Assembly: GCA_025454795.1 (NCBI GenBank)
Contig: JALONT010000036.1
Span: 1-45,196 of the forward strand
From: Bacteroidales bacterium
Lineage (GTDB): Bacteria > Bacteroidota > Bacteroidia > Bacteroidales > VadinHA17
DNA: 45,196 nt
Direction: 5' to 3'
The notes below the pieces were generated by a model. The model saw nothing but the letters and a program-made list of their open reading frames with translations. It did no database searches and had not been told where the DNA came from. The position numbers and the translations under genes are program-made. Shown piece by piece: positions 1 through 45,196 of this stretch; positions within the stretch are counted from its first letter, which is position 1; every line of letters begins with the position of its first letter.

Positions 1-125
1 AATGTCACATTAATGTGTGTTAAAGATTAATTCTCTAATAGAATGAAAATATATTCTGGTTCTTTTAGCTCTAAAGATCTATATTTCAGTTAAATACAAG
101 AATGTGTATAAAGGGTAGTGGTTTA

Positions 126-163
126 CCAGAGAGGGGGAAAATAAGGGGGTGAGTACGTGTTAT
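126..163. repeat. Intergenic GC-rich repeat, family A, copy 1
   Basis: Read on the minus strand, this copy starts directly after the S46 peptidase stop codon with TAACACGTACTCACCCCCTT and then a C-rich stretch. Near-identical starts occur behind the maf stop codon (about 2437) and at 28745. The copy lacks the complementary arm seen in the other two, so it may be truncated. I see no gene or other signal in positions 1-125. Confidence 0.6.
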
Positions 164-2329
164 TTATTCCACAATAGTCATCTCCTTCAGCAGATACCCT
201 GCTCCGGCAAATTTGTCGATGATGAACAGTGCATACCTGATATCGAGACTGATATTTCGGCTCTGGTCAGGATTAAATGCCATATCGCTTGCAACACCTT
301 CCCAGGCTCTGTCGAAATTTATACCGATCAGATGACCATCCGCATTGATGACAGGACTGCCTGAGTTGCCCCCTGTCGTATGGTTGTCTGCAATAAAACA
401 GACAGGGACCTCTCCATCCTGCGTATATCGTCCATAATCCTTCGTATGATACAGTTGTTTCAGCTTCTCCGGGACAGCATAATCGTATATATCAGGATTA
501 TCCTTTTCGATTATGCCTTTTAATGTTGTAAAGTGCTTATAATAAACAGCATCTTTTGAAAAGTATCCTTTTATCGAACCATAGGCTACTCTCATTGTCA
601 GATTTGCATCAGGATAAAACAGGCGATCTTTGTCATACTCCATCTGAAGAGTCATGTATTTCTGATTAAGAGCTTGAATCTCAGAGGATATGCGATTTAA
701 CTCACCTCTGACATTTGCTGACAGAAACTCGCTTACACTTTTTGAAAGAACGTAGAATGGATCTTTTTTCAGTTTTTTCAGAGAACCTTTATTGAAGCCT
801 TTTACGAATGTCATGAACCTGGCCTCATCAGTAAATATGGTCTTGCTGTAAACTTTATTGGCAAAAGCCTGGAAATCTCCCTTGCATGCATTCCTGATTT
901 TAATGTATTCAGGGGCCTGCCATTGCGGTTCAAGGTTTTCGCCATACATGGTCATAACTTCAATAAAGAGTTTCTTATCTGTCTCTTTATCATAATTTCT
1001 GAAGAAGCCTTTTGCTACATTAATCAGCTCATCCTTAGCGACATTAATTTTTTCAGTGCTAAGGTTATTTCCATACATTCCTGCTAAAGTGTTCATATTC
1101 CTGGCAAATCCAACAGCCTCTGCCCCGGAGATGAAGAATACATCATTGGTGTAACTGTTAACAAGACTATAATTCGTTAGTTGAGAATACAGGTTCTTAT
1201 AGTCAGACATAATATTCCCATATTTTAGTTTTCGAGACTCATCAGCGTTTATCCATGCCAGAAGATGATTTTCATACTCCTGCTTTTTCCCGATCGTATT
1301 CATTCTTTCAAGACCCCGGGTCTCTCCTATCCACTTTTTCCATGAATTGTCCAGCCCGTATTTTTTTGATGCATACTGAAGCCGGATATGAGGATCCCCA
1401 TCCATTGCCGACTTCATTATCTCTATTTTCTTTGTCCGCAGAGCTATCATCCTGGGATTAATATAGTTTTTTACCATATCAATATAATAAGAAGGAGCAT
1501 ATTCAGAAGTTGATCCCGGATAACCCAGTACCATTGTGAAGTCGCCCTCATTCAATTTTCCAATGGAAACAGGGAATTGGTAAAGAGGCTTGTATGGGAG
1601 ATTTTCCTCTGAATAGTCTGCCGGCTTATTATCCCTCGATGCATAAATCCTGAATAAAGAGAAATCACCGGTATGCCTGGGCCATATCCAGTTATCGGAT
1701 ACATCTCCAAATTTACCGATTGCTGATGGAGGCGCACCAACGAAACGGATATCGGTGAACGTCTCATAAACAAAAAGGAAATACTGATTACCCATAAAAA
1801 AAGGTTTGATGCTTGCAGTATAACCCGTGTTTTCTACTGCTGTTTTCCTGATCTCTTCGGAATTGGTGTTCAATATTCTTTCCCTGGCGGCAATATCTAA
1901 ATCACCTGTAACTCCATTCAGCATCCTGTCAGTAACATCTTCCATCCTTTTAAGAAATGTAACGGATAATCCGGGGCAAGACAGTTCCTCTTTGTTCGAC
2001 ATTGCCCAGAAGCCATTTGTAAGATAATCATGCTCAAGAGTGGATAGCTTCTGAATCTGACTGAATCCGCAATGATGATTGGTTATCAGAAGTCCTTCGG
2101 CAGAAATAAGCTCACCGGTGCAACCGCCTCCAAATAAGACAACTGCATCTTTCATACAAGCTTTATTTACGCTGTAAATATCGTCGGCATTCAGCTTGAA
2201 ACCCTTTTCCTGCATCAGCTTGATATTATATTTCCCGATAAGCAAGGGGATCCACATTCCCTCATCGGGGAGAGCATAAATTCTTAAAGAGCTTACTAAC
2301 AACAAAAGTGAATATAAAATCTTTTTCAT
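164..2329 (-). CDS. S46 family dipeptidyl peptidase, DPP11-like (Asp/Glu-specific)
   Basis: A 721-residue exported serine exopeptidase that would release dipeptides from the N-termini of oligopeptides in the periplasm, feeding amino-acid fermentation. A hydrophobic signal peptide covers residues 1-19. The chymotrypsin-like triad is visible: His85 in TNHHCG, Asp222 in HTGDFS and Ser656 in GGNSGSP. The residue 18 positions after the catalytic Ser is Arg674. In this family that position is Arg in DPP11 (acidic P1 specificity) and Gly in DPP7 (hydrophobic P1), so acidic specificity is inferred. Length is normal for S46 (about 700-720). It lies 104 bp downstream of maf, separated by a repeat, and may be transcribed from the maf operon or from its own promoter. 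Confidence 0.93.
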   Translation of the reverse strand: MKKILYSLLLLVSSLRIYALPDEGMWIPLLIGKYNIKLMQEKGFKLNADDIYSVNKACMKDAVVLFGGGCTGELISAEGLLITNHHCGFSQIQKLSTLEHDYLTNGFWAMSNKEELSCPGLSVTFLKRMEDVTDRMLNGVTGDLDIAARERILNTNSEEIRKTAVENTGYTASIKPFFMGNQYFLFVYETFTDIRFVGAPPSAIGKFGDVSDNWIWPRHTGDFSLFRIYASRDNKPADYSEENLPYKPLYQFPVSIGKLNEGDFTMVLGYPGSTSEYAPSYYIDMVKNYINPRMIALRTKKIEIMKSAMDGDPHIRLQYASKKYGLDNSWKKWIGETRGLERMNTIGKKQEYENHLLAWINADESRKLKYGNIMSDYKNLYSQLTNYSLVNSYTNDVFFISGAEAVGFARNMNTLAGMYGNNLSTEKINVAKDELINVAKGFFRNYDKETDKKLFIEVMTMYGENLEPQWQAPEYIKIRNACKGDFQAFANKVYSKTIFTDEARFMTFVKGFNKGSLKKLKKDPFYVLSKSVSEFLSANVRGELNRISSEIQALNQKYMTLQMEYDKDRLFYPDANLTMRVAYGSIKGYFSKDAVYYKHFTTLKGIIEKDNPDIYDYAVPEKLKQLYHTKDYGRYTQDGEVPVCFIADNHTTGGNSGSPVINADGHLIGINFDRAWEGVASDMAFNPDQSRNISLDIRYALFIIDKFAGAGYLLKEMTIVE

Positions 2330-2351
2330 AATTATTATTTTCTATATCACA

Positions 2352-2440
2352 AATACTCACCCCCCTTCCCCCTCGTTGCGAAAGCAGAGAGGGGAACATC
2401 CTGAGCGGAGCGAAGGAAGGGGGTGAGTAGGTGTTATTTA
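2352..2440. repeat. Intergenic palindromic repeat, family A, copy 2
   Basis: Imperfect palindrome filling the maf to S46 peptidase spacer. The left arm (TACTCACCCCCCTTCCCCCTC, from 2354) pairs with a right arm ending GGAAGGGGGTGAGTA near 2431. On the minus strand the element starts at the maf stop codon itself (TAACACCTACTCACCCCC). It matches the elements at 126-163 and 28741-28822. Confidence 0.7.
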
Positions 2441-3021
2441 ATAAATTCCTGCAGTTCCTTATACAGCTTCTGCACAGGCAAACCAACAACATTAAAGTAT
2501 GATCCTTCAATGTGTGAGCAGGCGGCTACCCCGATCCACTCCTGTATGCCATAGGCACCTGCTTTATCATAAGGTTTGAATGTATCAATATAATAGGTAA
2601 TCTCCTCCTCTGTGAGTGCTTCAAATTTGACCCTGGTTGTATCCGAAAATGTCTTTTCCTTTCCGGATGATAAAAGTGTAACACCCGTTATAACTTCATG
2701 AGTGTTTCCTGAAAGTTCCGTAATCATCCTCCTTGCATCATCCGGATCAACAGGTTTTCCAAGAACTTTATTATTACACCAGACAATAGTGTCTGCCGTA
2801 ATAACTATCTCATTATCTGATATTTCATTCCTGAAAGACATTGCCTTTTCGCGTGCGAGGAAAAGAGGAATTGCTTCTCCGGTAAGATTTTCCGGGCAGG
2901 TTTCGTTATAGTCCCTGATTACGACATCAAACGGCAGGCCAAGTTCCAGGAGCAGCTGCTGCCTTCTGGGAGATCGTGATGCAAGGATAATCCGGTATCT
3001 GTTTAAACCTTCAAAAATCAT
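2434..3021 (-). CDS. maf: Maf-family nucleoside triphosphate pyrophosphatase
   Basis: A 195-residue Maf/HAM1-fold protein that hydrolyses non-canonical or selected NTPs (dTTP/UTP in the YhdE group) to NMP and pyrophosphate, a house-cleaning role. The family signature is clear: N-terminal ILASRSPRR at about residues 11-20, EKAMSF in the middle, ITADTIVW with its Asp-Thr at about 94-101, and the C-terminal YGIQEWIG block at about 157-164. The start lies 1 bp after the UbiA-family stop codon, so the two are translationally coupled in the lipoprotein-DUF2520-HAD-UbiA-maf operon. Confidence 0.93.
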   Translation of the reverse strand: MIFEGLNRYRIILASRSPRRQQLLLELGLPFDVVIRDYNETCPENLTGEAIPLFLAREKAMSFRNEISDNEIVITADTIVWCNNKVLGKPVDPDDARRMITELSGNTHEVITGVTLLSSGKEKTFSDTTRVKFEALTEEEITYYIDTFKPYDKAGAYGIQEWIGVAACSHIEGSYFNVVGLPVQKLYKELQEFIK

Positions 3022-3022
3022 T

Positions 3023-4006
3023 TCAGAGGAGGTTCCATGTAATTATTGCCTTAACAACGGCAGAATAAAGTATTCCTGCCAGCATTATCAGTTTCATTAT
3101 ATTGCTCGCAGCGTGGAGTTGTTTCTTATTTCTGCCGATAGCTACCAGGTATATAACAAAAAGGAGAGGCAGTACGATAACAGATGAAAGATAAATAAGG
3201 GTGATTTTATCATTGATAAAAAAATGCCAGACAAGATAAAGCATTGATAACGTGACAATTATCAGACTTACAGCTACTACTCTGGATGCAGGTATCCCGA
3301 TAACAACCGGAATAGTATTTCTTCCGTAAGCCATATCTCCTTCAAAATCCTCGATGTCCTTAATGATTTCGCGTGAAAGGGTCGTAAGAAAAGCAAACAG
3401 GGCAAAGCTTCCCACCCAGTAAAACAGGAAACCAAGTACCGGAGACTCAGCTGTATTGACAGTATAAAAACGATAAAGTGCCGGCCATTCGTAAAGAATG
3501 ACAAGCAAAGGAACAATGGCAGTCAGAATGGCTACTAATATATTCCCGATAATAAACTGTCTTTTGTAACTTACTGAATAAAAATAAAGCAATCCTGATA
3601 CTAACAGGAAAAGTATTCCCATCCATATATATCCTGCTTTCCATGAAATATAGAATCCTGCAGCCACCCCCAGGATATTGAAGATATTGTGCCACATCAT
3701 TGCCTGACGTCTGGGGATCCTGGTTCCAACAATTACCTTTCCCCTGTTTAAAAGGTCAGTTTTGATATCGAAGTAATCGTTTATAACATAACCACCTGCA
3801 GTAATAAATACCGTTGCCGCCACAAGAATTATAAAGTCATACCATGGTAACTGAAGAGCCATTGGTACCGCTTCTCCCGGGCTGCTTATTAAAGTCACAT
3901 CTATCCCGGAGAGTAGTGGTTCAATGACAAAATATCTCATCATGACCATTGTTAGGATCACAATGAGAAGGTTTTGCCATCTTATAAGTATCAGAAATTC
4001 TTTCAT
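3023..4006 (-). CDS. UbiA-family prenyltransferase (membrane)
   Basis: A 327-residue integral membrane protein of the UbiA superfamily, transferring a polyprenyl chain to an aromatic or glycerol-phosphate acceptor. Both Asp-rich Mg-pyrophosphate motifs are present: NDYFDIKTD after the second membrane segment and DIEDFEGD in the second half. About eight hydrophobic segments follow one another. I chose ATG 4006 (MKEFLIL) rather than a frame-extended start at 4030, because it lies 1 bp after the upstream HAD gene stop, matching the 1-bp spacing to maf downstream. Substrate is unknown. Homologues are often labelled geranylgeranylglycerol-phosphate geranylgeranyltransferase or 4-hydroxybenzoate/menaquinone prenyltransferase, and nothing here decides between them. 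Confidence 0.88.
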   Translation of the reverse strand: MKEFLILIRWQNLLIVILTMVMMRYFVIEPLLSGIDVTLISSPGEAVPMALQLPWYDFIILVAATVFITAGGYVINDYFDIKTDLLNRGKVIVGTRIPRRQAMMWHNIFNILGVAAGFYISWKAGYIWMGILFLLVSGLLYFYSVSYKRQFIIGNILVAILTAIVPLLVILYEWPALYRFYTVNTAESPVLGFLFYWVGSFALFAFLTTLSREIIKDIEDFEGDMAYGRNTIPVVIGIPASRVVAVSLIIVTLSMLYLVWHFFINDKITLIYLSSVIVLPLLFVIYLVAIGRNKKQLHAASNIMKLIMLAGILYSAVVKAIITWNLL

Positions 4007-4007
4007 A

Positions 4008-4529
4008 TTACCATGAAAATGCATCAGCATCCATCCAGTTGTTGTGCAGTCTTAGTACCTGTTCAATTACATCCCTGACACACCCCTCGCCACCTTTCTT
4101 ATCCGAGATATAGGTTGCAACCTGCTTTATTTCACTGTCGGCATCCGAAGGGCACACAGGGACTCCTGCTATTTTCATTACTGCATAATCCGGAATATCA
4201 TCACCCATGAAAAGTATATCAGAATCATTAAGGCCATGTTTTATTTTAAAAGCGTTATAATGGTACACCTTTGACCTGCTGTTCAGATAAATCTCATTTA
4301 TTCCCAGCTGTTTCAGGCGTTTCAGATACTCTTTAGAATTGCTGCCCGAGATAATACCGACATGGTAGCCTTTCTTTACAGCAAGCTGCAGTGCATATCC
4401 ATCACGCAAGTTTACTGTGCGGTTAGGAACGCCAAAAAGATTCAGGCTGATAGTCTGAAGCGACAATACTCCGTCGATGTCGAATACAAATGCTTTTACC
4501 CTTATAAGGTCTTCCTTGAAATTAGTCAT
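4008..4529 (-). CDS. kdsC: KdsC-like HAD phosphatase (KDO-8-phosphate phosphatase family)
   Basis: A 173-residue class C0 (capless) HAD hydrolase of the KdsC type, expected to dephosphorylate 3-deoxy-D-manno-octulosonate 8-phosphate in lipopolysaccharide core synthesis. Motif I is FDIDGVL with nucleophile Asp17 and Asp19, motif II contains SGS, motif III is MGDDIPD, and the C-terminal GGEGCVRD matches the loop (GGxGAVRE) typical of KdsC. It overlaps the DUF2520 gene by 8 bp and abuts the UbiA gene. The KDO substrate is inferred from family and length. Other KdsC-like phosphatases acting on acylneuraminate 9-phosphate look very similar. Confidence 0.88.
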   Translation of the reverse strand: MTNFKEDLIRVKAFVFDIDGVLSLQTISLNLFGVPNRTVNLRDGYALQLAVKKGYHVGIISGSNSKEYLKRLKQLGINEIYLNSRSKVYHYNAFKIKHGLNDSDILFMGDDIPDYAVMKIAGVPVCPSDADSEIKQVATYISDKKGGEGCVRDVIEQVLRLHNNWMDADAFSW

Positions 4530-5310
4530 TATCAGACAGATTATTACTTTTCATTATAGAGAGGGTCACTTCCCTGTAAACATTTTGCAGTTCAGGTGAG
4601 AAAGATAATAAATTCAGATGCTTTTCTATAGTGTCAACATCATTTCTAACAGCGGGTCCTGTCTGCGAATTTTCCGGACCGTTTTCCAGGGCCTTCGAAA
4701 TTGTTTCCATAATAAGGGGCTCCAGTATGTCAAAAGGTAAACGATCCTGTGATGCCAGTTCCTTCCCTGCAGCGAGCATGTGGTTGATAAAATTATTTAC
4801 GAAAACTGCAGCCAGGTGTAATTTTTTCCTGCGTTCATGATCAATAAACCAGGTTTTACCTCCTATTGATTCTGCAAGTTTTTTCAGCATCTCTCCTGTT
4901 CCGGTATCGGATGCTTCCAAAATAAAAGGGAGATCCCTGAATGTAATATTCCTCCCTTTTGTAAAGGTCTGAAGCGGGTAAAAAACTCCTTTTCTTTTTA
5001 CTGAAGACGGAAAAACTTCCAGTCCGTAGCTGCCTGCAGTATGTGCAACAATTGTACTCTCATGACAACGGATACTTTTAATTACCTCTTTCAGCCGGTG
5101 GTCCGGTACAGCAACTATTATTATGTTATTAGTGTCATGAAAGTTCAGCACCTCCGACCACTCTGCATTGCAGCTCCCGGCTAATGGTTTTCCATATGTT
5201 TCTGTTTCTGATACAACCTGCAGGATCTTAATGCCGGAATGATGCATTTTCATGCATAAGGCTCCGGCAACCCTTCCTGCACCTGCAAAAGATAAATTGT
5301 ATCGTACCAT
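4522..5310 (-). CDS. Rossmann-fold DUF2520 protein
   Basis: A 262-residue protein with an N-terminal NAD(P)-binding Rossmann domain (FAGAGRVAGAL at residues 8-18; IIIVAVPDH near 63-71) and a C-terminal all-helical DUF2520 domain. The layout resembles ketopantoate reductase and pyrroline-5-carboxylate reductase. The HTAGSYGLEV block followed by a GVFYPLQTFTK segment is characteristic of the DUF2520 family. Its reaction is not established. The conserved position next to KdsC-like, UbiA and Maf genes suggests a housekeeping role. It starts 9 bp after the lipoprotein gene and overlaps the next gene by 8 bp, so the whole set is one operon. Confidence 0.88.
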   Translation of the reverse strand: MVRYNLSFAGAGRVAGALCMKMHHSGIKILQVVSETETYGKPLAGSCNAEWSEVLNFHDTNNIIIVAVPDHRLKEVIKSIRCHESTIVAHTAGSYGLEVFPSSVKRKGVFYPLQTFTKGRNITFRDLPFILEASDTGTGEMLKKLAESIGGKTWFIDHERRKKLHLAAVFVNNFINHMLAAGKELASQDRLPFDILEPLIMETISKALENGPENSQTGPAVRNDVDTIEKHLNLLSFSPELQNVYREVTLSIMKSNNLSDND

Positions 5311-5318
5311 GGAAAGAA

Positions 5319-5729
5319 TTACTTTTTCCCAAATGGCTGGTATGTCATTCCGGTAACACGAATATCGTAAGTTTTATAATACTGATAATAATAAGAGGAG
5401 CTGCTGCTGTTCATCAGGTAGTTGCAATTCCAGTAAACATCTCCTGTCAGAATTATCTGATTCTTACCTTTTAAAGCTTTATAAACAGGATACATTTCAG
5501 ATGGATTGCAGAAATTATATCGTTCATAGATCCCTAGCTGAAAAGATGCAGAAGTGCTGTCCATATAATAGATATCGCTGTAATTAAAAAGTTGATTATA
5601 TTCCGGAAGAGAAAACAACAAATCTCCTTCGCAGCCGCATTTTGCCTGTTTCTTGCAGCCGTTGAATGATATTGCGGGCAGAAGGATAATCAGAGCGACA
5701 ATTATTTTACGGATCAGCCTGGCTTTCAT
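5319..5729 (-). CDS. Small predicted lipoprotein of unknown function
   Basis: A 136-residue protein starting at ATG 5729 (MKARLIRK), with a basic N-terminus, a hydrophobic stretch and a lipobox ending SFNGC at Cys25. It should be exported and lipidated. The mature part begins with a Cys-rich motif (CKKQAKCGCEG) and is rich in Tyr and Ser towards the C-terminus, including a run of Ser and Tyr near residue 110. I do not recognise a family. An in-frame ATG nine codons upstream (5756) would put extra residues before the signal peptide, so I prefer the later one. It is the first gene of the minus-strand operon running to maf. Confidence 0.7.
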   Translation of the reverse strand: MKARLIRKIIVALIILLPAISFNGCKKQAKCGCEGDLLFSLPEYNQLFNYSDIYYMDSTSASFQLGIYERYNFCNPSEMYPVYKALKGKNQIILTGDVYWNCNYLMNSSSSSYYYQYYKTYDIRVTGMTYQPFGKK

Positions 5730-5755
5730 CGTTTTCACATTTCCTTTATAACACA

Positions 5756-5786
5756 CAAAGTAAGTCTATATTTCATTGATTGCAAA
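5756..5786 (-). promoter_or_regulatory. Candidate Bacteroidota-type promoter for the lipoprotein-maf operon
   Basis: On the minus strand TTTG (5786-5783) is followed after 19 bp by TTACTTTG (5763-5756), one mismatch from TAnnTTTG. Spacing fits the -33/-7 promoter of this phylum, and the ATG at 5729 lies about 27 bp further on. Confidence 0.5.
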
Positions 5787-5840
5787 AAAAGGTGTCTTAA
5801 AAGTATATCAACAGGATTATTTCTTTAAATCTATTTAATG

Positions 5841-5956
5841 AATAACCCACCCTCCATCTCCCTCCCTTAAGGCTAAGGGAGGGAGCGATATTACTGTCTA
5901 TCAGTGGATTAAGCCCCTATCCTTAGTTTTAAGGGAAGGGGTTGGGGATGGGTCCA
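5841..5956. repeat. Nested palindromic intergenic repeat
   Basis: A 116-bp imperfect palindrome between the rpoC operon end and the lipoprotein promoter. Outer arms AACCCACCCTCCATCTCCC and GGGGTTGGGGATGGGT pair. Inside is a perfect 12-bp hairpin, CTCCCTCCCTTA with TAAGGGAGGGAG (5858-5869 with 5874-5885, 4-nt loop), and a second C-rich/G-rich pair at about 5914-5942. It has no reading frame. It resembles fragments at 30400-30465 and 33330-33358 (AACCCAC or CCCCTC arms). Confidence 0.65.
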
Positions 5957-5961
5957 TTAAC

Positions 5962-5986
5962 AAAAAAGGTGTCCTTTTGAGACACC
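5962..5986 (-). terminator. Rho-independent terminator of the rpoB-rpoC-DUF3467 transcript
   Basis: On the minus strand GGTGTC (5986-5981), a 7-nt loop and GACACC (5973-5968) form a 6-bp stem, followed by six T residues (5967-5962). It lies 24 bp past the DUF3467 stop. The core GAGGGTGTCTCAAAAGG is repeated almost exactly in the plus-strand terminator at 45065-45096. Confidence 0.8.
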
Positions 5987-6010
5987 CTCACAATCGGAGT
6001 TATGGTAATC

Positions 6011-6328
6011 TCAGGCCTGGGCTGTAGGACCCCCGAATGTCAGAGGCATAACAGGTCCGGACCCTTTTACTTCCTTGATATGTCCATGGACTGATTCAAA
6101 TTTTGCAATATTATCCTGTAACGCTGCAACAAGTCTTTTAGCATGTTCCGGAGTAAGAATAATCCTCGACTTGACCTGTGCTTTTGGTATACCGGGCATT
6201 ATCCGCACAAAATCAATTACAAATTCCGAAGCCGAATGGGTGATCACTGCCAGATTTGAATAGATTCCCTGTGCAATTTCCTCATTAAGTTCAATGCTGA
6301 TCTGGTTCTGCTCTTTTGGATCTGCCAT
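6011..6328 (-). CDS. DUF3467 domain protein
   Basis: A 105-residue cytosolic protein starting at ATG 6328 (MADPKEQNQ). An in-frame extension to 6433 would lie inside rpoC and is rejected. The central part (YSNLAVITHSASEFVIDF, then LTPEHAKRL with a conserved Asp-Asn block) is the DUF3467 signature. The molecular function is not known. The gene sits 16 bp after the rpoC stop and ahead of a terminator, so it belongs to the RNA polymerase operon, a location I associate with this family in Bacteroidota. A role linked to transcription is a guess from position only. Confidence 0.88.
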   Translation of the reverse strand: MADPKEQNQISIELNEEIAQGIYSNLAVITHSASEFVIDFVRIMPGIPKAQVKSRIILTPEHAKRLVAALQDNIAKFESVHGHIKEVKGSGPVMPLTFGGPTAQA

Positions 6329-6344
6329 CTCTTTAAAATTAATA

Positions 6345-10655
<4,311 letters not shown>

Positions 10656-10704
10656 ATACTGAATTTTTTTTATTCAATGATTAAATTAATAGTGGATAGA
10701 GCAG

Positions 10705-13700
10705 TTAATCAAGTATAACGCTCAATCCGAGACCTCTCAGTTCATGCAGTAGCACATTCAGTGATTCCGGAATGCCAGGTTGTGGCATTGGTTCTCCTTT
10801 AACTATTGCTTCATAAGCCTTTGCACGACCGACCACATCATCAGATTTAATTGTAAGGATTTCCTGGAGAATATGGGCTGCCCCGAATGCTTCAAGAGCC
10901 CAGACTTCCATTTCACCGAAACGCTGACCGCCAAACTGTGCTTTCCCACCTAACGGCTGCTGTGTAATAAGTGAATAAGGCCCTATAGAACGTGCATGCA
11001 TCTTATCGTCGACCATATGACCAAGTTTAAGCATATAGATCACACCTACTGTTGCAGGCTGGTCGAATCTTTCACCTGTTCCTCCGTCATAGAGATAAGT
11101 CTTGCCATATCTTGGCACTTCTGCTTTTTCAGTGTATTCAGTAATCTGATCGATTGTAGCACCATCGAAGATAGGAGTCGAAAACTGGAGTCCGAGTTTC
11201 TGTCCTGCCCAGCCCAGTACTGTCTCATAAATCTGCCCGAGGTTCATCCTTGAAGGCACACCAAGAGGGTTCAGAACTATATCGACAGGGGTTCCATCCT
11301 CAAGGAACGGCATATCTTCAGCGCGTACGATCCTGGCAACGATACCTTTGTTACCATGCCGTCCTGCCATTTTATCACCGACCTTGACTTTTCTCTTCTT
11401 GGCAATATATACTTTTGCAAGACGAACAATCCCTGCAGGCAGCTCATCTCCGATTGTGATATTGTATTTCTTCCTCTTATAGATTCCATCAATCTCCTTA
11501 TGCCTTAATATGTAATTGTGAAGGAGCTGCTTTATGCTGTCATTCTTCTTCTTGTCAGTGGTCCACTTGTTGGGGTTAATATTCAGAAAATCAACATCCT
11601 GTAATTGTTTAAGAGTAAATTTGCTCCCTTTCGGAATGACATCAACATTAAGATAATCTTTTACTCCCTGTGAAGTTTTGCCATTTACAAGGATAAAGAG
11701 CTTATCGACGAGTCTTGATTTGAGTTCTTCAGCGTTCTTGTTGAATTCATTTTCAATTTTGTCGAGAATCGGCTTTTCGACAGCTTTTGCTTTCCTGTCC
11801 TTTATAGCCCTTGTAAAGAGTTTCTTGTCAATTACCACACCTTCTAGTGAAGGACCTGCCTTGAGAGATGCATCTTTAACATCCCCGGCTTTATCGCCAA
11901 AGATTGCGCGCAGTAGTTTCTCTTCCGGTGAAGGATCTGATTCTCCTTTAGGTGTGATCTTACCTATAAGTATGTCGCCCGGACGGATACGTGCACCAAC
12001 CCTTATAAGACCATTCTCATCAAGGTTTTTTGTAGCCTCTTCGCTCACGTTCGGTATATCTGATGTAAGCTCCTCAAGACCGCGTTTGGTATCGCGTACT
12101 TCGAGGAGGTATTCATCGATATGAACAGATGTGAACATATCTTCCTGGACTACTTTTTCGGAAATCACAATAGCGTCTTCGAAATTGTAACCTTTCCATG
12201 GCATGAATGCCACTTTGAGGTTTCTCCCAAGAGCCAGTTCTCCTTTTTTAGTACCATAACCCTCTGTCAGAACCTGTCCTTTTTTGACTTTTTCGCCTTT
12301 CCTGACAATAGGTATAAGGTTTATGCAGGTATTCTGGTTTGTCTTTCTGTATTTCGGAAGAACATAACGTTTTGTATCATCGTCGAAGCTTACAAATTTC
12401 TCTTCATCAGTACGTGTATATCTGATGACAATCTCGTTTGAATCGACGTATTCAATCACACCGTCGCCTTCTGCAACGAAAAGGATACGGCTGTCCCGGA
12501 TCACCTGTGCTTCGAGGCCGGTACCTACAATTGCTGCTTCAGGATTGATAAGAGGTACAGCCTGTCGCATCATGTTCGATCCCATGAGAGCTCTGTTGGC
12601 ATCGTCGTGCTCAAGAAAAGGAATAAGTGATGCTGCAATGGAGGCGATCTGGTTTGGAGCTACATCTATCATATCGATCTTATTAACTTCCTCATACGGA
12701 TAGTCAGCTTCATAGCGGCATTTTGCCCTAGCTTCTTCAAAATGTCCGTCTTTTTTAAGAGGCGCATTAGCCTGGGCAATCATTTTTTCTTCTTCCTCTT
12801 CAGCACTGAGCCATACAATTCCTTCCCTGCTGAAATCGACCTGTGCATTGTTTACTTTAAGATATGGCGTCTCTATAAAACCGAGTTCATTGATCTTGGC
12901 ATAAATACAGAGAGAAGATATAAGACCGATGTTTGGTCCTTCAGGTGTTTCGATAGGACAGAGACGGCCATAGTGGGTATAGTGAACGTCCCTTACCTCG
13001 AAACCTGCCCTTTCTCGTGAGAGACCGCCTGGTCCGAGTGCCGACATACGGCGCTTGTGAGTCATTTCAGCCAGAGGATTGGTCTGGTCCATAAATTGTG
13101 AAAGCTGGTTTGTCCCGAAGAATGAATTGATAACTGATGAAAGAGTCTTTGAATTGATCAGGTCAACAGGTGTAAACACCTCATTATCCCTGACATTCAT
13201 TCTTTCCCTGATTGTACGGGCCATACGGGCAAGTCCGACTCCGAACTGGGCATAAAGCTGTTCTCCCACAGTACGTACTCTCCTGTTGCTCAGGTGGTCG
13301 ATATCATCGATATCGGTCTTCGAGTTGATCAGCTCGATAAGGTAACCGATGATCTTTATTATATCTTCCCTTGTAAGAATTTTAACATCCATCTCGGTGT
13401 TAAGACCGAGTTTTTTATTGATCCTGTAACGTCCCACTTCGCCAAGGTCATATCTCTTATCAGAGAAGAATAGCTTGTCGATAACATCGCGGGCTGTTGC
13501 TTCATCTGGTGGTTCAGCATTGCGAAGCTGGCGATAGATATATATTACTGCCTCTTTTTCAGAGTTACACGGGTCTTTCTGAAGTGTATTATATATGATG
13601 GCGTAATCCGAGAGGGTTGCGTCGTCTTTGTGCAGGAGTATTGCTTTTGCTCCTGAATCGACAATAAGATCGACATGTTCTGATTCGATCACAGTCTCCC

Positions 13701-14514
13701 TGTCGAGGATCACTTCATTTCTTTCAATAGAAACGACTTCGCCGGTATCTTCATCCACAAAGTCTTCAACCCATGTTTTCAGGACCCTGGCAGCCAGCTT
13801 GCGGCCGACCAGTTTTTTGACATTTGTTTTGGAGACTTTATGTTCTTCTGCGAGGTTGAAGATCTCAAGGATCTCCTTATCGCTTTCAAAGCCGATAGCA
13901 CGAAGAAGCGTTGTGACGGGAAGCTTTTTCTTCCTGTCGATATAAGCATACATCACGTTATTTATGTCGGTAGCAAACTCGATCCATGATCCTTTGAAAG
14001 GGATTATTCGTGCTGAATAGAGTTTTGTTCCGTTAGCATGAATGCTCTGTCCGAAGAATACTCCGGGGGATCTGTGTAACTGTGATACCACGACCCTTTC
14101 TGCTCCGTTGATGACAAACGTAGCGCGTTCGGTCATATAAGGTACGGTACCAAGGTATACATCCTGAATGACTGTATCAAAATCCTCATGTTCCGGATCA
14201 GTACAGTAAAGTTTTAGTTTAGCTTTTAAAGGAACGCTGAATGTCAGTCCGCGTTCTATACATTCTTCTATTGTATAGCGGGGAGGGTCTATATAATAAT
14301 CCAGAAACTCAAGAACGAAATTATTCCTGGTGTCAGTTATCGGGAAGTTTTCAGTAAAGACTTTAAAGAGTCCTTCCTTTTTCCTGTTCTCGGGAGTTGT
14401 TCCAAGCTGAAAAAACTCACCGAATGATTTCAACTGAACTTCCAGAAAATCAGGGTACTCAAGTTGGTTTTTCCTGGAGGCGAAACTTATTCTTTCGGTA
14501 TTTTTTGAGGACAT
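10705..14514 (-). CDS. rpoB: DNA-directed RNA polymerase subunit beta
   Basis: A 1269-residue beta subunit. The rifampicin-binding region reads [17 protein letters not shown] then [20 protein letters not shown], with the usual sensitive-type Gln, Asp, His and Ser residues at the E. coli 513, 516, 526 and 531 equivalents. The flap and C-terminal clamp motifs ([32 protein letters not shown]) are intact. The gene follows rplL with a 95-bp spacer that holds a hairpin plus T-run, so its expression relative to the ribosomal proteins is likely set by partial termination there. Confidence 0.99.
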
Positions 14515-14550
14515 TTTAAAAAGATTAAGTGAACTTATAATTTAAAGAAC

Positions 14551-14581
14551 AAAAAGGCCTAGTCCCGGAAACCCGGGACTA
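14551..14581 (-). terminator. Attenuator-like terminator between rplL and rpoB
   Basis: On the minus strand a 9-bp perfect stem (TAGTCCCGG, 14581-14573, with CCGGGACTA, 14568-14560) encloses a 4-nt loop. It is followed by GGCC and five T residues (14555-14551). This is an intrinsic-terminator shape inside an operon. E. coli also has a partial terminator at the rplL-rpoB junction, so a read-through attenuator is a reasonable inference. Confidence 0.75.
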
Positions 14582-14609
14582 AACCTAAAACCCAGCTTAG
14601 AGGTATAAC

Positions 14610-14987
14610 TTATTTAAGTTCAACTTCAGCTCCTGCGTCAACTAATTGATTTTTAATTGTTTCAGCTTCTTCTTTTGAAACACCTTCTTTAACAGGACCC
14701 GGGGCAGCATCAACTACAGCTTTTGCTTCTTTTAATCCCAGACCGGTGATGTCTTTTACAAGTTTAACAACCTGTAATTTCTGTCCGCCGGCTGCTTTGA
14801 GAATAACATCGAATGTTGATTTCTCTTCAGCAACGGGTGCCGCGCCACCTGCAGCAGGACCAGCTACGGCCACTGCGGCTGCAGCAGGTTCAATTCCATA
14901 CTCTTCTTTAAGTATTTTCGCAAGTTCGTTCACTTCTTTTACAGAGAGGTTAACCAGTTCTTCTGCAAATTTCTTAAGATCTGCCAT
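14610..14987 (-). CDS. rplL: 50S ribosomal protein L7/L12 (bL12)
   Basis: A 125-residue stalk protein that recruits translation factors to the ribosome. The N-terminal dimerisation helix region (about 1-35), an Ala/Gly/Pro-rich hinge (about 36-52) and the factor-binding C-terminal domain ([20 protein letters not shown], then [22 protein letters not shown]) are all present. It lies 38 bp after rplJ in the usual L10-L12 order, and the L10-L12 stalk complex is encoded together. Confidence 0.98.
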
Positions 14988-15025
14988 TTTTATTGAAATT
15001 TAATTTGATTATACAATTATTCTTA

Positions 15026-15544
15026 TTACTCTTTTTTTGACAGTGTTACGAGAACACCGTGAATTTTAGTTCCACCTGACTGGAGGGCTGACACAACGTT
15101 TTTGGCAGGTGACTGCAGAAGGAGGATGATATCTCCGATGAGTTCCTGTTTAGTCTTAATGGAAACAAGTGCATCGAGCATATTCTCTCCAACATAAATA
15201 GACTCCTGAACGTAAGCGCCTTTAAGAACAGGCTTATCATGTTTTCTTCTGAACTCTTTAATGAGTCTGGCAGGTCCGTTTCCGGCATTTGCAAACATGA
15301 TGGACGTAGTACCTTTCAGAACCGGATATAGTTCTTCAAAGTTTAAGCCAGACTGTTCAAGTGCTCTTTTGAGGAGAGTATTCTTAACAACGATAAGTTT
15401 AATATCGCTTTCGAAACACTTTCTTCTCAGGTCACTTGTATCAGCTGCATTAAGCTGAGCAGTATCAGTCAGATAAAAGTGGTTGTACTTTTTTAATATC
15501 TCAGCAAGGCTGTCTATGATAGCATTTTTTTCTTCCCGTCTCAT
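15026..15544 (-). CDS. rplJ: 50S ribosomal protein L10 (uL10)
   Basis: A 172-residue base of the ribosomal stalk that binds 23S rRNA and L12 dimers. It starts MRREEKNAIIDSLAE. The conserved DLRRKCFESDIKLIVVKNTLLKRAL region covers rRNA-binding residues and the C-terminal helix would bind L12. It is 29 bp after rplA and precedes rplL. In enterobacteria L10 represses translation of this operon by binding its own leader, but I see no clear leader structure in the short spacer here. Confidence 0.98.
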   Translation of the reverse strand: MRREEKNAIIDSLAEILKKYNHFYLTDTAQLNAADTSDLRRKCFESDIKLIVVKNTLLKRALEQSGLNFEELYPVLKGTTSIMFANAGNGPARLIKEFRRKHDKPVLKGAYVQESIYVGENMLDALVSIKTKQELIGDIILLLQSPAKNVVSALQSGGTKIHGVLVTLSKKE

Positions 15545-15573
15545 AATTTCTTTCCGATTTTTAGCATAAAAAT

Positions 15574-16225
15574 TTAATCATCAAGACCTTTTGGATCGAT
15601 CTTAATTCCCGGGCTCATAGTGCTTGAAAGGAAGAGGCTACGGATGTAGGTTCCTTTTGCTGCGGCCGGTTTAAGTTTATTTACCATTGAGATGAACTCC
15701 TTGGCGTTATCAGCGATCTTATGAGGCTCAAATGAGACTTTTCCTATTGAGGTATGAATGATTCCGCTTTTATCTACTTTGAAATCAATCTTACCCTGCT
15801 TCACTTCTTTAACAGCCTTACCAATTTCCATTGTAACGGTTCCACTTTTCGGGTTCGGCATCAGTCCGCGGGGACCGAGGATTCTGCCCAGCTGACCGAC
15901 TTTTCCCATAACGGATGGCATGGTTATTATCACATCCACATCTGTCCAACCACCTTTGATCTTTTCAACAAAGTTGTCAAGACCAACATAATCGGCTCCG
16001 GCTTCTTTTGCTTCAGTTTCCTTCTCGGGGGTACAGAGCACCAGAACGCGTGTCTCTTTTCCTGTTCCGTGAGGCAGCGAAACAACGCCGCGAACCATCT
16101 GGTTGGATTTTCTTGGATCAATACCTAACCTTACATCCAGGTCGATGGAAGCATCGAATTTGGTCTTGGTCATTTCCATCGAGCTTTTCAAGGGAGGCTT
16201 TACGGTTTTTGGTAAGTTTAGTCAT
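15574..16225 (-). CDS. rplA: 50S ribosomal protein L1 (uL1), 5' end frameshifted
   Basis: The genuine L1 start is ATG 16225, 4 bp after an AGGAG motif and 11 bp after the rplK stop. From it the frame reads [16 protein letters not shown], a normal L1 N-terminus. After about 16177 this frame becomes nonsense and stops. The remaining L1 sequence ([15 protein letters not shown] onward, to the stop at 15574) continues in another frame. Compared with typical L1, about 15 residues are missing, equal to roughly 44 nt, so the deletion is out of frame. The downstream frame is open only from TTG 16191, with ATGs at 16179 and 16173, giving about 205 residues instead of about 230. The rest is intact ([27 protein letters not shown]). 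It is either an assembly error, a pseudogene-like lesion or an N-terminally truncated L1. Confidence 0.9.
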
Positions 16226-16229
16226 TTTT

Positions 16230-16234
16230 CTCCT
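16230..16234 (-). promoter_or_regulatory. Shine-Dalgarno AGGAG that fixes the original rplA start
   Basis: AGGAG on the minus strand, four bases before ATG 16225. Most genes in this window have no such motif, so its presence supports 16225 as the original L1 start, upstream of the frame disruption. Confidence 0.65.
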
Positions 16235-16236
16235 AG

Positions 16237-16680
16237 TTAATTTTTGTCCGGGAAATCACCTTTAATGGTAATTCCCATACTGCGTGCGGTTCCAGCTACC
16301 ATCCTCATAGCAGACTCCAACTTAAAACAGTTTAAGTCTTCCATCTTATCCTTTGCAATCAATTTTACCTGGTCCCATGAAACCTGAGCTACTTTTTCTC
16401 TGTTTGGTTCTTTTGAACCTTTCTTCGATTTAGCGACTTCAAGAAGCTGAACAGCAACCGGTGGTGTTTTTGTAACGAAATCAAATGATTTGTCAGCATA
16501 TACTGTTATTACAACCGGTATCACTTTTCCAGCTTTGTCCTGGGTCCTCGCATTGAACTGCTTGCAGAAATCCATGATATTCACACCTTTAGAACCCAGA
16601 GCGGGTCCAACCGGTGGAGATGGATTAGCTCCTCCGCCACGTATCTGTAACTTGATTAGTCCAGCAACTTCTTTTGCCAT
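16237..16680 (-). CDS. rplK: 50S ribosomal protein L11 (uL11)
   Basis: A 147-residue protein of the GTPase-associated centre. It has the N-terminal [22 protein letters not shown] block (trans-lysine methylation and thiostrepton-site region), then [15 protein letters not shown] and the C-terminal rRNA-binding domain ending SMGITIKG. Start ATG 16680 gives [12 protein letters not shown]. It follows nusG with an 83-bp spacer that contains a weak 7-bp inverted repeat (TGACAGT 16713-16719, ACTGTCA 16747-16753). In E. coli L1 controls this bicistronic pair by binding rplK mRNA, which makes the rplA lesion relevant to regulation. Confidence 0.98.
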
Positions 16681-16763
16681 AATTTAAAATTTGCGTGTTT
16701 ATTGCGAGTATCTGACAGTCGTTCAGGAAGCATTATGAATATTACAACTGTCAATATCTTCTG

Positions 16764-17312
16764 TTAATTTTCTTTTTCAACCTGCATAAAACTAAGCTCA
16801 AGAGGGGTTTTTCTGCCGAAAATTTTAACCATAACCTTGAGCTTCTTTTTCTCTTCATTCACCTCTTCAATTATTCCGGTGAAGCTGTTAAAAGGACCAT
16901 CGATCACTTTAACTGATTCACCCACGAAGAATGGAACATTTAGTTCCTCATCACTTGCATTCAGTTCATCTACTTTTCCCAGTATCCTGTTTATCTCTGA
17001 TTTTCTGAGTGGAACAGGTTCTCCGTCGTGTGAACCGAGGAATCCGATAACATTGGGAACATTTCTGAGCAGATGCGGTATTTCTCCAACAAGGATAGCC
17101 TCAACCAGGACATATCCGGGGAAAAAAGTTCTCTCCTTGCTTATTTTCTTACCTGATCGTATCTGGTAAACCTTTTCAGTAGGAATAAGAACCTGTGAGA
17201 TGTATTCTCCAAGCTTGAGGCGTGTCACTTCGCTGTCGATATACTCCTTGACCTTCTTCTCTTTTCCGCCTATTGCCCGAAGCACATACCACTTCTTTAC
17301 ATTCTCACTCAT
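16764..17312 (-). CDS. nusG: Transcription termination/antitermination protein NusG
   Basis: A 182-residue NusG with the N-terminal NGN domain ([18 protein letters not shown] at residues 7-24; [10 protein letters not shown] near 63-72) and a C-terminal KOW domain ([19 protein letters not shown], about 131-150). It binds RNA polymerase and couples transcription to ribosomes or Rho. It lies 18 bp after secE, the near-universal secE-nusG arrangement. AGGAG occurs 11 bp upstream of the ATG, a distant but possible ribosome site. Confidence 0.98.
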
Positions 17313-17330
17313 TTTGATGAGATCTCCTGT

Positions 17331-17522
17331 TTAGTATAATAAACTGTAAATGAATTGCATAGTCCTGCTGAATGAAAAATCCATTGCAGAAACAATTAAT
17401 GCAATTATCAATGTTGCAATCATAACAAGAACAGCGCTATTCTGAAGTTCGCTCCATGTCGGCCATGTAACTTTATGGAAAAGCTCTGTAAATGATTCCT
17501 GTAAATATTTTTTTAAACCCAT
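17331..17522 (-). CDS. secE: Preprotein translocase subunit SecE
   Basis: A 63-residue single-membrane-span protein, part of the SecYEG channel. ATG 17522 gives MGLKKYLQESFTELFHKVTWPTW; the KVTWPTW motif before the membrane segment (about residues 31-58) is the SecE signature. An in-frame extension upstream to 17597 would translate across tRNA-Trp and is rejected. It sits between tRNA-Trp and nusG. Confidence 0.95.
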   Translation of the reverse strand: MGLKKYLQESFTELFHKVTWPTWSELQNSAVLVMIATLIIALIVSAMDFSFSRTMQFIYSLLY

Positions 17523-17539
17523 AGTACTAAAAATTTCTG

Positions 17540-17612
17540 CACGGGAGGAGAGACTCGAACTCCCGACACCTGGTTTTGGAGACCAGTGCTCTACCAACTG
17601 AGCTACACCCGT
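17540..17612 (-). tRNA. trpT: tRNA-Trp (anticodon CCA)
   Basis: A 73-nt cloverleaf with anticodon loop CTCCAAA, D-arm GCTC/GAGC, T-arm with TTCGAGT loop and discriminator G. The acceptor stem ACGGGTG pairs with CTCCCGT except for T6 opposite T67 (17607 and 17546). CCA is not encoded. It lies between tuf and secE in the same orientation. Confidence 0.95.
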
Positions 17613-17661
17613 ATCGGATAGTGCTGCGAAGTATTACGGCACTACTGAATATCCAAAACTC

Positions 17662-18849
17662 TTATTCAACAATCTGAGTTACTGCACCTGCACCAACTGT
17701 TCTTCCGCCTTCACGGATAGCAAAACGAAGTCCCACGTTGATAGCTACCGGGTAGATAAGGTCAACTGTAATAGTAACATTATCACCAGGCATTACCATT
17801 TCTGTTCCTTCAGGAAGAGTTATCTCACCTGTTATATCGAGAGTTCTGATATAGAACTGAGGACGATATTTGTTATGGAACGGAGTGTGGCGTCCGCCTT
17901 CTTCTTTTTTAAGAACGTAGATTTCGGCTTTGATTTTTGTATGAGGTGTTATTGAACCCGGTTTAGCAAGAACCATACCTCTTTTAATCTCTTTTTTATC
18001 AACGCCGCGGAGGAGGAGACCAACGTTATCACCGGCTTCACCCCTGTCGAGTATCTTACGGAACATTTCAACTCCTGTACATATAGTTTTACGTTTTTCA
18101 GTTCCAAGACCGATCATTTCAAGCTCATCACCTGTAAGAACAACTCCTGTTTCAATACGGCCTGTTCCAACTGTACCTCGGCCTGTAATGGAGAATACGT
18201 CTTCAACCGGCATAAGAAATGGTTTCTCATTTTCGCGTTTTGGAATTGGAATATATGCATCAACTGCATCCATCAGTTCCATCACTATTGCTTCCCATTT
18301 GGCTTCACCGTGCATTGCACCAAGTGCTGAGCCTCTGATGACAGGAGCATTGTCGCCGTCAAATTCATAAAAATTGAGAAGATCACGTACTTCCATTTCA
18401 ACGAGGTCAAGAAGTTCCGCATCATCAACCAGATCGACTTTGTTCATAAATACGAGCACTTTAGGAACGTTAACCTGGTGTGCAAGAAGGATATGTTCAC
18501 GTGTCTGAGGCATTGGGCCGTCATCAGCAGCAACTACAAGTATCGCACCATCCATCTGTGCGGCACCGGTAACCATATTCTTGATATAGTCGGCGTGGCC
18601 GGGGCAGTCAACGTGTGCATAGTGACGCGATGCTGTCTGATATTCAACGTGAGCAGTGTTAATAGTAATACCCCTTTCTTTTTCTTCAGGAGCATTATCA
18701 ATTGAGTCAAAATCCCTGATTTCAGAGAGTCCCTTTTTGGCAAGCACCATAGTGATCGCTGCTGTAAGGGTGGTCTTACCATGGTCAACGTGACCGATTG
18801 TACCAATATTTACATGCGGTTTCGACCTGTCAAATTTTTCTTTTGCCAT
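17662..18849 (-). CDS. tuf: Elongation factor Tu
   Basis: A 395-residue GTPase delivering aminoacyl-tRNA to the ribosome. The G1 motif GHVDHGKT (residues 17-24), G2 region [13 protein letters not shown]3 DCPGHADY, G4 NKVD and G5 SAL are intact, followed by the two beta-barrel domains ending [11 protein letters not shown]. The gene is flanked by tRNA-Thr(GGT) upstream and tRNA-Trp downstream and appears to be transcribed as part of the tRNA-tuf-secE-nusG unit. Only one tuf copy is in the window. Confidence 0.99.
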
Positions 18850-18911
18850 AACTCCAAGCGTATTAAATTTAAATTTATTATATAATCAATCAATAATCAT
18901 TTTTCCTGTTG

Positions 18912-18983
18912 AGCCGGAGGGGGGAATTGAACCCCCGACCCCTTCCTTACCAAGGAAGTGCTCTACCCCTGAGCTACTCTGGC
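18912..18983 (-). tRNA. thrT: tRNA-Thr (anticodon GGT)
   Basis: A 72-nt cloverleaf with anticodon stem CTTCC/GGAAG, loop TTGGTAA and a strong T-arm GGGGG-TTCAATT-CCCCC. The acceptor stem GCCAGAG pairs with CTCCGGC except A4 opposite C69 (18980 and 18916). It lies 62 bp upstream of tuf, in the same position as thrT in the E. coli thrU-tyrU-glyT-thrT-tufB operon. Confidence 0.95.
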
Positions 18984-18994
18984 ATCAAAAAGTG

Positions 18995-19067
18995 AGCGGG
19001 AGACGGAGCTCGAATCCGCGACCCTTAGCTTGGAAGGCTAATGCTCTACCAACTGAGCTACTCCCGC
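18995..19067 (-). tRNA. glyT: tRNA-Gly (anticodon TCC)
   Basis: A 73-nt cloverleaf with perfect acceptor stem GCGGGAG/CTCCCGC, anticodon stem TTAGC/GCTAA and loop CTTCCAA. It sits 11 bp from the next tRNA, so processing from a common precursor is expected. Confidence 0.95.
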
Positions 19068-19144
19068 CTAATATCGTCCAAAGGAATCCGTACCTGCCAA
19101 ACACTCATTATCATTCCAGATGTACGGTCTCCTCCTGTCTTAAG

Positions 19145-19227
19145 TGGGGAGAGCAGGATTCGAACCTACGAAGGCATTCGCCAGCAGATTTACAGTCTGC
19201 CCCAGTTGGCCGCTTTGGTATCTCCCC
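19145..19227 (-). tRNA. tyrU: tRNA-Tyr (anticodon GTA)
   Basis: An 83-nt class II tRNA with a long variable arm, acceptor stem GGGGAGA/TCTCCCC, anticodon stem GCAGA/TCTGC, loop CTGTAAA and discriminator A. All stems pair. Confidence 0.95.
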
Positions 19228-19277
19228 TCTTGAAACAGAGTTAGTCTCCTAATACACACATTTACAACTCCTTCAAG

Positions 19278-19351
19278 AGCCGATGAAGGGATTCGAACCC
19301 CCGACCTGCAGATTACAAATCAGCTGCTCTGGCCAACTGAGCTACATCGGC
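19278..19351 (-). tRNA. thrU: tRNA-Thr (anticodon TGT)
   Basis: A 74-nt cloverleaf, first gene of the tRNA-tuf transcript, with perfect acceptor stem GCCGATG/CATCGGC and anticodon loop TTTGTAA. The anticodon stem GCTGA/TCTGC has a central T-T mismatch (19322 and 19310); a change of one base to TCAGC would restore pairing. Confidence 0.93.
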
Positions 19352-19402
19352 AATTTAAAGAACGCACCGGAGGGATAAAATTTACCCTCAAAAAACGGTG
19401 TG

Positions 19403-19434
19403 CAAATGTATGAATTTATATTTTATATATCAAA
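19403..19434 (-). promoter_or_regulatory. Promoter of the tRNA-tuf-ribosomal protein operon
   Basis: On the minus strand TTTG (19434-19431), exactly 20 bp, then TACATTTG (19410-19403), a perfect match to the Bacteroidota -33/-7 pattern TTTG-N19-21-TAnnTTTG. The flanking DNA is strongly AT-rich. Transcription would start near 19396, about 45 bp before tRNA-Thr(TGT). It lies after the hpf stop, separating the hpf unit from the tRNA-tuf unit. Confidence 0.8.
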
Positions 19435-19465
19435 GAAAACCAAAATATTTTTGTGAACAGAAAAT

Positions 19466-19765
19466 CTACTGTCCTCTTTTCTTTTGTTTATGCTTGGTAA
19501 TCTGCTTTTTAAGAGCATCAATTGCGCCATCCGTTGCCTCTTCAAAAGTCTTACTTTGTTTCCTGGAAAATAAAGGTCCACCTGGTAAATCCAGCTTGAT
19601 TTCGCTAATTTTGTTCTCGCGTTCCTGATCTTTGTCAAGTCTCAGGTATACCTCAGCATTGACAATATCTTCACCAAACTGGGTAAGTTTATCCAGTTTC
19701 TGATGAACAAAATCAACTAGTTTTTTGTCGGCATCAAACCGCACTGAATGAATCTGAACGTTCAT
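19466..19765 (-). CDS. hpf: Ribosome hibernation-promoting factor, short HPF/RaiA family
   Basis: A 99-residue protein (MNVQIHSVRFDADKKLVDFV) of the HPF/RaiA fold, lacking the long C-terminal dimerisation domain. It binds the decoding centre of idle ribosomes and promotes inactivation or protection in stationary phase. The C-terminus is basic (KKQITKHKQKKRG), as expected for rRNA binding. It lies 30 bp after xerC and probably forms a unit with rpsU and xerC. A full AGGAGG precedes the start, which is unusual in this window. Confidence 0.93.
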   Translation of the reverse strand: MNVQIHSVRFDADKKLVDFVHQKLDKLTQFGEDIVNAEVYLRLDKDQERENKISEIKLDLPGGPLFSRKQSKTFEEATDGAIDALKKQITKHKQKKRGQ

Positions 19766-19772
19766 AGTAGTA

Positions 19773-19778
19773 CCTCCT
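19773..19778 (-). promoter_or_regulatory. Strong Shine-Dalgarno AGGAGG of hpf
   Basis: AGGAGG on the minus strand, seven bases before the hpf ATG (19765). Neighbouring rpsU, xerC, rplL, rpoB, rplK and secE show nothing comparable, which makes this site stand out. Confidence 0.7.
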
Positions 19779-19795
19779 TGTTTTTTGTTAAAAAT

Positions 19796-20683
19796 TTAAG
19801 CCCTTGGATGAGCCTGTTTATATATCTTCTTAAGCTTTTCAAATGTATTATGCGTGTAAACCTGTGTCGCTGACAGGTTTGCGTGTCCCAGCAACTCCTT
19901 AATTGCGTTCAGGTCAGCACCCCTGTTAAGCATATGCGTTGCAAAAGTATGCCTCAGTACATGCGGACTCTTCTTTTCAATTGTGGTTACCAAGGAAAGA
20001 TATCCTTTTACTATATTATAAACATACTTGTCATATAATTTGTTTCCTTTATCAGTTATGAAAAACCAGTCTGCTTCTACCGATGGTTCAATTTCACTTC
20101 TCATTCTGATATAATTCTCTAGCCCTTTTACGAAAGATTTTGTGAGGGGAATAATCCTTTGTTTGTTTCTTTTTCCAGTCACTTTTACAACTGCCTCACC
20201 AAGATCAATGTCCGCACTTTTCAAATTGATCATCTCAGATCTCCTCATCCCCGTCAGGTAAAGCATCTCTATAATTATACGGTTTCTGATCCCGTTGAAA
20301 TCATCTCCGAAATTATAGTTATCGAGAAGAGAATCCAGAGACTCCTCACTGACAAATTGAGGCAATCTTTTTCTTCGCTTCGGAAGTACAACCTTTTCAA
20401 GAGGATCTCTCTTTACTGTCCCCTCTTTCCTGAGATAACGGAAAAACACCCTTAAGCAGGAAATTTTCCGGTGTACGCTCGAAGATGAAATATTATTTTC
20501 CATCAGACTGACAATCCATGCCCTCACCTGGTGAGAAGTAATTTCTTCCGGATCCGAAGACATTTCATTGAGTGATATATATGAAAAAAACTGATCAAGG
20601 TCGTTTTTATATGACCTTATTGTATGCGGTGAATACCGCTTCTCAGTCTGCAGATATTGTAAGAACGATTCCTTATACCCCAT
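19796..20683 (-). CDS. xerC: Tyrosine recombinase of the XerC/XerD family
   Basis: A 295-residue site-specific recombinase expected to resolve chromosome dimers at dif. It has an N-terminal SAM-like core-binding domain (about 1-90) and a catalytic domain with Arg147, Lys171, His241-x-x-Arg244, His267 and nucleophile Tyr276, so it should be active. Length and the absence of phage or integron context favour a housekeeping Xer rather than an integrase; XerC versus XerD cannot be told. It is 50 bp after rpsU and 30 bp before hpf, an arrangement I associate with Bacteroidota. Confidence 0.92.
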   Translation of the reverse strand: MGYKESFLQYLQTEKRYSPHTIRSYKNDLDQFFSYISLNEMSSDPEEITSHQVRAWIVSLMENNISSSSVHRKISCLRVFFRYLRKEGTVKRDPLEKVVLPKRRKRLPQFVSEESLDSLLDNYNFGDDFNGIRNRIIIEMLYLTGMRRSEMINLKSADIDLGEAVVKVTGKRNKQRIIPLTKSFVKGLENYIRMRSEIEPSVEADWFFITDKGNKLYDKYVYNIVKGYLSLVTTIEKKSPHVLRHTFATHMLNRGADLNAIKELLGHANLSATQVYTHNTFEKLKKIYKQAHPRA

Positions 20684-20733
20684 GAAGGAACCCCTTATCT
20701 GTTATATTTAAAATGAGAAATGCAGCAAACGAA

Positions 20734-20925
20734 TTACTCTTCGTTTTCCTGCAACTTCTGAACGTACACAGCCTTCTTGATTTCTTCCCTCTTGCGTACT
20801 GAAGGCTTAATAAAAGCCTGACGCGAACGTAATTCACGAATCACTCCGGTCTTCTCAAATTTCCTTTTGAACTTTTTTAAAGCTCTTTCAATGTTTTCGC
20901 CTTCTTTTAACGGTACAATGATCAT
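20734..20925 (-). CDS. rpsU: 30S ribosomal protein S21 (bS21)
   Basis: A 63-residue basic protein (MIIVPLKEGENIERALKKFKRKFEKTG) at the platform of the small subunit near the 16S 3' end. In Bacteroidota S21 is known to help occlude the anti-Shine-Dalgarno sequence, in line with the rarity of SD sites here. The family's C-terminal basic helix (KPSVRKREEIKKA) is present. It is the first gene of a probable rpsU-xerC-hpf operon and has a near-perfect promoter. No SD is visible before its ATG. Confidence 0.97.
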   Translation of the reverse strand: MIIVPLKEGENIERALKKFKRKFEKTGVIRELRSRQAFIKPSVRKREEIKKAVYVQKLQENEE

Positions 20926-20952
20926 AATATAAATTCTTTTTTAAACGAGGCG

Positions 20953-20983
20953 CAAAGATAGAAATAGAAAAAATCTTTTCAAA
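20953..20983 (-). promoter_or_regulatory. Promoter of rpsU-xerC-hpf
   Basis: On the minus strand TTTG (20983-20980), exactly 19 bp, then TATCTTTG (20960-20953), a perfect match to TTTG-N19-21-TAnnTTTG. The rpsU ATG is 28 bp downstream of the -7 element. Confidence 0.8.
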
Positions 20984-21300
20984 ACTTTTAAGGAGATAAT
21001 TTATCCATTTGGCTCTCTTTTTATTGTTTAACAATTATTTAGCAATGATTTCTTACTGTTTTGCACAACATATAAATATACAATTAATTTCTGAGTATTC
21101 AAAAGATATTTTATCCTATTCCCTGCTTTTTTTACCATCTGTCGATTCATAACAGCCATTTGTAAAACAAAGAATTGTTCCCGTCAGTGTATTGTTGAAA
21201 TTGCATACTGCGATTACAAAACAGGCTTTAATCTATCTAATTATTTCAAGGACAGACGCATTGATTCCACAAACCAATTACAAACCAAACTTAAATGCTT
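20984..21300. other. AT-rich gene-free stretch
   Basis: About 317 bp between the rpsU promoter and a possible small plus-strand gene. It is AT-rich with stop codons in all frames. I find no convincing hairpin, RNA gene or TTTG/TAnnTTTG promoter for the plus strand. Confidence 0.5.
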
Positions 21301-21432
21301 ATGAAAAGAATGATTCTGTTTTTAATTTTGTTTGTGTTCTGGCCAGGACATGCGCTTTACGATTATACAGCCGCAGCGGTATCAATAGGGGGTGATGTTG
21401 TTCAGACTAAGATTTTCTGGGATGTCTACTGA
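21301..21432 (+). CDS. Possible small secreted peptide (43 residues)
   Basis: A 43-codon frame starting MKRMILFLILFVFWPGHA, a textbook short signal peptide: two basic residues, an 11-13 residue hydrophobic core and a small-residue cleavage site after Ala18. The predicted mature part is 25 residues, starts LYDYTAAAV and ends in an aromatic-rich DVY. It is the only plus-strand candidate in the first 24 kb, and a large hairpin flanked by T-runs follows 32 bp after its stop. I do not recognise a family, and no promoter consensus is visible upstream. It could instead be the decayed 5' end of a larger exported protein gene or a chance frame. Confidence 0.4.
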   Translation: MKRMILFLILFVFWPGHALYDYTAAAVSIGGDVVQTKIFWDVY

Positions 21433-21455
21433 TCTGGAAATTTGAACTAGTAGTA

Positions 21456-21569
21456 AAAAAGCCCGACCCATGCCCGTAAAACCACAAAGATCCCTTACAA
21501 TGAGTAGTTTCTTCAGACGAATCTGCACTCACAGGTTTTAACTTAACACCGGGCATGGGTCTTTTTATT
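21456..21569. terminator. Long-stem bidirectional terminator or structured RNA element
   Basis: A perfect 12-bp inverted repeat, GACCCATGCCCG (21465-21476) and CGGGCATGGGTC (21551-21562), encloses 74 nt. Directly inside, TAAAACC (21477-21483) can pair with GGTTTTA, leaving a 9-nt bulge on one side. T-runs follow on both strands (TCTTTTTATT on plus, GGGCTTTTTTAC on minus). It lies between the small plus-strand frame and the convergent HhH gene, so it can terminate both. The roughly 50-nt apical loop is longer than a terminator needs. Confidence 0.65.
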
Positions 21570-21570
21570 T

Positions 21571-22227
21571 CTAATTAAACTCCAGATACGGCTTTACTTT
21601 TTCAGCAACTTCAATCCTGACAAGCTTATTATCAATCATCTCATTCATTCCTCCAATCCTTCCTTTCAACTCCCTGTATTTAAGTATTGCGGCAACTTCA
21701 GTTTTATCCAGATAGGGCATCCGTAGTAATTGTCTGTATTCAGCGCTATTTATATTAATCTTTTTTACTGCCGGGGAATCGGCTTTGACCATTCCTGAAA
21801 TCAGATCAAAGGTTTCAGTAGAGAGACCATATACTTCTCTGAGCTGGTTGACTGATGCAAAACCTCCCAATAGTTTCCTGTATTTTATAATCCTCGCCGA
21901 CAGCACCGGGCCAATTCCCGGAAGAGCAACAAGTGATGCGGAATCGCAAGTGTTGATATCAAGAATATTCTTTTTCAGTTTATTGACCGTTGTCACTGGC
22001 TTTCCATTTACCGGACTATGGGAATAAACATTTCCTGGTTGTGTTGTATCTGTACCTGTTAAGCTAAAATTCAGTGGAATAACCTTAATATCCGATTCCC
22101 TGCCGGGGAATAAATATCTTACCCCTGCAACTGCAATGATGATCAGCAACAGTAACAGGGATGCTCTTCTTTCCCTGCGTGTATATCCAAACCAGTTTTT
22201 AAGAGGTTCTGTGAATAAACACTTCAT
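21571..22227 (-). CDS. Membrane-anchored helix-hairpin-helix (ComEA-like) protein
   Basis: A 218-residue protein with a cytosolic basic N-terminus containing WFGYTRRERRA, one membrane span (about residues 23-40), a low-complexity linker and two HhH regions: DINTCDSASLVALPGIGPVLSARI (about 90-113) and ININSAEYRQLLRMPYL (about 155-171). The ComEA-type HhH binds double-stranded DNA; in competent bacteria ComEA is the periplasmic DNA receptor. No other competence gene is nearby, so DNA uptake is only a possibility. The gene is 80 bp downstream of tamL in the same orientation. Confidence 0.85.
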   Translation of the reverse strand: MKCLFTEPLKNWFGYTRRERRASLLLLLIIIAVAGVRYLFPGRESDIKVIPLNFSLTGTDTTQPGNVYSHSPVNGKPVTTVNKLKKNILDINTCDSASLVALPGIGPVLSARIIKYRKLLGGFASVNQLREVYGLSTETFDLISGMVKADSPAVKKININSAEYRQLLRMPYLDKTEVAAILKYRELKGRIGGMNEMIDNKLVRIEVAEKVKPYLEFN

Positions 22228-22307
22228 TATTAGTTAGCAGAGAGACAATGCAATATAAGAATTCCGGGAGACTTTCTATTAAAATGAGGACATTTTTTTA
22301 GTGGGAA

Positions 22308-24659
22308 TCAGAACGGGTATCCTATAGCGAACACCACAGTGAAATCGTCTTTAAAATTGTAATTCCTGTTCATTATTATCCATTTCGATCCGTTATCCAG
22401 ATGAGGATCGCGGAGCTTCATCCCCATGTCTGCCCTTAACATCACAAAGCTTAGATCGAGTCTGATGCCTGTCCCTGTACCAACAGCAATATCGTCATAA
22501 AACTTAGTAAGGCTGAACTGAGAACCTTTTGTTGCCGGATCATAGTTGTAAGACCATATATTTCCAGCATCGATAAAAAGAGCACCATTCAGTATCCAGA
22601 ATAGTTTGAACCTGTACTCCGCATTTGCTTCGATCTTTATATCAGCTGTCTGGTTCAGGAGTTTGTCATCACCGGGATTATAAGATCCCGGGCCCAGTGT
22701 ACGAACCTGCCATGCTCTCAGACCATTTGCCCCGCCACCAAAATATTGCTTTTCTACGGGAATTGCAACAGAATTACCATAAGGAATGCCTGCACCTATA
22801 AATCCTCTGTAAACAATGGAACTTACATCATTGAGTATTACATTATATCTAAGATCGATATCAGCCCTGAAATACTGTGCAAAGGGCTGACCAAGAATAT
22901 AATAACTATCTTCTTTCTTTACTGCACCTCCAAGTTTACTTAAAAGTCCTGGTATATTTCCGGCTGCTTCTGCATTAAATCTGACAAACCAGTAATCCCT
23001 TGATTTTTTAATCTTCTGATTACTGTAAATAAATGAATAGTTGCCTCCCATGATCATCACATCCCTGTAGCTGATCGCCTGGTAAGAAGTTGCAATCTTA
23101 GCCTCGAATGCAGAGTCAATGGAAAGCATGTTAATCAGGTTAAGCTGGATAGGGTTGATAATGTGAGTGTTAAAAGTATTTCCGTTCCAGGTATATCCAA
23201 AAGTAGCATTTGCCATTGTCCTTGTATAGAAAGCCATATTCTGGTAGTTGTACGCTGCAAGAAGTGTCGTAGTTGGATTGTATTTCTTAATAAAGCTCTC
23301 TTTTTCAAGGAATGGAAGGAGAAATTTTGGAAACCTGAGGCTTGTTTCTATTCCATATTCCTGGATGCTGCGTAATGAATCACCCTGGTTGGTCGCTTCA
23401 TAGGCTCCTTTTAACTTCAGATTAAAAAGTTCAGCCCCATGGAAAAGGTTCTTATTCTGGTAGATAAGGTTGAGGGCACCTCCCAGGTTACCTGATGAAT
23501 TGGTTCCTTCAATTTCAGCTTTAAATGATTGCTGGTTTAAAAGCGTAAGCTGAATGTTACAATCAAGTGTCAGAACATCTCCGGGTTTTTTATCCGGTTC
23601 CGGCACTTCAGTGTAGAAAATATTTACAAGTCGGTATGTTTTCAGAGATAGCAGGTGCGACTGGGTCCGTTCTGTGTTTGTAACATTAAAAATCGACCCG
23701 GGTTTCAGGTAAAGTGATTGCAGAATAAGATCAGATTTTATCTCCGGTTTATCTTTCGATGAAATAAAATAGTAGCCCTTATACTCTGTTGTGTCAAGGC
23801 TCTTCCGATAGTTCTCTCCTCCTTCGAGCGCATCTTTTGGAACAAAATCGGGGTAAATAATAACATTTCTTACCCTGTGGATAGAATGAGGCACAAGGGA
23901 GATCCTGTTATTCTGATCCATCTTAGGTAACATTTTAACTCTGTAATAAATATCAATTTTATGGTTACCTATTGTGCTGTCGACGCTGAAAAGGATATGA
24001 TCTCCTGAAAATCCGTAAAAGCCATTGTCCTTTACAAACCTTTCAAATCTTGACCGTTCTGCCTGAAGGACATCCACATCATAGGGTTTTCCCCTTTCAA
24101 TCATGCAGTTCACTGAATCAAAATAAAAGAGCTTCCTTATAGTCGTATCTGCAATTTCGTAATAAAGATTCCGGATAGTATAGGGCGTTTTGAGGTCAAC
24201 ATTGTAAAAAACTTTTGATTTCCTGTTGGAAATTTCAATAGTTTCCATCACATTACTGTCGAAGTAACCTTTGGAGCCGATATAGGACTGGATCTGTTCC
24301 CGTGATTTGGCAGTAGAATATTGATCAAAGATAACCGGCTCTTCTCCTATTTCCCGCAACCATGAATGAGGCCACTTTTCCTTTTTAATGTTAGACAGGT
24401 TATATAATCCAAGGTGAAACTTTGTACCGAATATCCTTTTATTGGGCTTTTGTTTGATATATAGCTCCAGATCCGCTTTCTTTATACCCTCCTTGTTAAT
24501 AATAACATGATTTTCATCCAGGAGAGTCTCACCCTGAGGCACATATCTTGTTGGATTACAAGATGATATGATCAGAATGACAAGAAATGAAAGCAGAGGA
24601 TATCTCAGTGGGGAAATATTTTTATTTGAAGTATTTTTTTCCAAATTTTGTATTAACAA
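22308..24659 (-). CDS. tamL: TamL-type BamA/TamA-family outer membrane lipoprotein
   Basis: A 783-residue outer-membrane assembly protein. The N-terminus has a signal with lipobox IISSC (Cys34), the feature that distinguishes Bacteroidota TamL from proteobacterial TamA. POTRA-like domains follow (about 40-390), then a C-terminal 16-strand barrel (about 400-783) ending in Phe, with the conserved GGANGLRAW motif near residue 645. TamL works with TamB in assembling outer-membrane components, but no tamB is in the window. It is divergent from the SPOUT methyltransferase gene. TATATTTG (minus strand, 24675-24668) matches a -7 element but lies so close to the ATG that the leader would be almost absent. 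Confidence 0.9.
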   Translation of the reverse strand: MLIQNLEKNTSNKNISPLRYPLLSFLVILIISSCNPTRYVPQGETLLDENHVIINKEGIKKADLELYIKQKPNKRIFGTKFHLGLYNLSNIKKEKWPHSWLREIGEEPVIFDQYSTAKSREQIQSYIGSKGYFDSNVMETIEISNRKSKVFYNVDLKTPYTIRNLYYEIADTTIRKLFYFDSVNCMIERGKPYDVDVLQAERSRFERFVKDNGFYGFSGDHILFSVDSTIGNHKIDIYYRVKMLPKMDQNNRISLVPHSIHRVRNVIIYPDFVPKDALEGGENYRKSLDTTEYKGYYFISSKDKPEIKSDLILQSLYLKPGSIFNVTNTERTQSHLLSLKTYRLVNIFYTEVPEPDKKPGDVLTLDCNIQLTLLNQQSFKAEIEGTNSSGNLGGALNLIYQNKNLFHGAELFNLKLKGAYEATNQGDSLRSIQEYGIETSLRFPKFLLPFLEKESFIKKYNPTTTLLAAYNYQNMAFYTRTMANATFGYTWNGNTFNTHIINPIQLNLINMLSIDSAFEAKIATSYQAISYRDVMIMGGNYSFIYSNQKIKKSRDYWFVRFNAEAAGNIPGLLSKLGGAVKKEDSYYILGQPFAQYFRADIDLRYNVILNDVSSIVYRGFIGAGIPYGNSVAIPVEKQYFGGGANGLRAWQVRTLGPGSYNPGDDKLLNQTADIKIEANAEYRFKLFWILNGALFIDAGNIWSYNYDPATKGSQFSLTKFYDDIAVGTGTGIRLDLSFVMLRADMGMKLRDPHLDNGSKWIIMNRNYNFKDDFTVVFAIGYPF

Positions 24660-24716
24660 GTGTTACACAAATATATCAATAATAATAATTATTAATAAGC
24701 ACTTAATGACCTTAAA

Positions 24717-25496
24717 ATGGTAAGCAGGAGCAAGGTAAATTTCATTATATCACTTCAGAAGAAAAAAATAAGAGAAGAAGAAAAGCTTTACGTTATTGAA
24801 GGCGACAAGCTTGTCAAAGAATTCCTGGCTGCAGGGGTATCTGTCAGGACACTTGTTGCCAAACCCGAATTTCTGAACTCCCTCCCCTTGTTTCAAAAAC
24901 AGGGTATTGGAGAGATAATACCTGCAAGTTATGATGATCTGAAAAAGATCAGCTCACTGAAAACACCGCATAATGCACTTGCAGTTATTCAGATGCCGGA
25001 AATCAAAATGTATCCTTCCGACCTTAAATCAGGTTTAACAGTCGCACTTGATTTTGTACAGGATCCGGGGAATCTCGGGACAATAATCAGGGCAGCTGCC
25101 TGGTTTGGGATAGGAAATATTTATTGCTCCGGAGACTGCGTCGATGTATATAACCCTAAGGTGATTCAGGCAAGCATGGGTGCCATACTGCATGTTAACG
25201 TTTTCTATACCGATCTCAGAAAACTGTTTGAGACAGCAGCAGAGCTTAAGGTTAAAGTCTTTGGCGCTCTTATCGAAGGGGAATCGATCTATTCACACAA
25301 ACTGGAAAACAATGGAATTATACTTCTCGGGAATGAATCAAAGGGAATCTCGGAAGAGCTATTGCCATATATTACTGACAGAATAATGATTCCAAAATTA
25401 AGCAATGCTCAATCCGGAATTGATTCACTGAATGTAAGTATGGCTGCATCGGTTATACTCTCTGAATTTACAAGGAGTAAAGGAAGGCTGAATTAA
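24717..25496 (+). CDS. SPOUT RNA 2'-O-methyltransferase, TrmH/SpoU family
   Basis: A 259-residue AdoMet-dependent ribose methyltransferase for rRNA or tRNA. An N-terminal SpoU substrate-binding domain (about 5-95) precedes the knotted SPOUT domain with motif 1 DPGNLGTIIRAAAWFG, motif 2 ILLGNESKGIS and motif 3 IPKLSNAQSGIDSLNVSMAASV. The target nucleotide cannot be told from sequence. It is the first plus-strand gene after the core block, divergent from tamL with a 57-bp AT-rich spacer. Its stop codon is the first triplet of a 110-bp tandem repeat. Confidence 0.93.
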   Translation: MVSRSKVNFIISLQKKKIREEEKLYVIEGDKLVKEFLAAGVSVRTLVAKPEFLNSLPLFQKQGIGEIIPASYDDLKKISSLKTPHNALAVIQMPEIKMYPSDLKSGLTVALDFVQDPGNLGTIIRAAAWFGIGNIYCSGDCVDVYNPKVIQASMGAILHVNVFYTDLRKLFETAAELKVKVFGALIEGESIYSHKLENNGIILLGNESKGISEELLPYITDRIMIPKLSNAQSGIDSLNVSMAASVILSEFTRSKGRLN

Positions 25497-25608
25497 AAGA
25501 TAAAAGATAAAAGATAAAAGACCAAAGATAAAAGACCAAAGATAAAAGACCAAAGATAAAAGACCAAAGATAAAAGACCAAAGATAAAAGACCAAAGATA
25601 AAAGCAAC
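25494..25608 (+). repeat. Tandem repeat starting at the stop codon (7-bp unit expanding to a 14-bp unit)
   Basis: Begins inside the methyltransferase stop codon: TAAAAGA repeated three times, then six copies of the 14-bp unit ACCAAAGATAAAAG, itself two diverged heptamers. It fills the whole gap to the convergent FAD-protein gene. The minus strand gives a spurious hydrophobic reading frame of repeated Phe, Leu and Trp, which I do not regard as a gene. Confidence 0.9.
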
Positions 25609-25611
25609 GAG

Positions 25612-27180
25612 CTATGTGCTACGGGCATTTATATTCAGAGCTATTGCTTCTGCAGCTCTCATACCATCAACAGCTGACGACACTATACCTCCTGCATATC
25701 CCGAACCTTCACCGCAGGGATATAAACCTTTGACTTTAACATGTTCAAATGTTACCGGGTCCCGCGGGATTCTGACCGGAGAAGAGGTGCGGGATTCCAC
25801 TGCCACAACAACAGCATCATTCGTGAGATATCCTTTCATTACTGATCCGAACAATCGGAATCCGCCTCTGAGTCTTTTTCCAATCGTTGCCGGCAGCCAG
25901 CTGTGAAGAGGTGAAGAGGTGACACCGGGGAAATAAGAAACTTTTGGTAATGAAACTGAGGCAGTTCCTGCCACAAAATCCGCAAGCCTTTGAGCAGGAG
26001 CCCTTTGCGTATGTCCTCCGTTCTTCCAGGCCTCCCTTTCCAGATATTTCTGAAATTCAATGCCTGCAAGTTCCTTGTATCCTGAATATTTCTGCAGGTC
26101 CTCAGGTCTGACCTCTGCAACAATACCAGAATTGGCAAAGGGTGAATTTCTTCCTGAGGGCGACATGCCGTTCACCACAATCTCTTCCTGAGAAGTTGCA
26201 GATGGTACAATAAAACCACCCGGACACATACAAAATGAATAAACTCCTCTTCCCTCCACCTGTCTGACAATGTTGTAAGATGCTGCAGGCAGGTATTCGC
26301 CCCTGGGATTACCATGATACTGGATCCGGTCGATCAGATCCTGGGGATGTTCCACCCTCACACCAACTGCAAATGGTTTCATTTCGAGGGTTACTCCATG
26401 CTTAATGCATATTTCGTAAATATCCCTTGCAGAATGTCCTGTGGCAAGGATGACATGAGGCGATGTAAATATCTCATTGCCTGCCGTTACAACTCCTTTT
26501 ACTTTGTCTCCTTCAATTACAAGATCAGATACTCTTTTTTCAAGAAAGAAGATACCTCCGGCCTCTAAGATGGTATTTCTGATTCCCGAAATTATCCCGG
26601 GAAGTTTATCTGTACCCAGGTGAGGATGCGCTTCATACAATATATTATCATTTGCTCCATGGACACAAAGTAGCTCAAGGACCCGGTCATTGTCACCCTT
26701 TTTCTTTGATCTTGTATAAAGCTTACCGTCTGAGTATGTTCCTGCCCCGCCTTCCCCGAAACAATAATTACTATCAGGATCAATAATCTGTTCCCGGCTT
26801 ATTTTCGCAATGTCTTTTTTACGTGAAGAAACATCTTTGCCTCTTTCAATAATCACGGGCCTGATTCCAAGCTCTATAAGCCTCAATGCAGCAAATAATC
26901 CCGCAGGTCCGGCTCCTATAATAATTACTTCCTTCTGTCGGGAAACATCTGTTGAAGCAAATGGTTTTAATAACGGAGCAGCAATCTCATTTTCTGAAAA
27001 AACTTCGACGGTAAGGTTTACACGGATATTTTTTTTCCTGGCATCTACCGATCGCTTTATTACCCTTACAGCAGAAATCTGTGCAGGATCAAGCTTTGTG
27101 AGGGTACCTGAGATTTTAATAATTGTCCTTTCGTCGGCTGCAGCCGCAGGACTAAGATTTAGCTGAACCTGTTTTGGCAT
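25612..27180 (-). CDS. FAD-dependent oxidoreductase (COG2509-type)
   Basis: A 522-residue flavoprotein. An N-terminal domain of about 85 residues precedes the FAD-binding Rossmann motif IIGAGPAGLFAALRLIE at about 87-103, with the ribose-binding acidic residue in VIIERGKD. Further family markers are CFGEGGAGTYSDGKL, ATGHSARDIYE and a C-terminal LYPCGEGSGYAGGI that closes the FAD site. Its substrate is not known. It starts 2 bp after porT and is the last gene of ubiE-porT-FAD protein. No signal peptide is present, so it is cytosolic. Confidence 0.88.
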   Translation of the reverse strand: MPKQVQLNLSPAAAADERTIIKISGTLTKLDPAQISAVRVIKRSVDARKKNIRVNLTVEVFSENEIAAPLLKPFASTDVSRQKEVIIIGAGPAGLFAALRLIELGIRPVIIERGKDVSSRKKDIAKISREQIIDPDSNYCFGEGGAGTYSDGKLYTRSKKKGDNDRVLELLCVHGANDNILYEAHPHLGTDKLPGIISGIRNTILEAGGIFFLEKRVSDLVIEGDKVKGVVTAGNEIFTSPHVILATGHSARDIYEICIKHGVTLEMKPFAVGVRVEHPQDLIDRIQYHGNPRGEYLPAASYNIVRQVEGRGVYSFCMCPGGFIVPSATSQEEIVVNGMSPSGRNSPFANSGIVAEVRPEDLQKYSGYKELAGIEFQKYLEREAWKNGGHTQRAPAQRLADFVAGTASVSLPKVSYFPGVTSSPLHSWLPATIGKRLRGGFRLFGSVMKGYLTNDAVVVAVESRTSSPVRIPRDPVTFEHVKVKGLYPCGEGSGYAGGIVSSAVDGMRAAEAIALNINARST

Positions 27181-27182
27181 TT

Positions 27183-27905
27183 CTATTCAAAATGAAAGGC
27201 AAGCACCCATATCTGGGATTTCATCTTTTCGATAGCATTTCGAAACTGCTCATGATTGGAAGCTGCCTCATCGGCAATTATATTACCCAATCCATTCGAC
27301 ATTTTCAGTTCAACAGAAAGCTTAAAATATGTAAGGTAGAAATCGAGTCCTGCCCCCATTTCATAATAGAGGTCGGGGCGTTTGATCCTTATATAAACAG
27401 GTTTCTCATCATCGAATTCCTTTTTCCCTGCAAGGTCATAACGGTAATTTAATCCGCCGATAAGAAATGGCCTGACGTTATTTAACCTGTCGCCTTTATA
27501 TTTAAGAAGCAAAGGAAATTCCAGAAATGATGATTCGAGTCTCTGCTGTTGATTGTAAATCACCTTCTCCTTATAATAGCGTATATTTCTCTGCCCGAAT
27601 GATACACCGGGAAGAAACCTTATTTCCAGGTACTCAGATGGTCGGTAACCCGAGACAATTTGTATATTGATGCCCGGATTCAGGATACTTACTTCCGGAT
27701 AAAGAGAATCCGCCCTTAAATTTGCAAGCGAGGGTGTAATATTGAAATCCATTGCATTAAAACCGAGACTGAAACCAAAGTGCACAGTTTTTTTCTCCCA
27801 TAATATAGGAATCATATTGACCGGCTTTCTTTTCTGACCGAAGGTGATCAGAGAAAATACCGAGATGAACAAAAACAGGAACAGCTTTCTGATTAAGATT
27901 CTCAC
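27183..27905 (-). CDS. porT: PorT/SprT-like outer membrane beta-barrel protein (type IX secretion)
   Basis: A 240-residue protein with a signal peptide (about 1-23, ending TFGQ) and alternating amphipathic strands ending in FHFE, as in eight-stranded outer-membrane barrels. Its position directly downstream of ubiE is the position I associate with porT in Bacteroidota, where PorT is needed for type IX secretion (gingipain export in Porphyromonas, gliding in flavobacteria). No other T9SS gene is in the window. If it is not PorT proper, it is at least a PorT-family porin-like protein. Confidence 0.82.
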   Translation of the reverse strand: MRILIRKLFLFLFISVFSLITFGQKRKPVNMIPILWEKKTVHFGFSLGFNAMDFNITPSLANLRADSLYPEVSILNPGINIQIVSGYRPSEYLEIRFLPGVSFGQRNIRYYKEKVIYNQQQRLESSFLEFPLLLKYKGDRLNNVRPFLIGGLNYRYDLAGKKEFDDEKPVYIRIKRPDLYYEMGAGLDFYLTYFKLSVELKMSNGLGNIIADEAASNHEQFRNAIEKMKSQIWVLAFHFE

Positions 27906-27967
27906 TTTTATTATGAGATTAATTTTCTCCTAAGATAATAAACTGCTTTAAATAATAAATATTGCAT

Positions 27968-28693
27968 CTATGATTTGAAGCCTGTATAAATGCTTGCGAC
28001 TCCGAATGAAAGCTTTTTTTGTTTTAATCCCGTAAGTCCGGCATTTCTCATTAATTCCAGAAACAGCTCATTATCCGGGAATTGCATGACAGATTCAGGC
28101 AGGTATCTATATGCACTGCTGTTTTTTGAAAAAATCCACCCGATAAGGGGAAGTACCTTCAGAAAATAAAATCCATAGATCTGTCGAAAAGGGAAAACTG
28201 AAGGTTTTGAGAACTCCAGAACCATTATCAGACCTCCTCTTCTTATAACTCTTCTCATCTCTGAAAGTCCCTTAAGCGGATCTGCAAAATTCCGGACGCC
28301 GAATGCAACCATTGCGACATCGAAATAATTGTCATCATATGAAATGTTTTCTGAATCACCTGCGAGAAGTTCAATGCTGTCAGAGAGTCCCAGCTTCTTA
28401 ATCTTCTCCTTTCCTGCTTCCAGCATTTTCCCGGATATGTCTATCCCGGTAATATGCACAGGATCAAGTTTCATTGCGGCAATAGCAAGATCACCGGTAC
28501 CCGTTGCTACATCGAGGATCCCGGGATTCCTGTGTGTCTCACCGATTATTTTAATTGCCTTCCTTCTCCACATCCTGTCGATCCCGAATGACATAAAATG
28601 GTTCATAAAATCATACCTGGAGGCAATGGTATCGAACATTGAAGCTACAGCTGCTTTCCTGTCTTCGCCTGATATATTCTGGTGATTCCGCAT
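27968..28693 (-). CDS. ubiE: Demethylmenaquinone methyltransferase UbiE/MenG
   Basis: A 241-residue class I AdoMet methyltransferase catalysing the last step of menaquinone synthesis. It shows the UbiE signatures: MFDTIASRYDFMNHFMSFG at residues 19-37, AdoMet-binding ILDVATGTGDLAIAA, VAFGVRNF and the C-terminal YRYLPESVMQFPD. Menaquinone is the usual donor to NapC/NrfH-type cytochromes, such as the one at 42219-43754, a functional link worth noting. It leads the ubiE-porT-FAD protein operon. Confidence 0.95.
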   Translation of the reverse strand: MRNHQNISGEDRKAAVASMFDTIASRYDFMNHFMSFGIDRMWRRKAIKIIGETHRNPGILDVATGTGDLAIAAMKLDPVHITGIDISGKMLEAGKEKIKKLGLSDSIELLAGDSENISYDDNYFDVAMVAFGVRNFADPLKGLSEMRRVIRRGGLIMVLEFSKPSVFPFRQIYGFYFLKVLPLIGWIFSKNSSAYRYLPESVMQFPDNELFLELMRNAGLTGLKQKKLSFGVASIYTGFKS

Positions 28694-28707
28694 AATTTAA
28701 TCATGGT

Positions 28708-28739
28708 CAAAGATAACCTAAAAAGTAATTAAACTCAAT
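28708..28739 (-). promoter_or_regulatory. Candidate promoter of ubiE
   Basis: On the minus strand ATTG (28739-28736, one mismatch from TTTG), 20 bp, then TATCTTTG (28715-28708), a perfect -7 match. The ubiE ATG (28693) would follow the start site by only a few bases. Confidence 0.6.
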
Positions 28740-28740
28740 C

Positions 28741-28822
28741 TTATAACACACGTACTCACCCCCTTCTTTTCCCCCTCTTTACGCCGGCTGGCGGAGAGAG
28801 GGGGTTGGGGGGTGAGTACATG
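28741..28822. repeat. Intergenic palindromic repeat, family A, copy 3
   Basis: Arms TAACACACGTACTCACCCCC and GGGGGGTGAGTACATG pair across inner C-rich/G-rich arms (TTCCCCCTCTTT, AGAGGGGGTTGG) and a GCCGGCTGGCGG hairpin. This is the most complete copy; related copies lie at 126-163 and 2352-2440. It sits between divergent ubiE and the SDR remnant. Confidence 0.7.
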
Positions 28823-28899
28823 CAACCCTGATAGCAGAAAATAAGTTCTATTAAAAGAGAATTAATTTCTATTTTTACGTCATTCTAATCTAACACAAC

Positions 28900-29214
28900 A
28901 TGGATAAAATTATCATGATTACTGGTGCCACTGCAGGTTTTGGTCGGGCAATAGCTGTAAAATTTGCACAGAACAGATATAATATTATTATTACGGGACG
29001 AAGAAAAGAGAGGCTTGTTGAACTCGAAAATGAACTGGCGGTATATACTGGTATTGATGCACTTAAAGCCGAAGATATTGCTGATGTAGTTTACTATTGT
29101 GCTAATGTTCCACCTCATGTATGTATTAATGTTCTTGAAATCACCCCTACTCAGGAGGCAGGAGTAAACCATAGTGTAAGAAAGGTGCGACGGTGCGACG
29201 GTGTGATGGTGTAA
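28900..29214 (+). pseudogene. Internally deleted short-chain dehydrogenase (SDR, YdfG-like) remnant
   Basis: The 104-codon frame joins an SDR N-terminus (MITGATAGFGRAIAVKFAQ nucleotide-binding motif and IITGRRKERL, residues 6-40) directly to an SDR C-terminus (IDALKAEDIADVVYYCANV and INVLEITPT, about 53-84). About 150 residues are missing in between, including the NAG motif and the catalytic Ser and Tyr-x-x-x-Lys. The join is in frame. The tail (VRRCDGVMV) is translated from an 8-bp tandem repeat that supplies the stop codon. Catalysis is not possible; a truncated NAD-binding peptide could still be made. Confidence 0.85.
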
Positions 29215-29283
29215 CGGTGCAACGGTGCTTTATCTTCACTTAATTAAGACCCGATGCCTGAAGCCTGATGCCTGACGCCCGAC
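29181..29283 (+). repeat. 8-bp tandem repeat containing a stop codon, followed by a 7-bp tandem repeat
   Basis: Six degenerate copies of ACGGTGTG (29181-29228), with the SDR remnant stop codon TAA at 29212-29214 inside the array. About 25 bp later come four copies of a 7-bp unit near ATGCCTG (29254-29282). The same 8-bp unit recurs at 34522-34596 around another stop codon. Confidence 0.8.
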
Positions 29284-29314
29284 ACTACTGAATAAGAATT
29301 TTAAACTAATAAAT

Positions 29315-30388
29315 ATGTACAGCTACGACTACTTGTTTGATTTCACGAAGAGTGTCTTTATGAAAATGGGATGCAGTGAAAAGGACTCAAATATCATTGC
29401 CGAAGTATTTCTGGCTGCCGAGATCAGAGACCATTCATCTCATGGTATGATAAGAATCAATGATTATTACGGGATGTGGAAAGCCGGAAGGATAAATATT
29501 AAACCCAACGTCAGAGTTGTGCATGAATCTCCAAGTACGGCGGTTGTTGACGGGGATAATGCTGTTGGAATGGTTGCGGCAAGGAGATCGATGGAGATAG
29601 CCATTGAAAAGGCCGGAACAGCAGGTACAGGCTGGGTAGCAACACGCCACTCGAACCATTTCGGTATTGCCGGTTTTTATTCTATGATGGCTCTGAAGCA
29701 CGACATGATCGGGGTCTCTCTTACAAATGCAAATCCTCTGGTTGCTCCCACATTTTCGATCAGCAGGATGATGGGAACAAATCCCATTGCAGTTGCCATT
29801 CCGGCATCTAAGAATCCTCCGTTTGTGGCAGATTTTGCCACAACTCCTATAGCAAGGGGTCAGCTGGCAGTTGCTGAGAAAAAGGGTGAGAAAAAAATAG
29901 CATTCGGATTTGTCCAGGACAAGACAGGAAAGCCTTCCGATGATCCAACGATCCTTAAATCAGGCGGTTCAATGCTTACTCTTGGTGGTGACCGTCTTCA
30001 CGGAAGTCATAAAGGATATTGTCTCTCTTCCATTGTTGATATTTTCTCTTCTATATTCAGCGGTGCCAACTTTGGTCCATTTGTTCCGCCAAGTGTTGCT
30101 TACCTCCCTGTGCTTGAGAAGAAGGTCGGTCTGGGTACCGGTCATTTTTTCGGGGCAATGAGAATAGATGCTTTCCAGCCCGCAATTGAATTTAAAGCAA
30201 AAATGGATGAATGGATCGATACTTTCCGTTCAGCCAAACCTGCGGAAGGACAAGAACGTGTATTAATACCCGGAGATCCTGAAAGAGAAGCAGAAGCAAG
30301 GATAATGAAGGATGGGATTAATCTGGTGCCAGCCATTAAAAACGATCTGGCTACTATTGCAAAGGAACTTGGTATAGATTTTAATTAG
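29315..30388 (+). CDS. Ldh-family (malate/L-lactate/ureidoglycolate-type) NAD(P)-dependent dehydrogenase
   Basis: A 357-residue member of the COG2055 oxidoreductases, a fold unrelated to classical malate and lactate dehydrogenases. Markers are DHSSHGMIRI (about 38-48) with the catalytic His, VATRHSNHFGIAGFY (about 108-123), MMGTNPIAVAIP and GSHKGYCLS near 229. Substrates in the family include malate, lactate, ureidoglycolate and 2,3-diketogulonate, and sequence alone does not choose among them. No signal peptide. It is monocistronic between the SDR remnant and a convergent nitroreductase. Confidence 0.88.
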   Translation: MYSYDYLFDFTKSVFMKMGCSEKDSNIIAEVFLAAEIRDHSSHGMIRINDYYGMWKAGRINIKPNVRVVHESPSTAVVDGDNAVGMVAARRSMEIAIEKAGTAGTGWVATRHSNHFGIAGFYSMMALKHDMIGVSLTNANPLVAPTFSISRMMGTNPIAVAIPASKNPPFVADFATTPIARGQLAVAEKKGEKKIAFGFVQDKTGKPSDDPTILKSGGSMLTLGGDRLHGSHKGYCLSSIVDIFSSIFSGANFGPFVPPSVAYLPVLEKKVGLGTGHFFGAMRIDAFQPAIEFKAKMDEWIDTFRSAKPAEGQERVLIPGDPEREAEARIMKDGINLVPAIKNDLATIAKELGIDFN

Positions 30389-30483
30389 AAACCAATTTAT
30401 TTCTAACCCACACCTTGCCTCCCGAGATTTCGCTCACGACAAGCCCGCACAGGAGGGGATTAAAACTGTTTAACACCTTCCAC

Positions 30484-30520
30484 TTTTATCTTTTATCTTT
30501 TATCTTTTATCTTTTATCTT
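30484..30520 (-). repeat. 7-bp tandem repeat behind the nitroreductase stop codon
   Basis: Read on the minus strand, the nitroreductase stop TAA (30525-30523) is followed by ACAAGA and then five copies of the heptamer TAAAAGA. It is the same unit and same orientation relative to the gene as at 25494 and 32179. The stretch before it (30400-30465) holds a degenerate AACCCAC...GGAGGGG repeat fragment. Confidence 0.85.
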
Positions 30521-30522
30521 GT

Positions 30523-31272
30523 TTACTGCTCCATAAATCCCTGATCTTTAAGAACCTGCAAGAACATTCTTGAAAAATAAACATTATCCTCCTTCTTGTA
30601 CCTCACGTCGGTAAATACCTGGGCAAGTGTTTCCTTGTTATTCTCTTTCACAAATTGTTGCGAGTCTGATCTTTCTTCCTTTCCCCTGTAAAATCTTTCG
30701 ATGTCCGGAGTATAATAATCATGATAAACCTCCTTATGGACAACTGCTTCTAACGGAAGCCTGTCTAACTGTTCCGGTTCTTCATCCGGCCAGCCCAGGG
30801 TGACAGTGGTTACAGGGACAACTCCTTTCGGGAGTTTCAGTGTTTCAATTATCTTATGTGCCATATAGGTTGTGGTTCCCAGGTAACAGATACCAAGACC
30901 TTCTGATTCAGCAGCAATGCAAAGAGTCTGGGCAACCAGGAGTGCATCTATGGCTGCGGTAAAGAACGACAGGAAATTGTCATAACCTGGTTTTGCATTA
31001 TTCTGATGGCACCATTTACTGAATCTGTTAAAATCGGCGCAGAAAGTCAGCACAACCGGGGCTTCAGTTATCATCTTCTGGTTAAAATGAAAAGGAGAAA
31101 GCTTTTTTTTCTTTTCGATATCTTTTATCACAATGATGCTGTAAACCTGCATATTACCGGTTGTTGATGTCCGGCATGCCTTCAAAAGAATATTATTAAG
31201 CAGTTCATCTTCAACAGGTTTTCCTGAATATTTACGGATGCTCCTGCGATCAAGCAGATTTTTAAAATTCAT
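30523..31272 (-). CDS. Nitroreductase-family FMN oxidoreductase
   Basis: A 249-residue NfsA-like flavoprotein. The FMN-phosphate-binding RRSIRKYSGKPV is at residues 9-20. The central domain has the AAIDALLVAQTLCIAAESEGLGICYLG motif (about 107-133), and VTLGWPDEEPEQLDRLPLEAVVH (about 157-180) matches NfsA/FRP-type enzymes. It would use NAD(P)H to reduce quinones, nitro compounds or flavins; the physiological substrate is unknown. No signal peptide. It is divergent from the DUF1080 gene with a 179-bp spacer to that gene's start. Confidence 0.9.
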   Translation of the reverse strand: MNFKNLLDRRSIRKYSGKPVEDELLNNILLKACRTSTTGNMQVYSIIVIKDIEKKKKLSPFHFNQKMITEAPVVLTFCADFNRFSKWCHQNNAKPGYDNFLSFFTAAIDALLVAQTLCIAAESEGLGICYLGTTTYMAHKIIETLKLPKGVVPVTTVTLGWPDEEPEQLDRLPLEAVVHKEVYHDYYTPDIERFYRGKEERSDSQQFVKENNKETLAQVFTDVRYKKEDNVYFSRMFLQVLKDQGFMEQ

Positions 31273-31451
31273 AGGATTATTTTATTGTGGAAAATAATAC
31301 AAAGAAAATAATTTCTGTCGATTCAGTCAAAGTTGATGAAAAGGATTTTGTTATCTTAGTTGATCTAAAAAAGCAGTTTGATGAGGTATGGATGTTCCGG
31401 ATAACAGAAAGAGTCCCGGTTATAATTATATATATTAAATTTAATATAAAT

Positions 31452-32180
31452 ATGAGGAGATTTATTTGCATCATTTTGTTAGCCATGACAGTGGTCAGCA
31501 TCAATGCGCAGATGAAACCGGAAGAGACCGAAGACTGGTCAGGGAAACCTGAGATAGTAATCCCCGGAAAGAACAATCAGCCTCCTTCAGATGCGATTGT
31601 ATTGTTCTCTGGTCAGAATGATGTTGTAAACTGGGTCCATGAAAAAGGAGGTCCTGTTAAATGGACTGCAGATTCGTGTCTGACTATAGTCCCGAACACC
31701 GGAAGCATAAAAACGGTACAATCATTTGGTGACTGCCAGTTGCATATTGAATGGAAAACACCATCGGAGGTAAAAGGGACCAGTCAGGGACGAGGGAACA
31801 GCGGCATATTCCTGATGGGGAAATATGAACTCCAGGTGCTTGACTCGTACAATAATGAGACCTACCATAACGGACAGGCCGGATCGATTTACAAGCAGTT
31901 CGCACCCCTCGTGAATGCCTCACTTGGCCCGGGGCAATGGCAAACCTATGATGTTGTTTTTACTGCGCCCGTAATTAATGCAGACGGAGCGCTCCTCACT
32001 CCTGCCTGCTTTACGGTATTTCATAACGGCGTTCTGATCCAGAACCATGTAAAACTAAGAGGACCTACTGAATATATCGGGATCCCGGTGTACAAAGCAC
32101 ATGAGGAAAAACTGCCACTCGTGCTTCAGGACCATAAGAATCCTGTTTCGTTCAGGAATATATGGATAAGGGAGCTTTAA
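31452..32180 (+). CDS. Secreted DUF1080 protein (3-keto-disaccharide hydrolase family)
   Basis: A 242-residue protein starting at ATG 31452 (MRRFICIILLAMTVVSINAQ), a clean signal peptide; frame extension to 31287 would bury it and is rejected. The DUF1080 concanavalin-like fold is shown by IVLFSGQND, GDCQLHIEWKTP, GRGNSGIFLMGKYELQVLD, GQAGSIYK and the C-terminal PLVLQDHKNPVSFRNIWIREL. Members act on 3-keto-glycosides in the pathway described in Bacteroides, cleaving after an oxidoreductase makes the 3-keto sugar. The next two plus-strand genes encode a sugar isomerase and a Gfo/Idh/MocA oxidoreductase, the expected partners. Export to the periplasm is predicted. Confidence 0.9.
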   Translation: MRRFICIILLAMTVVSINAQMKPEETEDWSGKPEIVIPGKNNQPPSDAIVLFSGQNDVVNWVHEKGGPVKWTADSCLTIVPNTGSIKTVQSFGDCQLHIEWKTPSEVKGTSQGRGNSGIFLMGKYELQVLDSYNNETYHNGQAGSIYKQFAPLVNASLGPGQWQTYDVVFTAPVINADGALLTPACFTVFHNGVLIQNHVKLRGPTEYIGIPVYKAHEEKLPLVLQDHKNPVSFRNIWIREL

Positions 32181-32285
32181 AGATAAAAGATAAAAGATAA
32201 AAGATAAAAGCTGAGGAGTGTAGCGACGAACCGATCCGCCAACCGGCGGAGAGCTCGGCGAAGCCAAATCCCGCTTCGGCGGGAA
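32179..32285 (+). repeat. 7-bp tandem repeat behind DUF1080 plus two small hairpins
   Basis: The DUF1080 stop TAA (32178-32180) is followed at once by four and a half copies of AGATAAA (equivalent to TAAAAGA). Then come two short palindromes, TCCGCCAACCGGCGGA and CCCGCTTCGGCGGG, before the next gene. Same heptamer and orientation as at 25494 and 30484. Confidence 0.85.
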
Positions 32286-32325
32286 CAAAAGACAAAAAAA
32301 TAATCAGAAATAAAGACAAACAAAC

Positions 32326-33318
32326 ATGAGCAGACCGGTTACTTTATTCACAGGCCAGTGGGCTGATCTACCGCTGGAGAAAGTATGTCAGAAAGCCAGA
32401 TCATTCGGATATGATGGTCTTGAGCTGGCATGCTGGGGCGACCATTTTGAAGTCAACAAAGCAAACGATGCCTATTGCAGGACTAAACGCAAGCTGCTGA
32501 ACAAATATGGACTCAAAGTATTTTCAATCTCAAATCATCTTGTCGGGCAGGCAGTTGCAGATCGCATTGACGAGCGTCATAAAGGAATACTTCCGGATTA
32601 TGTCTGGGGTGACGGTAATCCTGAAGAAGTAAAAAAACGTGCTGCTGAGGAGATGATCAAAACTGGTGAAGCAGCCGGGAGACTTGGAGTTTCCATTGTT
32701 AATGGGTTTACGGGAAGCCCGATATGGCATCTCAATTATTCATTTCCGCCCAATACACCAAAAATGATCGAAGACGGATTTAAAGAATTTGCAAAACGCT
32801 GGAAGCCGATTCTGGATTATTATAAAAGATTGGGTATCCGCTTTGGACTTGAAGTCCATCCGACAGAGATTGCTTTTGATATTGCATCTGCAAGGAGAGC
32901 ATTAAAAGCAGTGAATAATCATCCTGCATTTTGTTTCAATTTTGATCCATCACATTTCGGATACCAGGGTGTTGATTACATACAGTTTATATATACATTC
33001 GCTGACAGGATCATTCACGTTCACATGAAGGATGCAGGTTGGTCAGAGTCACCAACTGAAGCGGGAGTCTTCGGAGGACATACTGAATTCGGAACTAAGG
33101 GGCGATACTGGGATTTCAGAAGTCTTGGACGGGGTAATATCAATTTTGAAGAGATCATAAGGGCTCTTAACCGTATTGGCTACAACGGACCGCTTTCCGT
33201 TGAATGGGAAGACAGCGGTATGGATCGTGAACATGGTGCCAGAGAAGCCTGTGAATTTGTAAAAGCAATCGACTTCCCTCCTTCCGGAATTGCTTTTGAT
33301 GCAGCGTACGAAAAGTAA
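32326..33318 (+). CDS. Sugar phosphate isomerase/epimerase-like TIM barrel (AP endonuclease 2 fold)
   Basis: A 330-residue xylose-isomerase-like barrel. Putative divalent-metal ligands occur at the usual places: Glu in FGLEVHPTE, Asp and His in [11 protein letters not shown], His in IIHVHMKDA and Glu in LSVEWEDSG. No signal peptide, so cytosolic. Relatives epimerise keto-sugars, dehydrate inosose, or, in 3-keto-glycoside pathways, hydrate or eliminate from 3-keto sugars. The position between DUF1080 and a Gfo/Idh/MocA gene makes a 3-keto-sugar role likely, but the exact reaction is inferred. Confidence 0.88.
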
Positions 33319-33396
33319 TCTTTCTCAAATCCCCTCATAAAAGGGACTGGGGTGGGTTTTAAAAGATTGAAATATATAAATATTAAAAAAGAACTT

Positions 33397-34530
33397 ATGA
33401 AAAAAATTATAATGGGAATGATCGGCGGAGGTATTGGAGCATTCATTGGGGACGCCCATCGTCGTGCTTCCCGTATCTGCAACGATTTTGAACTTGTCGG
33501 AGGCGTCTTTGATATTGATTATGAGAAGAGTAAAGTATTTGCTGCCAAAGAAGGGATTAGTCTGGACAGATGCTATAAAAGCGTTGATGCACTAATTAAG
33601 GCAGAGCTTGCCTTACCAAAAAATGAAAGAATGGAAGTTGTTGCTATTGTTACACCAAATGACCTTCATTATCCATTTGCAAAGAAGCTTCTGTCAGGTG
33701 GTTTTCACCTGGTATGCGAAAAACCTATGACCCTTACCGTAAAAGAGGCTCTCGACCTGGAAAAACTTGTCGCTAAAACCAAAAAGACCTTTGCACTTAC
33801 CCATACATACACAGGATACCCTATGGTAAGGCAGATGAGAGACCTTATATCCAAAGGTGTTCTTGGCACAATACAACGTATTGACGCCCAGTATTACCAG
33901 GGATGGATCAACTCTGTAATCCATGGTACAGGCAGCAGGATAACCGGAATATGGAGGCTCGATCCGAAACATGCGGGAGTAAGCAGCTGCATGGGCGATA
34001 TAGGAGTACATGCATTCAATCTTATCGAATACACTACGGGTCTTGAAGTCAAAGAAGTATTGTCAGATCTGAATCCGGTAAAAGATGGAATAAAGCTCGA
34101 CCTTGATGGAACTGTTATGATACGGTTCAGCAAAACGCTGAAAGGTGTGATAAGGGCAAGTCAGATCTGTGCAGGTTTAGAGAATGACATTTTAATTTCA
34201 GTATACGGATCAAAGGCAAGCCTGAGATGGGGCCAGGAAAACCCTAACTACCTTTACTTGTTCAGCGATTCAGAACCAACTAAAATTTTCAAACCAGCAC
34301 ACGGCTATAATGTTAAACTTGCTGAAGAAGGACATACTATGCCGGCAGGACATCCTGAAGGAATATATGAAGCGTTGGCCAATATATATAAAGGTACCGC
34401 CAAGTCGATCCGTAAAGAGAAATTCAATCCAGGCGAATTCCCGACAGTTCATGATGGCGTACGGGGCATGAAATTCATTCATGCTGTCATAAACTCGAAC
34501 GCTAAAGGAAATGTGTGGATGAAGGTGTAA
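33397..34530 (+). CDS. Cytosolic Gfo/Idh/MocA-family oxidoreductase
   Basis: A 377-residue NAD(P)-dependent dehydrogenase. ATG 33397 (MKKIIMGMIGGGIGAFIG) puts the nucleotide-binding GGGIGAF at the N-terminus; upstream in-frame residues are ignored. The catalytic CEKP motif is at 107-110 and the C-terminal substrate domain has GDIGVHAFNLIEY with the family's conserved Asp and His. Without a signal peptide it differs from the two Tat-exported paralogues on the minus strand. Likely role: oxidising or reducing a sugar or 3-keto-sugar taken up after periplasmic processing. It is 78 bp after the isomerase gene. Confidence 0.9.
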   Translation: MKKIIMGMIGGGIGAFIGDAHRRASRICNDFELVGGVFDIDYEKSKVFAAKEGISLDRCYKSVDALIKAELALPKNERMEVVAIVTPNDLHYPFAKKLLSGGFHLVCEKPMTLTVKEALDLEKLVAKTKKTFALTHTYTGYPMVRQMRDLISKGVLGTIQRIDAQYYQGWINSVIHGTGSRITGIWRLDPKHAGVSSCMGDIGVHAFNLIEYTTGLEVKEVLSDLNPVKDGIKLDLDGTVMIRFSKTLKGVIRASQICAGLENDILISVYGSKASLRWGQENPNYLYLFSDSEPTKIFKPAHGYNVKLAEEGHTMPAGHPEGIYEALANIYKGTAKSIRKEKFNPGEFPTVHDGVRGMKFIHAVINSNAKGNVWMKV

Positions 34531-34596
34531 CGGTATGACGGTATGACGGCGTGACGGTGTTGACGGTGTAACGGTATTACGGCATCACGGCGTAAG
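34522..34596 (+). repeat. 8-bp tandem repeat containing the oxidoreductase stop codon
   Basis: About nine copies of ACGGYRTR (ACGGTGTA, ACGGTATG, ACGGCGTG and so on), starting in the last two codons of the Gfo/Idh/MocA gene so that the TAA at 34528-34530 is part of the unit. Further on, to 34789, are two small hairpins (CCCCTT/AAGGGG about 34632-34648; TCCCGAT/ATCGGGA 34700-34715) and a degenerate ACACAGAG-type repeat (34750-34785); no gene is seen there. Confidence 0.85.
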
Positions 34597-34789
34597 GAAC
34601 TAAGAGCGCATAGGCGTAATAGCTTTAGTCCCCCCTTGAGGGAAGGGGCGGTATAATACTGCAAAAATATTCTTGTATAATTATAACCTTGTGAATCTCT
34701 CCCGATAAATCGGGACAAGTTGTGAAAGTTCTTATTTTTTTACAAAGAGCTACACAGAGTAGACACAGAGAACCACAGAGAATATTCTG

Positions 34790-35062
34790 TCATTTTTTCT
34801 TCTTCAGAAGGAAGAATGCTGCACCTCCGATAATAATTACAGCTCCTGCAATTAGTACTATTGCTCCGGCACCAATTTTCCCGGATCCTTTGGCATCTTC
34901 AGTTTTTTTATCTTCAACTGCATAGTAGAATTCCGGCTTTGCTTCAGTATCCATATTGATGGTATCCTTTTCGGGTTTTGGCTGTTCCTGTGCAACTACG
35001 GGGATTATACAGCTTACTGCAAGCACGATAGAGAAAATGATACCTGAAATTGATTTTTTCAT
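34790..35062 (-). CDS. Small exported protein with C-terminal membrane anchor and Lys tail
   Basis: A 90-residue protein with a signal peptide (about 1-25, ending VVAQ), a charged Pro/Lys/Glu/Asp-rich middle, a GSGKIGAG linker, one strongly hydrophobic Gly/Ala/Ile helix (about 66-86) and KKKK at the end. The tripartite end (flexible Gly-rich stretch, helix, basic tail) recalls sorting-signal architectures such as GlyGly-CTERM or PEP-CTERM, but no known recognition motif is seen. It may simply be a small inner-membrane protein. It lies 17 bp after the GT-C/TPR gene, so it is probably the third gene of that operon. Confidence 0.65.
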   Translation of the reverse strand: MKKSISGIIFSIVLAVSCIIPVVAQEQPKPEKDTINMDTEAKPEFYYAVEDKKTEDAKGSGKIGAGAIVLIAGAVIIIGGAAFFLLKKKK

Positions 35063-35079
35063 CTTAAATTATTTTATAA

Positions 35080-37143
35080 TTATTTTATAGTTTCAGCCTG
35101 TTTATAGTATTTATCAGCAATTACCGGGTCGCTTATTCTGTAAGTGTCTGCCAGTGCCATTATTGCAGGTTTATATTTCGGGTTTATGGTCAGACACTCC
35201 CTCAACAACCTCCTTGCTTTCTGCAAATCTTTATCAGCCACAAGTCCTGCCAGTTCGACGTATGCCTTAAAGTACTTCCGGTTTATGCTGATCACTTTTT
35301 CATAGTACCCCGAAGCACTTTCTGATTCATTTCTGCTCTTTGCAATATTCCCGAGATACATAAGGATTGGTTCAAACTCAGGATTTATTTCCAGCCCCTT
35401 CTTTAGTACTGAATCAGCTTTCAGATATTGACCGTCGTTATACAATGCCCGTGCAAAATTATAAAAAATCATTTCATCCCCGTTATCAAATGAAAGTGCT
35501 TTCTCAAAAAAATTCAAAGACTCCTTTATTCTGCCCTCTTCAAGTGCTTTATAACCAAGGTAATCTGCTTTTGTTTTTCTTTCAAGAACCGCACAAACAG
35601 GAACAGAATCGACATATATTATCTGTATTGCATTTTCTGGCGGCCAAAGATTATTTTTTAACTTAAATGGAGAAATGTACCTGTTGGTGATTATTACGTA
35701 ATCCCAGTCATACTGACTTCTCTCTTCATTTCTGAGATAAGCAGTTTTAATTTCCGGATAATTTCTGAACTGCCAATCCACACTAAATGTTGCTTTTACA
35801 ACTGCTGTTTCAATTTTCTTATCTTCCAGATATCGGATAAGCCATTCAGAAGCTTCTGTCTGGCTGACATAATAATAATCCGTCTCATAATTACCGTTAG
35901 CTCCATTTAATCCTCCTGCAAGCTGATTATAGTACAAATACTCGTATGGGTGGTTCAGCATCATAAATCGAACCGGATGAATAGTTGCCAGGCAAAGTAT
36001 CAGGATCAAGCTAAATCTAAAGAGTTTTTTTCCAAGGGAATCATACAGGAAATTTAAGCCGGCCGCAGCAAGTAGCACTATCGGAGGGTAAACAAACAGA
36101 AACTGCCTCCAGGAGCTGTATACATTCGATCTTTCCGCTATTGCGAAGAAGAGCGGAAAGAGAATTGTAAACATCAGGATCGCATAGATAAGGGCTTTCC
36201 CCGATTCAATTATTCTTTTTATGAAAAGGAAGAATGCCACTGTTCCTGAAATGACTATTACAGGTATAGTAATTGCCATCGATTTTGGAAGGTAATACCA
36301 TGGCATGAAATCTGACCATTGGACCTTTCCTTCAAATATCTGCCTGAATGTATCAGGGAAATGAGCCATAACCCTGTATGATTCAATTACATTTTTAAAA
36401 GGTGACTGCAGAGCGTATGGCCATAACAGAATTCCGAGGAAAAAGGCTGTAATGGAAGCTATGATTATAATTATCAGTCCATTAACTGTATGTCTCAGAT
36501 CAGGTTGCCTGTTTCTGACATTATAATTGAAAAAGAATAATATGAAGAAGAGAAACAGGTAACAGATCAGAAGCAATCCGCCTGCCCTGATACTTATTGA
36601 AAATGAAATGCTTAAAACCAGTAAAATAATATCAGAGAAGCTGATTTTTTTCGCCGGTGAAAGTATCCTCATGGAAAAATAGATCCCGGCTATATAAGAA
36701 AGTGAGAAAGGAATATCTTTCAGGTTATTCAGTGAATGTCCCAGAAAAGTCGGGGAGACTGAGAAAAGAAACAAAACTATTATTCCTGTTCTGTATCCTG
36801 ATAACCAGACTGCAAAAAGAGCTGTAGTCAATATAGTCAGCCATCCTGCTATTGCGCTCATTATGTGGCGGAAGCTATAGATATCTTCAATGCTGAACCA
36901 TTTGATGAAGAAAGTAACTACATTATCATAAGACTGCCCGTAATACTTCAGATGAGAGACCGGTGTTTTAATTGCCGATTGATCTGCACCATGAGTAGCA
37001 AAATAGTTATAAACTGCAACAGAATGGTCATAATGAAGGACCTCGTCGCATGAGATCCCTGCATTTCTGCTCATAACCAGCATTAAAATAAGAAGAAAGG
37101 CTGAAGCAATAAAAAAGATATATTTCAATCTTGTCTCTTTCAT
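35080..37143 (-). CDS. GT-C fold membrane glycosyltransferase with C-terminal TPR domain
   Basis: A 687-residue protein. Residues about 7-410 hold roughly ten membrane segments with an Asp-Glu pair (SCDEVLHYDH, about 31-40) in the first periplasmic loop, the catalytic position of GT39/ArnT-like enzymes that use polyprenyl-phosphate sugars. A soluble region of about 120 residues follows, then three to four TPR units (about 535-680: GYKALEEGRIKESLNFFEKAL; LYNDGQYLKADSVLKKGLEI; GYYEKVISINRKYFKAYVEL). It is 5 bp after the GT2 gene, which would make its lipid-linked donor. The acceptor (protein, lipid or glycan) is unknown. Confidence 0.8.
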   Translation of the reverse strand: MKETRLKYIFFIASAFLLILMLVMSRNAGISCDEVLHYDHSVAVYNYFATHGADQSAIKTPVSHLKYYGQSYDNVVTFFIKWFSIEDIYSFRHIMSAIAGWLTILTTALFAVWLSGYRTGIIVLFLFSVSPTFLGHSLNNLKDIPFSLSYIAGIYFSMRILSPAKKISFSDIILLVLSISFSISIRAGGLLLICYLFLFFILFFFNYNVRNRQPDLRHTVNGLIIIIIASITAFFLGILLWPYALQSPFKNVIESYRVMAHFPDTFRQIFEGKVQWSDFMPWYYLPKSMAITIPVIVISGTVAFFLFIKRIIESGKALIYAILMFTILFPLFFAIAERSNVYSSWRQFLFVYPPIVLLAAAGLNFLYDSLGKKLFRFSLILILCLATIHPVRFMMLNHPYEYLYYNQLAGGLNGANGNYETDYYYVSQTEASEWLIRYLEDKKIETAVVKATFSVDWQFRNYPEIKTAYLRNEERSQYDWDYVIITNRYISPFKLKNNLWPPENAIQIIYVDSVPVCAVLERKTKADYLGYKALEEGRIKESLNFFEKALSFDNGDEMIFYNFARALYNDGQYLKADSVLKKGLEINPEFEPILMYLGNIAKSRNESESASGYYEKVISINRKYFKAYVELAGLVADKDLQKARRLLRECLTINPKYKPAIMALADTYRISDPVIADKYYKQAETIK

Positions 37144-37148
37144 GACGA

Positions 37149-38072
37149 TTACGATGAGCCATCATAGAATTTTCTGACAAAATAGACCGGACGGTTTTGA
37201 GATTCTTTATAATTTCTGAATATATATTCTCCGATTATTCCAAGGAACACCAGCTGGATCGAACCAAGAAAATAGATGCTTAACAATGTTGATGACCATC
37301 CCGGGGTGGCAATTCCTGCAACTTTAGCAATAATGACAAAAATACCGGCACCAAGAAATATAATAGTTCCGATTATACCAAGGATCAGGCAGAATCTGAC
37401 CGGGAACCTGGAAAATGAGAATATTGCATCTGAAGCCAGGATGGAAAGCTTACGAAGGGTCATTTTTGGCAAACCTTTTAACCGGTCATCCCTCACAAAT
37501 TCAATATCTCCGTGCCTGAAACCGATAAATGATCTTAATCCGGGCAGATAACGGACTTTCTCCTTCATGGAGAGCAGAGCATCAACAGCTATTCGTTTCA
37601 TCATCGAATAGTTGCCATAATTTTCCAGATTCGATATATCACCAATGTGCTTAAAGATCATGTGAAACAGGAAAGCATACAGATTACGACCTTTACTTCC
37701 CTTCCTCCCTGTTTTTTTTCCGCTGACTATATCGTAATCCTCCTCTGTTATTTTCCGGTACATCTCTGCAAGCAATTCCGGAGGGTCCTGAAGATCACCA
37801 TCCATCATACCCACTATATCACCTTTTGAATATTCAAGCCCTGCAGTATAAGCAGCCTGATGGCCGAAATTCCTTGAGAGGGAAAGGAGTTTGATCTTCC
37901 TGTTCTTTTCGCTGATCTTCAAAATCTTAGCAAGACTTCCATCTCTGCTCCCATCGTCAACTAAGATTATTTCATAATCCTGAGTGAATGACTCAACAGC
38001 GGTTACAGTACGCCTGATAAGTTCGTCTATCAGTTTTTCTTCGTTAAATACTGGTATTACAATTGAAAGCAT
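37149..38072 (-). CDS. Polyprenyl-phosphate glycosyltransferase (GT2; DPM1/GtrB/ArnC type)
   Basis: A 307-residue membrane enzyme that transfers a sugar from a nucleotide to polyprenyl phosphate on the cytosolic side. The GT2 N-terminal domain has VIPVFNEE (5-12), ILVDDGSRDGS (35-45) and MMDGDLQDPPE (89-99). Two membrane helices (about 228-250 and 265-285) place it in the GtrB-like group. It is cotranscribed with the GT-C/TPR gene, 5 bp apart. The sugar is unknown; glucose, mannose and aminoarabinose are all found in this group. Confidence 0.9.
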   Translation of the reverse strand: MLSIVIPVFNEEKLIDELIRRTVTAVESFTQDYEIILVDDGSRDGSLAKILKISEKNRKIKLLSLSRNFGHQAAYTAGLEYSKGDIVGMMDGDLQDPPELLAEMYRKITEEDYDIVSGKKTGRKGSKGRNLYAFLFHMIFKHIGDISNLENYGNYSMMKRIAVDALLSMKEKVRYLPGLRSFIGFRHGDIEFVRDDRLKGLPKMTLRKLSILASDAIFSFSRFPVRFCLILGIIGTIIFLGAGIFVIIAKVAGIATPGWSSTLLSIYFLGSIQLVFLGIIGEYIFRNYKESQNRPVYFVRKFYDGSS

Positions 38073-38092
38073 ATTAATATATTTTCCTTAGG

Positions 38093-38128
38093 GCTCTTTG
38101 TGATTCTCTCACTAAGAGCACAAAGGTA
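38093..38128 (-). promoter_or_regulatory. Candidate -7 element and inverted repeat upstream of the GT2 gene
   Basis: On the minus strand TACCTTTG (38128-38121) matches the TAnnTTTG -7 element, though no TTTG lies at -33. Just downstream, GCTCTTAGTGA and TCACAAAGAGC (38119-38109 and 38103-38093) form an 11-bp inverted repeat with one mismatch around 5 nt. It could be an operator or a leader hairpin, or just a degenerate intergenic repeat. Confidence 0.4.
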
Positions 38129-38131
38129 AAA

Positions 38132-39346
38132 CTAATTATTTGTCCGTAACCGTGTTAAAGCAAACGTAACATCATCTTTTAATTCAGGAACTTCAGCAAG
38201 GCCTTTAATTGCCGGGATGCAGTAATCAGAACCCATCCAGCTGAGTTCGCGAAGGATAAGTTTTTTAGATTCAGCCGATGCTTCATCATTTTTGAGTATG
38301 CTTACCATTTTCTTTTCAAGCATCAGAATAGTTTTTTCATCTCCGGAAGCTTTACGGATCCTGTCTTGCAGACATGTAAAGTACCTGGTGCTTTTCTGTA
38401 TATCGTAATTGCAAATGTTATCAATAGCTTCATCCAGTGTAATTTCTTTAAAATCAGGGCGTAGCACTACACCGGAAACATTAGGAAAATCAAACGGGAC
38501 CTCCTGTGTTACAGATCCTGAAGCAGCCCATTCAGCGCCTCTCTGAAGTGTCACAATGAAGCCTGTGCATTGCATTGCAGGACCACCACCCTCATCACCA
38601 TATCCCAATGTAGTATGGAATATTCTTCCTTTGCCATAATCAATTACCATCAGCATTGGTTCATCCCTTCCTGTTCCTTTAAATGAAGTATCAGCAAATG
38701 CTGTTGCCAGCACCTGCATATTCTTTGCCGGACCGCGAAGCTGCTGATAAAGCTCATCGCTTGCATGCATCCACCGTGCAGGTAATCCTTTTGTAATCGG
38801 GTGGTCAGCAATTCGTGTTCTCACTTCAAAATCATGCCTTGGACCGTGAGAGCCGGCTTTCCCTGCCGAAGTATCTGTAACCAGGGTGTTCTTTGAATAG
38901 TATACGTATGGACCATCTTTTTCATTACGGTTTCCCCATCCGCCAAGACCTGTCATTTCATTATACTCTTTCCAGTCGGGGAAAGCAATGCTTGATCCAT
39001 GATAAACTACCACACCTCCCCCATTTTTAACATAATCGATAAAAGCCTGTTTTGTCTTTTCAGACCATGAATCACCGCTGTAGTTAAGAACTACGAGCCT
39101 GTACTTTGAGAAATCGGGATTAAAGTTTGTCATATCCCCACCTTTTTCAGGAGTGATCATAATCTCTGTTGAAAATAAACCTGTTCCATCAAGTATCTGC
39201 TTCAGAACAGGATGACTCGCTTTCCAGTTATGTTCACTCTGTCCTGTGATAAGCAGTGTTTCATACACTTCACTTTTCCTACAGGAAGGAAATATTGCGA
39301 TAACTACAGCAATCAATAGAAATATTATATAATATCTTTTTATCAT
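38132..39346 (-). CDS. ThuA-domain lipoprotein
   Basis: A 404-residue predicted lipoprotein: ATG 39346 (MIKRYYIIFLL) gives a signal with lipobox IFPSC (Cys22). The ThuA-like, glutamine-amidotransferase-like fold covers about residues 28-270 (LLITGQSEHNW, VLNYSGDSW, GGVVVYHGSS, GRIFHTTLGYGDE). A helical C-terminal part (about 290-400, ending LRELSWMGSD...VTFALTRL) resembles HEAT-type repeats. ThuA proteins are repeatedly found with Gfo/Idh/MocA oxidoreductases and DUF1080 proteins in sugar clusters, and their reaction is poorly known. It is downstream of two exported oxidoreductases in the same orientation. Confidence 0.87.
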   Translation of the reverse strand: MIKRYYIIFLLIAVVIAIFPSCRKSEVYETLLITGQSEHNWKASHPVLKQILDGTGLFSTEIMITPEKGGDMTNFNPDFSKYRLVVLNYSGDSWSEKTKQAFIDYVKNGGGVVVYHGSSIAFPDWKEYNEMTGLGGWGNRNEKDGPYVYYSKNTLVTDTSAGKAGSHGPRHDFEVRTRIADHPITKGLPARWMHASDELYQQLRGPAKNMQVLATAFADTSFKGTGRDEPMLMVIDYGKGRIFHTTLGYGDEGGGPAMQCTGFIVTLQRGAEWAASGSVTQEVPFDFPNVSGVVLRPDFKEITLDEAIDNICNYDIQKSTRYFTCLQDRIRKASGDEKTILMLEKKMVSILKNDEASAESKKLILRELSWMGSDYCIPAIKGLAEVPELKDDVTFALTRLRTNN

Positions 39347-39449
39347 AATATAAATTATTTTAAAGGTATGATGGAACCGCACATGTTGATAAATTTATTT
39401 TTAGAATCTTTGGCTTTAGTAAAACATGTGGGTTTCATAAATTACAATT

Positions 39450-40763
39450 TTACACGGTTGGTAAAGTCCATGGTTGACGATATGGTCTGCTGAGCAATCT
39501 TGTTGCTCCCGGATTGCCTATTATTTCTTCCTTATCCGGATCCCAGTGAATTGTCTGACCGGTAGTCATCGCGATCTCTCCAAGAAGTCCAACCGATATT
39601 GCACGATATGCGACCTCAATTGGTGCAATAGGCTGATCTCCGGAGCGTACGCAATCAATAAAGTTCTGCCAATGATCATCACTTTTATAGAGTTGTATCT
39701 CATTTTCACTGATTACCTCATCAAGGATTTTCGGATCTGAAGCAGAGAGCTTGTTGCCTCTGTCGGTATGAATCCATCCCTTGTCGCCATACCAGGTTGT
39801 CCCCATTCCAAGTTTTAATCGTGAAGAATTCGCTACTCTCATTTCGATCCCGTTTGCATATTTGCAGAGAATATCATATTCCACCGGTACATTATATATC
39901 CCATCAGAGGGGTAAATACCTGAACCTGATATCTCCACCGGACCTGTATATTCAAGTCCCGCACCCCAGTTCGCCATATCGATATGATGTCCAGCCCAGT
40001 CAGTAAGCTGACCTCCGGAATAGTCGAGAATCCAGCGCCAGTCCCAGTGGGATACACCGCGATAAGGGACTTTCGGAGCAGGTCCGAGCCACATTTCCCA
40101 GTTAAGTTGAGGCGGGACCTCAGCTACCGGAGGAGTCCCAATTCCCCTGACTCCGTCTGGTAATCCTACTTCAATATTTTTTATCTTCCCGGCTCTTCCG
40201 TTGATTGCAAGCTCAGCACCGCGCCTGAAATTAGGCAGCGAGCGTTGCCAGCTGCCTGTCTGCCAGATCACATTAGTCTTTTTTACAGCAGCAACAATTG
40301 TCTGTCCGTCATTAATTGTACGGCAGATCGGTTTCTCACCATATACATTGAGGTTTTTATTTACAGCCTCTGTATAGATGATCCCGTGCCAGTGGTCCGG
40401 AAGAGCAATGGATACTGCATCAAGCTTCTCTTTTTCAAGGAATTCCCTGAAATCCCAGTAAGTACGGCAACCACTGTCTTTATTAAAAGTGTCGATTGTT
40501 GTCTTTGCTTTTGCAAGATGAAGTGAATCAATGTCGCATGCTGCTACAAACTGAGGGGCTTCCTTAAGTTGCAGAAAGTGATTAAGGTTCGACATCCCCT
40601 GCGAGCCCGTACCAATGCATCCCATTACAATACGGTCACTTGGAGCAGTTTTACCTCCTGTTCCGAATACCGACGACGGTATAATTTCAGGCAACACAAA
40701 TATCCCTGCTGCAGCTGCAGCCGAGTGTCTTACAAAATCTCTTCTGGTTGATTTCTTTGACAT
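39450..40763 (-). CDS. Tat-exported Gfo/Idh/MocA oxidoreductase (soluble)
   Basis: A 437-residue protein with a twin-arginine signal (TRRDF, Arg7-Arg8, then an Ala-rich core) and no lipobox, so it should be folded with its cofactor and released to the periplasm. The nucleotide-binding motif GCIGTGSQG is at 48-56, EKP at 143-145, and the substrate domain contains DWAGHHIDMANWG. The C-terminal region is the bacterial-type Gfo/Idh/MocA extension common in Bacteroidota. Retention of bound NAD(P) and reoxidation by another protein or by an alternating substrate are needed in the periplasm. It starts 6 bp after the paralogue at 40770. Confidence 0.9.
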   Translation of the reverse strand: MSKKSTRRDFVRHSAAAAAGIFVLPEIIPSSVFGTGGKTAPSDRIVMGCIGTGSQGMSNLNHFLQLKEAPQFVAACDIDSLHLAKAKTTIDTFNKDSGCRTYWDFREFLEKEKLDAVSIALPDHWHGIIYTEAVNKNLNVYGEKPICRTINDGQTIVAAVKKTNVIWQTGSWQRSLPNFRRGAELAINGRAGKIKNIEVGLPDGVRGIGTPPVAEVPPQLNWEMWLGPAPKVPYRGVSHWDWRWILDYSGGQLTDWAGHHIDMANWGAGLEYTGPVEISGSGIYPSDGIYNVPVEYDILCKYANGIEMRVANSSRLKLGMGTTWYGDKGWIHTDRGNKLSASDPKILDEVISENEIQLYKSDDHWQNFIDCVRSGDQPIAPIEVAYRAISVGLLGEIAMTTGQTIHWDPDKEEIIGNPGATRLLSRPYRQPWTLPTV

Positions 40764-40769
40764 AGCTGA

Positions 40770-42140
40770 TTAGATTATTTGACCCTTAAACGAAGGTGTT
40801 ACAGAACTTTTGACAGGTGTGCCGGGTACAGGTGTTTCGAAGACCATATCTACCGGACCGAATTCAATTCTTGAGGGACCCAGATCCATATCCGATTTTA
40901 AAATCTCTTCCCATGTAATAGCCTTGCCGGTATATGCTGCAGTTCTTCCCATAATTGCAGTTAGTGTGGAAACAGCTGTCTGTTCGGCTTCATTTACATA
41001 ATTGCCTGTCCTTATAGCATATACAAGATGCATATGCTCCTGAACGTAGGGAGGAATAACAGAATGATCCATCTTATTTCCATTTTCATCTTTCGGATAT
41101 TCAAATTCCCAGATGATATTTCCTTTAAGGTCCCATATTGTATTCTGGCAGTTAGTATACCCTTCCGTACCCATTATCATTTCGCCTGTTCCGTTTGCAC
41201 AGCTGTCTACCTGCCGGCACATACTGTGTAAACTTACACCATTGCCATAATCAAAATCAACGCTAAAGAAATCATACTGGTCGCCTGTCACTCTTCTTGC
41301 ACGGCCACCGTAACCGATAGCTTTTTCAGGATGCCTGCCCATGAACCAGTTAATAACATCAATATTATGTACATGTGTATCCAGGATATGATCACCGCTG
41401 AGCCAGCAGAAATTATTCCAGTTACGGAGCATATATTCCATATCGTTCCATCCGGGTTCACGTTCCCTGAACCATACATGATCCTGGTTCCAGAAAGCTT
41501 TTGCTGAAGTTATTGTACCTATAGCACCGCTCATCACCTGTTTATAGGTCTCAATGTAATCTTCCTGGTGTCGGCGCTGGGTACCGGTTACAACATTCAG
41601 TCCAATAGCCCCGGCCTTTTTCCCTGAAGTGATGATTGAACGTATCCCGACCGAATCAACAGCAACCGGTTTTTCCATGAAAACATGCTTGTTGGTTGAA
41701 ACTGCTTCGAGGAAATGGTCAGGTCTGAATTGGGGAGGAGTGGCAAGGATGACCACATCAATATCCATAAGTGCCATCAGCTTTTTATAGCTGTTGAATC
41801 CCGTAAAACAGTTTTCTGCCGGAATTGGCAGATTAAATGAGGCGAACCGCTCACGGCAAGCATCGATCTTGTCCTGGAAAACATCAGCCAGGGCAGCTAT
41901 CTCAAGGTCAGGGCCCGAGCTGATAAAATTGATTGCTGCTCCAGTGCCCCTGGCACCGGCACCTATTAGTCCGGCCTTTAGTTTCTTCCCCTTAGGGGCT
42001 CCATTAAGGATAGGAGCAAGTCCTGAAACCTGAGTTGTCTCTTTTCTTTTACATGCAGAAATTAATGCCCCTGCACCTGCAAGTCCAATACCTGCGAGGG
42101 CACTCTTTCCAATGAATTTTCTCCTGTCTATATTCTCCAT
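40770..42140 (-). CDS. Tat-exported Gfo/Idh/MocA oxidoreductase (predicted lipoprotein)
   Basis: A 456-residue protein whose signal combines a twin arginine (DRRKF, Arg6-Arg7) with a lipobox ISAC (Cys30). It should therefore be exported folded and then tethered to a membrane. GLIGAGARG at 57-65 binds nucleotide, MEKPV holds EKP at 156-158, and ILDTHVHNIDVINWFMG carries the His/Asp substrate-site residues. Paired 6 bp upstream of a soluble paralogue, the two could form a complex or act in sequence. It is preceded by the cytochrome-FGE fusion gene. Confidence 0.9.
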   Translation of the reverse strand: MENIDRRKFIGKSALAGIGLAGAGALISACKRKETTQVSGLAPILNGAPKGKKLKAGLIGAGARGTGAAINFISSGPDLEIAALADVFQDKIDACRERFASFNLPIPAENCFTGFNSYKKLMALMDIDVVILATPPQFRPDHFLEAVSTNKHVFMEKPVAVDSVGIRSIITSGKKAGAIGLNVVTGTQRRHQEDYIETYKQVMSGAIGTITSAKAFWNQDHVWFREREPGWNDMEYMLRNWNNFCWLSGDHILDTHVHNIDVINWFMGRHPEKAIGYGGRARRVTGDQYDFFSVDFDYGNGVSLHSMCRQVDSCANGTGEMIMGTEGYTNCQNTIWDLKGNIIWEFEYPKDENGNKMDHSVIPPYVQEHMHLVYAIRTGNYVNEAEQTAVSTLTAIMGRTAAYTGKAITWEEILKSDMDLGPSRIEFGPVDMVFETPVPGTPVKSSVTPSFKGQII

Positions 42141-42171
42141 TTTTCAATCAGTATCTTACTTAAATCAAATA

Positions 42172-42220
42172 TTTCAACCCTCTTTAACCTTCTTCAACTC
42201 CCTTCAACTTCCTTCAACCT
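42172..42220 (-). repeat. 10-bp tandem repeat abutting the cytochrome-FGE stop codon
   Basis: On the minus strand the stop TAG (42221-42219) runs into five degenerate 10-bp units: GGTTGAAGGA, AGTTGAAGGG, AGTTGAAGAA, GGTTAAAGAG, GGTTGAAATA. The last codons of the gene (GGTTGAGAAA) already resemble the unit. Confidence 0.75.
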
Positions 42221-43754
42221 ATTTCTCAACCAACGAATCCGGCTCACAGACCACCCTGAAGCCCACATCAATACAATCGGAGTACCACCAGAGGCTTTTA
42301 GGCATCTGTGGATCGGTGACCAGCCAGGCTTTAGTTTTTGTAAAGTCGCGTGCCGCACTTCGTACATCAACTGCATCGCTTTTAAATGATCCCCCGCGGA
42401 TAACATGCTCCGGTCCTCTTGAGGGACCTGTAGGGTCTGTTCCTGTTGAATCTGATTTATAAAAATCAGCAGAATAGACATCGGAGCAGAACTCTGCGAC
42501 ATTCCCCGACATGTTTTTTAAGCCGAAAGGATTACTCCTGACAAATGATGGTTCTTCAGTTTTTGAGGAACTGTTATTATAATAAACTACATATGATGCG
42601 ATATTTGATGTATCGGGGCCAAAAAGCTTTTTTCCAAATCCTTCCGAGGAGAGTTTTTTCGGATCACCCGGGAAAAAATATGGTGTTTCGGTACCAGCCC
42701 TGCATGCATATTCCCATTCGGCCTCTGTTGGCAAGCGGTATTTCTTTCCGGTAACCTGCGAAAGCCATTTGCAATAGACATTTGCTGCATACCATGACAT
42801 TGTTATTGCAGGTCTTGAACCTTTACCCCATCCCTGGTCAGGAGCTCCCCATGGCGGTGTTGCCCCGCTGATTGCGTCAGTTTTCTTATTTGTCACAACC
42901 TGACCTTCCGTTCTTCCCTGGGAACCTGTAGCCCTGAAAAAAGCCAGGTACTCATCCCATGTTACTTCAACTTTTGCCATCCAGAAAGGAGATACAGTCA
43001 CTGCCCGGACAGGGCCTTCATCAATATCCCTTGCCGGCTCATCATCGGGGCTCCCCATCCTGAATCGTCCACCCGGCAGTGCCACCATATCGAATGAGAC
43101 CCTTGTTCCTGGTATCATTTCTGTGAAATTCTCAAATTTCTCAACCCTTGCCGGTTCTGTATAAGGAGGTTCAGTTGAAGTTATTGTGATACCAAAGCTG
43201 GTATCATGAGCATGTATGGCAGCATTTTTATCGTAATGTCCCACATTCAGGTGACAGTTAATGCAATTCAGAGGATCTTTGCTTGTCGTATAAAAAAGAT
43301 GAGCATTCCCTCCGTTAACCGAAAGGGTAACAGGAAAAAGGTTTTGATGGCACTCGGTGCATGATTTCTCATATACAAAACCTATTGCATTCTCCAGAAG
43401 CTTTTTCTTCTGCCAGTTAATTTCCGCGCTATCCTTGAAAAGATATCCATAAACATCCTTAAATCCATGTTTTACCTTTGCAAAGAAATAGCCATGTCCT
43501 TCGGGAGGCAGATGGCATTCGGTACAGTGGACAACAATTCCGGATTGGTTATTATAGTGAGTCGACAATTTCCAGCTCTGATCTGCAGATGGATGAATAT
43601 GGCATGACATACAATACTTATCGGTTGAGGTGTATTTCATTGCTTTTCTGCCTGAGAAAATGAAAAGGACAGAAATCAGAATTCCAAAAATGAAAAACCA
43701 AACTTTTGTCCTTCTACCTACAGAAGTCTTGCTGTTATAATTATAATAATTCAT
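42219..43754 (-). CDS. NapC/NrfH-like tetrahaem cytochrome c fused to an FGE-sulfatase-like (SUMF1) domain
   Basis: A 511-residue fusion. An N-terminal membrane anchor (about 17-36) is followed by four c-type haem motifs, C48MSCH, C77TECH, C132TECH and C164INCH, spaced as in the NapC/NirT/NrfH family that takes electrons from menaquinol. From about 222 to 505 runs a formylglycine-generating-enzyme-like domain (VALPGGRFRMGS, PFWMAKVEVTW, YRLPTEAEWEYACRAG, NMSGNVAEFCSD, VIRGGSFKSD, DVGFRVV). The two active-site Cys of true FGE, expected just after the RGGS motif, are replaced (Ser and Val), so sulfatase activation is unlikely; a binding or structural role fits better. It is 78 bp upstream of two exported oxidoreductases. 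Confidence 0.92.
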   Translation of the reverse strand: MNYYNYNSKTSVGRRTKVWFFIFGILISVLFIFSGRKAMKYTSTDKYCMSCHIHPSADQSWKLSTHYNNQSGIVVHCTECHLPPEGHGYFFAKVKHGFKDVYGYLFKDSAEINWQKKKLLENAIGFVYEKSCTECHQNLFPVTLSVNGGNAHLFYTTSKDPLNCINCHLNVGHYDKNAAIHAHDTSFGITITSTEPPYTEPARVEKFENFTEMIPGTRVSFDMVALPGGRFRMGSPDDEPARDIDEGPVRAVTVSPFWMAKVEVTWDEYLAFFRATGSQGRTEGQVVTNKKTDAISGATPPWGAPDQGWGKGSRPAITMSWYAANVYCKWLSQVTGKKYRLPTEAEWEYACRAGTETPYFFPGDPKKLSSEGFGKKLFGPDTSNIASYVVYYNNSSSKTEEPSFVRSNPFGLKNMSGNVAEFCSDVYSADFYKSDSTGTDPTGPSRGPEHVIRGGSFKSDAVDVRSAARDFTKTKAWLVTDPQMPKSLWWYSDCIDVGFRVVCEPDSLVEK

Positions 43755-43852
43755 GTGTGCCGGAAGAATTCAATTAAAACTTGCTAAAGTTAATTGATTG
43801 TCCGGCTTTGCAGTAAAAATTCAGAAAATTTTTAAGTCTTTTTAAGAATTGA

Positions 43853-44785
43853 TCAGAATCTCTTTGTATACCCGTGACAATAAGGCACTTTGCCATTATT
43901 GAAATAATAATCCTGGTGATATTTTTCAGCTTCAAAAAACTCTGATGCTGCCGTTATTGCAGTTACAACCTTGTACCCTTTGTCATTCAGCAATTTAATA
44001 TTTTTCTCAGCAATTCTCTTCTGATCATCATTCAGGTAGAAGATCTCAGAGCGATACTGATCACCGATGTCGGGTCCCTGTCCTCCTGCCTGGGTCGGAT
44101 CATGTATTTCCATAAATAGCTTGAGAAGCTTTTCATAGGTTGTCTTCTCTGGATTATAAATGACTTTTACAGCTTCAGCGTGTCCGGTTCTGCCTGTACA
44201 GACTTCCTTATATGACGGATTTCTGATACTCCCTCCCGTATAACCGGAGGTCACCGATATTACGCCCGGTTCTTTCTGCAGGAAATACTCAACTCCCCAG
44301 AAGCATCCGCCTGCAAATATTGCAATGCCATATCTGCCTGTTTCCAGTACTGCAGGAATGAAGTCGAGTGAAACTGAGTTCACACAATGGCGAATATTTT
44401 TAGATGTAAGTCTCTCCCCTGTAAATACATGACCCAGATGGGCACCACAGTTTGCACAGGTTATTTCTGTCCTCAATCCATCGGCGTCGGGAAATCTTTT
44501 TACAGCACCTCTTATCTCATCGTCAAAGCTGGGCCATCCGCATTCAGAATTAAACTTGTCAGTAGAATGATAAAGTGCAGCACCGCATTTTTTGCAGATA
44601 TATGTTCCCTGTTCCGTGTAATTTGTAAACTTTCCTGTATAAGGCATTTCTGTTCCCTTATTGTTTATTACCGTGGATTCCGCTTTGGTAAGATTGTTGA
44701 ATGGTAATTTCTCCTGTGAAAATGATCCTGAGCTCATGGTAATAAAAATTATAAATGAAATTATTGAAAAAGATTTCCTGTTCAT
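43853..44785 (-). CDS. msrAB: Exported bifunctional methionine sulfoxide reductase (MsrB-MsrA fusion)
   Basis: A 310-residue protein with a signal peptide (about 1-24, ending SFSQ). MsrB comes first (about 27-145): zinc ligands Cys64, Cys67, Cys110, Cys113, CGWPSF, and catalytic Cys134 in RHCVNSVSLDF. MsrA follows (about 153-310) with catalytic Cys161 in GGCFWGVE and the YTGG, GHAEAV and QYRS motifs. It repairs both epimers of oxidised methionine in exported proteins. Recycling needs an exported thioredoxin-like donor, none of which is adjacent. It is 98 bp upstream of the cytochrome-FGE gene. Confidence 0.95.
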   Translation of the reverse strand: MNRKSFSIISFIIFITMSSGSFSQEKLPFNNLTKAESTVINNKGTEMPYTGKFTNYTEQGTYICKKCGAALYHSTDKFNSECGWPSFDDEIRGAVKRFPDADGLRTEITCANCGAHLGHVFTGERLTSKNIRHCVNSVSLDFIPAVLETGRYGIAIFAGGCFWGVEYFLQKEPGVISVTSGYTGGSIRNPSYKEVCTGRTGHAEAVKVIYNPEKTTYEKLLKLFMEIHDPTQAGGQGPDIGDQYRSEIFYLNDDQKRIAEKNIKLLNDKGYKVVTAITAASEFFEAEKYHQDYYFNNGKVPYCHGYTKRF

Positions 44786-44813
44786 AATATTTCCTTTGTA
44801 ATATAAGGAATAA

Positions 44814-44821
44814 CAAATTTA
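44814..44821 (-). promoter_or_regulatory. Candidate -7 element of msrAB
   Basis: TAAATTTG on the minus strand matches TAnnTTTG, 28 bp before the msrAB ATG. No TTTG is found 19-21 bp upstream, so support is partial. An AAGGAAA stretch precedes the ATG. Confidence 0.4.
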
Positions 44822-45009
44822 AGGAAAAAAGGTTCTGGTTAATGAAAACATGTCATTAGTGTCCATTTAAATATAATTGATTTTCAACTGTATACAATTT
44901 AGTCCTTTGACATCTTGGTAATCTTTGGTTTATAAGTAGCTATATGAATTTTTTTGCTAAATTGTGTTATGCTTAAAATATGCATAATTTTAGTGTTTGA
45001 ATTCTATTA

Positions 45010-45062
45010 CCGTTGGCTTTAGCCAACGGATGAAGAGACTTCCCAGAAACGGGCTTTAGCCC
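45010..45062. repeat. Two REP-like palindromes
   Basis: CCGTTGGCTTTAGCCAACGG (45010-45029) and GGGCTTTAGCCC (45051-45062) are perfect palindromes sharing the core GGCTTTAGCC, 21 bp apart. Short palindromes with this core resemble REP sequences mobilised by RAYT transposases, but no transposase is in the window. The flank 44822-45009 is AT-rich with no gene seen. Confidence 0.65.
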
Positions 45063-45064
45063 TA

Positions 45065-45096
45065 AGAGGGTGTCTCAAAAGGGCACCCTCTTTTTT
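45065..45096 (+). terminator. Rho-independent terminator without an assigned gene
   Basis: AGAGGGTG (45065-45072) pairs with CACCCTCT (45084-45091), followed by a run of T to 45096. It points to the plus strand, where no gene is visible upstream. Its core is nearly identical to the rpoC-operon terminator at 5962-5986. Confidence 0.65.
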
Positions 45097-45109
45097 CTAT
45101 TTGGATTAT

Positions 45110-45143
45110 GTTCATTTCTTTTGCTCCTCCAAAAGAAATGAAC
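45110..45143. repeat. Perfect 14-bp inverted repeat near the window end
   Basis: GTTCATTTCTTTTG (45110-45123) and CAAAAGAAATGAAC (45130-45143) pair perfectly around the loop CTCCTC. The remaining bases to 45196 hold no gene start that I can support. Confidence 0.7.
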
Positions 45144-45196
45144 CAAAGAAAAGGAGGCCGGAAAAGACAACCACACCCTGTTTTTCGCCTATTGCG

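Follow-up and report, generated by a model that had tools for sequence, protein, structure and literature searches.

The locus described here raises the question of what is done by a membrane-bound tetrahaem cytochrome that is fused, in a single chain, to an FGE-like domain and encoded beside exported oxidoreductases. It lies near one end of the window, i.e., the whole stretch of 45,196 nucleotides of Bacteroidales DNA that was analysed. In many bacteria, exported NAD(P)-dependent sugar dehydrogenases work in a compartment which has no free NAD pool, and to our knowledge the disposal of their electrons is understood mainly for redox-neutral cases (e.g., glucose-fructose oxidoreductase, GFOR). 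A quinone-linked haem protein tied to a dehydrogenase, both anchored in the membrane, makes electron disposal testable at the bench.

Architecture of the fusion protein

The fusion is a protein of 511 residues encoded at 42219..43754 (minus strand). It consists of an N-terminal membrane helix, a tetrahaem NapC/NrfH-type domain (residues 18-174, 43233..43703, minus strand, four CxxCH, a match to Cytochrom_NNT), a linker and an FGE/SUMF1-like domain (residues 222-470 by Pfam, 42345..43091, minus strand). The sequence-only reading had described a tetrahaem cytochrome joined to an FGE-like domain devoid of catalytic cysteines, and this description is borne out: both parts lie in one open frame, with one membrane helix (the hydrophobic windows are confined to 15-39, and the structure model has a helix at 9-42) and no copper-site Cys pair. 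The Cytochrom_NNT domain scores 99.5 bits (cut-off 24.1). The FGE-sulfatase domain and fold are both present, the fold match of the structure model spanning about residues 204-509; the model itself is weak, and its haem part, mostly below pLDDT 65, tests nothing.

Every haem Cys and His is kept in the 32 full-length fusions among the matches listed, and so are four further His. Lys93 and Asp100, which align with Lys82 and Asp89 of NrfH, are likewise invariant in 32/32 fusions among these matches; in the available part of PMC4683180, Lys82 and Asp89 of the NrfH from D. vulgaris are named as conserved residues of quinone-interacting NrfH. The haem I motif of the fusion is CxxCHxH instead of CxxCHxM, His54 being found in 32/32 of the matches listed. 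Met49 and Asp89 of NrfH are both called essential for menaquinol oxidation in the accessible portion of PMC10654088. A separate NrfH-like protein encoded in one fusion locus (L037) has CxxCHxM. The NrfH equivalog score of the fusion is below the cut-off (71.5 vs 134.2 bits).

The copper-site Cys pair is absent from all 29 fusions with a readable motif (out of the 32 among the matches listed), and the loop is three residues shorter. The significance which the sequence-only reading gave to the loss of these cysteines finds no support, the absence of copper-site Cys being ordinary in the superfamily. The FGE part of the window protein holds one His only (450). EgtB uses three His; the alignment of partnered FGE-like proteins shows no conserved His column, so that the metal-binding His of EgtB/SenA-type iron enzymes have no conserved counterpart. 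The FGE part also contains an insert (residues 477-490, W..TDPQ.PKS.WW, 42285..42326, minus strand), which is a signature of the wider group described below.

Distribution of the fusion

The genome of the window encodes a second full-length copy of the fusion, on another contig (57% identity). The near-complete NapC/NrfH-type domains of this genome are those of the two fusions only, two partial matches being found in other multihaem proteins; it also encodes TatC, a cytochrome c assembly protein and cytochrome bd. In a sample of 149 genomes of the order, 19 contain full-length homologues, 21 proteins in total. A twentieth genome (G010) matches the fusion in the FGE part only and was excluded from the count. 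A1 comprises 19 of these 21 homologues, L040 and L046 being omitted because their starts are uncertain; for L010, which has one stop within the matched stretch, the open frame alone was used.

The set of 32 fusions is made of these 21 proteins, 10 among the matches listed for named Bacteroidota contigs and 1 from another part of the phylum. In the scan of named contigs, the best 80 matches were taken, and loci were found by two peptide patterns, one of which is the signature itself (TDPQ[IMQ]PKS). All 32 full-length fusions among the matches listed form a single clade with a support of 100/99, so that one origin of the fusion suffices. The FGE tree contains 89 of 129 rows (32 fused, 49 of 72 others, 8 of 25 controls), the remainder having short best segments or being omitted for number.

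A Gfo/Idh/MocA partner with a predicted lipid anchor

The gene which follows the fusion, 78 bp downstream (40770..42140, minus strand), encodes a Gfo/Idh/MocA oxidoreductase with Rossmann and C-terminal domains, a Tat motif, a lipobox Cys (Cys30), the NAD motif and EKP. In 30 of 32 loci among the matches listed, the fusion is directly followed on its own strand by a gene for a Tat-type Gfo/Idh/MocA protein (hereafter Gfo), with a median gap of 31.5 bp. Maribellus sp. YY47 and Parabacteroides sp. ZJ-118, two relatives whose records bear no metagenome-assembly mark, also encode the pair. As for the two remaining loci, L029 has a Gfo gene about 9.3 kb downstream on the same strand and contig, and L041 is rearranged, with Gfo genes on both sides.

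The partner Gfo subfamily (E at most 1e-70) and the full-length fusion occur in the same 19 of the 149 genomes sampled from the order, and at these thresholds none of the other 130 has one of them alone (Fisher test 2e-24, uncorrected for relatedness). Co-occurrence with exported oxidoreductases, the lack of which in other genomes had been named by the sequence-only reading as a refutation, therefore strongly survives this test, both in the 30/32 fusion loci among the matches listed and in the 19/149 genomes. That reading invoked two neighbouring Gfo genes. The first (40770-42140) is indeed the conserved partner; the second (39450..40763, minus strand), also of the Tat type, lies far outside the partner clade. 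It was rejected as a partner on this ground; a second Gfo of this kind follows the partner in a minority of loci. Its best NCBIfam match is the BT_2158 family of glycoside 3-dehydrogenases, below the cut-off (155.5 bits, cut-off 750); the partner Gfo scores 31.7 bits against the same 750-bit cut-off and is not a member by score.

The tree distances of the fusion/FGE proteins and of the Gfo proteins correlate, with r of 0.90 over 62 pairs and 0.71 within the 29 fusion pairs. The calculation covered 62 of 83 pairs after length filters; none of 1000 permutations gave a correlation as high, and common descent contributes to it. It is very likely that the fusion and the partner Gfo form one functional system.

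The two arginines of the Tat motif (R6, R7) and C30 are invariant in 12/12 aligned partner Gfos. Among the matches listed, a Tat motif followed by a lipobox Cys is present in 30/30 adjacent partners of the fusion (28 by pattern, 2 by eye), vs 0/48 readable Gfo partners of other FGEs for the lipobox. In the order sample, the lipobox was seen by eye in 12 of 13 non-adjacent copies of the partner type, L197 being without it. The Gfo tree is of a quick kind with long distant rows; L193 falls outside the fusion-partner group, and L197, a weaker Gfo match, was omitted. The membrane-bound haem domain of the fusion thus accompanies a lipid anchor on the Gfo. The association amounts to one evolutionary event, and is therefore suggestive rather than statistical evidence; the sequences suggest that the fusion and the lipid-anchored Gfo may form a complex at the inner membrane.

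In one genome, a single fusion is accompanied by seven Gfo genes of the partner type. The seven form one clade (SH-aLRT 99), and this situation fits a shared hub. In the same genome, one Gfo copy is encoded beside a nine-CxxCH cytochrome and a GMC oxidoreductase (L189, 5002-9233).

Neighbouring genes of the 3-keto type

The gene located 67 bp further downstream (38132..39382, minus strand) encodes a ThuA-like protein. Genes for a xylose-isomerase-like TIM barrel, a ThuA-like protein or a 3-keto-disaccharide hydrolase are found within 6 kb in 23/29 fusion loci, 16/44 other loci of the partnered group and 0/24 controls among the matches listed. The models were derived from proteins encoded at these loci, a choice that gives the loci an advantage. 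The count used 29 of 32 fusion loci, 44 of 72 others and 24 of 25 controls. Most of the TIM barrels examined near these loci start with Tat-type signals.

These neighbours give the loci a resemblance to the 3-keto-glycoside pathway; such a pathway for glycans in gut bacteria was reportedly the subject of a Nature paper in 2024. According to the sections available of PMC9007349, lactose oxidation by LacABC takes place in the periplasm, and DUF1080 proteins are the proposed hydrolases of the keto sugar. BT2158 of B. thetaiotaomicron is described as a periplasmic glycoside 3-dehydrogenase in the part seen of PMC11300592. In the same species, the single deletion of BT2157 or BT2158 left the use of raffinose-family sugars unaffected, as far as the available text of PMC11501099 goes, which counts against the 3-keto reading as a general need.

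The FGE-Gfo pair outside the fusion clade

FGE relatives outside the fusion clade are directly adjacent to a Gfo in 53/72 cases, vs 0/25 for more distant FGE-like controls taken from the scan of named contigs, among the matches listed. The divide between partnered and control proteins (165 bits) was drawn after the data were seen; L127 and L128 were removed as duplicates. Weaker FGEs are also encountered beside a Gfo (L229, 163 bits; L214, 153 bits; L227, a 113-bit fragment). The paired relatives come from Flavobacteria, Sphingobacteria, Chitinophagales, Planctomycetota, Verrucomicrobiota and Acidobacteriota. Some of the 19 non-fusion loci without an adjacent Gfo among the matches listed still have one close by: at 328 bp in L148, about 1 kb downstream in L067, directly upstream of the FGE in L097, and in an overlapping longer frame in L062. 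L072 ends at a contig edge.

Of the 72 relatives outside the fusion clade among the matches listed, 67 have no CxxCH, and 52 of these adjoin a Gfo. The core partnership therefore exists without fused haems, and the FGE domain must do more than take part in electron transfer via haems of the same chain; docking or scaffolding may be its older job. The pair devoid of fused haem is apparently a widespread and undescribed two-protein system of Bacteroidota, Planctomycetota, Verrucomicrobiota and Acidobacteriota.

In a sample of 395 genomes of the phylum, 36/36 genomes with the FGE (1e-60) also hold the Gfo (1e-100). Conversely, 28 of the 64 Gfo genomes have no FGE at 1e-60, and some of them have a weaker FGE upstream. 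The FGE is directly upstream in 26 of the best 30 Gfo loci, three having none and one a weak FGE downstream; the Gfo model (A3) derives from partnered Gfos, and the loci examined were those of its best 30 matches, so that the outcome is biased in favour of partnered Gfos.

The partnered FGE-like proteins share the insert W..(T/R)DPQxPKSxWW, located between the last FGE core motif and a C-terminal GFR. It is present in 103/104 loci of the partnered group (L104 is without it), vs 0/25 controls, among the matches listed. One of the scan patterns is the signature itself; only the order and phylum samples are thus independent, and they give 49/49. Among seven loci with a weak FGE that were checked, five have the signature, and L221 and L229 do not. 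The tie between the fusion and the Gfo suggests a role for FGE-like proteins without copper-site Cys, which are a large group, and the signature W..DPQxPKSxWW can serve to find them.

Five verrucomicrobial loci outside the fusion clade (L059, L064, L076, L077, L085) have one or two CxxCH in the same frame as the FGE, and only L077 has an adjacent Gfo. This FGE group may thus have acquired haem modules on more than one occasion. c-type cytochromes were seen by eye near FGE-only loci in both the partnered and the control sets, and no enrichment is claimed. In L198 (8198-16150), a flavobacterial FGE without an adjacent Gfo lies near genes for YceI, PSCyt1/PSCyt2/PSD1, DUF1501 and a PSCyt1 membrane protein; the surroundings of another one, in L199 (8059-16364), resemble those of L198.

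Proposed function

The reading that we prefer, with a probability slightly below one half (about 0.48), is that the fusion is an inner-membrane, quinone-linked partner of an exported sugar dehydrogenase, whose electrons are passed by the haems to menaquinone. The conserved quinol-site Lys and Asp and the lipobox of the partner favour a membrane electron-transfer role, and movement from the dehydrogenase to menaquinone appears to be the most likely mechanism. The sequence-only reading, a tethered electron acceptor that binds a sugar substrate or a partner protein, is borne out in part, a sugar-binding FGE domain being no more than a candidate.

The Gfo/Idh/MocA enzyme would fold with NAD(P) in the cytoplasm, then be exported by the Tat system and lipid-anchored, as its signal and lipobox indicate; a bound NAD(P) cofactor is expected from its family. 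It would oxidise a sugar or glycoside, probably at C3, and the product would feed the xylose-isomerase-like, ThuA-like or 3-keto-disaccharide-hydrolase enzymes encoded nearby, as the neighbouring genes suggest. The bound NAD(P)H of the exported enzyme would be out of reach of the cytoplasmic pool. The FGE-like domain would dock the dehydrogenase, probably via the W..DPQxPKSxWW insert, and the four haems would carry electrons to menaquinone at the NrfH-type site, which is consistent with the conservation of Lys93 and Asp100 and with textbook potentials (about -320 mV for NADH and about -74 mV for menaquinone). One fusion could serve several dehydrogenases, as the genome with seven partner-type Gfos suggests.

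Several observations count against an electron relay. Passing electrons straight from NADH to a haem is chemically awkward, and no flavin or other two-to-one-electron converter was identified for the fusion-Gfo pair. Enzymes of the Gfo type can also be redox-neutral, in which case an acceptor is superfluous. The usual reaction of NapC/NrfH proteins is quinol oxidation, opposite to the proposed direction, according to the accessible portion of PMC10654088. The 28 genomes of the phylum sample with a Gfo but no FGE at 1e-60 are a further point against. The missing haem I Met, the lack of a converter and the existence of haem-less pairs leave room for a role in scaffolding or in the rescue of the enzyme.

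A broader version of the electron relay can be considered as a tentative possibility. The FGE fold might be a general docking/electron module for exported Gfos, which was wired once, in one Bacteroidota clade, to a tetrahaem quinone module; the result would be a flavin-free extracytoplasmic hub at which several sugar dehydrogenases have their bound nicotinamide re-oxidised, the haem-less pair being widespread.

Alternative functions

The fusion could be a scaffold or specificity factor, in which the FGE-like domain, of a C-type-lectin-type fold, binds the glycan substrate or aids the folding, cofactor retention or membrane retention of the Gfo, the NapC-type domain being mainly an anchor or part of another respiratory branch. 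The 67 of 72 relatives outside the fusion clade that lack CxxCH among the matches listed are in line with this proposal, and so are the missing copper-site Cys pair and conserved His, the aromatic-rich signature insert, and the fold matches of the FGE-like domain, which include the variable proteins Treponema variable protein 1 and Major Tropism Determinant. However, the haem ligands and the quinol-site Lys/Asp, which are invariant in 32/32 fusions among the matches listed, are needless for a mere anchor, and only the Gfo adjoins the fusion so regularly. On balance, we regard this role as unlikely.

It is distinctly unlikely that the Gfo is a redox-neutral NAD-dependent glycosidase or epimerase whose cofactor, accidentally left reduced when the keto intermediate escapes, is re-oxidised by the FGE-like partner, with electrons flowing via the haems to menaquinone. 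Free NAD is absent outside the cytoplasm, so that a reduced Gfo cofactor would need such a partner. The partner Gfo has NAD-dependent glycosidases and GFOR among its high fold matches, the pair is kept without fused haems in other lineages, and one fusion for several Gfo copies suits rescue. This mechanism nevertheless also lacks a two-to-one-electron converter, and the 3-keto-type enzymes encoded nearby fit net oxidation just as readily as neutrality.

That the FGE-like domain itself is a PvdO-like oxidase or dehydrogenase acting on the Gfo product is improbable: its PvdO NCBIfam equivalog score is 117.4 bits (cut-off 500), true FGEs score better than PvdO in the profile comparison, and it has neither a copper-site Cys pair nor a conserved His.

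A reductive direction, in which the NapC/NrfH-type domain oxidises menaquinol and drives a reduction by the exported partner (e.g., of a keto-sugar), is very improbable, since going from menaquinol to bound NAD(P)+ is uphill by textbook potentials. This is the direction of the NapC/NrfH family, but the haem I Met which is called essential for menaquinol oxidation is His in 32/32 fusions among the matches listed (the family direction and the role of Met both from the part available of PMC10654088).

An MsrB-MsrA fused protein with a likely signal peptide is encoded 98 bp upstream of the fusion gene on the same strand (43853-44785, minus strand). The idea that the fusion supplies it with quinol electrons for methionine sulfoxide repair is hardly credible: MsrAB was rejected as a partner because it is not a conserved neighbour, no similar protein being found at E 1e-15 in the other 20 loci, whereas a Gfo is adjacent in 19/21.

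Comparison with known systems

The fusion, as a membrane link for an exported sugar dehydrogenase, is best filed with the quinone-linked multihaem partners of periplasmic oxidoreductases. It shares with NapC/NrfH/NirT proteins (D. vulgaris NrfH, CymA) the single membrane helix, the four CxxCH and the equally spaced quinol-site Lys/Asp. It differs from them by its haem I motif (CxxCHxH), its FGE-like domain and its score below the NrfH equivalog cut-off, and it is regularly encoded beside a Gfo/Idh/MocA protein instead of a nitrite or nitrate reductase. Its FGE-like domain has the fold and core motifs of SUMF1/PvdO, but has no copper-site Cys pair and contains the W..DPQxPKSxWW insert.

The partner shares the Gfo/Idh/MocA fold with glucose-fructose and aldose-aldose oxidoreductases, in which a second sugar regenerates the cofactor. 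GFOR binds NADP tightly and is exported by the Tat system. We know of no cytochrome partner for either enzyme. LacABC holds a flavoprotein and a cytochrome; the dehydrogenase here is, in contrast, a Gfo/Idh/MocA protein. Membrane-linked periplasmic glycoside oxidation and downstream 3-keto enzymes would be common to LacABC, as described in the excerpt of PMC9007349, and to the system proposed for the fusion. Periplasmic glycoside oxidation in Bacteroidales would also be shared with BT2158 (PMC11300592, available part), but the conserved partner Gfo is far below the cut-off of that family (31.7 vs 750 bits).

Subscription papers, preprints and domain-architecture databases aside, no title or abstract in the literature was found on the fusion or on the FGE-Gfo pair. 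The domains are already known; what is new, as far as the titles and abstracts searched go, is the fusion, its regular partnership with the Gfo and the signature.

Other observations

Genes for cytochrome bd subunit II are located near the fusion in 3/21 loci (L038, L040 and L041; one is annotated, the others were recognised by clustering). In the window, promoter-like and terminator-like counts are not above those of shuffles (14 vs 19.1 and 6 vs 6.5, respectively), and the Bacteroides-type promoter pattern gives no site near the operon. The Rfam scan of the window returned five tRNAs and nothing else. Tandem arrays of the heptamer type, with similar units, are present in the window at 25496-25604 (AAAGATAAAAGACC x7.8), 30483-30520 (CTTTTAT x5.4) and 32179-32210 (AAAGATA x4.6). 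The array at 25496-25604 gives four of the six promoter-pattern hits.
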